Assembly (NCBI GenBank): GCA_900074885.1
Contig: FJUW01000004.1
Location: forward strand, 1,582,225 to 1,646,224
Source of the DNA: Rhynchosporium graminicola
Lineage: Eukaryota; Ascomycota; Leotiomycetes; Helotiales; Ploettnerulaceae
Direction of reading: 5' to 3'
DNA: 64,000 bases
Positions 1-64,000 of this stretch are shown piece after piece. The position numbers and the translations under genes were made by a program. Position 1 is the stretch's first letter; each line of letters begins with the position of its first letter. The notes below the pieces were generated by a model that searched no databases, was not told the origin of the DNA, and saw nothing but the letters and a program-made list of their open reading frames with translations.

Positions 1-837
1 AGAGTGCCTCCTCGTTTTCGGAGATTGATCACTTTCTCCTTTTCCGAGGCAAACATCGCAATTTACTCACCCGCCCTCACACGGTATCTTCGACTCCTCC
101 CTTCGCTTAATTCGTTTATAGACACTTACCTGGTTCCATCTGCTCGCTTGTCCGTCTCCACATCATGTAGGGTATTCTTTCATCATTTCTCCCATTCCTA
201 TACCATGCTGCGCCCGCCATACGCACATCAAGGCTACATGTGCCTTTCTACCTAGCTTGACGAATTCCGAGCCAGCCAGCATGAATCCTCAATTTCATGA
301 ACTCATAAGCCATTCTTTTCTTTGCAAAGGTAGTGAGCGAGCGAGCGAGTGAGTCCGGAGTCGTGAATGATTATATACAAGATGCTTATAGTGAGAAGAT
401 AACGTATCGAGATTGAGTTTATGGGGATTGATACTCATGAATCATGTGAGTGCAAGATGTGAGCGATGTGAGCGGAAAATCCAGTTGTGATATTGATATT
501 TAGTATCAAATCGATCAAAATGTCTGAAAACTTAAACAAGCCTGGACCGAAGACTTGATCGAGGTTCTTAAGTATCGGTCGAGAAGGTGGGCTCGCTTCG
601 GAAAACGAATAATACTGTTTACTTGCCATACGCTCCTATACGCAGGCTTTCTGCCATTACACTCACAGTCCATTGAGCATCAAGGTTTCCTTCTCGAAAT
701 CTTCTCTTTGAATCCTGAAGACCTTCGTAGCTAATCCTAAGCCATGCTCTTGTAATACATCTATGTTGTACCACTAAGCGGTGCACATGTTCTCATATCG
801 TGTCATCTCATCCCAGTGCTCTCCAACCATGAAACGC
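1..837. other. Left-edge region without a confident gene
   Basis: I see no well-supported gene here. The only hint of coding is on the minus strand near 130-150: an ATG followed by a few codons and a strong GTAAGT-type donor, with another GTGAGT-type donor near 70-75. This could be the 5' end of a minus-strand gene running off the left edge, but the exons are too short to judge. Confidence 0.3.
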
Positions 838-1866
838 TTAGTTGGTTCCGTCGTTCTTTGGTACACCAACCATAGCGGGCACGACGACACTGTTAAGGTT
901 TCGGAATGCCTGAGTAGTAGATACATCAGCAAATTAAATTGTTTCTTGACTTGACACATCACTCGAGATTCGAAGGCACAAGATACACAGCAACCCACTG
1001 AATGGGTTGCAATGACACCGGGAACCGAAACCGATTCAACCAGCGAAGCAAAACGCGCGATAAGAAAGAGCATCAAGTGAACATACCGTAGCGATTGGTC
1101 CTTCTGGCAGGTTCCCATTCCACCTGTCCTCCACCTGCGTGATCTTCTCACCCTTCTCATCTGTATGAATGCGAATCACACTCTCAATAACCTTCTCCGA
1201 ACCCAGTCCCTTGACCTTGTATCTTGTCTTCATATCCATAGTGATGGGGTTACCGGCACTGGTGACGCTGTGGTATTGCTGCTCGATCTCTGAGAAAGCG
1301 GCCTTCAATCCCCACCATTGAGCTTCGTATTGCTTGCGGCCTTGGGCCTTGGTGATGGGGTCGGCGAAGGTAGCGTCGTCATTCCAGAGGGACATCTTCT
1401 TGTGTGTTGGGAAGCCTTTGAATAGCTACATCAAAAATCATCAGCACTCACTTCCTTTTCACCATAACTCTCCCAATCCCTCCTCCCCTTCTCATTTCAC
1501 TCGGTTCCTGGGATAAGAGATACTCACGTCCAAAACACTGCCAACAATAACCTTCTGTCTCTCATTCAACTCAACACCACTTGCCGTCTTGATATTAGTA
1601 CTCTCAATACCATAACTGCTCGAGTCAACTCCGACGCCACTCGCTGCACTGGTGCTCATTCCGCTGGATGGGGTCTGAGCTGCGCCTGGGACCTGGGCTC
1701 CTCCTTGGCCGGAGAGAGGAGCTGTGGTGGATGGAACACCTGACATTTTGGGTGTGGATTTGCAGGTCGTGGTGGTGAAAGTACGGTTTTGGATGAAGGT
1801 TTTATTAATCTTCAGAGTCGGTCTGGCTTTGATGGTTTGCGCGAGGAGGCGAGTTGTAGGACGCAT
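838..1866 (-). CDS. NTF2/SnoaL-like fold protein, probably mitochondrial
   Basis: Three exons join in frame: 1528-1866, 1087-1425 and 838-909 (complement). The donors are GTGAGT and GTATGT and the acceptors TAG and CAG. The product is about 249 aa. I start at the ATG at 1866 because the first 40 residues are rich in Arg, Lys and Thr with no acid, like a mitochondrial presequence. A second ATG at 1746 would give a form without it. A Ser/Ala/Gly linker follows. The second half has the look of small NTF2/SnoaL-like domains: a SLWNDDATFADPI segment (also seen in nuclear-transport-factor-like folds), a QYEAQWWGLK helix, then beta strands ending VEDRWNGNLP. The last exon ends FRNLNSVVVPAMVGVPKN. 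The start, splicing and fold are seen or inferred; the ligand or reaction is unknown. The gene faces the same way as the mutase gene downstream. Confidence 0.75.
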
Positions 1867-2551
1867 CAAGTTTTCGTAGGGGACCGGTTGTCGGGAAAAT
1901 GGATTGTTAAGAATATATAGGGTAGCGAAAGACAAACAGAGCTTTAATACTTACCGTACTTACTCAATTGGGATTCTTGGGTATTCACGTCACAATATTT
2001 GCTACCTCGCTCGCGGGGTTGTTGGTTGTTGACATCATCACCTACTAAGATAACTTGGCGGGATCAGCCGAAGCTACCTAGCTAGGTACAACTTATAAGT
2101 AGAAGCTACCTAGATACTTGGCGCGGCAGGAAATGGTGCATGCTGGTGCGACGGACGACGCCATAATTAAAAAAGGTACGAGATGGTATCTTGGAAATGC
2201 CATGGAGATCCATCCCCATAAATCTTTATGCTACGAGATTCTCTTCCCCTGCTCATTGTATAGGAACGGGAAGTTAGCCCTCGAATATCAAGCGACAAGT
2301 GCCGAGAGTGCATCTCGACATGTACTTAGAAGTAATCATCAGATGGAAGCAATGGTGGTGCTCACTTTGAAAGCAGAAAATGAGGCGGTATCATACGGTT
2401 ATGAAACTAAAGAGTCGAAGTGTACTACCATGCTATTTCCGAGTATGCAAACACCAAAGTCATGGAAAACTCCCTCCAATCTCAGCTCATGATTCCTAAC
2501 GAGAGCTTTTGTGTCAATCCAAGCCTCATCTCATGCCCTCCTTGCAGAAGC
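1867..2551. other. Intergenic region between two minus-strand genes
   Basis: This holds the promoter and 5' leader of the NTF2-like gene and the 3' flank of the mutase gene. Imperfect short repeats of ACCTAGNTA type occur around 2075-2115. The 124-codon plus-strand reading frame at 2118-2492 begins with TTG, has no homology I recognise and is probably not a gene. Confidence 0.4.
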
Positions 2552-4215
2552 TCACTTCGCACCGCCTTCCTGCCTGCAGATACCAGCAACCTTTGAAGCC
2601 AAATCATCAGCCTCACTTCTAGTCGCCGCCTCTGCATATACTCTGACTGCATCCTCAGTCCCTGATGCCCGGGCAAAACTCCTTCCGTCCTTGAATTTCT
2701 TGACCAAAGCATCGATCTGCTCTTGCAGTCCTTGTGGTTCGACAAGTTTCCGCTCGGCATCAGTGGTCTTGAAGAGATTCCTGTCACCGACTTCTACGCG
2801 CACAAGGCGATTGGGTAAGTCGACATAAGTGAGATCCCACTCACGGGGTGTCCAAGACTTATGTGCGAGGATTGTTTCAACGAGGAGCATATCTGAAAGT
2901 GCGTCGCCGACGGTCTGATTGATAAGGTCAGATAGGGCGCGAAGTGTTTCGAGAGCTTGCGCTTGAGCAGGTGATTCTGGTTCCTTGGTCTTGAAAGCCT
3001 TGAGGGCCTGTTGAGAGAAGACCACTGTTCCGTGGCCGTTTGCTTCAAAGTAAACACCGACGTCAAATTTGGTGGCCGCATGGTGAAGCCACTTTACTCC
3101 GGTGGGTGTGCATACCACTGGGAGACCAAGAGACTTCTCAACGTATTTGGTCGAGGCACCGTTTGCGTATGCGGTCTGTACAACACCAATTTTTAATTCG
3201 TCTGCAAGTCTTGCCTCGCGAGCAAGATCCCCGATGAATGATGCCGCCAATGTAGCGATTTTGTCTCCATCAAGAAGTCGGAAACCATGTTCTGGGTCAT
3301 TGAAATAGTAGATAATACGGTCAGCGTCTCCATCTAGTGAACAGCATCGCTCATTCGGACCAGCTTTCGACGATGGAGGCGCTCTTTGCTTCGTCTTGAC
3401 GTAATCTGCTCCGCACTGCAGAGGTTAGTTGCGTAACGAAAAAGTAGCATGTCACATACATCGTGGTTCAACACCTCGGCCTTGAGAACGTCATCGTTCA
3501 AGATCTTAATCTCCACACCCTCTGATGACTTAGGTAAGTACTTGATCAGTTCAGCCAGCTTTGGTCCTCCAACACCATTGGCGCAATCAACAGTAACTGG
3601 GCCTGTCGACTTCTTGCCCTTCATAGCCCGGACAAATGCTGCAGCCAATTTCTCGTAATATCCCTTCTCGCTGACCTCTCCGTAGCTTTGTGGTGTCCCC
3701 TCGGTATTCGTACATCTCGTGAGATAGTGTAGTTGGGGGGTTGTGAGGATTTTGTAGTCTGTGTATTCTGCACCAGCAGCTTCCAAAGCATCCACCAAAG
3801 CCTGCACCAGTTTCGGTCCGCTCGGTCTTGTATCTCTGGCATAGATGACTCTGGCAGGTGTCGCAGGATTAATCTTCAGCTTCTCCTCCAAGCTCTTATA
3901 CACCTTAGCCACATCTTCGTTTTTCGCATTGGCTAATTCAGTCGAGTATGCCTCCCATGAGTTTTCCAGCATTTCTCCCATTGGATCCACGAGCTTAACA
4001 CCATTGTCCTCTGGTGGATTGTGCGAAGCTGTAATCATGACACCAATTGTCTGTCCGCCAAGTTTACGGGATCGAAGTGCTGCGACGAGACCAACGCGGA
4101 AGACTACACTGTCAAGGAGGGTAGCTTTCATTCTGAACCCCGCAGTGCCATACTGAAAGACGCGATCTGCAGGCTTTGGGTGCTTCTCTGAAGCAGCGAG
4201 GATTTTTGCGTCCAT
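2552..4215 (-). CDS. AGM1: Phosphoacetylglucosamine mutase
   Basis: This enzyme (EC 5.4.2.3) interconverts N-acetylglucosamine-6-phosphate and -1-phosphate on the way to UDP-GlcNAc for chitin, N-glycans and GPI anchors. Two exons, 3460-4215 and 2552-3415 (complement), are joined by an intron with a GTATGT donor and CTGCAG acceptor, giving 539 aa, the usual size for the family. The landmarks of the alpha-D-phosphohexomutase superfamily are present: the phosphoserine loop TASHNP with the catalytic Ser at residue 64, the metal-binding loop DGDADR at 280-285, and the phosphate-binding loop RASGTED at 501-507. The GTAGFR motif near residue 23 and the ANGHGT substrate loop also fit. It is the only candidate in the window for this essential step. 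The start is the ATG at 4215, facing MUS81 across a 457 bp divergent promoter. Confidence 0.96.
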
Positions 4216-4672
4216 GATTGCGATTGATCGATTGATTTTCGTGAGGAGAGGAGGGAGATAATTGCGAGGAGAAAAGCGCTTTATTTCAGGGAGAACGAAT
4301 GATCAGGTTCGTACGTAAAGGTGAGCTGTAGGGCAGGGCAGGGCACATCTCAAGCTTTGGTGCTATTTTGGTCCTCCTCCTCCACCGCTTTGAGGGGCAA
4401 CTGCATGAAGTTATAACCCTGGTCCCTACAGGGCAAGCCAAGTCATGTGACCTGGTGTTAATGACCCCATCCATCGACACGTCGCAAATGCTGTGCGTAT
4501 TTCCATTTCCATCCTCCAGTCGCTACTCCTTCCATCTTTCACCAGCATACTTGCAGTCAGAGGAATCTGTTAAGCCCAGCTATAACCCCATTATCTTTGC
4601 TTCTAGTTGCTCCCAACCACTCCCCCTGGCTCTCAGTGATTTGCTCAAAACACTGTTCCTCTGCTACCTACG
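4216..4672. promoter_or_regulatory. Divergent promoter region between AGM1 and MUS81
   Basis: The 457 bp between the two start codons must contain the promoters and 5' leaders of both genes. It has pyrimidine-rich stretches approaching the MUS81 ATG, as is common in fungal leaders. I see no clear TATA box or known operator. The reading frame crossing it (4368-4868) is out of frame with MUS81 and is not a gene. Confidence 0.5.
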
Positions 4673-6448
4673 ATGCCCGACTGCCCAAACGAACTTTGGC
4701 TCGGCCTCGCTCGCGAATGGTATGAGACAGCCCGGGAGAGAAATAGCAAAGGAGCTCAAACATACAAGAAAGCCTGCGCATCTCTCAAAGCTTGTCCTTT
4801 TGAGTTCCAGCATCCATCTGAAGTGGTCCAACTCACAGGTTGGGGAACTGTGCTGGCTAACAGGTTAACCAAAGACCTGCAAGAGTATTGCGATACCAAT
4901 AAGCTGCCCATGCCACAAAGACCGAATAAGAGAAAGAAGAAAGCTGCCACTGCTACCGAGGAGGAGGCTGGTAGCGATGCTGAAGACCAGGCAACACCAA
5001 AGAAAAAACCAAGGAAATCAAAACCCTACGTGCCAGCATTCAAGAGTGGCGCGTATGCTCTCCTTATAGCCTTGTCGACCGCAGAAAAGGGCTCGAGGGA
5101 AGGTATTACTAAAGCAAATTTGATAGAGCTTGCGCAACCCCATTGCAAATCATCTTTCACAGCACCCAGTGATCCTAATGTACACTACACCGCTTGGAAC
5201 TCGATGAAAACATTGGTTAATAAAGACATGGTCTACGAGAAGGGACGGCCAACTCGACTCTACTATCTCACAGATGAAGGTTGGGATGCGGCAGAGGCAC
5301 TTTTAAAAACGATCGATCCCAGTCAAACCAATTTGGACACATTCAACACAGCAAAGACTGCAGATGCAGCTGGTTCGGATGATGAGGGTCTCTCAGATGC
5401 GGGAAGTCCTGGTCGAAGATCGAATGCTAGACCGTCATTCCAGTCGCCAAAGATGCCTGATATTCTTGATATCGTTCCTCAAGGAAAGCCTGTATCTTCT
5501 GCAGCCGATCTCCCAATATTCTTACCAATAGTTTTAGAGCCAGGATCTTTCAGTGTGGAACTGGTTCTAGACATACGTGAAATCCGTGCAAAGTCAGATC
5601 GTGACTACATGCAGAATAATCTCACAACTGGAGGTATCAAGCCGATAATGCGCGCGCTCGCACTTGGTGATGTGCTTTGGGTTGCAAAATTGCACGATCC
5701 TGGTCTGCTCAAGCGTCGAGGTGCGGAAGGAGATGAAATACTTCTTGATTACGTTGTGGAGCGAAAGAGACTTGATGATCTCGTAGGTTCCATCAAAGAT
5801 GGTCGGTTTCATGAACAGAAGTTCCGATTGCGGAAATCCGGAGTCAAAAACGTCATCTACATTATTGAGGAAATGGCAAATGCAGCCGATAGGTACGAAG
5901 AAGCAGTAGCCTCCGCCATCGCTTCTACTCAAGTGGTCAATGGATATTTTGTAAAGAAAACACAAAAGATGGATGACACTATTCGCTACCTTGTGAGCAT
6001 GACGAAGCTTTTGAAGGACAAATACGAAATGAAACCACTTTATCTCATACCCACAAAAGCTGTTACAACTACGAATTATCTGCCATTGCTGGAGGATCTG
6101 GCTAAGAAGCAGCCTTCCGTCGATTATCACATCACCTACGACGCCTTTGCCGACATTAGTTCCAAGTCGGGAAATTCAACACTGAGAGACACATATTTAA
6201 AAATGCTAATGTGTATCCGAGGTGTGACCGGTGAGAAGGCTCTGGAGATACAAAAACGTTGGAAGACTCCCAAAGACTTTGTGGATGCATACAATCGGAT
6301 CGAAGAGAGAGAAGGAAAAGGCGAGCAAGCTCGAAGGAAGAAGATGGATCTTGTGTCGAGTGAGATGAGTAATTTAGTCGGGAGAAAGAAGATCGCTAAG
6401 GTTCTCAGCGTCAAGATCTCGGAGGTTTGGGGCGATGTAAAGACTTGA
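4673..6448 (+). CDS. MUS81: Crossover junction endonuclease MUS81
   Basis: MUS81 is the catalytic subunit of the MUS81-EME1(MMS4) structure-selective nuclease, which cuts 3' flaps, stalled forks and nicked Holliday junctions in the nucleus. The gene is a single 591-codon exon starting at ATG 4673. Domains in order: an N-terminal helix-hairpin-helix (about residues 1-85), a Lys-rich linker (NKRKKKA, PKKKPRK, likely nuclear localisation), a winged-helix segment (about 120-205), an acidic linker, then the ERCC4/XPF-type nuclease. The nuclease signature GDX(n)ERKX3D is intact, with Asp333, Glu363-Arg364-Lys365 and Asp369. A C-terminal HhH2 follows (IRGVTGEKALEIQKRWKTP). The length matches fungal orthologues. 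It is transcribed away from AGM1. I see no damage or frameshift. Confidence 0.97.
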   Translation: MPDCPNELWLGLAREWYETARERNSKGAQTYKKACASLKACPFEFQHPSEVVQLTGWGTVLANRLTKDLQEYCDTNKLPMPQRPNKRKKKAATATEEEAGSDAEDQATPKKKPRKSKPYVPAFKSGAYALLIALSTAEKGSREGITKANLIELAQPHCKSSFTAPSDPNVHYTAWNSMKTLVNKDMVYEKGRPTRLYYLTDEGWDAAEALLKTIDPSQTNLDTFNTAKTADAAGSDDEGLSDAGSPGRRSNARPSFQSPKMPDILDIVPQGKPVSSAADLPIFLPIVLEPGSFSVELVLDIREIRAKSDRDYMQNNLTTGGIKPIMRALALGDVLWVAKLHDPGLLKRRGAEGDEILLDYVVERKRLDDLVGSIKDGRFHEQKFRLRKSGVKNVIYIIEEMANAADRYEEAVASAIASTQVVNGYFVKKTQKMDDTIRYLVSMTKLLKDKYEMKPLYLIPTKAVTTTNYLPLLEDLAKKQPSVDYHITYDAFADISSKSGNSTLRDTYLKMLMCIRGVTGEKALEIQKRWKTPKDFVDAYNRIEEREGKGEQARRKKMDLVSSEMSNLVGRKKIAKVLSVKISEVWGDVKT

Positions 6449-7433
6449 TGCATTCACCATTTCATGTGCAAGCTCTATTCGATACATTATGACTTTTGTG
6501 AATTGTGTACGCAGTACACTCGGATGAGCAGACATATATTATTGGAACTGTCCGTCGAGACCTCGTCTGCTGTCGCAATTTTGCAATTACCTCGCACTTT
6601 TGTTCCCTTGATATATCTCACAACTGCTATGTCCCGCACCAGAAGCTGGTCCGAACAAGTTTTCTGCTCGCAACATAAAGCTATCATCCGTCCGGTACAG
6701 CTTCAGCGCCTGGCGACCGAACTTTTTGACATGGTTCAAGAGCTTTTGTCAGGCTCGAGACCACAAAGCGATACCTCGATGGATGCTCAGAAACGCATCG
6801 GTCAACATAGCCACTCGAATCTTCCCGAGAAGTCCGCTTTCTTCACATTAGGCGGGTGGACTATAGAATTCTGTTCCTTTCTGTTCAGGCAAGTCTGCGC
6901 AAGAAGGAGCCTGCGCTTCTTGTCTGGTGATTGCCGAGTCTCAATAGTGCCGTTTGAATACAGTCTCCCTAACAAAGCTACTTACATCTACTCAAGTCGA
7001 CTCCTTTAATCACCTTAGCCGAGTGTCGATATGAGACATTGCCTCTGTCCCCAAGGTCAATCTTGTGTAGAACAGGTGCCTAGTGATAATGACAATGCCG
7101 CGATTACTGTTAGTCAATAAATGAACTCGAATCTACTCGAGTCGCCTTCCTTCATCACTCTAGGCGGGTGATGTACAATAATTTGCCACTGCTACAGCTC
7201 TACAAATAGACAGACAGCTTTTTGTTTACCTTCTTCCTATACACCAACATCAACATCCACCTCAACAACAGTTCCCTCAACAACATCTACAGCAAATCTC
7301 CATCAAATCTCCATACAACACTCCCTTCACAACATTTACGATCGATTACTCCTCATATCCTCCTCGTACTTCCAGTTTTCGTCATCAGACCCTCAACAAG
7401 AGTCACACCTAGAAAAAATCTGCACTCTCCATC
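6449..7433. other. Intergenic region between MUS81 and the PARP16-like gene
   Basis: No gene is supported here. A 181-codon plus-strand frame (6464-7009) has a composition unlike the flanking genes and no recognisable motif. The last 200 bases (7220-7433) are C- and A-rich with repeated AACA/CATC runs, typical of the 5' leader of a fungal mRNA. Confidence 0.45.
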
Positions 7434-8876
7434 ATGGCGGGCGACAGAGTTGAGATCCCGGAATACCTAACACTTCAAGGCCTGGGCGCCTTGAAGATGG
7501 GCCAGATTCGATTCAGATTGTCTCGAGCCAGCATTTCCCACGATTCCAAAGCTTCGAAGCCCGACCTGCTTCCTCTACTAGCGCTAGCCTGGTTGGGCCT
7601 TGTTGAAGAAGACCATGACGCAGATCCTGCTTTACTCCTCAAAGTAAAAGGATGGTGTGGCTCGCTCGTGTCCGCCCTGGAGCAGGATCTATCGGACGCA
7701 GGTATTCAGAAAGGTCCCAACAAGTGGTCCAGTATCGAAAGATTGATCCGTGCAGAGTACGTTTCATCGTTCTGCGCACCAATATCCACATACTGACACT
7801 CACACACTAGATTCCGTGAAGAATCCTCTGATGACGAAGATGACGAAGATGACGAGGATGACGACAATGACGAGGATGTGGAAGATACTGATGAGCCTAA
7901 TGGCGAGGCATCGGGCCCTTTAAGCAAAGTCGCGAAGTTTCCTACTAACGCACCAAAACCAATGGTCATGAATCTCCTGCTTTCTTTATTTTACGCAAAT
8001 ATAGGCACCTACGCCGCCGAATTCGCTGCTGCATATCCAACATGCCCTGTCAAAACAGTGGCCAGAGTTCTGCAGGTGCTCGACGAGGTTTCTGCTATAA
8101 AAGATCGCACTCATCTCACTGAGATCTGCAAGGAGCCAAGGGGAGACCAGTACCGTCTTTTGTCCTGGCTATCATCAAATTTTGGATCGAACATCACTGA
8201 GGCAACCCAAGCGTCAGGATTAAGGATCAAGGGCTTTCCCGAGACGGTCATTCAGTTTGTCTTGGCTAATCCCGTGGCTGGACACAACGATCTATTCAAT
8301 GGGCATCTCAGAAAGGCCAAAGGCAAATCCATGCTTCTTTTTCATGGTACCACACAACGACATTTGCAATCGATCTTACGAAAAGGATTTACTCCTGCGG
8401 CTGACATAAGATTTGGTGCTGGGCTTTTCATGGCCGAGAACCCTCAAACGTCTTATTACTATGCCGCGAAGGAGAGAGGCATGAAAAATCATTGGAAGCA
8501 CTGGCCTAAATCGCCTTTTGAGGAGTGGGGGATACTTCTGGCTTGTCAGGTCACTGGTAAGGGACGACCAGTGCGTGACGACGACCCTGGTACGCATGTG
8601 ATTAATAAATTGGATTCCATTGCGATCCGTTACATTTTCATATTGCCATGGGGCTCAATCGATGAAGACCTTATCAGAAGTGCGCCAGCTAGATCTGTCG
8701 TCAAAACGGAGATGGAAGCAGCATTCAAGACCATTCACGAAGGAATCAAGGATGGTAACAGCGCAAAAGATGGAGGAGAAGAAGTCGTAGAGCCGGAGGT
8801 GGATCAGGGATCTGACGAGGGCGAGGTGCAGATTGTGGAATCGGGGGATTATGATTATGATGAGGATGAGATGTAA
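7434..8876 (+). CDS. PARP16-like ADP-ribosyltransferase-fold protein
   Basis: Two exons (7434-7756 and 7811-8876) with a GTACGT donor and CTAG acceptor give 462 aa. After an N-terminal helical part comes an acidic run (about residues 109-136, Asp/Glu/Ser). Then there is a helical domain with the RLLSWLSSNF segment, which resembles the helical domain before the catalytic domain of PARP16. The catalytic domain starts at LLFHGT (His286) and continues through GAGLFMAE, SYYYA, ILLACQVTGKGR and IRYIFILP. The NAD-binding His is present. The position that is Tyr in active PARPs (GIY/GTY) is Phe in GLF, and the third triad position is hydrophobic, so at most mono-ADP-ribosylation is expected and activity is uncertain. 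The tail is acidic and has no membrane segment, unlike human PARP16. Domain identity is from motif recognition; substrate and localisation are unknown. Confidence 0.85.
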
Positions 8877-9995
8877 GATTCTTTGAAGTCCTCAAACTCC
8901 TCGCTTCAGGAACTGCAACCGTTCTTCATAACTCTGCTGGACAGAAGCCAGATTGCAGGTCGCTTGTCCATGGCCACATGCAGGCTCGCACCCATTATCG
9001 ATTGTTGGTGTCGCTTTGCTGGTCTTTCTTATCTTTGAGGACGGAAACCAGGGCCTGGTCTCTTACTGCTTTCTACGGCGATCTGTTTTCATGGGATTGA
9101 GATGGGTAGATTTTATCAGCTGCGGAGCTCTGCAGGACAGACGCTACCTGGCAACGATGACTCGTGAGCTACTTAGCGTTGATAACTTGTATTAGATGGC
9201 GTGATGACTCCAATTTCAGAAAGCCTCGCAGTCTTGCATTTCTTCATTCTTACAGTCATTCTTTGAATTTGGTGCCTAGCCGTTCATGCTATCATTGATC
9301 TATGCTGTTGGTCCGAGTGAGCCTTCAGTGCTTCTTCGCCGCGCACGACACGGCTTGCCCATTAGTCTCCGCGTATCGTCTTGCATTGCCTGTATCTACT
9401 TGTTCCGAGAATTGATTAGATCTGGAATAAACATGTCAAGCCTCGGACGAGACATTGCGAATTTGTTTCTCATTAATGAAGAACTTGCCTCCCGATATGA
9501 TGATAAGTCAACGATAGATCGTGGCTCCATTTCCAAGCTCCAGCTTATAGCCTTGACAAACTTGCAAAGTCTTGCTTGAGCCATTCTCTAAGGTTGAAAT
9601 TTGTCGGTTCACTTGTCCGAGTGGTTGGAAGTCAGCCATAAATGTGTTTATCCGGTCTGGTATACTGCTTAGGCCGAGAGAACACGAGTACAAGTTGCTG
9701 GCAGGAGCAAGATAAGCCCCGACGGAGACCACCTCTCCCAGCTAGTATTACTACCGGCACAACTTCCTCGTTTAAATCGCGATTTGCTGGTACGTTATGA
9801 TCTTCAAATTTGTTGCTTTGCATCACTCTAAGCTGTTGGGCAAGGAAGGCATCTCTCTCAAAGTGGAGTGTGTAAGGTTTAAAATCTATGCTCTAATTGA
9901 TGAGATAGCCTCAGAGAGAAACAAAGAAGCTCTTGCCATTACTAAAGCACAAACTTCTACTCGCCTCCTTCATCGCCCCACCTGTTCGCAAGACC
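8877..9995. other. Intergenic region after the PARP16-like gene
   Basis: This contains the 3' end of the PARP16-like transcript. Several open frames of 60-100 codons lie on both strands and conflict with each other. None has an ATG context, motif or splice pattern I would call a gene. Confidence 0.4.
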
Positions 9996-10511
9996 TCAGA
10001 GTTGACGCCACTGCTTAAACATTCTCACTGCTATAACGACAGCCAAGAGATAGTAGGAAAATGGTACTGCAAGTGCGACTTGCTTCCGAGCAGGCTGTAA
10101 CGCTTCCATAACATGTTGCGCCTGTTCCACGACCTGCTCCTCGATCTTTGGTGGCGCTTTGTCCAGTGGTCCTTTATAGTACGATTTCTCAAGACCTTTC
10201 TCGATTTTGTGGAAAGCAGCCATCATCGCCGGCTGAAAACTTTTCGTTGAAGAGATGTGTCCTCTATAACCTGAAGGGATCAGGAATAATTATCGCGGCA
10301 GGATGGAAGCAAGATCTTGGATGACACGGACGCGGGAACCTCGTGGTTCGGTTGAGTCGTAGACGGCGCGACCCGAGCCCAGAACTTCGCATCCGAGTAG
10401 CAAGCCGTAGCCTTTGTACGGGACGAACCGTTTCTCTCCAACCATGCCTTCATCGGCTGAGACCATTCTTTCCCATAGAAAGAGCGGACGGGGTTGACAA
10501 GGATATATCAT
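9996..10511 (-). pseudogene. Relic of a tail-anchored PARP16-like gene
   Basis: On the minus strand a frame broken only by TAA at 10290-10292 aligns with the C-terminal half of the intact PARP16-like protein at 7434-8876. GLLLGCEVLGSGRAV matches ILLACQVTGKGRPV. Next, RVIQDLASILPR-stop-LFLIP matches HVINKLDSIAIRYIFILP, and MMAAFHKIEKGL matches EMEAAFKTIHEGI. Beyond this the relic has a segment absent from the intact gene: a short amphipathic stretch and a hydrophobic helix (VPFSYYLLAVVIAV), then RMFKQWRQL and a stop. That is the tail anchor expected for true PARP16, an ER membrane enzyme. The N-terminal half, with its HGT motif, is not found upstream in any frame. The stop is consistent with CAA to TAA. 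The facts are the alignment and the stop; loss of function is inferred. Confidence 0.7.
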
Positions 10512-11491
10512 TTGATGTCAGCTGGATGTCCGCGAATCTTGAGGTCTCGGCTCGTTTCGATCAAATCCTGTCCGGGGGTCAGGCAGACATAAACGATGAA
10601 CCAATCTGCTTTGCTGATGTAACGGTATGGTGATCCTACAATGTCCATGCCCGAGTCGACCTACACGCGATAGTTGTGGTACTTGGTTAAGCAATAGGGA
10701 AGCTTATTGACAAGCTCGATGAAGCTCAAACAACCTTGCGGAACCTATGATTCTGCAAAGGCGGAGTATGGGAGCGTCTCAAGTGCGATCTTCGATGGAT
10801 GCTTGACGATATCTTATGTGATAAGCGTAAGTAGCATTTTGAGAACTGGTGGAGTTGGTTATATGATTTCAGGAATGATAATCTTAATATCGCCATATAC
10901 CTAGCTTATAACGCTTCTGGAATTCCGCTATCAGACCTTTGGGTAACTCCGAAACACTCACAATCTTCCATTAATTTTCTGCGTTGCTAAAAGTTGAATG
11001 GGATGACGCCGTCGATATACCAATACCATATTATGCTCCTATGATCCAGGTCAGTCTAACCGTACTTTTTTCCATACGGACCATCAGATCTCCATGTGGT
11101 GAGTAACCCAGAAGTACCCTGTTCGGCCACTCCCGGCGATTAATCACCTTGGTATCATTTCGAGCATGATTTTGTCTGTTTGCCCACATGCTCGCCCAAT
11201 TTTGCCTCGTTTTAGGGGACTTATAAAATAGACTTTCCAGTCCCTTCCACCATGACTCCATGGGATTTTCTGCTGAGCGTGGATATGTGATTTTGTTCAG
11301 CTGACTTCAATTGCTCTTAGGTGTGTTGAGAATCTGAAAATCGCATTTTTTTTTCTTTTTTTGGTTTTTTCTTAGCTATAACTTACGAGGAAATTCCCTC
11401 ACTCATGTTTTTGGATGAATGTGACCATAGAATTTAGTCTTCTGGTCCGCAAAAACACATCAGCCGCTGAAACCAATGAACTTTTACTGCC
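10512..11491. other. Gene-poor stretch with possible decayed coding
   Basis: On the minus strand one frame from about 10895 down to 10520 reads largely open, but is broken by TAA, TAA, TAG, TAG and TGA codons. Each could arise from CAA, CAG or CGA by one C-to-T change. The number of stops is not far below chance for this length, so I do not call a gene. A 76-codon minus-strand frame (11031-11261) is also unassigned. A T-rich run is present at 11347-11372. Confidence 0.3.
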
Positions 11492-12305
11492 TTATTTGGG
11501 CCATCGAGTCCTGTCTTGACTCATATAGTTGTCGAGCGTTCCCTTGTCTGGCGAGAATTTGAAAATACCATCTTCAGACACACTCGGCGATACTTGTCTC
11601 TCGCTTTGCTCTGGTATTGTTATCGGTTGTGACTCTTGCATCCTAAGCCCCAATCTTGCAATCAAAGAAACAACAACGCTATCCAGGGGGAACGACACTG
11701 CTCTATCTTGAGACATCAGATCCTTCAACAATTCTTGTATATCTTCACAAGTGATGCGGAGCCAACGCTGGTGAGCGGGGCTCAAATCTTTCTGTTCGAG
11801 CTGGAATGAATCGAGAGATTTCAACGCCTGTTCAGCACACTGCATTCGGTTGGCAGGTGATGTGACTACGGTTGCATTAGAAACATCACGCAACAAGACG
11901 ACGACTTGTCCACTCACCATCCGATCTTGTGAGTGCTAACCATAACATTGAGCGACGCAAATGTCCAGTCTGAGAACTTTCTATGTGGGCCAGGATCTGT
12001 TGATGCTTTGGGATGTCTGTAGTACCATGGCAGACTAGCCCGATCTTGAAATCTACTCGGCTTGTCGGTTGTCCAGCTTCCCGGTAAGCATTGGCATATG
12101 GCCCCAGCGAAATTGGCCTTGACTGCTTGCACCTCAGGGACAGCTCCGTAATTGATAGTATGTCGTGAGCGTATAGTCGATCCTGAGCCATGCATGGAGG
12201 AAGCAGATGAATGGCTTCGAGCGTATCTAGCCCATTACCTCCTCTTATTTCAATATCGAGGTCAATTGGCGCAGAGGAGATGGGCAGAGGGTTCAGAAGG
12301 TGCAT
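11492..12305 (-). CDS. Hypothetical two-exon fungal protein
   Basis: Exons 11918-12305 and 11492-11865 (complement) are joined by a 52 nt intron with GTGAGT donor, a CTAAT branch-like site and CGTAG acceptor. The two exons share one frame and give 253 aa. I chose the ATG at 12305 because the frame opens there, but an upstream exon cannot be excluded: an open stretch lies at 12374-12590. The N-terminal half is MHLLNPLPISS followed by a leucine-rich region. The C-terminal half is helical (ALKSLDSFQLEQKDL, CEDIQELLKDLM) and then Ser/Pro/Glu-rich. This resembles the C-terminal part of some fungal Zn2Cys6 regulators, but no Cys6 cluster is visible, so I leave it unassigned. Confidence 0.5.
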
Positions 12306-13072
12306 GTTGTTCGGTGCGACGCCGGTGAATGTGAAGGAGGGGTAAACCGTACTTGTAATGATGGCCGTCAGACTTAATTAATTCTGGGAATGGTGTGTAA
12401 GAATTCTGCTTGAATGTTGAAAATGATGTATAGAGAGAAGAAAAAGAGCGACAGAGACTCGGACTCACACATGAGGGACAGCGCCGGGCTCCAAGTCACA
12501 ACTGCCTCGCGACGCCAATTGAATAGGTCTCCGGCAAGAAAGCATGGCAGGCACAATGCAACAGCGCCACTCGAACATAATGTCACGGAAACATCAAAGC
12601 ATGTTGCTTGATACGATACTTAGAAGTCATGTAAGTATTTGATGACATAATTAACAGCACGATTCCGTCTGGTCAATTAATTCACCAGCAGCAAGTAACA
12701 ATGAAGAAAAATGTGGTAGGTAGCAACAAAAAGCGACAGAAGTGGAAACGAGCAACAATGCGCACAGGAGATAGCAAAGAGGCTGTCGTGAAGCATAGCA
12801 GTAGGTTTGTAACTCAAGTAGAACGTATCAGTACGAAAACTCCGCCGGTTAATGCTCCAGATTGGGAAAGGGCTCGCTTAGTCTGCGCTAAATCCTGCAA
12901 CGTCGCTTCCTCGAAAACAACAAACGCACCTTGCACATCAACACCTCAACAACATCCATCGAATTACACATTTCATCATTTCGGCGTTATTGGGAATTAC
13001 ATAATCTATGGCCGGCTGATCATCATCTATCAAAGCAACAAATGATGTCCTGTCCTCTTGGTCTCCGCCACG
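12306..13072. other. Intergenic region between divergent genes
   Basis: This includes the shared upstream region of the minus-strand hypothetical gene and the plus-strand Cys-rich gene. The last 130 bases before the ATG at 13073 are AC-rich leader-like sequence. The frames at 12374-12611 and 12701-13045 have no support beyond being open. Confidence 0.4.
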
Positions 13073-13877
13073 ATGCCCCGAGGCTTGCGACGCCGGAAGG
13101 CTATTGAGACTATACCAACTTATCACGCACCTATGGCAATGAAGACTCGATCAATCCTGAAGGGCCCTAAGAATATTTATACGGAACCAGTGAATAATCC
13201 AAGGATCGCGGATAATGCGGGTCAGCTGCGATGGTCGAATGCTGGCCTCAGGCAGAAAGTTGACTCGGATGCTGGTGGTCCGAATATCAACATACAGACA
13301 ACCATTCAGAAAATTCAAGCATACAAGCCACCAGAGTACGTATCGCCTTATGGAGAGGCTCGAAAAGTCATCTCGGAAACTAGTAAGACCAGAACTTCAG
13401 TGGTGAGAACCCGCCCTCCAGGGCGATCATCACAGGGGATTCCACCGTGGCGATGTTGTTTCGCTCAGAGAGGTATCCCAGAATGGGACAGACATGTGGA
13501 TGTAAGCAGCAGAATGCTATATAATCTGAAATCCAATGCTAACTTCGGGATAGATATCAATCCCTGGCACTTTCCGTATCTGCATAGCTTTGTCATGTCA
13601 ACATCAGAAATGCAAAGACTGCCTATGGGAGACTTCGGAATTACCAGACCATCCTCAGAACCGAATTCGTGCAGACTCTAAATTGGATGAGACCGAAGAT
13701 TCGAGTCCAAGTCCTCCTGAGATGGATGAAGATGCTCCAGACGAAGAGAACCAAACAGTGGCGGAGAAGCGGTCAATGGCACCACCAAGCATGGGAGGGA
13801 TCAACCGCGATCCAAGAACGGGAAGGGCAAGGTTGTGGACTAAGAAATGGTATGGAAAGGGCGAAACGAGGAGTTAA
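13073..13877 (+). CDS. Fungal-specific Cys/His-rich protein, possible zinc-binding
   Basis: Exons 13073-13501 and 13554-13877 are joined by a 52 nt intron with GTAAGC donor, CTAAC branch site and GATAG acceptor. The joined product is 250 aa. Splicing matters here: reading through the intron gives a different C terminus and loses the Cys cluster. After a basic N terminus (RGLRRRK) and a long polar region, residues about 130-170 read WRCCFAQR...EWDRHVDIS...FRICIALSCQHQKCKDC. This CC...C...C-x2-H-x2-C-x2-C pattern recurs in short fungal proteins and suggests a metal-binding knuckle. The tail is acidic/Pro-rich, then RTGRARLWTKKWYGKG. The function is unknown; zinc binding is inferred from the residues alone. 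Confidence 0.65.
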
Positions 13878-16800
13878 AAAAGCCGATTATTCTGCCGCCT
13901 CAATGGGCTTTCTGGGCGACACTACCAAGAAGTGTTCTCTCGAGAACGAATCGAAAACTTCGGTTGATTTGCAGGTAGTGCAGTATAACTCGCCAACACA
14001 TACACTCAAGGCTAGGCAATGGGGAAATTTCGTAGCTGAATGAAGTTGAAGAGGTAAGGAGGCCCGTGGTCTTGTGATGGTTCCAGATAAGGGACGAGGT
14101 TTGGTGACTTTTCGTAGCTGAATGATCAAGCTTTTTGACTGAGCTTGGAACGGGATCAGTCAATGCTGGGTGGATTCGAAGTGAGAAGATTGTTGGGAAT
14201 GGCTAGCTGGTAGAGGAAGCTCAATACAAAAGCAACGAATATCTATGCTGAAAATATCACCTCTCCGTGTCTTCCGTCTTCGCGAGCTTGACGAGTGCTT
14301 TGATTCTCAAAGTCAATAGGTGATGGCATTTTACAATGATCGCCACTGCAAACCCCAAGGTCAGTGTCCTTCAAACATTTAATTTCTCAGCATTCAGCAC
14401 TGTACGAAGACCATTGAAGCATAAGCTACATTAGAAAGCCAGAATGCCATATTCTATCTCAACGGAACCGCTCAGAATATTTCTTCAGGGGCTATTGCTG
14501 AATGATTCCTTCTTGGCGTAATGATTACGCGAGCCTTTTCACCGTGCTGTGCACAGCGCTTTCAATAGGTTGTTCAGGTCTAACCTTGACTACTGAACCA
14601 CGCATTGGAGGTAAGCTCAAAACTAACCGAAACGCTGTTGCATATTCTCAATTAGGTAAAATTATAGACTTGCTCATCTGGCGTACTCGGTGTAGAAATG
14701 ACATGTGACTAGTGTTTTCTCCCGACTGCTTGACAGGGATGGAAAGTAGTAGGTCAGTAGATTAGAGAGAAAGGTAGTTTAGGGAAAAGGAAGACTTTTC
14801 AAAGTTGTTGTAGGTCCTGAAAGTAGGATTTGATCACGCTTTCACCCATGAACCCTCGTTAATTAGGCCGAATAGTTTATTCGGTTTTGTAAACTCAGAT
14901 ACGAGAATTACACCTGCTGGTACAATTTACGAATATTTAAAGAGATATAACTATTACTACCACTAATATTTTACTTCTGCCGTCCCATCGAAAACTGGCC
15001 TACCCGCTGAAAGTGCTGCCTTCACATGGACTGCTACAATCAGATCAATTGAAGTTTGGTGATGAACGGCCCGAAGTGACCAATGCTGCGACTTGTGGGA
15101 ATCGACTGTTATATGTGATGGAAGCTATCAGCTCCCCACAAACGTTGGCTACAAGCGACCTGTAGTTTTGGATAGCTGACAGAAATGGATTGGTGACCAC
15201 AGACTACTGACTGACACTGGTGACGGCTTCGACCTGACTGTGACCCGGCACCAGAAGAGCTCTGACTCGAATTACAGAATTTGTTCTTGGAGATTTGCTA
15301 TTTTGCCGAGATTGTCTCAGAAGTTCGAGATAGGTGCCTATTGCTGAAGCCTGCCAAGCCATGTAATTCGTCTCGATTGAATGTAAAAAACATACGTAAC
15401 CGGAGGAACATCCGGAGAAGATAGGTATGTGGAAAGTAAGCTCGCATCTTGTCATTTGCTTCGCTATCAAAAGCCTGGCCATCACTTTCCTCATTCGTAC
15501 ATCAGCAACTTGACTGATTATTGCCATGCATACATCATGGAAAGATATCTCGTGTTTGGAAATTGAGATGGAATCTTTGCAAGGTCAACAATAGGTAGTA
15601 AAGGATGAACCCCAAGCGCGGAAAGAATCCCTTCGAGCCATGCAACGAACTGATGATCAAAACCTCGCAACACTTACTAGGTACGCCTCCATATTTGAAT
15701 CCAAAAAAGCAGCAGGGTGTGCCGATCTTTCTTTCCAATTTCCAGACTCGCAAGACCAAAGGATCAGATGACCGAGACTCAATATTTGATGCGACGAACT
15801 AACACCCGAACTCACTCTCATGCTCCCATGCGAGAAGCTAGCCTTGCGAAACACCACCGGCAAGTCTCAATCTACCAGTACTTTGTACCGTACACAGCCT
15901 GACAAAAGTTCTCGGTGTCTCCATGCTCAGATGAAGACTACGTACGGCACTTCATTACTCGAGACATGACAGGCTAATAACAGCTCGCTACCATCCGCAC
16001 TTTCCCACTCGGATTGATGCGATGCGGACGATGTGCATCAAAAAACCAGAGTCCCGTTCAACTGGCCAATTAACTAACTATATCGCTATTCTTCAATTAA
16101 CTCTTCAAGCTTTCGCAAGGACTACAATATCACGTTTACTGGACTATGAGATCTTACTAGGTTTATAGCAAGTCGGACGATCGCAGGGCAGAAGCCAGCG
16201 GATACAGTAGTACATGTAGTAAGTGCGAGAGACTCTCAGCAAAACCTTCCACCTCGCACTGGGGTCGGGTCGTGAAGGCGACATTACGCAATCCTGATCC
16301 TGATCCCATCCGACGCGCGCCCCCGATGCGGAAATTTCCATGCGACCGAAATTGCGACTTGCAACAAAACCCAGCAACGGGATTGAGCCATCACCAGAGG
16401 TGAGCCCGTTTGGATACTTGTATTAATCAGTATTTTATGGCCAAGGTCATGTATGCGGAGTTTGGGTTATAATATAAGTATTGGAGCGTCCGCTCAAGCA
16501 CGGTGGTGGATCTTAACCCTACCCACGCATGGGATCTGAATTGGGATGAAATGTCTCACATTTCCACCGCTCGAATGGGAAGGCTTTTGCCGTGCGATGT
16601 GCAACAGAATTTAGTTAGGATTTGGGCAATCACAGAGAGCAAGGCGTAAATCGTACGAGATATTTTGGGTACAATTTTCAAAGGAGCGAATGCGCAAATT
16701 GGAGCTCTTCTTGTAGGCTGGCAGGTCAAGGGAATTTGAGCGAATAGCCAATTGTACAAGTCTACAAAAGTTCTCCGATCATGGTCGTATCAAAGCCGGC

Positions 16801-17116
16801 AGCATGATATTTCTCATTTGTCGCAGGTATAAATAACGTTGCATCTTTAGTCGATTGAAGGCATCTCCTCATTTGAAGTACTGGTGGAGCCATCGCACTT
16901 CGCTTCACAGGTTGGCACCAAAGTATCTGAGCTTCTCAATGTAACCTAATTCAAAGTATGTTGAAGCTGAAGCATGTTCTGTAGCAAAACAACCATTGGC
17001 GTCTCCAAAAACCATTGTATTACAAGCGCCTGCCACCCCAGAAATGCTGTTGGCAGTCGTCTATCGATCAAGGTCTAATATGTATATTACTTGGCACAAT
17101 CGCATCTCACTACTTC
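13878..17116. other. Long gene-poor interval
   Basis: More than 3 kb without a supportable gene. All open frames are under about 110 codons, overlap on both strands and lack motifs. Around 14860-14980 the sequence becomes AT-rich. I see no terminal repeats, tRNA or transposase motif. Confidence 0.45.
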
Positions 17117-18237
17117 CTATGCCTTCAAACGCTGTCCTGCGATATCGTCCTGGGCATCCTTTAGTAGAAAACTGCATACGATTAGCTTGGATCTCCAGAC
17201 TAACAACTGAAGCACTCACTTGTACCAAACCATAGTTGGACCAACAGTTCCCAAATGCCACAAACTGTGAGCATCCAGGCATCCAAGCACGGGTGGGAAA
17301 TCCAACACCTCCAAGCTCATAACCACCATAATCCATGCAACAATGAAACCTGGCCACATTGTCCAGATTCGCCCCGACTGGCTGTATTTCCTGTAACTGA
17401 ACCAACTCCACATCAAATTGTGGATAACTCCAACAACCACGTTGGCAGCCATATTGTATGTATAGTCCCAGTCGTACCACTTGAGATATGTGACGTGCGC
17501 CACGTACATGCTGATGCAAAAGATCGTCCATGCTCGCACAATCGACTTCATCCTTTTCCCTCCCTGATCCATCCGGAATATCCGGATCGTGGTGTAGTAG
17601 AAGCCGTACAGCACACTTGCTCCAGCCCCAAAATAATCTAATTGCTCGGTGAAAGCAAAGTCTCTGGTGTGGAATATCATGCTGAACACCCAACTCGCCA
17701 TGCCAAAGTATGCAAATCGGATGTAGTATGGTCGCATCGAGTACGAAGCAGGTATGTTGGAGAGGATTTTCGAGAGGCCATTTTGGTGGGTGAGGAAGTT
17801 AAGGAGGGAGAAGAAGACCGAGAAGGGTTCTTGCATCCCGAGAAAGCGGTAGAAGGGCCATTTCCCGTGGAACTGGAGGATTCTCTCTGACGCCGCAACT
17901 CGTTGATCGGTGATGATGTGCTGGCAGGTGTAATCGCATTCGGCTGGGCAGTCCCAGAAGAGGAGCTGGTGAAGTAATGCTAAAAGGTGTTAGAGATGTT
18001 CTCGTATTCAAGGAGGGTCGCATACGTATTGACGTCGGGTGCCCGCCGGCGCAGTTCTCCTGCTTGCAGACCTGGATTCGATTAGCAAGGTTTTGTAGAA
18101 ACAGCGGGCTGTAGTACCTCTACGCAGTGCTGGAAACTTGGGAGACGATCTCCAGCCGAAGCAGAAGCTTGAATTGTGAGGAGAGACAGCAGTAAGAGGA
18201 GCGTCAGAGGCAATTGGTAAGCCTGTCTTAAGATCAT
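17117..18237 (-). CDS. PER1: PER1/PGAP3-type GPI-lipid remodelling protein
   Basis: PER1 is the ER-resident protein needed to remove the unsaturated sn-2 fatty acid of GPI anchors during lipid remodelling. Four exons (complement): 18118-18237, 18026-18071, 17220-17979 and 17117-17171 join in frame to 326 aa, the usual family length. The splice sites are GTACTA/CAG, GTATGC/TAG and GTGAGT/CAG. An N-terminal signal peptide (about 1-27) is followed by the Cys-rich lumenal region (FQHCVEVCKQENC, FWDCPAECDYTCQHIIT), then KWPFYRFLGMQEPFSVFFS and seven or so membrane segments. The CREST-superfamily marks are present, including SMIFHTRD, DYFGAGASVLYG and LDAHSLWHLGT. It ends NFLLKDAQDDIAGQRLKA, and the last exon is only 55 nt. 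AGM1 in this window also feeds GPI synthesis, but the two are not linked. Confidence 0.95.
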
Positions 18238-18631
18238 GATGTTGCGTTTGGAGAATGCAGAGAGAGTCGCGCCAAAGAGAAGATGTCTTGCTGCAGGTCC
18301 CCCCCCATAGACGCGTTTCGGATCCTGTGTCCCTGTTGGCTTGTCGCTTTCATAGAAAGACAGAGGTTACAACTTTTCACAAATCTACCATCTACTGCTT
18401 CCTAACTTCCCAAATTCCTCGTATCTGCTATTTCCATACATTCATTGTCCCCGAGTTGTATGTCTCCTGTCACTGAGCAGCTGTTTTGCCGTCTTTTGTC
18501 ATCCCGCCCCGCCCATCGTGGTAGCTCACCGCTCTCGCTTACGTAAAAATATTGGCAAAATACTGGGTATATATCCTGGAATATATCATCTCCAGGCATC
18601 AAACAGCCAGGAACTTGTTTCTGGTTCGTCA
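18238..18631. other. Region between PER1 and tRNA-Ala
   Basis: Upstream region of PER1, with a run of eight or nine C residues at about 18299-18307. No coding signal. It abuts the tRNA-Ala gene that starts at 18632. Confidence 0.4.
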
Positions 18632-18784
18632 GGGGCTGTAACTCAGTGGTAGAGTGCCTCGTTTGCAGCGATGTTCCCAGAACATCTACCTCAGATCGAT
18701 GAAGTCCGGCGTTCGTAAGTTTACTTATGAAACATCTCTCAGAGCCATGAATTAATATGTCTTCTAGGATCCGCCGCTGCTCCA
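18632..18784 (+). tRNA. tRNA-Ala(TGC) gene with two putative introns
   Basis: Three exon pieces fold into a 72 nt cloverleaf: 18632-18667, 18696-18714 and 18768-18784. The acceptor stem is GGGGCTG with CTGCTCC (one mismatch, one G-T pair) and discriminator A at 18784. The D-arm is ACTC/GAGT with loop AGTGGTA. The anticodon stem is CCTCG/CGATG (one mismatch) and the loop TTTGCAT, with anticodon TGC at 18664-18666. The variable loop is AAGTC. The T-arm is CGGCG/CGCCG, perfectly paired, with loop TTCGATC. Insertion 1 (18668-18695, 28 nt) sits after position 37, the standard eukaryotic site, and contains a GATGTTC/GAACATC hairpin. Insertion 2 (18715-18767, 53 nt) lies in the T-loop after C56 and begins GTAAGT, ends CTAG and has a TTAAT branch-like site. 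An oligo-T tract follows at 18795-18799. The cloverleaf forms only if both are removed, so this may instead be a degraded tRNA copy. Confidence 0.7.
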
Positions 18785-18794
18785 GCAATATTAC

Positions 18795-18799
18795 TTTTT
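18795..18799 (+). terminator. Oligo-T Pol III terminator after tRNA-Ala
   Basis: A run of five T residues starts 11 nt after the discriminator base of tRNA-Ala, the normal position and composition of an RNA polymerase III terminator. Confidence 0.55.
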
Positions 18800-21700
18800 G
18801 CCTCTTCTGGCTATTATTTCCTACATTTCTAGATTGTATTCACGGACTCTGATCGTTAGTGTGATAGGGTAGATCTGCCAAGTGGAAACCTTTTTGTCAC
18901 TAAGTGGGACGAACTGTTTCGGCGTCCTCCGAGGGTCCCGAGGTTCTATTAAATATGTGTATCTCTAACTACACAAGAGCTACTGTACTTACGATGAGAT
19001 AGTCCCATCTCGCTTTCGATTTTGACGATGATTTCGACGTCTTTCATTTTGTCAGTCGAATTTGCATACATTCAATTATCCCACTTTCGGCTCTTCCTCG
19101 AGACTGGGATAGCTATACACAAATTGAGTTGGCTATAGTTGCCTTTGAAGATCAATAATAGAGATCGAAACGAACGAGATGGTGCCCCTTCATAAGCTGA
19201 CGGACTCACTGTACACGAATTTCCTTGCAGCTTTCTTCTGGTATCACGTGAACGCCAAGTCCAGCTCCAGACTGGCTCATTTCAACTCTCTCATCTGTGT
19301 CCATGGTGCTCTCCGCTGGCTTTAACAGATTGGACTGGTCTATGCTATTGTAGAGTGTCAAGTTTCAGCGGAGTGCCTTGGTGGCATAACCGCTCTCTAT
19401 CAAATTGAATTAACTTAAGCTCGCTGTGCATTCTTTGATCAGTCGTATCTCGTTGTGGCCAATTACACAGAAAATTGAGAATGATGGTTTGACAATAGCT
19501 CGAACTATGTCTTGTCACCCCGCATTGCCACTCAGGAACGAGTGCAAAGTTGCGTAAGGTTCCAAGTCCAAGTGATTCCTGGCTGTCTTCGGAAGATGTA
19601 CTACCAAAGCATCCCTGAGAGTAACCCACCAAAGGTCTTCGTTTCAGCTCAAAGTAGCTCACTTGGGAGGAAGGCAATACAATGCTTGGACTCGAGCTAT
19701 GTTGGTCAAAGGGCATGAAAATCGACTCGAGAATTCTGTCTGCTCTATTGCATGTGTCACGGATGTGCCATTGATGTAAAGTACCCGAAACCCCATATAC
19801 ATGTCTCACCTACTATTGACTCTTTGTCTTGGGTTTAGCACCTCAACAGACTCTTCAAACTCGCTTTGATCTTTCATTTCCCAGGCAAATCGAGGGAAGG
19901 AGGACAAAAGGATGTTCTGAGTTCAATTTTGTGTGTGCGATGCACTCAAACAATAGGCTAGTGGGCAGTGAGACAAGAGGAAGAAGTTGTGGACGAAAGT
20001 CTTCCCCTATGGAGGATCGTGAACCTGCCGAGATCAAGGAAGTTCTAATCATCGTCCATCTCTGCGATTATATTCAAGCTGTCAGCGCAAAACTATCAGG
20101 TATAGATTTCTTTATATTCATCCAATCTTTAAGCTAAAATTGTGGATTATATTCTATCTCATCGGCGCACCTGATCCCCGGCATTTCCTTCATCTTGTAG
20201 AGCCGTAGCATGGTTGATACATATACGAAAGGAAACACCTGGAGCAGAGCTAGAACCGCTAGTATCACTTCGTAAGACATCGAAGGCTGACTGGACCACG
20301 ACAGATTCTTGTGTAGGACGAAAAAGAACACAAGTGGGTAATTGCGTGAATTGTGAAGTTCTGTTCTCCGAATTTTGATTCTTCCGCATCACTGCCAGAT
20401 GCGGCATCAAGGTCCATTGGCACTATTTGGCACGATGAAGAAGCTTGCTTCTGTCCCTTTGAGACATTGCAGTCGTGAACTTCCAAAAGTTCCAAGTGAG
20501 CTACAACATTCCATCACAACAATTTCATGAGAGGAAATCAGATATTTATTCATTGTTCATCGTTCACCGGAAAGGTTGCAATTACCTTGGTCCTTGATTT
20601 ACTATCAAAGTTTAACACGTAAATAATTCAAGACTCTACCAGGTCCGTTCCTACAATCCTCAGACTGTGTTTGAAGTCACAAAAATCAACAGAACTTATA
20701 CTAAACTAATACCAATGTCACAAACATAACATAGGACTTGAGGGATATATATTATCTGAGTCTCTAGATTTCAATAACTTCCCTTGATATGTTCAATTAA
20801 GTGAAAACAAGCAGCCTTGAATTCGAACTTGAGGGCTGTATCGCGCGTCGATGCCGTTCAATTACTCCTGGGGTTTCATTTCTATTTTTACGATGATGGA
20901 GAATGATTGTGATTAGAAGGTATCAATACCAAAATTATCTTTTAGAGCTCAAAATACTCACAGCTTCAAGCCATAATGGGCGTCTTTGAGGCTCTGAGTG
21001 TATTGAAGTAATAACAGTGGCTAAGTGCTAAGTGGCTTGAAGTGATGTGAACATCCTCCTCGCTGAAGAAACAAAATTGCATCCTTGCTCACCCCCATGT
21101 CTAAGAAAACGAATTTGTAAATCGAATCGAGGTAAAGGTGCAAGTCAGCGTCTATTTCAATCAGTGATAGCCTATTCTAGTCGTGTTCGAACGGTGTGCC
21201 GTTCAGTGGCTGCACTGTTATCCAATCACAGAAGTAGAGCTGAGCATTACAAACGTAATACAATAGTAAATTTATTTATATCAAATAAGAATTCCGTTGG
21301 TTCTCATCATATGTAGGGCGTTTAAGCCAAGCTCTGCGGTCAGACGTTGTCATCATTCAGTATGACAACACTGCTAGCAGTCGAATCGTCGGCCGGCTAG
21401 ACACATCTACTCGGCTATTTGATGAAATCGAAACTTTGATCGGACGTCCTTATGATTTACGATTATTGCTATTTCGAGATTCCACTACATCAAGAAACAT
21501 CTCATGGCTGAATTGGGGAAGTGCTGAAGCATAATGACATGCATTGGCGTCTGTAAGCAGTGGATGCGGCTTATGTTAGACTCACGGAGGCACTGCCGAA
21601 TTGATTAAACTTGGAGTTATCCCCGCACTACCAATCTGACATTGTGACACAGATGCCTTGCAGGCGATTCTCTGTATGGGTCTCGGCTTCTAGAGAATTA

Positions 21701-23070
21701 CTTGTCAGATCACGCGGCTCACTTGCATATGTGTAGGGCTGACAGTCTTCAAGCGAGCCAACCGAAAGACCCTTAACCAGAATGATAAAATTACTATATC
21801 CTTGAACTATTACAAGTACGTAATGGAACTTCGGATAACAGAAATAGTCCGCAGCAGCTTTCTTGCTCCACTGCAGATACCCGGATTGAATCCGAACAGT
21901 AGCTGCTAGCAGCAGACTATCCCGAGGGGCCAATACTCCAAGTACACAACAGACAACCACCGAGGCGGCTAGGCAATTTGGTTCGGCGACAGCCTTTCTA
22001 CCCAAGCTTTGTAAAGCCACTGTCGGAATGTAAACTATCACACTTTGAAGTATCCTGCAAAGAGGATTCATGTCCATATTACACTTTTTGCTACAGTAAT
22101 ACTTGAAAGTCATGTAAATATTTGTTGACGTGGGTAATTTGCTATTGAGTGGAAACTTTGCTTCGCCCAACACAAATCTGTCTAGCCTCTAATGCAAATG
22201 CTCTCAACGTAGGATGTTTACTTCGCCTACCGAAAATAGTTATTGTGCTGACATTCGAGTCGCAGTAGCCTTTCAGGTTGTTGCACATTCCCGAACCCGA
22301 ACATCAGCGCCTGCAGCGGTTGTTTTGGCCCCCAATTCTTCAAGTTGCACAACTACCAAGGATTGTTAGCGTAGTAATGGCTTGTACTACCGCATCTCTA
22401 TGCTTCCAGATTTCAGGGGAATAGCTACTCGCAAACGAGTTCATCGTGTTGCCGGTCCGGGACATTTACTTTCGGCCTACCTTCAAAAAGGAGAAAGTAA
22501 CATGGGAGCCAAGTTTAAAAAATCAAAACAGCACCGTCCCAATAATCAAATTGTCTCAACGGAATATGAGAAGCCAAGATTGTTGGCTTTATCCTAAATT
22601 AAGCTCCATAAGCAATTACTCTCGCCACGGGGCGTAACTTCTAAGTGTTAGCTCAAGAAAGATCTCTATCCATTGACGCAGATGTCTGCTCCAGTTTATC
22701 TCACTGCATCAAAAACTATGTAGGATTCTAGGAGGGGCGCAACAGCTTGGCAAATGCATGCTGGAATCAGCAATATGGACAAAAAATGTATGGACAAAAT
22801 CTGATGTGAGGCCAGCATGCTGGGCAAAGCCTCAGCTGATGTGAAGTCGACAGGCTATGAGGTTCAAGTCTGATACTTTGATTTCCGAATTCACATGTTT
22901 TCCAAAATCAGATCTTGAGGGGAAAGTATAAAGACTGCTTGCTTTCCTCCTTATTTTCGTCTCACATCCACACCAACAGTCAACTCACTACACTTTCCAG
23001 ACCTTCAACCAATTTCTTCTCTTTGCACTTTCAGATCTCAAGTTTCATTTAATTCAAATCAATCTTCAAA
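18800..23070. other. Long gene-poor interval upstream of the secreted-protein gene
   Basis: About 4.3 kb without a convincing gene. The longest frames, 19345-19809 (-) and 21628-22173 (-), lack motifs and plausible splice partners, and the second starts with GTG. The last 140 bases belong to the promoter and leader of the secreted protein at 23071. Confidence 0.4.
22929..22934 (+). promoter_or_regulatory. TATA box of the small secreted protein gene
   Basis: A TATAAA hexamer lies 137 bp upstream of the ATG at 23071 and is followed by a CT-rich leader (CTTTCCTCC, then many TTC/CAC repeats). This layout is common for highly expressed fungal secreted-protein genes. It is inferred from position and sequence only. 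Confidence 0.55.
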
Positions 23071-23505
23071 ATGCAGTTCTTCAGCATCATCACCGCTTCT
23101 TTCCTTGCCACTTTGGCAATCGCTGCACCAGCACCTGTTGCTGCTCCTGAAACAGTCGCCGAGCCAGCGCAAATCGAAGCTCGAGCAGTTCCTCTCATTG
23201 ATCTCTGGAAGAACTCGTATGTTGAATTACGCCTCTGAACTAAAAAAAAGTCTAACCTAGTGAATAGTCAGTTTCTCGACCTCAAGTTCACTGGATCCAG
23301 CAACGCAGGCACTTGTGTCAACCTCCCATCCAACTTCAACGATATTGCCTCATCTGGCAAGGCCAAGCCTGGTTTCCGCTGCACTATCTGGGTCAATGCC
23401 AACTGCAAAGGCACTGGATTCAGCTTCAATGCTAGTCCCGGATCTGCCAGCTTCCCAGCTTGGATCAATGACACTGCATCCAGCTGGAAGTGTGTTGCCG
23501 CTTAA
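23071..23505 (+). CDS. Small secreted protein, crystallin-like Cys pattern
   Basis: Exons 23071-23216 and 23268-23505 are joined by a 51 nt intron (GTATGT donor, CTAAC branch site, AATAG acceptor), giving 127 aa. The N terminus is a clear signal peptide (MQFFSIITASFLATLAIAAP). An Ala/Pro/Glu-rich pro-region follows, ending EARAV, where a Kex2-type or related protease could cut. The mature part of about 85 residues has a regular pattern: GTCVNLPSNFND, GFRCTIWVNANCKG, SPGSASFPAWINDTASSWKC, with four Cys. Repeated C-x-NLP / CxG / F..WINDTASS spacing recalls small secreted fungal beta/gamma-crystallin-like or antifungal-type proteins. No target can be stated. The TATA box and CT-rich leader suggest strong, regulated expression. 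Confidence 0.85.
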
Positions 23506-24174
23506 GCGACTGTGTTCGATGGCATGGATTGAGGTGTCGGCATGAGTATGAGACTGGGTAATGGTTAGCTTTGGGCAGGATTTATAGATAGGATTGGAGT
23601 TTGTAGTGAAGGGTCTAATCAGTACTGAAAGACTGCCACTCGTTTCGTTTTTTGGGGTTTGTATTTCGCATCACAGGGGTCGCATTTTTCCGGGGATATT
23701 TAGGAAGAGATAAAATACAAGTCTTTCAGTCAAATTCTTCCCGAAACCTATGACTGATGACAATTTACTGGTCTGGAAACGTCAAGGTCTCAGCCTCCAC
23801 ACCTGTACACTAAGAATTTACAGCAACAAGCTCGTGACTTTGGTAAAAATTTGGTCATTACTGTCTAATCTAATATCCCGTCAAATACTCCCGATTCGTA
23901 AGTATCTCCCCTGTCAGAGTCCTGTAGCTATTTCAAGACATTCAAAAATCGATCCTGATAATTCGGAGATAATCTCGACCAGCCTCGTCTCCCGTCGAAC
24001 TATTGTAGATTCTAGGAGGGGCCAAAATCTGGCTTGGATAGACCTTTAAAGTTATTTCCTCCAAGTGATCTTAAAGTCGCCGTCCGAAATCGGTTTGTTG
24101 TTGATGCTCCAAGACTTGCCCGCCCAGTACTTCTCAGCCTCCGCAGAAGCTCCATCACACTTCTACGAAGACAT
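23506..24174. other. Intergenic region between convergent genes
   Basis: 3' flanks of the secreted-protein gene and of the membrane-protein gene on the opposite strand. No further gene or repeat is evident. Confidence 0.45.
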
Positions 24175-25137
24175 CTACTCCTCCTTCAGTACTTTCAACA
24201 AAGCGTCCTCCAATAATCCGGCGTCGGCGTAAGCGTCAGCATAAGGTCCCAAGTTTGATTTGCCCAGATAGCGCGAAACTATCTCAGGCTCTCCGAATCC
24301 TAGTTTTATTATTGGGTCCTTCCCCTCGCTGGTTTCGTCGATAATCATGTTTTTCCACCACCTTAGCTGTTGATCCGGGCTCCTGAATTCCTTGCCAAGA
24401 TCCCACTCTGCCTTGAAAGCCCTCTGCCGAATCGTTCTTCCACACTGAACGAGTGCAATGTTCCATCCAACCTTTCTCGCGTAGGCTAACATCATCCAAG
24501 TGGAAAGCAGATAAACTAGTAGCAAACCTGTAGCAGAAAGACCTCCTGGTGGCGAGTCTGGGTATTTGCTATTCCAATCAACCCAAGACATGTAGGCCAG
24601 TACTGGCAGCATTGAGTAATGGAGGTTTCCCGAGACGCACAAAATCGCTGGCAGAAGCCCGAAGTTCTCAGAATCAGTACAGATTCCATATTTTGAATGT
24701 TCCATATATCTTGCGAAGCCGTGTCGCAAAGATGAGCCATCGTTTTTGACATAGAAAGCGAAACAGTTTCTCCGATTGGAGGCCATCCAGCTTGATATAT
24801 TGGCATTGATGAACCTCACGATATCCCTTGGACTGGAGTCAAGGGGTATATTCCTCTGTAATCTGAAATATCCCTGATTGAACATCGTGACAGCGCAGCA
24901 TAGATAAGCCATCGGTATCTTGTAAAGTATCCAAGAAGGGAAAACTAATCCTTCCCCAACGTGCGGTTCGGAACCATAGTGGGTGTATTTGCAGCTATGC
25001 GTCCTACAATATATTACCCAAACGGGAAAAATCACCGCGGCTAAGTAGAATATGAGGTTGAGCACGAAAAATGGCATGGGTATCCAGGAGTTGTTCATCG
25101 GCGTAGGTCCCTCGCATCTTCGATCGATTCGGGGCAT
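24175..25137 (-). CDS. Hypothetical multi-pass membrane protein
   Basis: A single 320-codon exon with a genuine ATG at 25137. Hydrophobic segments lie at about residues 22-45, 70-88, 160-186 and 202-221, so four membrane spans are likely. A soluble loop of about 70 residues (FINANISSWMASNRRNCFAFYVKNDGSS) lies between the second and third. The C-terminal 90 residues are hydrophilic (WDLGKEFRSPDQQLRWWKNMI) and end LLEDALLKVLKEE. I do not recognise the family. The long uninterrupted frame, membrane pattern and good start support a real gene. It converges with the secreted-protein gene. Confidence 0.7.
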   Translation of the reverse strand: MPRIDRRCEGPTPMNNSWIPMPFFVLNLIFYLAAVIFPVWVIYCRTHSCKYTHYGSEPHVGEGLVFPSWILYKIPMAYLCCAVTMFNQGYFRLQRNIPLDSSPRDIVRFINANISSWMASNRRNCFAFYVKNDGSSLRHGFARYMEHSKYGICTDSENFGLLPAILCVSGNLHYSMLPVLAYMSWVDWNSKYPDSPPGGLSATGLLLVYLLSTWMMLAYARKVGWNIALVQCGRTIRQRAFKAEWDLGKEFRSPDQQLRWWKNMIIDETSEGKDPIIKLGFGEPEIVSRYLGKSNLGPYADAYADAGLLEDALLKVLKEE

Positions 25138-27013
25138 GATTGTGCGTGTGTAATGTGATATATTGGTCGTCGCTCGGTAATTGATTTCTGGCCAGAAGAT
25201 CAGATGGCTGAAAAAGCACTCTAGCTGTGAGATTTAATTGGTTTAAGAAAAATTCAAATTTGTTGTGTGGCTGTTACTTATAACTAAAAAGATTCGCGTA
25301 CAGTACCAAATAAGTCTGCCGAATTGTGGTTAGCGTTGGGTAGGAAAAACGTCATACCAAAGTCCAGGTTCCTTCTGGCATCAAAGCTGACCACCGACTT
25401 TTACAAGATCGAGCAATTATTGGTCTTCTTGGATATTTAAAGCTAGTCACGATAAGGGAAACTTGGTATCACTTCTTGCTCCAGAGCAGGGCTTGTGGAA
25501 TCCGGGGATGTTCTGCTGCTTGTTTGTAGTGGCCAACTCAGCCGGGTCCTCAATGAGTCGTTTCAAAGTTCCAGAAGCACTACGAAGAAGTTGATTTTAA
25601 GAGACAGAGTAAGGTCATGTTCGGCGTTCTATTCTGATGTCACGAAGACTTTGCAAGATAACTACCAGAGTACATGATCTACAGAGGATGACAGTCTTTA
25701 AATAGTCACAGTAGTGGAATCGTGAATGCTGAATAGCAGAATGTATTAACAAACGTTTTTACAAAATTATTAGCTATAGTCTTCGCCAAAAGTTTGGTCC
25801 GCCTCATCCAGAACTGAATAAGCAGACATATATCGACCAATAATCGGCATGCATGAGTCTGAGTGGAAAGCATCGACTCCTTTAGAACTACAACCTAGGT
25901 AGAAGAAGTGAGGATGAGGTACTCGTCGTTCAGATCGCTGTGTCATTCGAGGTTCATGCCTAGATGCCGAGCATGCTACAGGTAGACAGAACCGATTCAT
26001 CGTTTACGAAGAAGAATTAAACACCGTAACGTCAAGCTCTGATACCTATCAGCTGTAAACTTGGGCCATGCATTTGCCTTCTTCAGTACTGACAACGTAA
26101 TTTCTAAAACGCTTTCTTAGTTTTTGGCTACATCCCTCTTATCGTCCTCTCCTTCAAACATCTCATCCATAAGCCATTCCATCTCCGAGTTACGTTGTAG
26201 CCTTCACATAACCTGAGCTCCAATCACAGCAATCTTAATTAATTTCTCTCCTTATCCCACCACGAAACATTTTTCAAGCATTATTCATATTTCAAACATA
26301 TCGCCCTCAAGAAACTGCTCTGGCCCAGGATTTGGTGATTCAGCACGCTACCGACTTTCTCCAAGCTTCACCAAAGCTCAGCTGATGTAGGGTTGGTTCA
26401 AGAATTGATCTGAAAAAAAGTTGATGGTAAGTTGAATTGAAACGACCCTATGGAATAGCAAAAAGTTTTCGCGTGTTCCAATTTGTGAGTCTTTCATGCC
26501 TCTCAATGAAATCTGAGTGATTGGCGGTGTGCGCTAGATTGCTATCGGAGTTGGTATCTGGTTAGTCGTGTGCCGAATGGGACGGAGAAGCCACTAACGG
26601 CAGCTTTAAGATCTGTTTCAGCTTCGGTAAAGAGACGGTGGTGTTGAAGTGCGGGATTCAAGCAGTCATTGCGTTGTACCTGTTGGCTTGGTATGTATGT
26701 TTCGAGTAGTGTGATTGAATTGTGTTGAAGTGTATGTTGTCGAATCGAGCAGTGCGTGTTGTGTTCTTGTTGGTATCCGGTTTCAGGTGGGAGTAATGCG
26801 GTTGAATTGTATTGATTTGTTGTGTTTGATGTTGTTGAGTTTGTTGGTATATCCTGGTCCCTCGAATTGTAAGGTCGAACGATTTGGTGATCTTGCTAAA
26901 GATCTGCTGGATATATAACGCCCAAGGCCGCGCGAAGGCCAAACTCATCTTGGGCTACCTATACCTGGGGCCGCTTTTTTGAGGCCGCACCTCGCAGGTA
27001 CAGGCGTATGCAT
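25138..27013. other. Intergenic region with a G/T-rich low-complexity tract
   Basis: No supportable gene. From about 26690 to 26870 the plus strand is strongly G/T-rich and poor in C, with repeated GTTG and TGTTG motifs. This makes long but meaningless frames on both strands (26658-26948). A short direct repeat, AAGCTCAGCTGATGT, near 26380 resembles one at about 22830. Confidence 0.4.
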
Positions 27014-27517
27014 TTACACAATATATTTAGGCTCCTTGGCCTCCCTTCTCCTGCGAGCCTGCTCGAGGAAGCTGCAGCGCGCGAAGGATACCGACGACAC
27101 GAGTCCCAGCAACGCCAACACCAAGAAACAAGTGTTCGCCTCGCTGAGGCCGGAAATTCCAATATCAGTCATTGTCACGATAAATCCCAGGCCATCAAGC
27201 CAGAGACTTGTGAGGAGGCAGAGGGAGGGAACATCTTGGTTGGGCTCTCGGTCGGAGTATCGCTCGAAGGCGCAGAACGCTGCAGAACCGAGATTGACCG
27301 AGAGAGAGAGAGAAAGGAAACAGATTCCGAGAATGTTGCCGGCATTGAAAGGCCAGTAGTAGGCCCAATAGGCAATGATGTTGAGGCCGAAGAGAAGGAT
27401 GGCAGTTCGAATATCTGCGTAAATTTCGCGACATTCGAGCACCAAGACAAACATCATGGTACTAAGCCAAAAGACAAAGCACCATATAATGGCGGTCAGA
27501 AGAAATTTATCATTCAT
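27014..27517 (-). CDS. Hypothetical small membrane protein
   Basis: A 167-codon single exon starting at a real ATG (27517). At least four hydrophobic segments are visible, at about residues 5-27, 36-57, 60-78 and 128-146, with short loops and a basic C terminus (QARRRREAKEPKYIV) that would lie in the cytosol by the positive-inside rule. The plus strand over the same bases is also open for 220 codons (27008-27670), but that protein is charged and repetitive with no motif, so I prefer the minus strand. Family unknown. Confidence 0.55.
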   Translation of the reverse strand: MNDKFLLTAIIWCFVFWLSTMMFVLVLECREIYADIRTAILLFGLNIIAYWAYYWPFNAGNILGICFLSLSLSVNLGSAAFCAFERYSDREPNQDVPSLCLLTSLWLDGLGFIVTMTDIGISGLSEANTCFLVLALLGLVSSVSFARCSFLEQARRRREAKEPKYIV

Positions 27518-30500
27518 GGTGCAGGATTCAAGAGTTCAAAGTCACAAGAAAGATTGGGAGAATGGTATCTGAGGCATTGGAACAAGAATCATCGAAGGCA
27601 GGTTGTGAAGGCTGAATATCGTAGACTGAAGCATGCAATATTCGAGTACAAAGGCCACTTCTTCTGCTAGACCGCGCCTTCCAAGCCGTCTGTTTTATTC
27701 CTGCCCTTTTGGGTGCCGGAGGATTATCGGCAAAGCCTTCCCATCGTCAGTTTCAAGCTACAATTGCTTATCACTGTCGTCAGGTATTTTCATGACTACA
27801 AACAGTGCATTGCACAATGTCCTATACGTATTTCGCGACATTAGGGGTCCTTCGGTTTGCATATCTGCATTAGATTTTGTGATATTGAAATTCCAGTTTA
27901 ATTAGTCCCTCGGCTGGGTCGAGTTATATCTACCAGTTACCCCTAAATGTCTCTGACTGATCTGACGACAATGAATTCACATTATCTGATGTCCTAATGA
28001 GAGTTCGCGACATTAAGAGTCTGCGCTTCGCAGATCCGTATCAATTTTCGCGGCGCTACCATCCCAGCCTGCTCAGTTCTTGAAATGTGGTCGTCGTTTC
28101 AATTTGTGCTTATCAACTAACAACCCCTCTTGGAAATCTCCAACAATTCTGATGACAATTAAAAATTTACCTAGTCTGAGGTCTCAAATAGGTCTCCATA
28201 CATCACAAGCTCTCTGTTTACATTCCCCTATTGCATTTCGGAACATTGAGGTTTGAGCTTACTTAGCGCCTCAGCTGTAGTCATGATATCGATGCGTCCT
28301 TTCCCATGAATGTCCTCTGCTGTATTGACAACATTAAGAGTATGGACTTCGAAACGTCACGATTCAACTTGGATCCACCGGAAGTCTTCTGTCTTGATAC
28401 TTCCAGCCCAGCTGGCGATAGTAGATACCAGCTTCGTCGGATTTTGCAAACTAGCCACCTAGGCTCAGGAATAAGCTCACTGCTCGAATACAGGTCATTT
28501 AGTACGCTGTGATATGCCTTCGACTATTTTCCCAAATCTAAGGCTAGATTATCATTTTTTAGTACAGCTCCTCGCCTCGACAGTGAAGAAGATTCCCTGC
28601 TCAGCACATGTAAACCCTCTTTTTCTTCGTCTTCTCAAGGATATTTATATATAACCTTACTTGAAAGTAACAATTTTGTAAATATTGAGAATTGCTTACT
28701 CTACTCTTTTAGTGATTAATCTACAATAAGCTAGATCTGTCAATCTCTTACATCTTTACCTTCAGGTCTTCTTAAAAGAAGCTTCAGGAAGGGAGAGAGG
28801 GCCCTCTCGGGGACGGATGAAATTTGCCGATTTGGGAATATGCGTATCACTAGAACAACGAAATGCAAATTTCATTCTTTAGTAAATCAAGAAAAGAAGT
28901 AAAAGATTTGACTCGACGCTTTCGAGTCCGGATAGGAGGCATTTTGAATGATTGATAATTAAACTATTAAGAAGTGCTATATGTATATATAAATATAGTA
29001 GTTACGAGGGGTAGCTTATTGCCAGAGCGTACGTGCCAAAATCGGCAACTTTCATCCGCCCCCGAGAGGCCCCCCAAAGTATGCCAAGGAACTAAGCGAG
29101 GATATAAACAATAGAACTTTTGCGATTACCAAAGCTAATATAATAAATATTACAACCAATTATAAGACTAATGCAGCATATTCTTCAATTGATAATATAC
29201 AGTTCCTTAGGTTTAGTATATGATCCATCCTCTTCGATATTGCACTTTTAGACAGAGTTGAAGACAAGAAAAGAATCTGTCTTATAATGCGGGTCAACCT
29301 CTCCATCAACACATAGGTTAAAGAAAATTATCGAAGAGTTATACTTTAAAAAAACTGTTTGATTTTCTCGTGCTAAGTCGTTAAAATGACCTTTAACCTC
29401 ATTGAAGTTGCGGTATGTTTATTACACTTTAAAATATTAAAAGGTAAAACATCCAGCTATAACCTCCAAAAAATATACTTTAGTCACGATGCCTCGAACT
29501 GTTATCTTAAGCAGATCATGTAAGCAGAGATACAGTTGAGAAAAAGTGATATAAATTTCTATCTATGGCCAACTCGATCAGATCTCGATTACTATCGGCT
29601 TTTGAACGAGAAAAATCTAAATGAAGGAAGGAATTTTCGGGATATACCTCGACCATTTTCGATCAGTCTACAGGTGTACGTAGAGACCTAATGAGCTAAG
29701 CGAGCAGGATATCCTCGAAGAGTCTTATAATCTTCTCGAAGGTTGCCTACGTAGGTGCCTGGTGAAAGTGGAAGAACAATATTGTAGTATTCCAGGATTA
29801 CTCTATACAGTCCTAAAATGATTCCACGACTTTCAATTACTAGCTGATTAAAAACATTGAAATTGGGTCATATGATCAGAGTGTACTAGAGCCCTTAAAC
29901 AGGCCTAAGATCAACAAGCATGAAAGAAAGAGGCTCGGGTATGAAAGGTTCATTGTCGCAAAACAAGATTGCTGATACGGTTAATACATAATAATATTTA
30001 GTACGCAGCTATTGCCTAGCGTCTCATTTACGAAACGAAATATGGCCCCTCGAAAACCCTTACACGAAGTAACCGAACAGGTCGAATACTCGACGGATCT
30101 CGGAATTGAGACCACCTGGGTGGATTAGGAAGTCTCTCAAAACTGTCGAACTCTTGAGTTGAAATATGAAATTTTGAGAAAAATTTGCACCGTAGCTTGA
30201 CCTTACTTTATTGTTAGAAGGGGGAATAAGCAGCATTTCACGAACGAAGCTAAATATTGTACGTTAGATATTGCTCAAACAACGATTGGATTGCACTTAG
30301 GCTTCATCTTGAAGCAATGAGTAAGTTTTTTCCTGGTATTCAGAGCCGTGAGATATGTTCGGGTGGGCCAGGAGATATTTTGATCCCTTCACAAGTTGAG
30401 AGACTGTAGGGCCGTAAGGTCCCCACTATATATTCGATCATTGGAAAATTGTCTTCGTAGCTTAGCTCTCAGAGCTGTATGCTTTCAATCCAGACATGTG

Positions 30501-31219
30501 TGAGTGTGAGTACTACAGGAAATTATCTGGACTCCGACACAGGCAACTCGTCATACCACGCGCAATCACTCCAAGGCTTCTTGACTACTATAACAATTCT
30601 TATGCCGCGACAATACTTGAGGAGAATCGCCTCAGGTTCAAGACCGGTCAAACTTGAGGCATAATGACCCTTAAGTTCCCCATAATACGAAAGTATCTGA
30701 GGATGTTGGTAATCTCCATGTTGGACTCATCTCCAGTTGTGCAGATTGTAAAACCAACAGAAACCTCTGAGGACGATGTTGACATGCGCAGCTTTCAAGT
30801 GCCAGTATCATGACGTTCTTTGAGGACATTCGGTAAAGCAAAACAGGATGTCTTACGATATTTTCATGGCTCTGAAGAATCAGATGAATGAATCCTGTAC
30901 CGATTTTCTAAATTTCAAAAGTCATTCAATTGATTGTACAAGACATTTATCACTTGTCTTTTATCCAGGTTCTTGTTACGCCCCCAATTGGTTAACCCAG
31001 TTTCGATGCGTGACATCATTTTGTTAGAACGAATCATACTCCATAATGACCCCAACCAGTAAGCATTTCATAAACAGCATTCGCAGTAGCATCGCTTCTG
31101 TAGCTTTACATAGGGTCATAGGGTCAAAAGTATCTTCTTCTATCAAAACGGACTTATAGGGAGAATTAAACCCGAATTTCCACTCGCAACACCGCTTTCA
31201 CATAGCAAGAAGACCTAAC
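27518..31219. other. AT-rich, gene-free tract
   Basis: About 3.7 kb without open frames over 90 codons on either strand, visibly AT-rich from about 28500 to 30000. It contains the 275 bp inverted-repeat element at 28799-29073. The rest looks like decayed sequence, possibly old transposon DNA subjected to C-to-T mutation, but I could not recognise a transposase or reverse transcriptase. Confidence 0.5.
28799..29073. mobile_element. MITE-like element with about 38 bp terminal inverted repeats
   Basis: The left end (28799-28837) and the reverse complement of the right end (about 29036-29073) match at about 34 of 38 positions. They share the core CTCGGGG[A/G]CGGATGAAA and TTGCCGATTT. The interior of about 200 bp is AT-rich and non-coding. 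Size, structure and lack of coding fit a miniature inverted-repeat transposable element moved in trans by a DNA transposase. I could not define a target-site duplication, so the exact ends are uncertain by a few bases. Confidence 0.7.
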
Positions 31220-32482
31220 TCACTCCCCACCCTCAGCCAAATCCTCCACAACCCCTAGTAACATAACACTAACCTCCCCCCGTCCCCTCTTAACGTTCTC
31301 CATCCTCCACTGCAACCCTTCCTTCCTTTTCCCCTGCACAATACTCAAGACTCGCCACTGCATACTAGCACTCTCACCCATGATCTGACCCACGCCACTC
31401 AAACCGCCCTCTCCCTCTCCTCCATCCATCCCCAACGCCGTGAAACCCGTCCCCTCAAAATCTTTCAACTCCCCCAACACAACCTCAAAGTCACTTTCCA
31501 AGCGCATACTAATCTCCGCATCAAGAACAAGCAACTCTTCACTCCCCGCTCTCAAGGCGCTCAAAAGATTGAAAATACACATCAATTTACACGCACCATT
31601 CAACGTTCGCGCCATCTCTCTCATCTCATCAATTCGCAGCGATATGAATTCTTCCCATAGACCTTCTAGCCCTACTTCTTTCTTCGCTCTACCTCTATCT
31701 CTCTCTCCTCCTCGCTTGTTATCCTCGAAATCAAAGTTGTACCCCGCCTTACCCACCTTTTCCCCAACAAGTACACCCTCGACTGCTCTTCTCCACACGC
31801 CTTTTTCCCTCTCATACAAGTTCCCTACATCATCCATCAAAGTTCCCAATAGTTGTCTACACCTCATCGCTCTCGGCGGTCTCGGTAACGCCTCGATCAA
31901 ATTTCTCAGGTCTTGAAGAGTTTGAGATTTCGTCTGCGTGTTGAGGAACGAGTACGCGCGGATAGCGTGGATGAGTTTTCCGATTTGAGGCGCGACGAGG
32001 GGAAATTCTTCCGGAAGATCGTTCCCGGCTGATGACGCTGATGAAGCAGGGCGTGTGGATGGAGAGTGTACGATACTAAATCCCGTACCTGCAGATGATT
32101 TGAAGGGAAAGGGTATGATGCAGTCGAGACTCAGATGATTTTTCTTCTTGGCTGCCCTTTGTATCGTCGGGGTAGGTGCTTGGAAGGAGATTCCTGGTCT
32201 TGCTGCTCTTCCTTTGATCATCTTCGTTGTTCTTCGCATCGTGTCTTCATTTTTTTCACGACATGATGCTGTAGGGCCTCGCGCAGTGGGTGGACGAGGC
32301 GGTGTCGATGTGTCGTATCGATGTCTCTGATCCTCTTCCCTGTCATTCGAGTAAATCGACGTTATGGATTGGGAAGGCGAGCTTTCTATTACGACTGATG
32401 GTGAGATTTGTGATTTACGGATCCGTCGCATCTCTGCGGAGTTTGATGCGGTCGTGAAAGGTGTGGAGTTGCTGCAGCCCAT
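31220..32482 (-). CDS. Hypothetical protein with MGC N-terminal acylation motif
   Basis: A single 420-codon exon with ATG at 32482. The N terminus MGCSNSTP matches the pattern for N-myristoylation of Gly2 with palmitoylation of Cys3, suggesting anchorage to the inner face of the plasma membrane. Residues about 20-170 are Ser/Arg/Pro-rich and probably disordered. The C-terminal 240 residues look helical and folded (IGKLIHAIRAYSFLNTQTKSQTLQDLRNLIEAL; LWEEFISLRIDEMREMARTLNGACKLMCIFNLLSAL), ending in helices around a Gly-rich loop. I do not know the family. The codon use on the opposite strand is not coding-like. Confidence 0.75.
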   Translation of the reverse strand: MGCSNSTPFTTASNSAEMRRIRKSQISPSVVIESSPSQSITSIYSNDREEDQRHRYDTSTPPRPPTARGPTASCREKNEDTMRRTTKMIKGRAARPGISFQAPTPTIQRAAKKKNHLSLDCIIPFPFKSSAGTGFSIVHSPSTRPASSASSAGNDLPEEFPLVAPQIGKLIHAIRAYSFLNTQTKSQTLQDLRNLIEALPRPPRAMRCRQLLGTLMDDVGNLYEREKGVWRRAVEGVLVGEKVGKAGYNFDFEDNKRGGERDRGRAKKEVGLEGLWEEFISLRIDEMREMARTLNGACKLMCIFNLLSALRAGSEELLVLDAEISMRLESDFEVVLGELKDFEGTGFTALGMDGGEGEGGLSGVGQIMGESASMQWRVLSIVQGKRKEGLQWRMENVKRGRGEVSVMLLGVVEDLAEGGE

Positions 32483-32796
32483 GTCGTGGTTTGTTATATA
32501 TTCTAAAGAGCGTATTCTTCGCCTCGCGTTGAGTCGAGATCGTAAGCGGGAAGAGGGGACATGGTGTAGGATATGATGGTAGAAAGTAATAAAATAAATT
32601 ATGATATTTTGAATTTATTGGAGGGTTCAGTGTCGGGAATGACATGTCTGGAAGGTTGCCATAGCATTCTGGATAGGAATGTTGAATCCGTGCATTGCAT
32701 GCAGTTGAAGTAAATCAGATACCGGACTCTGAAATCCTCACCTCATTGTCGAACAGAGCCAGGGATACTCAAGCTACTCTGTTAGCGGAACATTCA
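32483..32796. other. Upstream region of the MGC-protein gene
   Basis: Promoter and leader of the minus-strand gene. Nothing else is visible. Confidence 0.4.
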
Positions 32797-33051
32797 TCAA
32801 ACAAATTTCACAGCTCGAATTAATTCTCGACTTCCTTCCTGCTTTATTGACTTCCCCAAAAATCGCCAACCCCTTAAATATAAGCGACGTACATCATCGC
32901 TAAACCCCAAGTCAACACGAAGGCCGTTTATCGCGCCCAAAAGATCCCCATAATTCCGAGCCACCTGATTGCAATTAACTAGGTGCTTATCTATGTAAGA
33001 ATCAAGCTGGTAATCATATTGATGAGGAAATTCTACATCCAGAAATTTCAT
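32797..33051 (-). CDS. Possible small protein or exon (84 codons)
   Basis: An 84-codon frame with a real ATG at 33051 encodes a mixed polar sequence (YIDKHLVNCNQVARNYGDLLGAINGLRVDLGFSDDVRRLYLRGW) that reads like a folded helical protein. A second short ATG frame just upstream (about 33067-33180, MSQFRMYLSWFVERMWLGDKL) may be an upstream exon, but no intron joins them cleanly. Real coding is plausible, not shown. Confidence 0.35.
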   Translation of the reverse strand: MKFLDVEFPHQYDYQLDSYIDKHLVNCNQVARNYGDLLGAINGLRVDLGFSDDVRRLYLRGWRFLGKSIKQEGSRELIRAVKFV

Positions 33052-33639
33052 ACCTCTTAAATTTAATCAAAGCTTCTTCTTCTTCTTCTGTTTTTGCCTA
33101 CTAGTATCCAACTCAGGCAGTTTATCTCCCAACCACATGCGTTCTACGAACCAGCTTAAATACATCCTGAATTGAGACATCTTCAAGCAAGGGAGGTTAC
33201 GCTTGAGTCTGTGATGGACGATTGATGTCCTAGTCGTGGATATGGCTATTCAGCAGTGTATCCTGGCTGATCAGATATATTTCACAAGAGCGAGGCTTGC
33301 CAGCTAGATCGTCTGAAGCGAAGCTTATCAATCCAAATCCGTAATCAACATATCATTTCAGAGTCATATTCCCAAAGTCATCGTAGACTTACGTGATTAT
33401 GTGAGCTTACTTCAAAAATACCCCGAGAAAGTTTTGTCATTATTTCGTGATCGACTTGCGAGCTTGACATATACCTGGCTGGCTATTTCTCGCTCGCTGA
33501 AGACGAACTCGCCGAGCGTTGAAGAAAGGAGAAAAGTATATCTATCTGTAATACGCTGTTTTCGCTCTCCAGCCGGACTTCATATACCTGTACTGAAACC
33601 TGGAATTTCATGCCTTGTGTAACTCCGTAGCAATCCCGC
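33052..33639. other. Intergenic region
   Basis: A (CTT)n-type run lies near 33073-33087. No gene is supported apart from the short frame noted at its left edge. Confidence 0.4.
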
Positions 33640-34980
33640 TCAAAACGCCGAGACACCTTCACTCTTATCACAGAGATTCCCAACACCCTCCATGTAGCCC
33701 TCGAGGCTTTCATAAACACCACCCAAAACCTCGATCCTACTCTCCACAAACCCGATAAATCTCCCCATCGTAACCCTATCCCCAATTCCTCCCTTCTTAA
33801 CCCATCTTTCCTCCCCCGCCCTATCCCTCACAACCTTCAGAGCCTCTGCATCCAGACGCTTTTGCACACCCGAACCCTTATCCAACTCTGTCAAAAACGA
33901 TATGATATCCTCCCTAGCTAACACGAATTGCAATTCCTCGGCCATCTTACTGCTCCCCACCTCCGGAATACCTTCCACAGCCACCCTCTCTACCTCTTGC
34001 AACACTTTCCGAAATATGCCCAACTCAGTAACGGAATGCGACAAAAAAGCCTCTTTTCTCGAAAATATCCTCCCGAGCTGATCACGGATCGTGAGCAGGG
34101 TGGAGAGCATATTTTGGGTATGTGCGGAATGATGGCGTACTTTGGTGTGCATGTACGTGGAGGATTTGGCGTGGTAGTGATTGTGGGATTCATTCTGGAT
34201 CAAGGTTTCTTGTCGTATGAGAAGAGAGAGGAGATTCGCCACTAGGTTCCCGGTGACGTGTTCCTGGTAAAGAAGACGCCTGTGGATTCTTCGAAGTTGC
34301 GATTGGATTTGGCTGAATTCTGAGCGCGAGAGTGTGATGTGTGCTGCTATGGTTGAGAGTGCTAGAGAGGTGGTAGGTGAGGATGCGACTGTGTTTGTTT
34401 CGGTAGTGGAAGTAGATATGCCGAGTGTATGTAGTGATGGAAGAGAGGATATCGAGCTGAATTTCGAGTCGCGGGAACTAGCAATGGGCTTCCCTTTTCC
34501 TTTGTAGAAGGTATCATTTTGTTTGGAGCTGGGGACCGATGTTGAGGTGGGCGAATTGGAGATTGAAGCTGGTGGAGAAATACGGATCGATTGGGAAAGT
34601 TTCGTTGATTTGTTATTTCGTGTTTGGTTTCCGCCGACTGGTCTAAGTGGAGGTTGTAAATTGACCGCTACTGTTTGCGCTTTTGCACTCCCGAACGACA
34701 TTTTGGACACCGGTTTTGTGAGTTTGACAACCGTGTCCCACAGATGTTCGGCATGTTGGGCGGACCTGATTTGCTGATCTTGTTTTAGATTCTTCGGTTT
34801 TGATTTGGAGGTGCCAACAGAACTGGAGCTGGAATCTAGAGCGAGTGAGTCTTTCGAAGGCGCGTTGAGGACGCGGCTGAATAACTTCTTCAACCTCGAC
34901 GCTCCTGGCTTATCTTTTGTAGACTTATCGGCAGATGGTCCCTGACGCTCTAGGAATAGTGTGGAGTATTGGAGATCCAT
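33640..34980 (-). CDS. Hypothetical 446 aa Ser/Thr-rich protein
   Basis: A single exon of 446 codons with ATG at 34980. The first 215 residues are Ser/Thr/Lys-rich and probably disordered (many SSSSSVGTSKSK, SPTSTSVPSSKQN type runs) with a basic patch RLKKLFSRV. Residues about 225-440 are strongly helical, with heptad-like stretches (EFSQIQSQLRRIHRRLLYQEHVTGNLVANLLSLLIRQETLIQNE; LLTIRDQLGRIFSRKEAFLSH; FRKVLQEVERVAVEGI). A coiled-coil scaffold is likely. I do not recognise the family. It is transcribed in the same direction as the MGC-protein gene. Confidence 0.7.
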   Translation of the reverse strand: MDLQYSTLFLERQGPSADKSTKDKPGASRLKKLFSRVLNAPSKDSLALDSSSSSVGTSKSKPKNLKQDQQIRSAQHAEHLWDTVVKLTKPVSKMSFGSAKAQTVAVNLQPPLRPVGGNQTRNNKSTKLSQSIRISPPASISNSPTSTSVPSSKQNDTFYKGKGKPIASSRDSKFSSISSLPSLHTLGISTSTTETNTVASSPTTSLALSTIAAHITLSRSEFSQIQSQLRRIHRRLLYQEHVTGNLVANLLSLLIRQETLIQNESHNHYHAKSSTYMHTKVRHHSAHTQNMLSTLLTIRDQLGRIFSRKEAFLSHSVTELGIFRKVLQEVERVAVEGIPEVGSSKMAEELQFVLAREDIISFLTELDKGSGVQKRLDAEALKVVRDRAGEERWVKKGGIGDRVTMGRFIGFVESRIEVLGGVYESLEGYMEGVGNLCDKSEGVSAF

Positions 34981-36136
34981 CCTGTTGATATGGATTGACC
35001 GTCGGCTGCGCTCGGACTTTGTATGTCGATCGACGGAGCGAGTAATGTATTGTATTGTAGAACCAGGTTCGGTTGTCAGGTTGCTTTAATCATTTGCGTA
35101 TGGTGATTGTATGGACCCGATTCCGTGAAGAGTATCTATAGCTTCAAGCTATCATGTCGTAGGTACTTTTGTGATGTTGAACGAAAGACCGGAGGCCTTT
35201 CCGTGCGATGCAATGCGATAAGAAGAGATAGTCACCGAAAGTGTCGCACCACTCAGGACACGGCAGTTGGGAAACAAGGCAAATTGTGCACAAGGAACCC
35301 TCGATTCCGTGAGGAGTGACAGGAATCAACCTGGGAAACTTTAAAGCAGAAAGCAGATGCCAGCTCGCCTGCGAGAAACCAGAAATCAAATCGAAGCAAG
35401 AACAACAGAACGACACCAAAGAGATACAAACGCCAAAAGTAGACGAAGGAAAGAGAGAGTTGAAGACCAGAGCTTGATCATGAGGATATTCTTCTACAAG
35501 ACAAGATATGAGGTGGGATGATCTGCAATGATAAGGGTCATTCGTACACGCCAAGACGATGTCGCGAAACCGTGCACGAAAGATATATACTTCAAGACGT
35601 CTCAACAACCCAGTCTTGAAACTGCCCACCCACGTACTCGGATTGCTTCTTCCGACCCAGAAGAGGAAGAGCGGATCTTTGAGATGAGAGTACAGTAAGT
35701 TGTGACTGGTTGCTCGCAGCAGTCAGCCCGCTTATCTCTATTTAAGGGAATCGTGAGGATCGATCAGCGGTAATCGGGCTTTCCAGGGAATTACCCTCCC
35801 CCTCATGAGTGACATTTGTATTAGACTGTGTTAGTGCTCGAAGGTGTGTATGAATTGGTTGGTGGTTGGCCTTTTTCGGTGAAGCAGAGACGAGATGGGT
35901 CAGGGGCTTTCGAAATAGGCTTTTAGATTGTGTTGATAAGGAATCTACATTCACTTTCCCTCTACCGTTTCCTGTCCCACCCCTATCCTCCGACCATAAA
36001 TATCCATCCAGCCCGTTGTGTCCAGCTATTCAATGAGTGCGGATCCCGTTTCTTGTATTCTTGTGTTTCCCTCATCATCTGTCTTCTTGTGTCCAGCGTC
36101 GCACATTGTGCAATCGAGTCGTATGGTTGGTGAGAC
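34981..36136. other. Intergenic region
   Basis: Upstream of the 446 aa gene and downstream of the acidic-protein gene. A 161-codon minus-strand frame at 35144-35629 starts with GTG, is Cys/Ser/Leu-rich without motif, and is probably chance. Confidence 0.4.
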
Positions 36137-36890
36137 CTACTCATCATCCTCATCCTCCTCACCAACCTCCTCGACATCCTCTCCTGCTGCGGCTTTTGAA
36201 TCCTTTGCAGTCTTCGCAGTCTTTGCAGATGGAGCATCACCTTCATCGTCATCATCTTCCTTGTCCTCCTCATTCTCCGGCGCGTCCTCCTCCTCCTCCT
36301 CCTCATCTTCAGCTGCAGCGGGCGCTTTCGCTTTAGTCCCTGGGACTTGTTCGGTAGAAGCTGGCTCGGTTTTGCGCTTCTTCTTGGGCTGTGCTTCCGC
36401 CTCTGTTTTATCGTTAGAGATTTTACAATTGTAAGATGGCCGTATGAGACCAAACTTTTGGTTTATCGAGAGGGATAAATCGCGCATACCTTCGACTTCC
36501 TCTTCGTCTTCTTCCTCCTCTTCTTCCTCACTCTCGTCTTCATCATTGCCAGCAGCGGCGGGCTCATCTACCTCAGAGTCTTCATACCTATAGGTTGCGC
36601 ATTATCAGTTGAGATTCTTGTTATGAAAGTGCACATCAGCATATATAGTGCTGACATTGCCCGTTTGCACCGGCGCATACAGCCTCATTATGGTAATTGT
36701 CGCATTGTAGCGCTTGGAATGGCATGTCAAGCTGTAAGGTCCCAATCGATGCCCTGACATCGAGATGCAATGGGATGGAGTAATGGAGTGACGGTGTGTA
36801 TAGAAAGACTTACTCCTCCTCCTCTTCACTATCGTCGCTAGGGAGGGCAACAAGCTCCTCATCATCTTGCTTCCTCTTTCTGGTAGACAT
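36137..36890 (-). CDS. Highly acidic, probably nuclear protein
   Basis: Three exons (complement): 36814-36890, 36490-36587 and 36137-36402. The donors are GTAAGT and GTATGC, the acceptors ATAG and ACAG, and a CTAAC branch site precedes the last exon. All three share one frame, giving 146 aa. The protein starts MSTRKRKQDDEELVALPSDDSEEEE and is more than 40 percent Asp/Glu, with one basic cluster, PKKKRK (a classical nuclear localisation signal), in the middle. This composition fits histone- or ribosome-biogenesis-associated acidic chaperones, but no specific domain (for example the CHZ motif) is visible. The opposite strand is open for 138 codons only because of the GAG/GAA bias. Confidence 0.75.
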
Positions 36891-39800
36891 GTTGTATCTG
36901 CAAATTCAATTAGAGTTGTAAGTGGTTTGTTGATGCTGTCGTTGAAATGAGCAGTGATGAGAGCCGACAATTGGATATTGAAGCCAAAGTGGGAAATGGA
37001 CAGAAGAAGGGGGGAGCTGAGCTGAGCTGCGCAGCTGAGCGGCGCGAGCTGGGAGGTGGGAGTCGGGCGAGAGGGCAGTCGACCTGTCATTGGCTGAACG
37101 CATCGAGCTCAATTGTGATGAAGCACGGACCTTGGATAGGTAGGTAGGTACTGTACTGTACTGCCCGGATTTCATGGGGTTCAGGTACGTCACGTCACTC
37201 CAGCTTTAAGCGGATCCGAAATGGTTAGATCGTGCATGGGTGGAGAGATAGATCGCCTGAAGCACTGATGGGGAATAGCGCACGCAGCACGTGGGCTGGG
37301 TGAAGCGGTTGAGATTGGCCGACGACGACGACAAGACGCAGGCAGGTAGGGAGAAATTCTTGGATGCAGCAGACTGGGACTGGTCTATCTGGAACTGGCG
37401 AAGTGTTGGGGTTGCAGAAGAACAAGAAAGTAATGAGGCTGAAATGATGACTCCTTACTGCTCGCTCACCGGTTGGTTGTTTTGATCTTCCTTCCATGGT
37501 TACGCGAGAAGATGCTGTTTCGCTGTGCCTCTGGGCCTCTGGGCAAAGATCGGATTCTAAACTAGTCGGGGTTTGTTATTCATTTCAACGTTATGCCATC
37601 TATACACTTTCTAACGGACCAAGGTAAGACATGTCATATATTACTCACTTCGCCTTTCCATCCAGGCTCGGCTATTAATATCAAGCTTAGAATCACGATG
37701 TAGACAAAAAATGCGGTAGCAACACGGCAACGCATTCATCCGGTCAATTTTGAACATTCAAGATAGTGTACTTCCCCAGGGAACAATCGATTAAGACAAT
37801 ACCTCCATCGTCTGCATAAAGCGTGTACAAACAATCGAGCAGGTGTCTCGAGAGCACTAGCACAGATGAATAGAATATCATCAACAAGTTTAATGTCATG
37901 GTTGCAACTAGTTGCAAGAAAGTGGGCCGGAAGCTTCAGATCCCTATCGATATTCTCATGGAGTCGTCAAAATACCGAGCAACATGGCTAGGAGAAGAGT
38001 CAAGGGTCGGTACAGTCAGTGCGTCTATTTCCCATGTCTGCATCCTCCATTCCTCCCCAGAAAGGTAGCACCACTTCCGTTCTTATTCACCTCTCCAATT
38101 GCTATGTATGATAAATAGTACTCCCATATCGAAAAAAGGATGTGCGATGCCAGTTCGAGGGAATCTTTCCAATACAACAAACTACTTATCACCACCGTCC
38201 CACACCCTCCTTAGCACTAAAGAATCCAATGACCTCTCTTTCTTCTATAAGGTTCTCTAGTTCTGCATTTTGGGAAAACGCATATCAGAATTGAGGTTCT
38301 AGAGATCCTTACGGTTGATATACTAGCGAAATCTCTGCCCCAGTCACTGGGCTAGAAGACATTATTGGCGAAGGCGAAAGCAGGAGGAAGTAGGCATACT
38401 GCTGTCATTGTATAAGTTGCCAACGGGTTGTGACTTGTAATTTCTATCCCCAGTTGCTAAGGAGCATCTGTTGTCCATAAGACCGAAGCGGTTCGTCTCA
38501 TGTAACGGAGTCACCACATTCTTGTAAGATATCCAGGAAACCTCGAATCATTCTTGCTACCCTCTCATCTTTTGACAATACTGATCTATGGACACAGTTA
38601 ATATAGGATCTACCTATCAGAGAACTGTCTGTTGCCATTCACTCCAGCTTCCTCGAGTTCCGTGTCTTTGCTGATGGTGGGAGCTGATATATCAGAAAGG
38701 ACACGTATCAGATAGGACAGATCCATCGTTGCCAGCTGTAAAGTTTCAACATGTCGACACTTGGTCCATCGTCTCGAGAAGGACCACAAGATAGTAAGTA
38801 AATTGATCTCCAGCTCGAAGACAACAAGTGAGTTGTTGCTTCCGGGCCACTCGTCGCATGAACAGGCAACATGTTTAGCATCTTTTTTCACATCCCCATC
38901 ACATCCAGTTGTACTATTCGAGGTCTGAAGAAGACTTGGAGTGTTCAAACATCTTATCTGAAGTATAGATATTCAATAAGAAGGGCCGGCTACCAGGTTG
39001 CTGGAGGCTCGGTTAGTAGATTCAAATCCCATATGAATCTTCTCGATCTTTTCAACCCCAATTGCAGTTCAAAGCTGTAGAAAGATAGCTGGTGATCCAT
39101 TCTTGTGCCGACGTCAACAGTGGCGAAGTATCAATTGCCTAGCATGATATGCACCGTCGAAGGAAACCCCTTCACCCAGAACGAATTTCGCACCACCGGG
39201 ATCAACCCCCGTTCTCCACACACACCTCACGACCTTTAAGTCGTCGTGTCATTGATTTTTGGCTTCTCCACGCAGTAGATTCTCGATTTAGTGTTGATTC
39301 TCTCGTCTAGAGCCCGGTTAAGGATTTTGGCTTCGCTTCTCTGGGTAGTAAATACCAAATTTAGGCTTGATTCTCTCAAGCTCTTTAGTTCGGTTCAAGA
39401 TTTTGGCTTCGCTTCTCTGTGGAGTATATTTCCAATTTAGTGTTGATGCTCAAGCTCTGGGGCCCAGTTGATGGATGCCATTGAAAATCAGGTGATCTAC
39501 CCAATAATGTATATTCCTATTCAGTGTTGAGCGCAGAATTGCTGCCACTTGACGAGAACAACCTCGCTGCCAGTCGAACAACGGTCAACCTTCCTCATCC
39601 AGATGGTTCTCCAAAAAAAAGAAGTGAGTGTGCGCTCTAGATCTTGACGCAGAAAACTGATTATCTGAATAGTGTTCCAATCTGTCTCCTCGACAAAGCG
39701 ACGAAATATTTACCCCTGAATCTCCGCGATTCGCTTCGACGCCGAGATGTCACTTTTGCCATGCGGATCCCGCTTCAAACTGCCTCGAACATATATCATG

Positions 39801-41768
39801 TCTGCCGCCGTTTTATAATCCACACATTCGCATTCTTGCTTCCAATCTGCTCAGGTGTTGTTGTTCAAATCGCATGGTCGAATTTCTGCTTCTGCTTCTG
39901 CTAATTTGTGTTGATTTTCAGTATTTATCGATGACGAGGTTCTTGCCATGTGTGTTTGCCGCTATTTATGTTAGTCGTTTATGTAGGAGCGAGCATCCTC
40001 CCCCGTTGTCTTTAGCTCAGTCAACGGGAGCTTTGGAGAAATGACCTACTGGTGTCACATGAGTCAACTTTTCTCAACGAGGAACACGTGATGCTTGCTG
40101 GATGTGGGCTCCGATGCCAAGTGGAGCGTTGGGCTTCGCTTGCTCCAAAAAATGCCTGGGATCTTTGCCTTGAACGTAAGCGCTTCTGTTAGACTTGTTA
40201 GTTGTGGCTTTCGTTGACGTTAGCTTGAGTGCGCCTGGCTTTTGTGTGCGGGTGTTGCTGCAAGATAAAGAATTCCAAAGGAATAATACATGGCACTTTT
40301 ATATGCAAGAATAATGTAAAGTCGGACCAAGAGCTAAGCTAGTCTTGATCAGTACTTGTGGTGTGGAATATACTGTCCAAATGTACTGTGGCATGGAGTA
40401 ATTTGCCGACTTCTGACAGCATGCTTCCGAAAAAGGGAACTATTCTCGTTGCAGAATTCTGTTGAGTGCAGCATGATGTAGTAAAAGGCTCTAAAATCAC
40501 AACTACCTGGCGGATCATCCATAGTAACTGTGGCATAGCCGAAGGCATAATAGGGTAATACAGAAGGGGTTTTCAGAAGCTGAGGATCCAACACAATGTA
40601 CGATGGGTGGGATATTGCTACTGTTTGGCCGGTGAAAATTGCAATCATAGCATGCTATTTCAATATCTGCAACATTACTTGTAACATTACTTGTAATAAG
40701 TTATTTGTTCAATTTTGAGACTCGATCTCGTTTGGTGTGCACAATGATTGGAGTATATTCGGTTTAGACGTCGGGGACAATTCTTGGCACAGCTATCCCA
40801 GACTCTCGGCTAAGTCATAATAACGACATAACCTATTGAGACGGTCATGTGGTAAGGAAAGGAAGAAATATCTTCATGTTATTGTTGAGGAAGGAATAGT
40901 TTGTCATACCGAGGATCTCAATACTGCTGGCAGTCGAATTATGTGGCATTTCTACTACAGCTCTCTGAGATGGGAAGATGAAGTCTTGGCACCGATAATG
41001 GCGCGCATTGTAGTTGCATGTGGTCATAATCTTTTACTATGAGTGCGCACATTACAAATTACTCGGGATCGGATGCCGAAGCGGATGCAAGTATCAGATC
41101 GGCGAGAAGGGGAGGAAGGGGGGGGGAGGGCATCGAGGGAGCGACTGCGAGTGACAGGTCGGTTGCTACGCTTCAGATGGAAGTTCAAGTCTAGTCAGAT
41201 CTAGACCTCTTGCCGGGATACTCGAAGGTGAGTGAGTCAGTAGAGGGAGTCAGTCAGGCATGAAAGTTCATGTAATGTAGTGTAGCATTATCAGGTCCAA
41301 AAGAAAGCACGAAAAAGCCGAGATTCAAGATGAACAAGCACCTAGCAGCATCTCCATCGCTGCTCCTGTACCGCTATGAGTCTACTTTCTGGTTGGGCCG
41401 GCAGTCTACCGTTCTATCACTTCTTTGTAGCAGCGCCTCAGCCCAATTGAAGAATAAAGGTCGCCGATTCTTCTGTCACATCTGCCTACCCATTGTAGTA
41501 TTCCTAAGTGAGTCCGTCGGCGGCCTCTGTTCAGTTAGCTCCAGGCGTTGCTTCGTTGGGCGATGTCCTAACCATTTTTTTCTTTCTTTCTTTCTTCAAG
41601 CGACAACCTGCCTATGTCTGTCGCGGCTGCCCTCCCTCCTGTACAACCCGCCGGCATCCATTCTGCACTCATCACCTTCCCCTTCCCCTTCCAAGCATCT
41701 CTCATCATTCTATTCATTTCTGCATTCGAAAAACATATTACGAACAGAGTTATTCATCTGCATTTCTA
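36891..41768. other. Long gene-poor interval
   Basis: Nearly 5 kb without a supported gene. Close to the acidic-protein gene, 37015-37040 has imperfect GAGCT repeats. A minus-strand frame at 38610-38948 (LEINLLTILWSFSRRWTKCRHVETLQLATMDLSYLI) looks helical, like the C-terminal half of some fungal regulators, but has no ATG and no splice partner. A tandem repeat lies at 39256-39470. The final 400 bases are the C/T-rich leader of the next gene, with a (TTTC)n run near 41580-41596. Confidence 0.4.
39256..39470. repeat. Three diverged tandem copies of about 70 bp
   Basis: Copies begin at about 39257, 39325 and 39401. Each contains TTTTGGCTTC, then TCTC or TCTCTG, an AGTA/AGTAT box, an AATTTAG or GATTTAG box, TTGATTCTC/TTGATGCTC and a CTC-rich end with GGTT or GCCC. 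Spacing is 68 and 76 bp, so the copies have drifted by insertions. A weaker fourth trace (CAGTGTTGA) occurs near 39520. No coding potential is associated. Confidence 0.65.
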
Positions 41769-44466
41769 ATGCATCAATTACCTTCCAACATGAATACCGC
41801 TATCATTACAACTGCGACACCAGTGGCCACTGTTACCGACACGAACAATCGGATCGTCAATTCAAACCTCCCGCCATGTCAGCCCCCGATCATCCAACCC
41901 TATCTGCCGTACGCCAGAATGGATGCCTTACCCGCCTGGGCCACCTCAGCTGGTGGAAGTGACGAGCGACATGGACCTCCATTCAATCCTAAGGAGAAAG
42001 AATCACACATTGACCTCAAAGTTAGACTGGCAACGGATATCATGCTTGATATACTCTTGAAACCCAAGACTTCCTACGCTGGAACTCGCGATCTACTCGA
42101 ATACTCCTCTAGTCTGCCATTAGTTGTCAGAAGTCTTGTGGAGCAGCATAGGAAGAAGTTGCTTCCCAGGCTTCAATTCCTGGGCACAGCCTTTGGCCCA
42201 GGCATATTCACCAGCCCCAAATTCGAGGAGGCATTTACCAAATTTGAAGAGGATTACGATGCCGCCATAGAGGTCTGCTCACTCGAAGTAGATAGTGGTA
42301 TCTTCCTGTTCAACATGTGCGAAGAATTGAACGGTCTCTTCGCTGATATCGTGAGATTTCTGGATAACCACCGCGATATCTGTCTGGACTTCGAACTTGC
42401 AGCCCGCTATGATGTAGAATTGAGAGACTCCAAGCGTCGAAGACCCTCTCCAGATCCATATAACGTTTTATTCTTCCAAGGGAGATTCGGCAGGGTCCGC
42501 GAGATCGAACAACCACTATTTCCAGGGCAACTTGGGGGGTTGCATACGTCGAAGACAAGCGTATATGAGCCATTTAGCCTCCGATCTATTCCAGAAGTCA
42601 CGATACGTCAACGTCTACTTGACGAAGCTTTCAGGGCTAGATCGAATGACTCAGACAAGTTTAGCATATTCCGCCTTCTGACGCGTAGGGTACGGAAGAT
42701 AAAGAAGACTTCGCCTTACAATACGCAGTACATGGACTTGATGGTCTCAAGTTTAGCGTATGGGTATCGTCCTGGTGGTCTTGCCGGAATGGGCCACAAG
42801 ATCGATAGGCAAGCATTGACAATCATCATCAGATTTGGCATTGGTTATTTCTCCACCAAGGACAGCGGCTTCAACAAATTCATAGGCCCTTGGGCACAGC
42901 GCTACTGCAAAGTCGCTGATGAAGCTTTCGAGAAGTCGATGGATAACAAGACCTGGGCTCATGAGGTCGGAAAGGTCATGTTCGCCCTATTAAATTTTTT
43001 GATGGTATCGCATGATGCGCTTCTAGAAAACTACGTTGACGAGAAGCTACCGGCAACTATCAAGATTCTGTATAGAGGCAACTTGGAGTTTCGTCCTGCC
43101 ACTTCCAGGTTCAGCATCAGCCGAGGAAGAATTTGTATGGTGAACAAATCTCAGGCAGACTCAAGGGAGCAGTTGAAGATCTTGATGAATAACAACAAAA
43201 TCGCCGCCGCGCTTGGAGAGATTAAAGACGAATTGGTTATCTCATTCAAAGATCTCACACTACCTCATGACTACATGGAGCTTCCACGAAGAAAGGTTCT
43301 GGATGGATGGGTCTCATCCGATGACGATGAAGATGACGACGAGATGTTTCCGCCCCTGAGAGTAGACTCTAAAGATCACATTGACGCTCTTTGGTATATT
43401 CTTCAATCATCTCCGTCTACTGTCCGTTCTTATTCATCATCTCAAAAAAATCCCTATCCTCTCTTTAGGAAATTGACCCCGACAAAGATATTTCCATCAT
43501 TGATTTGTCCTCAGGAGGGTGAAACTTCAGCTGAAACCCAACGAGAGGGCCCTATCATGGGTAAAGTCGTGAAAATGGTTTCCAAGTCATCAGGAAAAGT
43601 CGAGGACAGATTTATCACAGTCAGCATTTCCCCGGTGTCGAGCCAAGCCGGATCTTCATCTCCAGCGCACGAACCTCAACATAATGCTGCTGTACAAAGC
43701 AATCGGGATAAGGGCAAGGGCAGGAGCAATCTCGAATCAACCAACATCATCTCATCGAAAGTTAACGATGATAATCGCAGATCGGCCGAAAATCTACACG
43801 GGGGATCTGGAGAGAGCAGTGGTACAACGGAACACACTATCAAACATCTCAGAAAGCGCAACATCCATCCTCGTGCCCGGTAAGCAAATTTGCTCCTGCT
43901 TCATTGCAAGATACTGACTGTGTGTGATACCTAGTCTGAATGCTTACTTGAACGACCCCACAATCAACATCTTCTCGTCTCTCCCAAACTCATCGCGTCC
44001 AGGTGATCCTCTCTTCTTACCAAGAGTAGACGTGAGAGCCTGCGTCAAATCTCTCGCCGAAGCAAAGGCATCCGAAAATTTAACGCAAGCCCAGCCTCAG
44101 GCTACCCATCAGGCCCAGCAAGAAACCTTCGAAGCTTCTAAGGAAGGTAGACAGTAAGTATATCCCTTCCCTCGATCTGCCAAAAATATTTCGTAGCCCA
44201 AAGCTGATTTTCGTTACACATGAAGTTCCATGCAGCTGTTAGACACCGCCCTAGCTACTGAACTCAACATTCATCCCAAATGGCCTGCTAAAGTCCTAGA
44301 AGTTGGCCGGCCCTGGGGTAAAGACTGGTCAAGCCAGCCGATAGCAGCTCCCGAGGGATTGAGTTCTTCTGAGGGATGGACTATTGAGTGGAGTGAGAAG
44401 CGAGCCAACGAGTATAATTTCTCGGATGAGGGATTTGATGTTGAGATGGAGGACGTGTTGGAATAG
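41769..44466 (+). CDS. Large hypothetical fungal protein (about 856 aa)
   Basis: Exons 41769-43879, 43935-44153 and 44226-44466 join in frame (GTAAGC/CTAG and GTAAGT/GAAG). I start at ATG 41769; a second ATG at 41790 is possible. Upstream sequence is open but has no ATG and looks like leader. Residues about 55-520 look folded and mostly helical (DLKVRLATDIMLDILLKPKTSYAGTRDLLEYSSSLPLVVRSLVEQHRKKLLPRLQFLGTAF; WAQRYCKVADEAFEKSMDNKTWAHEVGKVMFALLNFLMVSHDALLENY). An acidic patch (SSDDDEDDDEMF) and a Ser-rich disordered region follow. The C-terminal exons add a short conserved-looking tail ending EYNFSDEGFDVEMEDVLE. I do not recognise a domain. The last acceptor is chosen because it keeps the frame open. 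Confidence 0.7.
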
Positions 44467-46120
44467 CGTGTTTGGAAAAAGGGCGTTGGATATACTGCCA
44501 TTTTAAATTCGGCGTGTTTGATTCTTGAGTTTCTGAGTGTGCTGCTTTTGCTGCTGGTACTGTCTTAATATGAGGAAAAAAGGGAAGGGAGTTCATGGAG
44601 GTTAGATTGTAGGAGTTTATGAAGGCTAAATTGTTAGTGATTGGTTATTAGTTAGTAACAAAGATTTTTATTGTTACAGAGAACACATTGCAGCTCTCTT
44701 TTTATGCAGACTTGTGATGGAAAGTCGACAATGAATTGGATTGTAGCTTTAAATGCCTTTAGAGAGTTTTTTGAGAGTCTTAGCCTTTGGAGACATCATA
44801 AGGGTAAAGGTTTCGAGCTCAGTTTCTGTTTCTTCATTTTTCTTGGCTTTTGCCTTTGTTTTTGTCTTTGTTGGGACAATTTCCTGAACTGGTTGTTTAA
44901 GGTCTTTGGAGAGTATGAGATAGACTTCCCAGGATTCTCTGTTTGAGAGCTCTGGATTGGTAAGTGGCATTGTAATTCTTCTCGCCGTTAATGAAAACAT
45001 GGCTGATTGATTGTGGGAAGAGTTGAGTTACTTGATTAGAGGTAAAGTGATCTCGAAACGAGACATCGAAGAGATTTGATTCACCCACTCGATTCTAGGT
45101 CTGCAGCTCTCGCCCGCGAGTTATTTTGGTTGTTGACTGGACTGCCTTATTGACTTTGGGCACATATTATGAGGACCTGTCGTTGGAGGAGTATTTGGTC
45201 TTGCGCTTGGAGTAGGATTTGGAAAAGAAAAAATGGTAGAATATCGATAGTTCTCAGATCTCCTTCATATGATAGCTCAGTGCATGGCCATTTATCCTCC
45301 TGGCCTCTTGAGGCTATCGTTTCCTGCTTTCACCGCGAGAGATGATTTAGCAAATATTTGGCAACTACTACTAGCGAGTAGTGTAACTTTACACTCGCAC
45401 AGTGCTATCCTGATGCTGGAAAGTGACGTAAGCTCCGCTTTTCAAGTTCACGGCCCCCACAGATACGAAGTACAAGCAGTTGCAATACATCCCCCTTTCG
45501 ATTCTATGATTGTATAAGTCAATGAGTGTGTGAGTGAAGTCTGTCCACTGTGCGGCTCCGCTCGGTTATTGTTTAAAAATTAGCTGACCTAGCTCTTCAT
45601 TGGCGCACAATGTGGCCAGAAATGACAAACTATAGAAACCTACCTCTAAATATATCAATTTCTTTAATTTCAATGACTATTTCATCCCAAAATCACTTCC
45701 AGCAGAATCGTGACCTATTTTTCGATGTCGCCGCCTCATTTTATGATCCGTTGTATCGATAATACAGTATTATTTGCCTTGAGTTCAAGTGTTCTTGGAT
45801 GTCAAACGGAGAGCCTAGACAGACTTGGTGCAAGATGGTTCCACGCCGTTTCCTACTTAACCATCCGGAACCACATTTAGGGTAATGTGATGACACAGCT
45901 CGCACAAACAACCCCCCATCTCCTCCGTTCTTCCCTTTCAGAGAACAATCAGGATCCAATCTTCTTCAGACATTTCGATTTCAGGATTGCTCATTCAACT
46001 GCTGATTAGCGATCTCCTGGTAGGTTCATGGTAGTCGAGACAGCTTACCAGTACATCTTCCCCCCAAGCCGAACATTTAGCTAAAATCTTGCTGCTCTTA
46101 CAGATCGTGAACTCGTCGCC
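44467..46120. other. Intergenic region
   Basis: No gene supported. 44820-44890 is rich in TTTG/CTTT repeats, which produce spurious frames on both strands. The stretch just before 46121 ends in CTTACAG, so a 5'-UTR intron acceptor upstream of the next gene is possible. Confidence 0.4.
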
Positions 46121-47758
46121 ATGTCCGATGACGGGTCTGAAGCCTGGAGCATCGTCTCACCAGACCAGTCCGACAATGACATGAGCATGTCGGATATCGA
46201 GGGATTCGCCAGTGTCCTTTCAAAGCCAATGAAGAGAAAGAGAGCCCAGAACTCTCCAACTGATACCATGAATGCCGTGAAGCCCGAAGCCATTACGCAA
46301 TCCATCAGACTTACGAAGCAGACCCATAATTTCCAAAAAGTTGCGTACAACATGGCACTGAGAAATAAGAATCCTTCATCCCCGTCTATCAAGGTGGGCG
46401 ACATGTCTATTTCCGATATTACGAAGGCTGCTTTAAAGAACAACGATGAAGAGCTTTTAACTGCGTACAAGTTGACACTCAGACCTGCGACCAGTAGGGG
46501 GGCCCCAAGGTACATAGACGACCAAACTGTTGAGTTCATTCCATCGAGCAAACTCACAGAGGCTGCTTTGAAGAATAACGAGGAAGAACTTGCAGCTGCG
46601 CATGAGGAAGCGCTCATGCCAGCAACAACCAAGATGGAGACCCCCGGTGGTACCACTAGAAGGGTCATGAACCGCGACTACTTTGAGTCCAATTTCCAAC
46701 CTGGCCTTTCCCCTGGCATCGAAGAAGCGAAGAAGAAGGTCCAGAACATTGTATACCAAAACCTTTCACGCCAGGGCCTTGTCGGGTCAGAGACCCCTCT
46801 TACATTTGTCCCAGATATGATGCTTCGACGCAAGACTATTGTGAAGAAAGTACCTCTGAATTGTGCGGAATCGCCAACTGTGAATCGGAATAGTCTTGAA
46901 ACCCAGCCTACAAAGGCTGCGAATCGCGCCTCTCGCGGTTCAATGGTTACGAAGGGCATCGACGAGATCAAACAGGACAGTCAGAAGATGCCCCCTCCAC
47001 CCTCAAGATCCCGAAACAGCAAGGCAAATACACCTTACACGAAGTTGAAGTGGAAGCTTCCTTATGGCCGCTCAGAAAGCCAGAAGTCATCCCCGGTGGA
47101 CCCACTCACTGGGCTTTCACTTCCCTTGGGATATAATCGGCAACCCAGTGGCCTGTACTCGAATACCATCGAAGGGGTTGAGTTAGGTCCTGGCGATAGT
47201 CTACTCTCGAAGGAGAAATATTTGGCTGGTATGCCATTGAAAGTGGACGGTATTCACAGCAACCAAATCCTGCTCGAAACAACTCCTGGTCCAACGCCTA
47301 TGATTCCGGCGCACCCCTTGGATGTATTAACTTTCCAGAATGAGCAGAACATGTTCAATCACTGTTATCCAGACACGACGCTCCAGTACTTGGCTGGCAA
47401 CCAAGGCAGAGCGCACAGCATTTGGAGCAACGCGACGGAAGCACTTCCATATTCAACAAAAATACCCCCGGCGCAGCCATTCGCTTCGAGAGGCCTACAT
47501 AATGCCCAGCAAGCCGTCCCTCAAGACAATGCCAATATGAGAGGGTTGGCTGAGACAGGACCCCATAATGGTCCGTCCCTGAACGTGTCTGGCGGCCCAG
47601 GCCAGGGATCCTCCGCCTGCTGGTCTCCGACCCCGACAACACATATGGCGATGGGTCAGTATCTCAAACCAGGAGAAGCGATGATTCTCGACGAAGGCGC
47701 TGATGGAGACAATGCAAACAAGAAGGCGGCTAAGACGAAGCCTGGTAAGGCTTGGTAA
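46121..47758 (+). CDS. Hypothetical protein with an internal duplication (545 aa)
   Basis: A single exon from ATG 46121. The N terminus is acidic (MSDDGSEAWSIVSPDQSDNDMSMSDIEGF) with a basic KPMKRKR nuclear-type signal. Two similar segments occur in tandem: KAALKNNDEELLTAYKLTLRPATS (about residues 107-130) and EAALKNNEEELAAAHEEALMPATT (about 148-171), separated by about 17 residues. The C-terminal half is Pro/Gly/Ser/Asn-rich and low-complexity. No known domain is recognised. Nuclear localisation is inferred from the basic cluster. Confidence 0.7.
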   Translation: MSDDGSEAWSIVSPDQSDNDMSMSDIEGFASVLSKPMKRKRAQNSPTDTMNAVKPEAITQSIRLTKQTHNFQKVAYNMALRNKNPSSPSIKVGDMSISDITKAALKNNDEELLTAYKLTLRPATSRGAPRYIDDQTVEFIPSSKLTEAALKNNEEELAAAHEEALMPATTKMETPGGTTRRVMNRDYFESNFQPGLSPGIEEAKKKVQNIVYQNLSRQGLVGSETPLTFVPDMMLRRKTIVKKVPLNCAESPTVNRNSLETQPTKAANRASRGSMVTKGIDEIKQDSQKMPPPPSRSRNSKANTPYTKLKWKLPYGRSESQKSSPVDPLTGLSLPLGYNRQPSGLYSNTIEGVELGPGDSLLSKEKYLAGMPLKVDGIHSNQILLETTPGPTPMIPAHPLDVLTFQNEQNMFNHCYPDTTLQYLAGNQGRAHSIWSNATEALPYSTKIPPAQPFASRGLHNAQQAVPQDNANMRGLAETGPHNGPSLNVSGGPGQGSSACWSPTPTTHMAMGQYLKPGEAMILDEGADGDNANKKAAKTKPGKAW

Positions 47759-48491
47759 TAAGAGGGGTTTTACTCGCCTGGTAATCTATCGAAGCCCTGT
47801 CATCGAGACAGGTTTGGAAGGGTTCACGGGCTAATTGACCCTCTTCTTAATCATCAAGAGAACATTTCGGCTAAATCTTCAGCAATATCTCGTCGTGGTT
47901 TCATTCAAGATCGTGGCATACGGCAATCGAGGTCAATCACGGAAGTTTCGAGAGGTAACATATCGACAGAGGTGCGTTAACTATTGGGTGGCGGTGAAGC
48001 TCGACTCAAGGATTGCCGAATGGTAATAGGGTTCTTCAAAAAAGAGGAGAAAAAGGGCTTGGTCTCGTCGCTTCCTTGGACTACACTTTAGGGTATAAAG
48101 CATGTGGTCACTTCTTTTGCAATTCTCAATCTGTCAGAAAGTCGTCCTGGGGTAGCCGGTCTTTTCGCTTGTGGTTTTCATGAAGTATGATAGAATACAA
48201 ATCACATTCCATTATTAAAGTAGTTTATTTACTTTCTCCTAATCCCCCCTTTTCAATTAGCCGAGCTGTGCCACAGACTTGGCAGGGTTTGCATGCAGAT
48301 CTCGAGAAGATCATCATCGTGCGTGGTGGATCGATTCCTTGTTTTGAAAGCGCCGCATTACATCATTAACTCCGTCACCAGCCACATATCATGCGCAGAC
48401 TTAATTGTTCAAATATACCTCATCTCTTGCCTTCTGACTATTTGCATTTCAAACAATAAATTTCGCGATTTCATCTAAAAATCTCTTTATA
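47759..48491. other. Intergenic region between two plus-strand genes
   Basis: 3' flank of the 545 aa gene and promoter of the next. No other signal. Confidence 0.4.
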
Positions 48492-50563
48492 ATGGGGCTC
48501 TTCAAACATAAAGAAAAAGCGAAGTCGGAGGATCTCGCGAACGCACAGATACAGCAGGCGCAGGCGAATAAAAACAACCCGAATCATAACCCCGCACCTC
48601 GCGATGGTCTTTCAACTCCACGACCTCTGCAAGCAAATCATTCTCACAACAATAGTTATAATGACTCAACGTACTATTCTAGCAGTAATGTCTCGACGGC
48701 AGATTCAAGTAATGCCAACCCAGAACCGAGAATCAGCCAGCTTCCTGCGCAGCGACCATATCAGCCTCCAGGAACTACGATTACGACTACCACTACGACG
48801 ACAACGAGTAAGTCAATATTTCTTGCATTTCAACTCAGATGAATACACATACTAAATGGGGATTAGCAACTACAACTGTAGCTCCTGATGGAACATCCCA
48901 TACATATTCTCATCCATACAACCCATCTACCGACCCTCCACCAGAAGCATCGGAGGTAAAAGTCGACCAGAAGTTGCCAGTAAATGCTGGCACAAAGACA
49001 GGGATATCACAGCCTACTCCCCAAAATGTCAACCAGACACTCAGCCAAGCTCAAGCCCCCGTTCAAAGCCAAACGCCCATTCGAAGTCATACGCCTGTCC
49101 AAAGCAACCCAATTCGAACAGACAATCTGCCAAACAAGATGCCCGCCGCTCAAACGCAAGGACGCCCGAACCCAACAATTCAGCAAACGGCACCTACACC
49201 AGGATCATCAAATCCAAATTCCTTCTTTCAGCCTCCAGAGCGCAAACCGACGCCCAATCAATCGGAGATCCAGCAGTCACAGTTTGCTCCTCCAGCCGGA
49301 CCTCCGCCAACACGCCCTATGGTGCAGACTCATAACAGTGGAAACAATCCTCGCTTGGAAGCTGAGTTGCCAGCTGTTCCACTTTCACCTACAACGACTG
49401 GTGGACGACACATTCCTCCCAGGTCAGAGCTCAGACACTCGCCAACTATGCAGCAAGGGCATAGTCCCTCGTTCGTTCCGGAGGGACCCGCTTCGCCTAT
49501 CATGCCTGAGCGGTCGAATCGAAGAAGGTCAAGAGATGGAATGGTGGCTCCACTGAATGTGAGCCCGGTGCATCGGAGCCACAGTCCAAGTCGAACTTCT
49601 AGCCCGGCAGTTGGTGTTGGCGCAGGTGTATATCCTTCGCACCAAAACCGTCCTATCCAGCAGAATGAGGTTCCAAGTTATGATCCTAGTCAGAATATTG
49701 GTACTGAAACTGGTACCGATGCAAGTTTCAAACCTTTGCATCAAGACCATTCTGCTCAGGGAGGTCAGAATCCTCATTACGGCTCCAGCCAGACCGCTGC
49801 GACCGGATATGTAAACGGCACAAGCACCAACTTGTTAAATCAACACTCAAGCCGTACCGGGACTGGATATGGCACTGGTGCAAGCACGAATTCTTTAGGT
49901 CAACATCCAAGCCAAAATCATATCTCTAATCAGCCAACTGGTGCTTATTACAGGAATTCGCCAGTGGCTGCAATAGAGGACAATGAGCCTTTCAGCCCAG
50001 TTAGCCCGACCACTTCATCAACCTACGATCCATCTGGCTGTCCGAAAACACCAAATTACTCACGGCCAGGAATTTCAGGTGTTGGAACCTCACCCTCAAC
50101 TGCACACTCGACGGTACCCTCCACAGCACCAGTACCAGTAAGTAAAGTTGCAGCAGCACCTGGAACCACGCCTTTGGGTACGTCTACAGCGATTTCTAGC
50201 AACCCAAGCGCCGTTCCACAAAAGCCCATCGGAAAACGGCAAAGCTTTACCGCGACACTCAAAGGACTCCACGGTGCAGGTGAAGCACTGCGCGGCACGG
50301 TCAACGAGAGAATTGCGCATGTTGCGCATGACAAAGCTGAAGAGGAGCGTATGCGTCTTGTGAGGGAGCAGGGGATGAATGAGTACAGAGGGAGTGGGCT
50401 GGATGCGAGGGGCCAGGCATTAAGAGAAGGATTTAGGGAGAAATCTGATAGTAGGGCAAGGACAAGGCGCGCGAGTAGAGATGGTGGTGTGCATGGCAGT
50501 GAGGGACCCGGTGGTCTGGAGCCTTTGACGGAAAGAGATTCGGAGAGGAGCTTTGGGCGCTAG
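48492..50563 (+). CDS. Long disordered fungal-specific protein
   Basis: Exons 48492-48807 and 48867-50563, joined by a 59 nt intron (GTAAGT donor, ATTAG acceptor) that falls inside a Thr-repeat, give 670 aa. It begins MGLFKHKEKAK, a Gly2 plus Lys-rich start that could allow myristoylation or membrane contact. Most of the protein is Pro/Gln/Ser/Asn-rich and surely disordered, with repeats such as TPVQSxTPIRSxTPVQ and GTGYGTGASTNSLGQHPSQ. The last 110 residues are more ordered: KRQSFTATLKGLHGAGEALRGTVNERIAHVAHDKAEEERMRLVREQGMNEYRGSG, a helical motif that fungal-specific proteins of this layout often end with. Function unknown. Confidence 0.75.
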
Positions 50564-51167
50564 TCATGGAGATGGAATTGCACATGATTTATGACGATAT
50601 AATGATTTACGTAGAATTTGCGGAGGTTTGAACATTGGCATGTACATTTGGATGAGGATTATGCATACTGGTCTGTAAATGCTAGAAGTAAGGTTACATG
50701 AGCATGAAATCGGAACTGTTTTGAAGACTGGGGAATTGATTTCTTGCCTATGATTCTACACATGTAACTAAAGATACTAACAACCAATTGACGCCCATAT
50801 CAGCAACATAAAGGCCTCTGACCTCCGGAACCACCACCAGAAGAGGACTCTTCCATGTTCGGAGTCAGGGGGCAGGGGTTCTCGCTTACCAAATTAAGCG
50901 AGTTCCTGTTGTCCTCCAATATCAATACCTAGCAATAACTGCATCCGTGAGGAACAAAATAGCAGTCAATAGACAACGCCAAACAACATGAAGAGCTGTC
51001 TAGAGAGGAGTTGAATGATATAAAGACATTCCCAGCATGAATCTTTCTCCAGTTTCTAGACTCTGCAGCAAGTAATTCTCGACCAGTAAAGCAGCAACTT
51101 GACACATATTTCTTCATCTCTACCAATCACAACACCACACCGCACCACACTCGAATCAACACTCCAC
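50564..51167. other. Intergenic region
   Basis: 3' flank of the disordered-protein gene. No gene supported. Confidence 0.4.
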
Positions 51168-51569
51168 ATGAGCCACCCATCACAGGCAATAATGTCGACC
51201 CCTATGGCCCTCCTCCTCGCCACCCTCCCTCCCATCAATATCAACAACGTGTATTATCACATGATGATCGTCCATCCGAACTCAGTACCCCTCCCAACAA
51301 ATCCCATCACCTGGGAGCACCGAGCTTGGGAAAGGAAGTACGATAGGGCCGAGTATAAACGGCATCAGATATATGCGCGAGTTTTAGCGGAGGTCCAAGA
51401 GAGGATCAAAGGGAAGTTGGTGGAGGAGAGGGAGGAGGGGGGGAGCAGAGGAGGAGTGAGGAGAGAACAGGGGGGAGGAGTGAAAGGGGAAGAGACAGGA
51501 AAAAGGACAGGGGAGGAACGTGAAGGGGAGAGGGAAGGGGAACTGGGAAGGAGGGCGAGAAGGGAATGA
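51168..51569 (+). CDS. Possible small protein with purine-rich tail
   Basis: From ATG 51168 a 133-codon frame gives a normal-looking N-terminal 80 residues (MSHPSQAIMSTPMALLLATLPPININNVYYHMMIVHPN, then WEHRAWERKYDRAEYKRHQIYARVLAEVQERI). A low-complexity Glu/Gly/Arg tail encoded by a polypurine tract follows. The helical WERKYDRAEYKRHQIYARVLAEV part reads like protein. The tail may be a replication-slippage product, and the real gene may end or splice earlier. Function unknown. Confidence 0.4.
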   Translation: MSHPSQAIMSTPMALLLATLPPININNVYYHMMIVHPNSVPLPTNPITWEHRAWERKYDRAEYKRHQIYARVLAEVQERIKGKLVEEREEGGSRGGVRREQGGGVKGEETGKRTGEEREGEREGELGRRARRE

Positions 51570-51740
51570 AGGGAAAGGGAAGGGGAAGGTAAAGGAGGAG
51601 AAGAAGGGAGAGGGGAAGAAGGGAGAGAAGAAGAAGGGTCAAGATGGACGTAGGAATGGAATGAAGAAGGGAGGTTCGGGTTCTCGGAAGATTATGACGA
51701 GATCGATGACGAGGAAGATGATCGAGGGGAAGAAGTAGAG
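51405..51740. repeat. Polypurine (GGA/GAAGG-rich) tract
   Basis: About 330 bases in which the plus strand is almost entirely A and G, made of irregular GGAGG, GAAGG and GGGAAG units. It causes open frames on both strands, including a Pro/Ser/Leu-rich 181-codon frame on the minus strand at 51406-51951. Confidence 0.75.
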
Positions 51741-52815
51741 AGAGAAATTGGACGGTTTGGGGCTGAGTTTGAACTTTCGGTCGGGCTTTGTCTTTTGTTT
51801 TGCTTCTCTTGCGGTAAGAATAGAGAGTTCGAAGTGAAAAAAATGGACAGATTTGTGGCTTGACTTGACTTGACTTGACTTGACTTCTTAGATCGAATAT
51901 GATTGATGTTATGCTAGCTGCACTTATGACTTGATACACTGGAAATAACATAGAACATTACTTATCAGGTAAGCCTCTGAAGTCCTGAATAACCATGGGA
52001 CTTTCATCACCTCATATGCGAACAGCCGCGAGCAATTACAAGACTTTAATGAAGTCATAATTCGAAAACCTCAGAACGTGGTACAATTTGCTGCAATTGT
52101 AGAGCATGAGAGACCTCTTAGTTACATGGATGCAACTCGTCTTTTTGCAGAGCAAGAAAAGATCGAGAACGGACGCCTAAATCAAGTGTAGAAAATTAGA
52201 CTTCTGCATACGTGCAAAAGAACTGATATGCTGTTACTGGAATCTGCCACTTGGCAACCAGGTTCTCTTATGAATGGATCGATGTGCAGGAGACACGGCT
52301 TTAAATTGAACAAAAGGCAGGAGAAGAATCATGCAGGAGCGATGCTATGGAGGGAATTGAAACTTGAGCTGTAAGTCTCTTGATCTGAATCTCATTGATG
52401 ACTGACTGTTACTGTAGCTCGCAATTCGATTCTCTACGTGGTTGTGATTGAGGCTAAATTCAGTTCGTCCAATCTGGCAGCGTGCACACTTCAACACGCA
52501 AAGATTGCTTTCAGCATGTAATAACTCAGCAGTTGTACTTTTCAACAAGATCTTGAGATTTGTCTTGCAATTGCAGAGGTTGGAAGTCCCAGCTGAAATA
52601 ACTAACGTCGTCGAGAAGTAGTGGTATTTCCATTTATAGACTTCCAGGGGTCCGATCCGATATGAACATTTATTTACACCCGTAACGCGTACTCGGTCAC
52701 CAGCGAAGGATAAAGGCGCAACATTCGATTTTGCCCTACAACGACGATCTTCATATCTGACGTATTCCCTTTTGAGTCTCCTCAAAAGTCCTCCAGATAA
52801 TACTTTCTAATCAAC
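51570..52815. other. Intergenic region with a pentamer microsatellite
   Basis: Contains the end of the polypurine tract and a TGACT pentamer repeat at 51861-51885. The rest has no supported gene. Confidence 0.4.
51861..51885. repeat. (TGACT)5 microsatellite
   Basis: Five perfect tandem copies of TGACT, read equally as CTTGA units with a partial copy on the left. Likely length-variable between strains. Confidence 0.85.
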
Positions 52816-54099
52816 ATGGGTTCCGGCAAGGCTGTATAACAGCCTCCTCCAGCAGCATCCTATCGAGATGTGCCAGACTACGCAGAGACGGCCTCGATGT
52901 CTTCCGCAGTCCTCCTTGAAGATGTAGAAGCAGCATTTCCAGATGAAGAACTTCCACCATATCAAGACGAGCCTGTCGAAGCTCATCTCCTCCCCACAGC
53001 ATCAGCATCGACCTCAAATGCAGCAATTCAACTGGGCACATAGTATGCCTTTCCCCTAATCATTCCAGCTTCGACTAACAAAACATCCAGCGCACCGCCC
53101 GATCTTCCCTTCCAAACACACGATCACAGTTGTCGCGAATACCGAACTCGATTTCCACTGTATTCCACCGATTCCGAAAGCCTTTACAAGGCGATCAAAG
53201 AACAAGCGTTCTATCCACCGAATTACCAAGTCCAAATTTATGGTTCGCATACAGAGACACGTCGAAATGGAAACAAGGAAACAAAAGCTAGGGTTGATGA
53301 CTTCCTCATCGTGATTGATATTACCAATCTCCTTGGCGGACTCGGAAAAGGGACGTTCGAGATCCTACCAGATAATAAACGCGGCTACAGAGGCACGAGG
53401 ATCCCATAACTACACCCTACAGTAAGCTCGGATGCAGACGCAGAAGAAGGCGCAGACGAGTTGAAGAGATGGTGCGATCGTTACGTGGCGGACAAATCTG
53501 GCTGGAAATCGTTCACGCTAAAACGCAAGATCATCAACCACGACAAGAAGAGACTGGAACAACTTCTCCGCTCCGCTATAGCAGAGACGAATTACCGCGG
53601 CCATGTATCTATCGACTTTCCCGAACAGCGGACGTCTTTGATCGTGTATAGTCCGGGCAAGATCAGCGAGTGGAGGATCACATCGTGGATACGTTGGGTG
53701 TTCTACTGTACCTTTCTATGGATTTTCGCATGGCCTTTCTTGTTCATCATAACGGCTAGATATGAGACTGTGAAAGCGATTTACAGATATGCGGATCAGC
53801 CACCTGGCGATATGAGGAGGCGATGTATAGTGATGACCGAGGTGGAATGGTTTCACCGCTGGCAGAGTGCTATCAAGAGAGCAGCTATTGCGAGGATGAT
53901 GTGTAGAGACGGGCCTCTTGATGAGCATTATCGTCTTGCTACGGAAAGGACGGATGTTAGGGGAGAGTTGCACGGCAGACAGCCTGAAGCTCCGAGGACG
54001 GGCAATGCCTTTGCGGATGGAGCAATTGGTCTTCTTGGTCAAGGACTCAGGTTGGCTTCGGATTATAATGATGCTAGGGGATGGGGAGCTGATTCCTAG
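52816..54099 (+). pseudogene. Fungal membrane-protein gene with two in-frame stops
   Basis: Exons 52816-53042 and 53091-54099 are joined by a 48 nt intron with GTATGC donor and CATCCAG acceptor. They form one frame of 412 codons interrupted by TAA at 52837-52839 (codon 8) and TAA at 53407-53409. Reading through both, the protein has an N-terminal Pro/Ala/Glu-rich part (YRDVPDYAETASMSSAVLLEDVEAAFPDEELPPY) and a central alpha/beta domain (FPLYSTDSESLYKAIKEQAF, HTETRRNGNKETKARVDDFLIVIDITNLL). A hydrophobic segment follows (VFYCTFLWIFAWPFLFII), then a basic C terminus. Both stops could come from CAA by one C-to-T change. A later ATG at 52897 would avoid the first stop but not the second. No frameshift is present, so decay looks recent. 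Function unknown. Confidence 0.7.
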
Positions 54100-56831
54100 G
54101 ATGACTGGTAAGTGTCATGAGTATAAGTTGCGAATTTGGATGGTTCTTCTCACTTTTCGGGGGAGAAATTCGAATGAAACAGGAGTTCAAGTGATACCAA
54201 ATGAAGCTGAACAAACTTCAACGTTGCATTCTTAAAGAAGTTCTAACGGAGTACCCTTGTTTTTCTTTATTTTACTTTCGTCACAGCAGTTCCCATACTA
54301 TCTCTTCTCCTATTGTCCCTGGTCCTTTTCTATATTCAAGAAATTAAGATAGAACAGGTCGCTGATACTGAAGGGATTCGGCTGAGGCTTTGGCTTATCG
54401 ATGTCTGCAGGACGCAGACCAACATGGTCATGGGAGTTTGGAGCTTCTCATTGTATAAGTAGTTACGCGTCGGTGATGTGGAACCGATTAATGTCAGAAG
54501 TAATTGGGGGTCAAGTTGATTACTTCCAAGTAAGACGAGAATCAATATATTATTTCTGCCAACAAATACTTCATGTGCCATACTTTACTCAATCGTGGCT
54601 AGACATCTCCCAACCAGAAATTTGTGTACCATCTTGGATTTCCTTATTTTTAGCTCTGCCTCTATCCCACCTCTAACTGCGTGCACTGGCTTCATGGTGG
54701 TATACATGGCTCTACCTACTCTACAGTAATACATGCAAGGCGATCACGTTGTGGAAGTGCAAGGTAATTTATCAAGCAGAGTCTCGACTCAAAACTGTTT
54801 TGGCGCCTACCCATCCTCCGCTTTGGTAGCCAGCCTCCCATCACTTTGCTTTTCTTATGGATCACTTCCAGGGTCCCTACGCATAAATAGTCACCCTTTC
54901 ATTTCATCAGTCATCTCGTCATGGGATCACCGGACCATCCTGGCAATCGTTCAACGAGATAGGGAGTAGCTTTGGGACAGATGTCGCGCAGACTGAAAAT
55001 ATTCATGGATCCTCTTCACTTGTAAATTCTCTATTCATCATGCACTCTGCTTCGCCACTTAATTTGCCTATCAGGCACATGCTCCTTCAAAAGAACACAT
55101 ATCGCTACCAGATCTGCGTAAGCTCCCCACCGACTCGCTGTTATCATTCAACTACCCGTCGCCAATCTTCTCCTTACTTTCTTCCCCTTCTAAACCACAA
55201 AACCCTCAATTTCCACCCCATCGATTTCCTATCTCCTTCTCCCCGGCCTTATAATCGCAATACAGAGCACATTCAAAAATAATAAATAAAACGGCGCTAT
55301 TCAGCACCACGTGTTAATTAGATAAACAAGATCCTTGAAAAGTCGGCGGGAAGGGTGAGCCGATTGTGGCGTTCGGTAGGGCTTGGGACGCTCTCGTGTG
55401 ATTGTATAGGCAGGTTTAGAGTCGAGAGAAGTAGAATATCGACCACTCTGCCCAGTGAACAAAGAGTGAGTTCTACACGCCTCTGAGGAATAGTGGGCAT
55501 CGAAATAACGGAGAGAGTATGGAAAAGCTGGCGTTGAGCTTTTGTGATCACGATCTAGCATAACTGTTCACTGCAAGTATTATATCTTGCGATGGTGCTT
55601 ATGACTTGGTGTATAATCTGCTACCTCGAGATCGAGATCAGTTGTTACCACATATCGTGTCATATCAGGAGTACATGCCTGACCCGAGGCATTCCTCCTC
55701 GATCTAAGATGATTGAGACTTATACCTTTCCATAGCTTAGACAAATAGGTTAGATAAACAAGGCAGAAGCCGGATTTCAGATACCGCTATCCAGACAAGA
55801 GATAGATCTCCGCCTGATCATACTGTCCTCTAGGAAGAGCATATCTGCATGATTGTCGCGTCGCATTTTGATATTGAGATAGCGGTCACCACCTCGCTTA
55901 TTATCAAATAGTAAGTAAATAACCCTTCTCACTTCATCTTTCGAAGCGATAATGCTAGCTATGCACCGAAGTAAAACGACAATAGCACGAAATAGCGAGA
56001 TGCGCGAGTTGGATATCTTCCTATCTCTTGACCATTTCGTGCAAATCTGAGCAAAAGTGAAGATGTGATTACAGCAGCTGAAGAACCCTCAATCAAAGTT
56101 GCCCAATCGATCCAGATCGGTGTGCGGATCCATGAAATACTCATTAGATGGGGAGCTGTGATTGTTGTAGACGTCTATCACTCACAGTCGAGCGCGAAGG
56201 TTGAGTGTTAAGTAAATGACTTACTTGGTCACTGATATTTTCGTAGCTTTGAACGCAGGGGTTTAATTCGTGATCGGATTTTGTGTTCTGGGATGATCGA
56301 AGGTTTAATTCGATGAATGGGACTGAGAGTTAGAAGAAGAGAATGAAGGATGTATCGTTAGAGTATGTCGAGTGCGAAATGCCTTTTATGCTATGTAGTA
56401 GAAAGATGGAGGAGGTGTCGGTTGATTATATATTACTCTTCGACACTTGCAGATTATACAGAAGCAGATTTGGGTATTTATATATTCAATTTGTCATCGG
56501 AATGTTAATCGTAGTTTTTGCAAATGTAAGTTGTTAAGATGACAAGCGAGAGGGGGATTACGGGATAAATAAGATAGTTTCGGAAAGATGACTCTTGTAG
56601 GAAAAGAGCGATGTGTGTGAATTCTTCTTCATATTAAGCAGTGAAGCTGCAGTATGCATCACTCTAATTCTAATCAATTCGAAGTCTAATGTCTGAAGTC
56701 TTGAACGCCGTCGCTATGATGTGAAAATGCTGTCGGACCCCAAATGCTATGCTCCGACCCACCATGCTATGCTAAAGACCATACGCCACGCTGTGTGAAA
56801 AGAACATTCATAATATTGTCATGACAACTGC
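54100..56831. other. Gene-poor interval
   Basis: All frames are under 95 codons and conflict between strands. Sequence at 55040-55290 is C/T-rich on the plus strand. No gene, RNA or element is evident. Confidence 0.4.
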
Positions 56832-57632
56832 CTATCTCTTGGAGATGCCACACTTGATCAAGCAGCTATCAACACCGGCAGCAACATTAGCCGGGACAAG
56901 TTTGCGGAACTTATCGATATCAGCACCCTCGATCGAGAGCTCGCCTCCAGCACTACCCTTGACAATCTCATTCTCCAAGCCAAAGAATTCTTGTGCGATC
57001 TGTCCAACACCTGGATCCTCGTGTGGGAAAGAGGCGACGAAGGTGGACGGAGTACAGTCGGGGTTGAACTCGGTGTGCATAGCTCCAGCCGGGAAGACAG
57101 TCATTTGCCATTGCGTAAGGGTATGGCTCATGTGTCTGGCACCATTTTCAGCAGTTACAGATGCGAATAGCGAACCCTCGACCACGAGGTTGAGCTCTGC
57201 TGCACGAGGATGTACGTGAGGCGTATTGAAGCCACATGGCCCAAGGAATCCGATCGCAACGGCACCGCCTTGTCCGACTAGAGCGGGCATGGAAGCGCGG
57301 TCGGCGCGAACAACTTCTCCACCTTTACCGGATGCAATAAAGCCTTCTGTGTCGCACTTGTTCTTGAAGTCGAAGACGTAGTCGGCGTCGCTGAGGTAGC
57401 TTTGACGGATGTTGGCGTTGGGAGCGGAAGTGAGCTTCTCGAACAGAGCAAGGTCTTTGGCAGATGCTTTTGGTGAGCAGGCTGCAGATGGTCCAGGTTG
57501 TGGGGATGAGGCAGGTGTGGAAGCTGCTGTGACTGAGGGGACTGTGAAATTGGCCTTCGCTGAGTAAATATTTGTTGGTGCAGCGGCAGCGAGACCGAGA
57601 GCAAGGGAAAGGATGGTGATTGGAGTATACAT
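56832..57632 (-). CDS. Secreted germin-like cupin protein
   Basis: A single 266-codon exon from ATG 57632. A signal peptide (MYTPITILSLALGLAAAAP) precedes an Ala/Ser/Pro-rich linker and a cupin domain. The cupin motif 1 is PHVHPRAAELNLVVEG, with metal ligands His139, His141 and Glu146. Motif 2 is FPAGAMHTEFN, with the fourth ligand His186. Members of this family (germin/spherulin-like) usually bind Mn and are secreted or wall-associated; oxalate oxidase or superoxide dismutase activity is known for some plant members, but cannot be assigned here. Cys pairs flank the domain (AACSP, NKCDTEG, GPCGFN, DSCLIKC). The length is typical. Confidence 0.92.
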   Translation of the reverse strand: MYTPITILSLALGLAAAAPTNIYSAKANFTVPSVTAASTPASSPQPGPSAACSPKASAKDLALFEKLTSAPNANIRQSYLSDADYVFDFKNKCDTEGFIASGKGGEVVRADRASMPALVGQGGAVAIGFLGPCGFNTPHVHPRAAELNLVVEGSLFASVTAENGARHMSHTLTQWQMTVFPAGAMHTEFNPDCTPSTFVASFPHEDPGVGQIAQEFFGLENEIVKGSAGGELSIEGADIDKFRKLVPANVAAGVDSCLIKCGISKR

Positions 57633-59449
57633 TATGTAGGGTATTTTTGATGATTCTTGACGAAAGAAATTGACAAAAGAAAAGACGAAGGAAAGAGACG
57701 AAAGAAAAGTCGGAAAGGCGAAGTGTTCCCAGAAGATGGATGTATTGATTGTTGGTTGGTAGATGTAATATGTTGATTGGATGCTGGGTAGATGTGATTG
57801 TTGATGATGATATGGAGATACTAGAGAAGAATATACAAGAGTTATATAGAACTCTTCAAGCTATAAGAGCGCCAGCATATGGATCTCAGCGCAGATTTTG
57901 TTTTGTTAACGTTTGCTCTAACTACCAGCAAACCCAAATCGTAGTAAGCATATCAGCCTCGCGTAGCTTGTGATCTCACCTCACTGTGATCCCACGAGGA
58001 AACAATCCCTACTCAGCCTTCCCAGAGATAGTGTGCATCCAAAAGGTCAACGGTCGTCCCAATACCATGGATGATTTCCTGACTGAGACGTCACGTGGCA
58101 TGGATGACTGTATGTAGCTGCAAGCCAATCTGCACGTCGATCCTCAAAGTGTGGGACGAACCTATCAGATCAACTTCAGCGTAACTGAGGTCGCTGCGGA
58201 TTAGCTCCGGCTGTGTATAATGGTTGTCCAGTAACTATTTCAGGTGGTATTTCTTTTCAATATGATTGAGATGAGGCTTCCATGTCGGCAGCGTGGATAC
58301 TGGGGCCGCAAGTGGGTATGCGGCCGGGAGAAACATATACCGGGAAACAAATCTATTTTGAGGCTCGAGATTCGTTGTCCGAGTAGCGAGGATAAGCTGT
58401 CATCGTGATAATATCAGATTGGATTCCACGATCTACAGGATATCGGCTGCGAGCTATAGGATGATCGATCCGAGCTTCGAAGGATGATTCGAGACCCACG
58501 ACGATGACCTACTCTAGTTGGAGAGGAATGCTTGGTCTACTTGAGGATGACTAGTAACTCTTTGTTCTTGTTCTCATTGCAGTAAGCAGAAGAATGCCGC
58601 GAGGTCGCAGAAAGTAGACTTGGGAAACACAAGAATACTGGACACGGGAGTGCGATGAACGACAAGACACGCTTTTGATTCCAGATAAGCCGAATCGGAG
58701 GAAAATTCTTTGCCTGCGTTCTCACCTGAGACGACTTTCTCTCGAGAGCAAGTAGGCTGGATTCATCTTATCTCGTGAGATTCAGTCGTACAACAACTCG
58801 TCGTACGGGAGACCAACTAAAAGGAATATCCATCCGTAACATCGTGAGCTTCAATTCCAGCCATCGGTCAGGACAAGAATATCAAAAAGCCCATCGACTG
58901 TTATTGCAGAGCCAAGCTAACTTCGACCTATTATTAGGTTTCGCTTAGCTTGGTTGTCAGCCACCTTCGAGGAAACGTTGCGGCACGGTCTAGAAAGCTT
59001 CGGGTTGGTGTGATATGAGAAGACTATCATCAAACCCACGGCCCTGGGATTTGATCAGGATTCGGACTATATTCGAGGTCGCAACTCATTGGACCTTGTG
59101 TCGATCGAAAGAACATTCAGATCTCGCATTCGTGGTACCTAGGCTAGTCACGTGAGTAATTGTTTCTCCCTGCGAATGTTCAAGCCCACTTACTGTGTAT
59201 GTGTAGGTGCTAGCAATCAAGTCGTTATGGGGTTCCGAGGTAGACTTGTAGATGAAGGATTCATCTTGGACTGTCTACCTGGCAAGAAATGCCGCTTTCA
59301 TGTAGCCATGAAAGAAGCCCTTTTTTCTTTCAGCTTCCGAAAGTACAGATATGTAAGTTGAAGAGCTCAAGGCTGAAGTTTCATTGATGTTATATGTAAA
59401 GAAATAGGCTGCCGAGCAAACATGATAACGTTATGGTTGAAAAGCGTGA
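57633..59449. other. Gene-poor interval between the cupin gene and tRNA-Arg
   Basis: Promoter of the cupin gene is at the left, with an AAAGA-rich leader on the minus strand (57655-57715). The rest has no supported gene. Confidence 0.4.
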
Positions 59450-59633
59450 GGTCTGGTGGCGTAAGCGAATCCGGGTCTTCTCAATTTATAGACTACAAAC
59501 TAACAATGCCGTAGCTAATGGTAAGGCGTCAGTTTCCGGACCAGGAATTACTGAAGATTGCGGGTTGTAAGTTGATCCGAGTGCAATGCTGGGATTCGAA
59601 TCTAACTCGGCACAGCGAGTCCCGTCTGGATCG
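59450..59633 (+). tRNA. tRNA-Arg(CCG) gene with three putative introns
   Basis: Four exon pieces fold into a 72 nt tRNA: 59450-59460, 59515-59539, 59549-59566 and 59616-59633. The acceptor stem GGTCTGG/CTGGATC is fully paired allowing G-T pairs, with discriminator G at 59633. The D-stem is GCCT/AGGC with loop AATGGTA. The anticodon stem is TCAGT/ACTGA and the loop TTCCGGT, with anticodon CCG at 59536-59538. The variable loop is AGATT. The T-arm is GCGGG/CCCGT with loop TTCGAGT. Intron 1 (59461-59514, 54 nt) splits the D-stem, with GTAAGC donor, CTAAC at 59500-59504 and GTAG end. Intron 2 (59540-59548, 9 nt) is at the standard 37/38 site. Intron 3 (59567-59615, 49 nt) is in the T-loop after T55, with GTAAGT donor, CTAAC at 59602-59606 and CACAG end. 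All stems pair only when all three are removed. A T6 tract follows at 59647-59652. Confidence 0.85.
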
Positions 59634-60394
59634 GTTGATACCTTCGTTTTTTGTTAACTCTACCTACCTAGGTACTCTTTCATTCGCCACAAGACCAGTC
59701 TGTGTGACTCTGCCCTCTAACGAGATATTCTCTGTTCTCTCAGCTCGGTCTTTGGCAGCTAAAAATAAATTGTAAGTTCCTTTTTTCTTTCTCGGTTTGT
59801 GGGATTCAATCCAGGTTGGCTTCAGTGCGGGGTAGCAGTAGTACAGTAGTGGGGTACTTGACTGCCTTATCTTATCTCCCATTGACAATAGATAAGCGAA
59901 CGGAACAAGCTAGCTATTTACATATGGGTAGGTATTTCAGATGATTCAGTTCAGCAGCATAGTGATGATGCTATGGAGTGACGGTCGAGAACCTCGTAGA
60001 GCAATCTCTGTTTTCGCTTTATACCATAAAGAGCGGTTACTAGAAAAAGTCGATGTACAGTACGCATAACGTTTTGGCTTTCGATCGGTATCAACCTGAG
60101 GCCAAGAATGTATCCATCCCATCTAATAAGATGACCGCCCGCCTTTCACCCGCAAGGGAAACCTTGGAAGGTCCGTAAACCACCATAATCACCGATACGT
60201 TCCACTACAGCAGCCTCCAAGCAACGTCCACATTCAAATCCAAAATATGTGATTGGAGATGGTCCAGTAACGTTACATACCAAATGGCAGGCTGGTATGC
60301 AAGGCTGAGAAACTTCCCATATGTGTAAATACATACATACATAGTACCTTTGAACCTCCTTACACCAGCAAACCACATCAACATCTCGGATACG
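59634..60394. other. Region between tRNA-Arg and the oxidoreductase gene
   Basis: Holds the Pol III terminator and then the promoter of the oxidoreductase gene. Imperfect CTACCTA repeats occur at 59660-59670 and ACATACATA repeats at 60327-60342. No gene is supported. Confidence 0.4.
59647..59652 (+). terminator. Oligo-T Pol III terminator after tRNA-Arg
   Basis: Six consecutive T residues start 14 nt after the discriminator base of tRNA-Arg, as expected for an RNA polymerase III terminator. This argues that the split tRNA gene is, or was, a Pol III unit. Confidence 0.65.
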
Positions 60395-62075
60395 ATGGCA
60401 CCGCACGCAGACTCCCCAGACGAGGATGTCGATCGTCTTCCTGCCCCTCCACGACCGGCAATGTCCTTGAATCCTCCTCGTCTTCTCATCATCGGAGCTG
60501 GGTCACGAGGAACTGCCTATGCCAGAGCTACCGGCGAATCTACAAACGGCATCGTGGTTGCGGTGGCCGAGCCAATTGCATACAAGAGGAAACTTTTAGG
60601 CGATGCATACATATGGGGTAAGGCTGGACCTTCTCAAGGGCAAGAGTTTGAGGACTGGAAACAGTTCTTGACTTGGGAACAAGAGAGGAGGATCAAGGCA
60701 GCGAGGGGGGAAGATGTCCCGGAAGGAGTCGACGGAGTGTTCATCTGTGTACTGGATGAAATGCATATGGAAACCATTGTAGGACTCGCTCCTTTGGGTC
60801 TACATGTTATGTGCGAGAAGCCGTTGGCGACCAGTCTAGACGATTGTGTGTCGATATACAAATCCCTTTTACCAGATCTGCCAAATGCTACACCTTCGAA
60901 AATATTCTCCATTGGCCATGTTCTTAGGTACAGCCCGCACAATATGCTACTTAGGAAGCTACTGCTCGAAGACAAGGCGATTGGAGAAATCATGTCCGTG
61001 AATCATACTGAACCTGTAGGATGGTGGCATTTCACACACAGCTATGTCAGGTAAGTCCTCCCGTCTATTCAGCAAGTCGAAGCTAAAACATGTCGTTAGA
61101 GGAAATTGGCGTAAAGAATCTACCGCAGCTCCCTCTCTTTTGACCAAGTCCTGCCACGATATCGACCTCATTCTTTGGCTTCTTTGTTCTCCACCACCCG
61201 GATCTACCAAGCCGGCACATATCCCAACAGTAGTCAGCTCGTTAGGTGGTCGACAATACTTCAGCAAGACGCGAAAACCCAAAACAGCAGGCAATGCAAC
61301 GAACTGCCTCTCCTGCCCCGCAGAGAAGACTTGTAAATACTCAGCAAAGAAAGTCTATTTAGGCAAACAGTACCCTGGACTAGGAAGCGGAAATACATTC
61401 TGGCCCGTCAATATCGTTCTTCCAGAAATTGAAGAATGCATAGCTAGCGGAGGTATCCAAGGAGGAGAAGCAGCGTTGACAGCGAAACTCGCCGAGGACT
61501 ATACTTCCGAGACCCCAGAGGTTGAGATTTCGTCAAAGAATTGGTTCGGCCGCTGTGTATACGAAGCAGATAACGACGTCAACGATGATCAAGTGGTTAC
61601 CATGCAGTGGGAGAACGACCCTGTGCCTACTTCCGACGCCGATACCGAGAAAGCCTTGATTGGCAGAGGAGCCAAAACAGCAATCTTCCACATGGTAGCA
61701 CACACCAAGAAGCAGTGCGATCGCTACAGTCTTTTCTACGGCAGTGATGGAGAGATATATGCCGATAGCACGACGATCACGGTGCAAGATTTCAACACTG
61801 GGGCGACGAAGATACACAAACCGCACTTGGCGGGTGGCGGACATGGGGGTGGTGATGATGGGTTGGCAAGACAGTTCATATTGGCTGTTGATGCTGTCAA
61901 GAATCACGGTGTCAAGATTGAGGAGGCGCAGAAGGAGCATGTGGGCTGTAGTCTGGAAGAGGTTATTAGGAGTCATGCTATGGTCTTCGCTGCCGAGGAG
62001 GCGAGGAGGCAGAAGAAGGTACTTGATTTTCCGACCTGGTGGGAAGAAAACGTTGAGAAGAGGTTGGTGAAGTGA
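60395..62075 (+). CDS. Gfo/Idh/MocA-family NAD(P)-dependent oxidoreductase
   Basis: Exons 60395-61050 and 61100-62075 (intron 49 nt, GTAAGT donor, GTTAG acceptor) give 543 aa. The Rossmann fold is clear, with LLIIGAGSRG (Gly34-x-Gly36-x-x-Gly39) and the family's CEKPLAT signature (Glu141-Lys142-Pro143). [20 protein letters not shown] and KSCHDIDLILWL (His-Asp in the catalytic helix) match sugar or inositol dehydrogenase-type members. The protein is longer than the usual 350-400 residues. It has a Cys-rich insert CLSCPAEKTCKYSAKKVYL (Cys288, Cys291, Cys297), which could bind a metal. The start is the ATG at 60395; the frame is open further upstream but without ATG. The substrate is probably a sugar or polyol, unspecified. 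Confidence 0.9.
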
Positions 62076-64000
62076 TTGTTCTGCTTTTCTTAGCTATCAT
62101 ACCTCGTTTCTTAAAGATACCATTGAATCATCCTGTTCGTCTGATAGTAATCCGGTTTCATTGCTTCTCCGAGCTTGTTTTGCCACAGAGCGAGCTTCCC
62201 TTGATGTTCTTTCCCTCGGAGCCTTGGTCCCATTCGTGTAAATTTTATAGCAACCACACATTGGTCCCACAAACAAATCGGTCTCACTCAATCAGTCAGC
62301 ATAAACACTCCTCACCCTCTCAACAAGACACTAGAACAGCCACCATCAAATCATCGAGAAGCCATTCAAGTTGAGGGTTTTTGCCATTGGCTCCCTTCGC
62401 AAGTCACATTTTTTTATGCTTGATTACCGACTGGTAAAAAAGAATCTCCTCTAGGGAAGGAATCCCCTATACTCTTACCGAGCGAGTTAAGTGGGGTGTA
62501 TGTATTGACCGGACAGACTTCACGGTATACTCGTCAATCAATGTATTGTGGTACCAACCTTGCATCTATCACGAGGAATTGAAGCACTGGATTCCGACCT
62601 GGCTTAAGGGCTATTGAATTGTCTCTATTTCCCGTTCAGAGGAGATCAAATCCGTGGTTACAACGAGTTAAGCCTCGAGAAAGCTTTGTATGCATCTTGA
62701 TGGTAAATATTTGAAAAGAGTTGTCGTCAAATTCAGGCCGCAAGCAGCCCCAAGATCCGCTCAACTAAAATATGGAAACATCTTACCTATATAATGATAG
62801 CAATATCGACTGACTCGAACTCGAACTCTGTTCCACGTGTACCATGCAGTGATCAGAACTTCTACTGTGTAAACATGCTACGTTTGTGCAGAATCTTGAA
62901 AGCTCAACCAAGGCTCGCGGATCCCCTAAAACCGGAATGTCAGAACAGCCGGCTGCTACATGGAAGACCGCCTGATATAAAGAAAGCTAGGTCTCTGTCG
63001 TAGGGATCGTCGCTGCCATTATCCACCCTCGTGTATTTGTGTTTCCTTAGCATCTTGAGACATTAGTCAATGCTTTTTCGAAAAACGCACTTTTTTTTGC
63101 TAAAGGAGGAATAGCTCAATCCCAGAACGAATATCGAGATGCCAATCAGCTTTGAAAACCAGCATGACCTCTGCCAACACCATTACCTTTCCCTAGTTTT
63201 TGTTCTATGATGCAGTCTAAGACGATTTCCAGGATTCATTATATAGTACTCTACTGTAAACTTCTTGCTCGTTTATACATTTGTACTCAGGAAAGGAGAT
63301 TCACTTACTGTAGGAGTGATTTGTACTACTTGGTACTTCACTTTCGTGCAGACACCACAATCTCCCGTGACCAGATCCACGCGGCCAGATTTTCGAGAGT
63401 ATAAAAATCAATTTGAGCTCAGTAGTGTTTGAAGCACCCGATCAACTATAGTCTGACTTATAAATACAATAGGTGATTAGCTGAGTTATACGGGTCAGAT
63501 AACTAGAAGATATAAGTAGAGGAATGGTTCTGCTACTCTGTGAATTGGACAGTTCCTTCAGGAATAGCATGATTAACTCGATAGCGAATGTAAGATCTGT
63601 TATCGAGTATTTTGTCTCTGTCATATCTATCCTTGCGATTTCCAGCCATCCTCGCCCATTGGTATCAGATTTTCGTTCAAACATATCAAGGAGAGGAACT
63701 GGAGAGACGAGTCAGAACACCATGCAATCGATTTGCGGGTCTGCGAGCGTGGTTACCACGCGAATTCGTGGCAAAACTCTCCAGCAAACTTGCAAATGGA
63801 CGGTGCGTGTTTTTCGCACTGCTGAAAACATTTCTTGTCAGAAGAATAACCTCTCTTTATAGCACCCGGGATATCAATATCTGCCTGTTTTCTCATTTTC
63901 CTATTGATAATTTCGCTTGTTGTCGACAAAAATAGCGACGAACTTCAGTTCACTTCACCCAGTCCTGCAATACGCTTCGCTATTTTGCTAAATCAGCTCG
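62076..64000. other. Right-edge gene-poor region
   Basis: 3' flank of the oxidoreductase gene, then about 1.7 kb without a supported gene. Frames at 63524-63935 overlap in different phases and on the other strand. Nothing links them to a gene beyond the edge. Confidence 0.4.

Follow-up and report, generated by a model that had tools for sequence, protein, structure and literature searches.

The tRNA-Arg(CCG) gene of Rhynchosporium graminicola described here, one of at least two dozen such tRNA genes found in the same genome, appears from its sequence to be a functional Pol III gene with a precursor that undergoes spliceosomal splicing; we put the probability of this reading at about 0.88. It is also likely that the spliceosome is an obligatory tRNA-maturation enzyme in this fungus: of the tRNA genes found, about three in ten, among them all tRNA-His and tRNA-Ala(AGC) genes seen, would give a tRNA only once mRNA-type splicing had acted on their Pol III precursor, and both the supply for translation and U6 would depend on splicing capacity.

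The window, i.e. the whole stretch of 64,000 nucleotides analysed, gave no tRNA in ARAGORN when left unspliced, either with default settings or with introns of up to 200 nt allowed. Likewise, there was no Rfam match in the window at gathering score and none in 59300-59800 at E 5. After removal of all three introns (Table 1), ARAGORN folded the Arg(CCG) sequence into a full cloverleaf with every stem paired, G-U pairs being counted. This bears out the preliminary description, according to which the removal of 54, 9 and 49 nt yields a 72-nt tRNA-Arg(CCG) with the discriminator G73. The intron signals reported there, namely the GTAAGC and GTAAGT donors, the CTAAC elements and the YAG-like ends (TAG and CAG), were also recovered, but the distance of CTAAC from the intron 3' end, given there as 5-11 nt, was not, as the elements start 15 and 14 nt before these ends. 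The complete cloverleaf is accompanied by further features of a functional tRNA gene, a Pol III-like upstream element and a terminator-like T-run. The B box is interrupted in the DNA by intron 2, and no intact internal B box is present. The B-box-like sequence GATTCGAATCT within this intron has a score reached by 1.4% of random 52-mers (P 0.014) and is the best of 29 introns; since a set of 29 introns should by chance include one that scores this high, we do not claim it as a replacement B box. In the tRNA-Ala(TGC) gene of the window, where the B box is also split, no B-box-like sequence was found in the intron.

Table 1. Positions of the two tRNA genes and their elements within the window.
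Feature	Position	Strand	Basis
tRNA-Arg(CCG) gene, three introns, mature product 72 nt	59450..59633	+	sequence and ARAGORN after splicing
Exon 1, tRNA positions 1-11	59450..59460	+	ARAGORN on spliced sequence
Intron 1, spliceosomal-type, 54 nt, D arm at 11/12, GTAAGC..CTAAC..TAG	59461..59514	+	splice signals
CTAAC, branch-site-like, intron 1	59500..59504	+	sequence
Exon 2, ends at G37, holds anticodon CCG	59515..59539	+	ARAGORN
37/38 intron, canonical, 9 nt	59540..59548	+	ARAGORN
Exon 3, position 38 to T55	59549..59566	+	ARAGORN
Intron 2, spliceosomal-type, 49 nt, T loop at 55/56, GTAAGT..CTAAC..CAG	59567..59615	+	splice signals
CTAAC, branch-site-like, intron 2	59602..59606	+	sequence
B-box-like GATTCGAATCT within intron 2, suggestive only	59593..59603	+	score scan
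Exon 4, C56 to G73	59616..59633	+	ARAGORN
T6 run, Pol III terminator-like	59647..59652	+	sequence
Upstream Pol III-like motif ATATGTAAAGAAATAG, score 11.1 (99th percentile of random 90-mers, 9.1)	59392..59407	+	motif score
tRNA-Ala(TGC) gene, canonical intron and T-loop GT-AG intron	18632..18784	+	window scan, ARAGORN
Ala(TGC) spliceosomal-type intron, 53 nt, at 56/57, GTAAGT..TTAAT..TAG	18715..18767	+	splice signals
T5 run past tRNA-Ala	18795..18799	+	sequence

The window was scanned in overlapping tiles of 400 bases on both strands, with one or two stretches removed before ARAGORN was run. A removable stretch was 40-75 nt long, started with GTNNG, contained a branch-like element and ended in AAG, CAG or TAG. 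The 1049 candidate splicings, some of them counted twice through tile overlap, led to two tRNA calls, Arg(CCG) and Ala(TGC). The latter has G3:U70, one mismatch in the acceptor stem and one in the anticodon stem. If the genes work as proposed, standard tRNA searches can overlook essential genes, as both ARAGORN and Rfam were blank in a window in which two tRNAs are hidden.

The gene had at first been taken for a single case, a view that did not survive the search of the genome (55.3 Mb, 121 contigs): the feature is genome-wide and was found in at least 24 tRNA genes, one of them uncertain, with 28 ectopic GT-AG introns and 15 isoacceptors, as well as in U6. The tRNA loci were gathered by Rfam RF00005, B-box patterns and single-gene DNA searches and then subjected to the tile scan. 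The census is partial and not random, as RF00005 scored the best 63 of 2047 candidates and the B-box pattern searches, some restricted to certain B-box forms and one requiring GTAWG, gave lower bounds; further genes, intron-bearing or not, may therefore exist. ARAGORN read 60 tRNA genes without GT-AG removal, so that about three in ten of the genes seen in this partial census carry such introns.

The ectopic introns of the genes found cover the acceptor, D, anticodon, variable and T regions, ranging from 5/6 to 65/66, and none lies at 37/38. According to hand-counted positions, they are located at 5/6 or 6/7 in three Ile(AAT) genes, at 5/6 and in the variable loop of Pro(CGG), at 8/9 in Gly(GCC), at 10/11 in Cys(GCA), at 11/12 and 55/56 in Arg(CCG), at 12/13 in two His(GTG) genes, in the D loop of Leu(TAG) and Ala(CGC), at 33/34 in three Ala(AGC) genes, at 42/43 in Ser(GCT), in the variable loop of Gln(CTG), at 56/57 in Ala(TGC), at 64/65 in three Asp(GTC) genes and at 65/66 in Lys(TTT). 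One of the two Gly(TCC) copies has introns at 11/12 and 30/31, the other at 29/30 alone. The Ser(GCT) gene at locus L148, with two introns, has C33 and T73, may be degenerate and was counted as uncertain. The canonical 37/38 intron is also present in most intron-bearing genes according to ARAGORN and is missing from the three Ile genes. Stem mismatches after splicing were seen in the T stem of Gln(CTG), in the acceptor of both Gly(TCC) copies and in Ala(TGC); the Gly(TCC) copies (L143 and L144) have in common two acceptor U:U mismatches, 3:70 and 4:69. No Phe, Tyr or Val(AAC) genes were recognised in the partial census.

Some calls were dropped. Those at L028 and L029 proved to be Ser genes that are intact, the removal being spurious and located at the edge, and among the alternative splicings at L055, L057, L092, L093, L122, L124, L143 and L148 the expected isotype and the better branch element were preferred. 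The tile scan gave no spliced tRNA at L160 and L127. At the latter locus (G000:C23:334450-334900) there is a short gene that is preceded by the TATA/AAATAA motif, starts in an A-box-like manner and also has GGTTCGAACCC and a T-run; Rfam gave no match to it at E 0.5. Another locus, L052 (G000:C68:747873-748232), resembles a tRNA gene in which 90 nt are inserted close to the anticodon; the insert shows no clear GT..CTAAY..AG and is perhaps a long canonical intron.

The intron signals were measured in 29 introns, 27 from tRNA genes (the second His was left out) and two from U6. Their length of 47-63 nt, with a median of 52 within a search range of 40-75, fits the typical length of fungal introns. 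All 29 follow the fungal 5' splice site consensus GTNNG, which the tRNA search required; the donors are GTAAGT (13), GTACGT (5), GTAAGC (4), GTGAGT and GTAAGA (2 each) and three single forms. The introns end in CAG (15) or TAG (14). All 29 have a branch-like element whose first base lies 13-19 nt from the end, and in 26 of them it is exactly CTAAC or CTAAT; in L103 the only element in that range is TTGAC, and TTAAC sits 27 nt away. The two protein-gene introns read in the window are 44 and 49 nt long, one of them with CTAAA instead of CTAAY. No AG|G preference was seen in the exon bases beside the introns. TTTTT occurs in 0/29 introns and TTTT in one; as only about 0.55 occurrences of TTTTT are expected by shuffling, its absence does not speak for Pol III.

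For the Ile genes L054 and L055, comparison with the intact paralogue L015 sets the intron boundaries exactly on GT and AG, with one base of play in L046. Paralogous introns one nucleotide apart with the same product were observed in Ile, at 5/6 in L046 vs 6/7 in L054 and L055, and in Gly(TCC), at 29/30 in L143 vs 30/31 in L144; these offsets reflect either intron sliding or independent gain. Self-splicing introns of group I or II were set aside, as the introns are far too short for them. Recently spread introners were also rejected, the all-against-all comparison giving only matches of 8-12 nt, mostly around the splice signals.

The upstream motif ATATATAtTtAAATAA was trained on the 60 tRNA genes without ectopic introns and lies mostly 33-60 nt upstream. 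Of the 24 intron-bearing genes, 21 were scored, and in 19 of these the motif exceeds the 95th percentile of random 90-mers, as it does in 53/60 training genes (a training value); its mean score is 11.3 in both gene classes vs -0.1 for random 90-mers. L093 and L103 are below the threshold, and U6 is without the motif. That the motif is common to intron-bearing and ordinary tRNA genes argues for the same polymerase, presumably Pol III. A run of at least four T starts no more than 25 nt from the gene end in 18/23 genes, the exceptions being three Asp and two His genes. It is worth noting that in His L135 and L177 and in Asp L136 the stretch between the tRNA and the T-run contains an extra element resembling a B box or T arm (GGTTCAATTCC, GGTTCAAATCC), 8-26 nt beyond the tRNA. 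Such a downstream element above the 99th percentile was found in 3/23 intron-bearing genes vs 1/36 others, and at these three loci it may possibly act as a compensating Pol III promoter.

The U6 snRNA is transcribed by Pol III elsewhere, and in yeasts the spliceosome is known to process its introns. One U6 gene, L161 (G000:C66 near 344700), was found among the best 47 of 3472 candidates scored. Two GT-AG introns, 56 and 53 nt long, interrupt it after ATTTGGT and GGATGA; their boundaries were set by comparison with the known U6 sequence of fungi. For 5S rRNA, 31 of 32 matches passed the cut-off among the best 47 of 2971 candidates scored; these dispersed genes span 120-124 nt and therefore contain no GT-AG intron, although a 5S gene broken by an intron could escape the search.

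An intact tRNA-Arg(CCG) gene elsewhere, which the preliminary description had regarded as a sign that the present one is a decayed copy, was looked for genome-wide and none was found: the spliced 72-nt sequence matches one locus only, in two pieces, in the 55.3-Mb genome. Two tRNA-Arg(TCG) genes (L004 and L005) could in principle read CGG, so that these codons may not depend wholly on Arg(CCG). For His, which has a single anticodon, the spliced sequence matches two loci interrupted at the same place by introns that differ in sequence. Every tRNA-His must therefore be spliced, provided that the assembly is complete and nothing was missed. Each tRNA-His and tRNA-Ala(AGC) gene found carries an ectopic intron, as do three of the four Asp copies (L142 is without). 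Copies lacking an ectopic intron exist for Ile, Ser(GCT), Gly(GCC), Ala(TGC), Pro(CGG), Asp and Cys (L168).

Since the tRNA introns were found by asking for splice signals, controls with shuffled sequence and permuted rules were needed. A flexible search might build tRNAs from unrelated sequence, as it permits one or two removals besides the canonical intron, and permuted rules do yield a few calls. The same scan gave no calls from 25582 candidates on 20 dinucleotide shuffles of the window. The permutation control covered 129 fetched nuclear loci, with 1021 of 1110 tiles lacking an unspliced ARAGORN tRNA call. Out of 1747 candidates, the true GT-AG rule uncovered tRNAs at 20 loci, which amount to 18 genes because L132 and L167 duplicate L054 and L120, respectively. 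Each of 23 base-permuted rules did so at 0-3 loci, with 25 locus hits in total from 46539 candidates, and these calls fall mostly at the same loci. A further control on loci picked by the true rule itself (23/23 vs 0-4/23 for permuted rules; candidates 219 vs 14-89) was set aside as circular. The shuffle and permuted-rule controls refute a chance origin for the whole set, and its probability is practically nil. The excess of GT..AG over permuted rules also speaks against a view for which the intron-free copies listed above could be invoked, namely that the genes are tRNA pseudogenes with random or intron-like insertions and that intact copies elsewhere serve the cell. Decayed genes would lose exon and intron identity equally fast, so that identical exons with diverged introns count against decay. 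The mature sequences are identical in the three Ile copies and the intact L015 (74 nt), three Ala(AGC) copies (73 nt), three Asp copies (72 nt), two Gly(TCC) copies (73 nt) and two His copies; the bases adjoining the canonical intron were set by eye in this comparison, which does not include the single-copy Arg(CCG). Paralogous introns are only 54-63% identical in global alignment, most of them saturated: eight of 11 pairs are within the range of shuffled cores, and in the other three the similarity is somewhat above that range (P 0.043, 0.037 and 0.007). Splicing also restores G3:U70 in Ala, U73 in Cys and G73 in Asp, as read from the ARAGORN output, and these are identity elements. As the upstream motif is kept in 19/21 genes and the genome searches gave no intact copy of Arg(CCG) or His, decay has a slight probability, even though eukaryotic D- and T-arm insertions are seen as mostly pseudogenes in the review text of PMC4090602.

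Alternatively, the tRNA splicing endonuclease might cut the ectopic introns at bulge-helix-bulge (BHB) motifs, a mechanism that has been put forward for red algae and nucleomorphs. We know of no role of GT-branch-AG signals in cutting by this endonuclease. Strict BHB geometry was found in 0/25 introns, and central pairing in this test was not improved over that with re-dealt 3' exons (1.68 vs 1.52, P 0.22). The probability of this alternative is therefore very slight, although in red algae and nucleomorphs introns do occur at many sites of the tRNA, in some genes more than one (parts of PMC4090602 and PMC3978253). The same signals in 24 tRNA genes and U6, with 0/25 for strict BHB, support the earlier suggestion that the spliceosome, or an unknown activity, processes a tRNA precursor here, and of the two they favour the spliceosome. 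The spliceosome could also act on Pol II transcripts that contain the tRNA, which would then be freed from a longer spliced RNA. The normal substrate of the spliceosome is Pol II RNA, and the B box is split in both genes of the window. However, the upstream TATA/AAATAA element is the same as in intron-free tRNA genes, a T run of at least four is near the gene end in 18/23 genes, and the same introns occur in U6, a Pol III gene elsewhere. A Pol II origin is thus unlikely, with a small probability.

Under the preferred reading, splicing of Pol III precursors by the spliceosome, Pol III would transcribe the precursor from the upstream TATA/AAATAA element, helped by the internal A/B-box. In the nucleus, the spliceosome would recognise the strong intron signals, take out the 54-nt and 49-nt introns and ligate the exons. 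The cloverleaf could fold only once spliced, and the tRNA splicing endonuclease would then cut the 9-nt 37/38 intron, after which the ends would be trimmed. For genes with introns in the acceptor stem, splicing would precede RNase P. We infer that the polymerase is Pol III and the enzyme the spliceosome, that the steps run in this order and that the cell produces this tRNA and puts it to use.

In textbooks, nuclear tRNA introns form a class of their own, nearly always located at 37/38 and removed by a dedicated endonuclease, and the spliceosome is confined to Pol II RNA apart from rare exceptions such as U6 and lichen rRNA. If the above reading is true, both textbook rules, endonuclease-only tRNA introns and a Pol II-only spliceosome, are broken. 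The tRNA supply would hang on the spliceosome, and many natural substrates would be available for studying the splicing of Pol III RNA without a cap or Pol II tail. The presented results suggest that in Rhynchosporium graminicola the spliceosome has taken on the making of tRNA.

Among the papers listed by full-text searches, judged by titles and the start of abstracts and with most subscription papers outside them, there was no earlier report of spliceosomal introns in tRNA genes, and we know of none. Introns of the mRNA type in U6 snRNA genes were reportedly described by Tani and Ohshima in 1989 and 1991. Like the present introns, those of yeast U6 have GT-AG ends and a branch site and lie in a gene transcribed by Pol III, and the fungus's own U6 has two; unlike there, the hosts here are tRNA, in two dozen genes and 15 isoacceptors. 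The U6 introns of fission yeast are cited in PMC10484740. In lichen rDNA, the ectopic spliceosomal introns are removed by the splicing machinery and are likewise of the mRNA type in a non-Pol II RNA of ascomycetes, but the host is Pol I rRNA, and the main text of PMC8527467 does not contain the word 'tRNA'. According to parts of PMC4090602 and PMC3978253, eukaryotic tRNA introns are mostly canonical, and the exceptions in nucleomorphs and a red alga are attributed to the tRNA endonuclease. Like the present genes, those of the Guillardia theta nucleomorph and Cyanidioschyzon merolae have introns in the D, T and anticodon arms, several per gene. However, the introns of C. merolae come with BHB motifs and those of G. 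theta are 3-24 nt long, whereas the introns described here have 47-63 nt, spliceosomal signals and no strict BHB. The canonical 37/38 introns are present in most of the intron-bearing genes of R. graminicola as well, and the ectopic introns differ from them in both site and boundaries.
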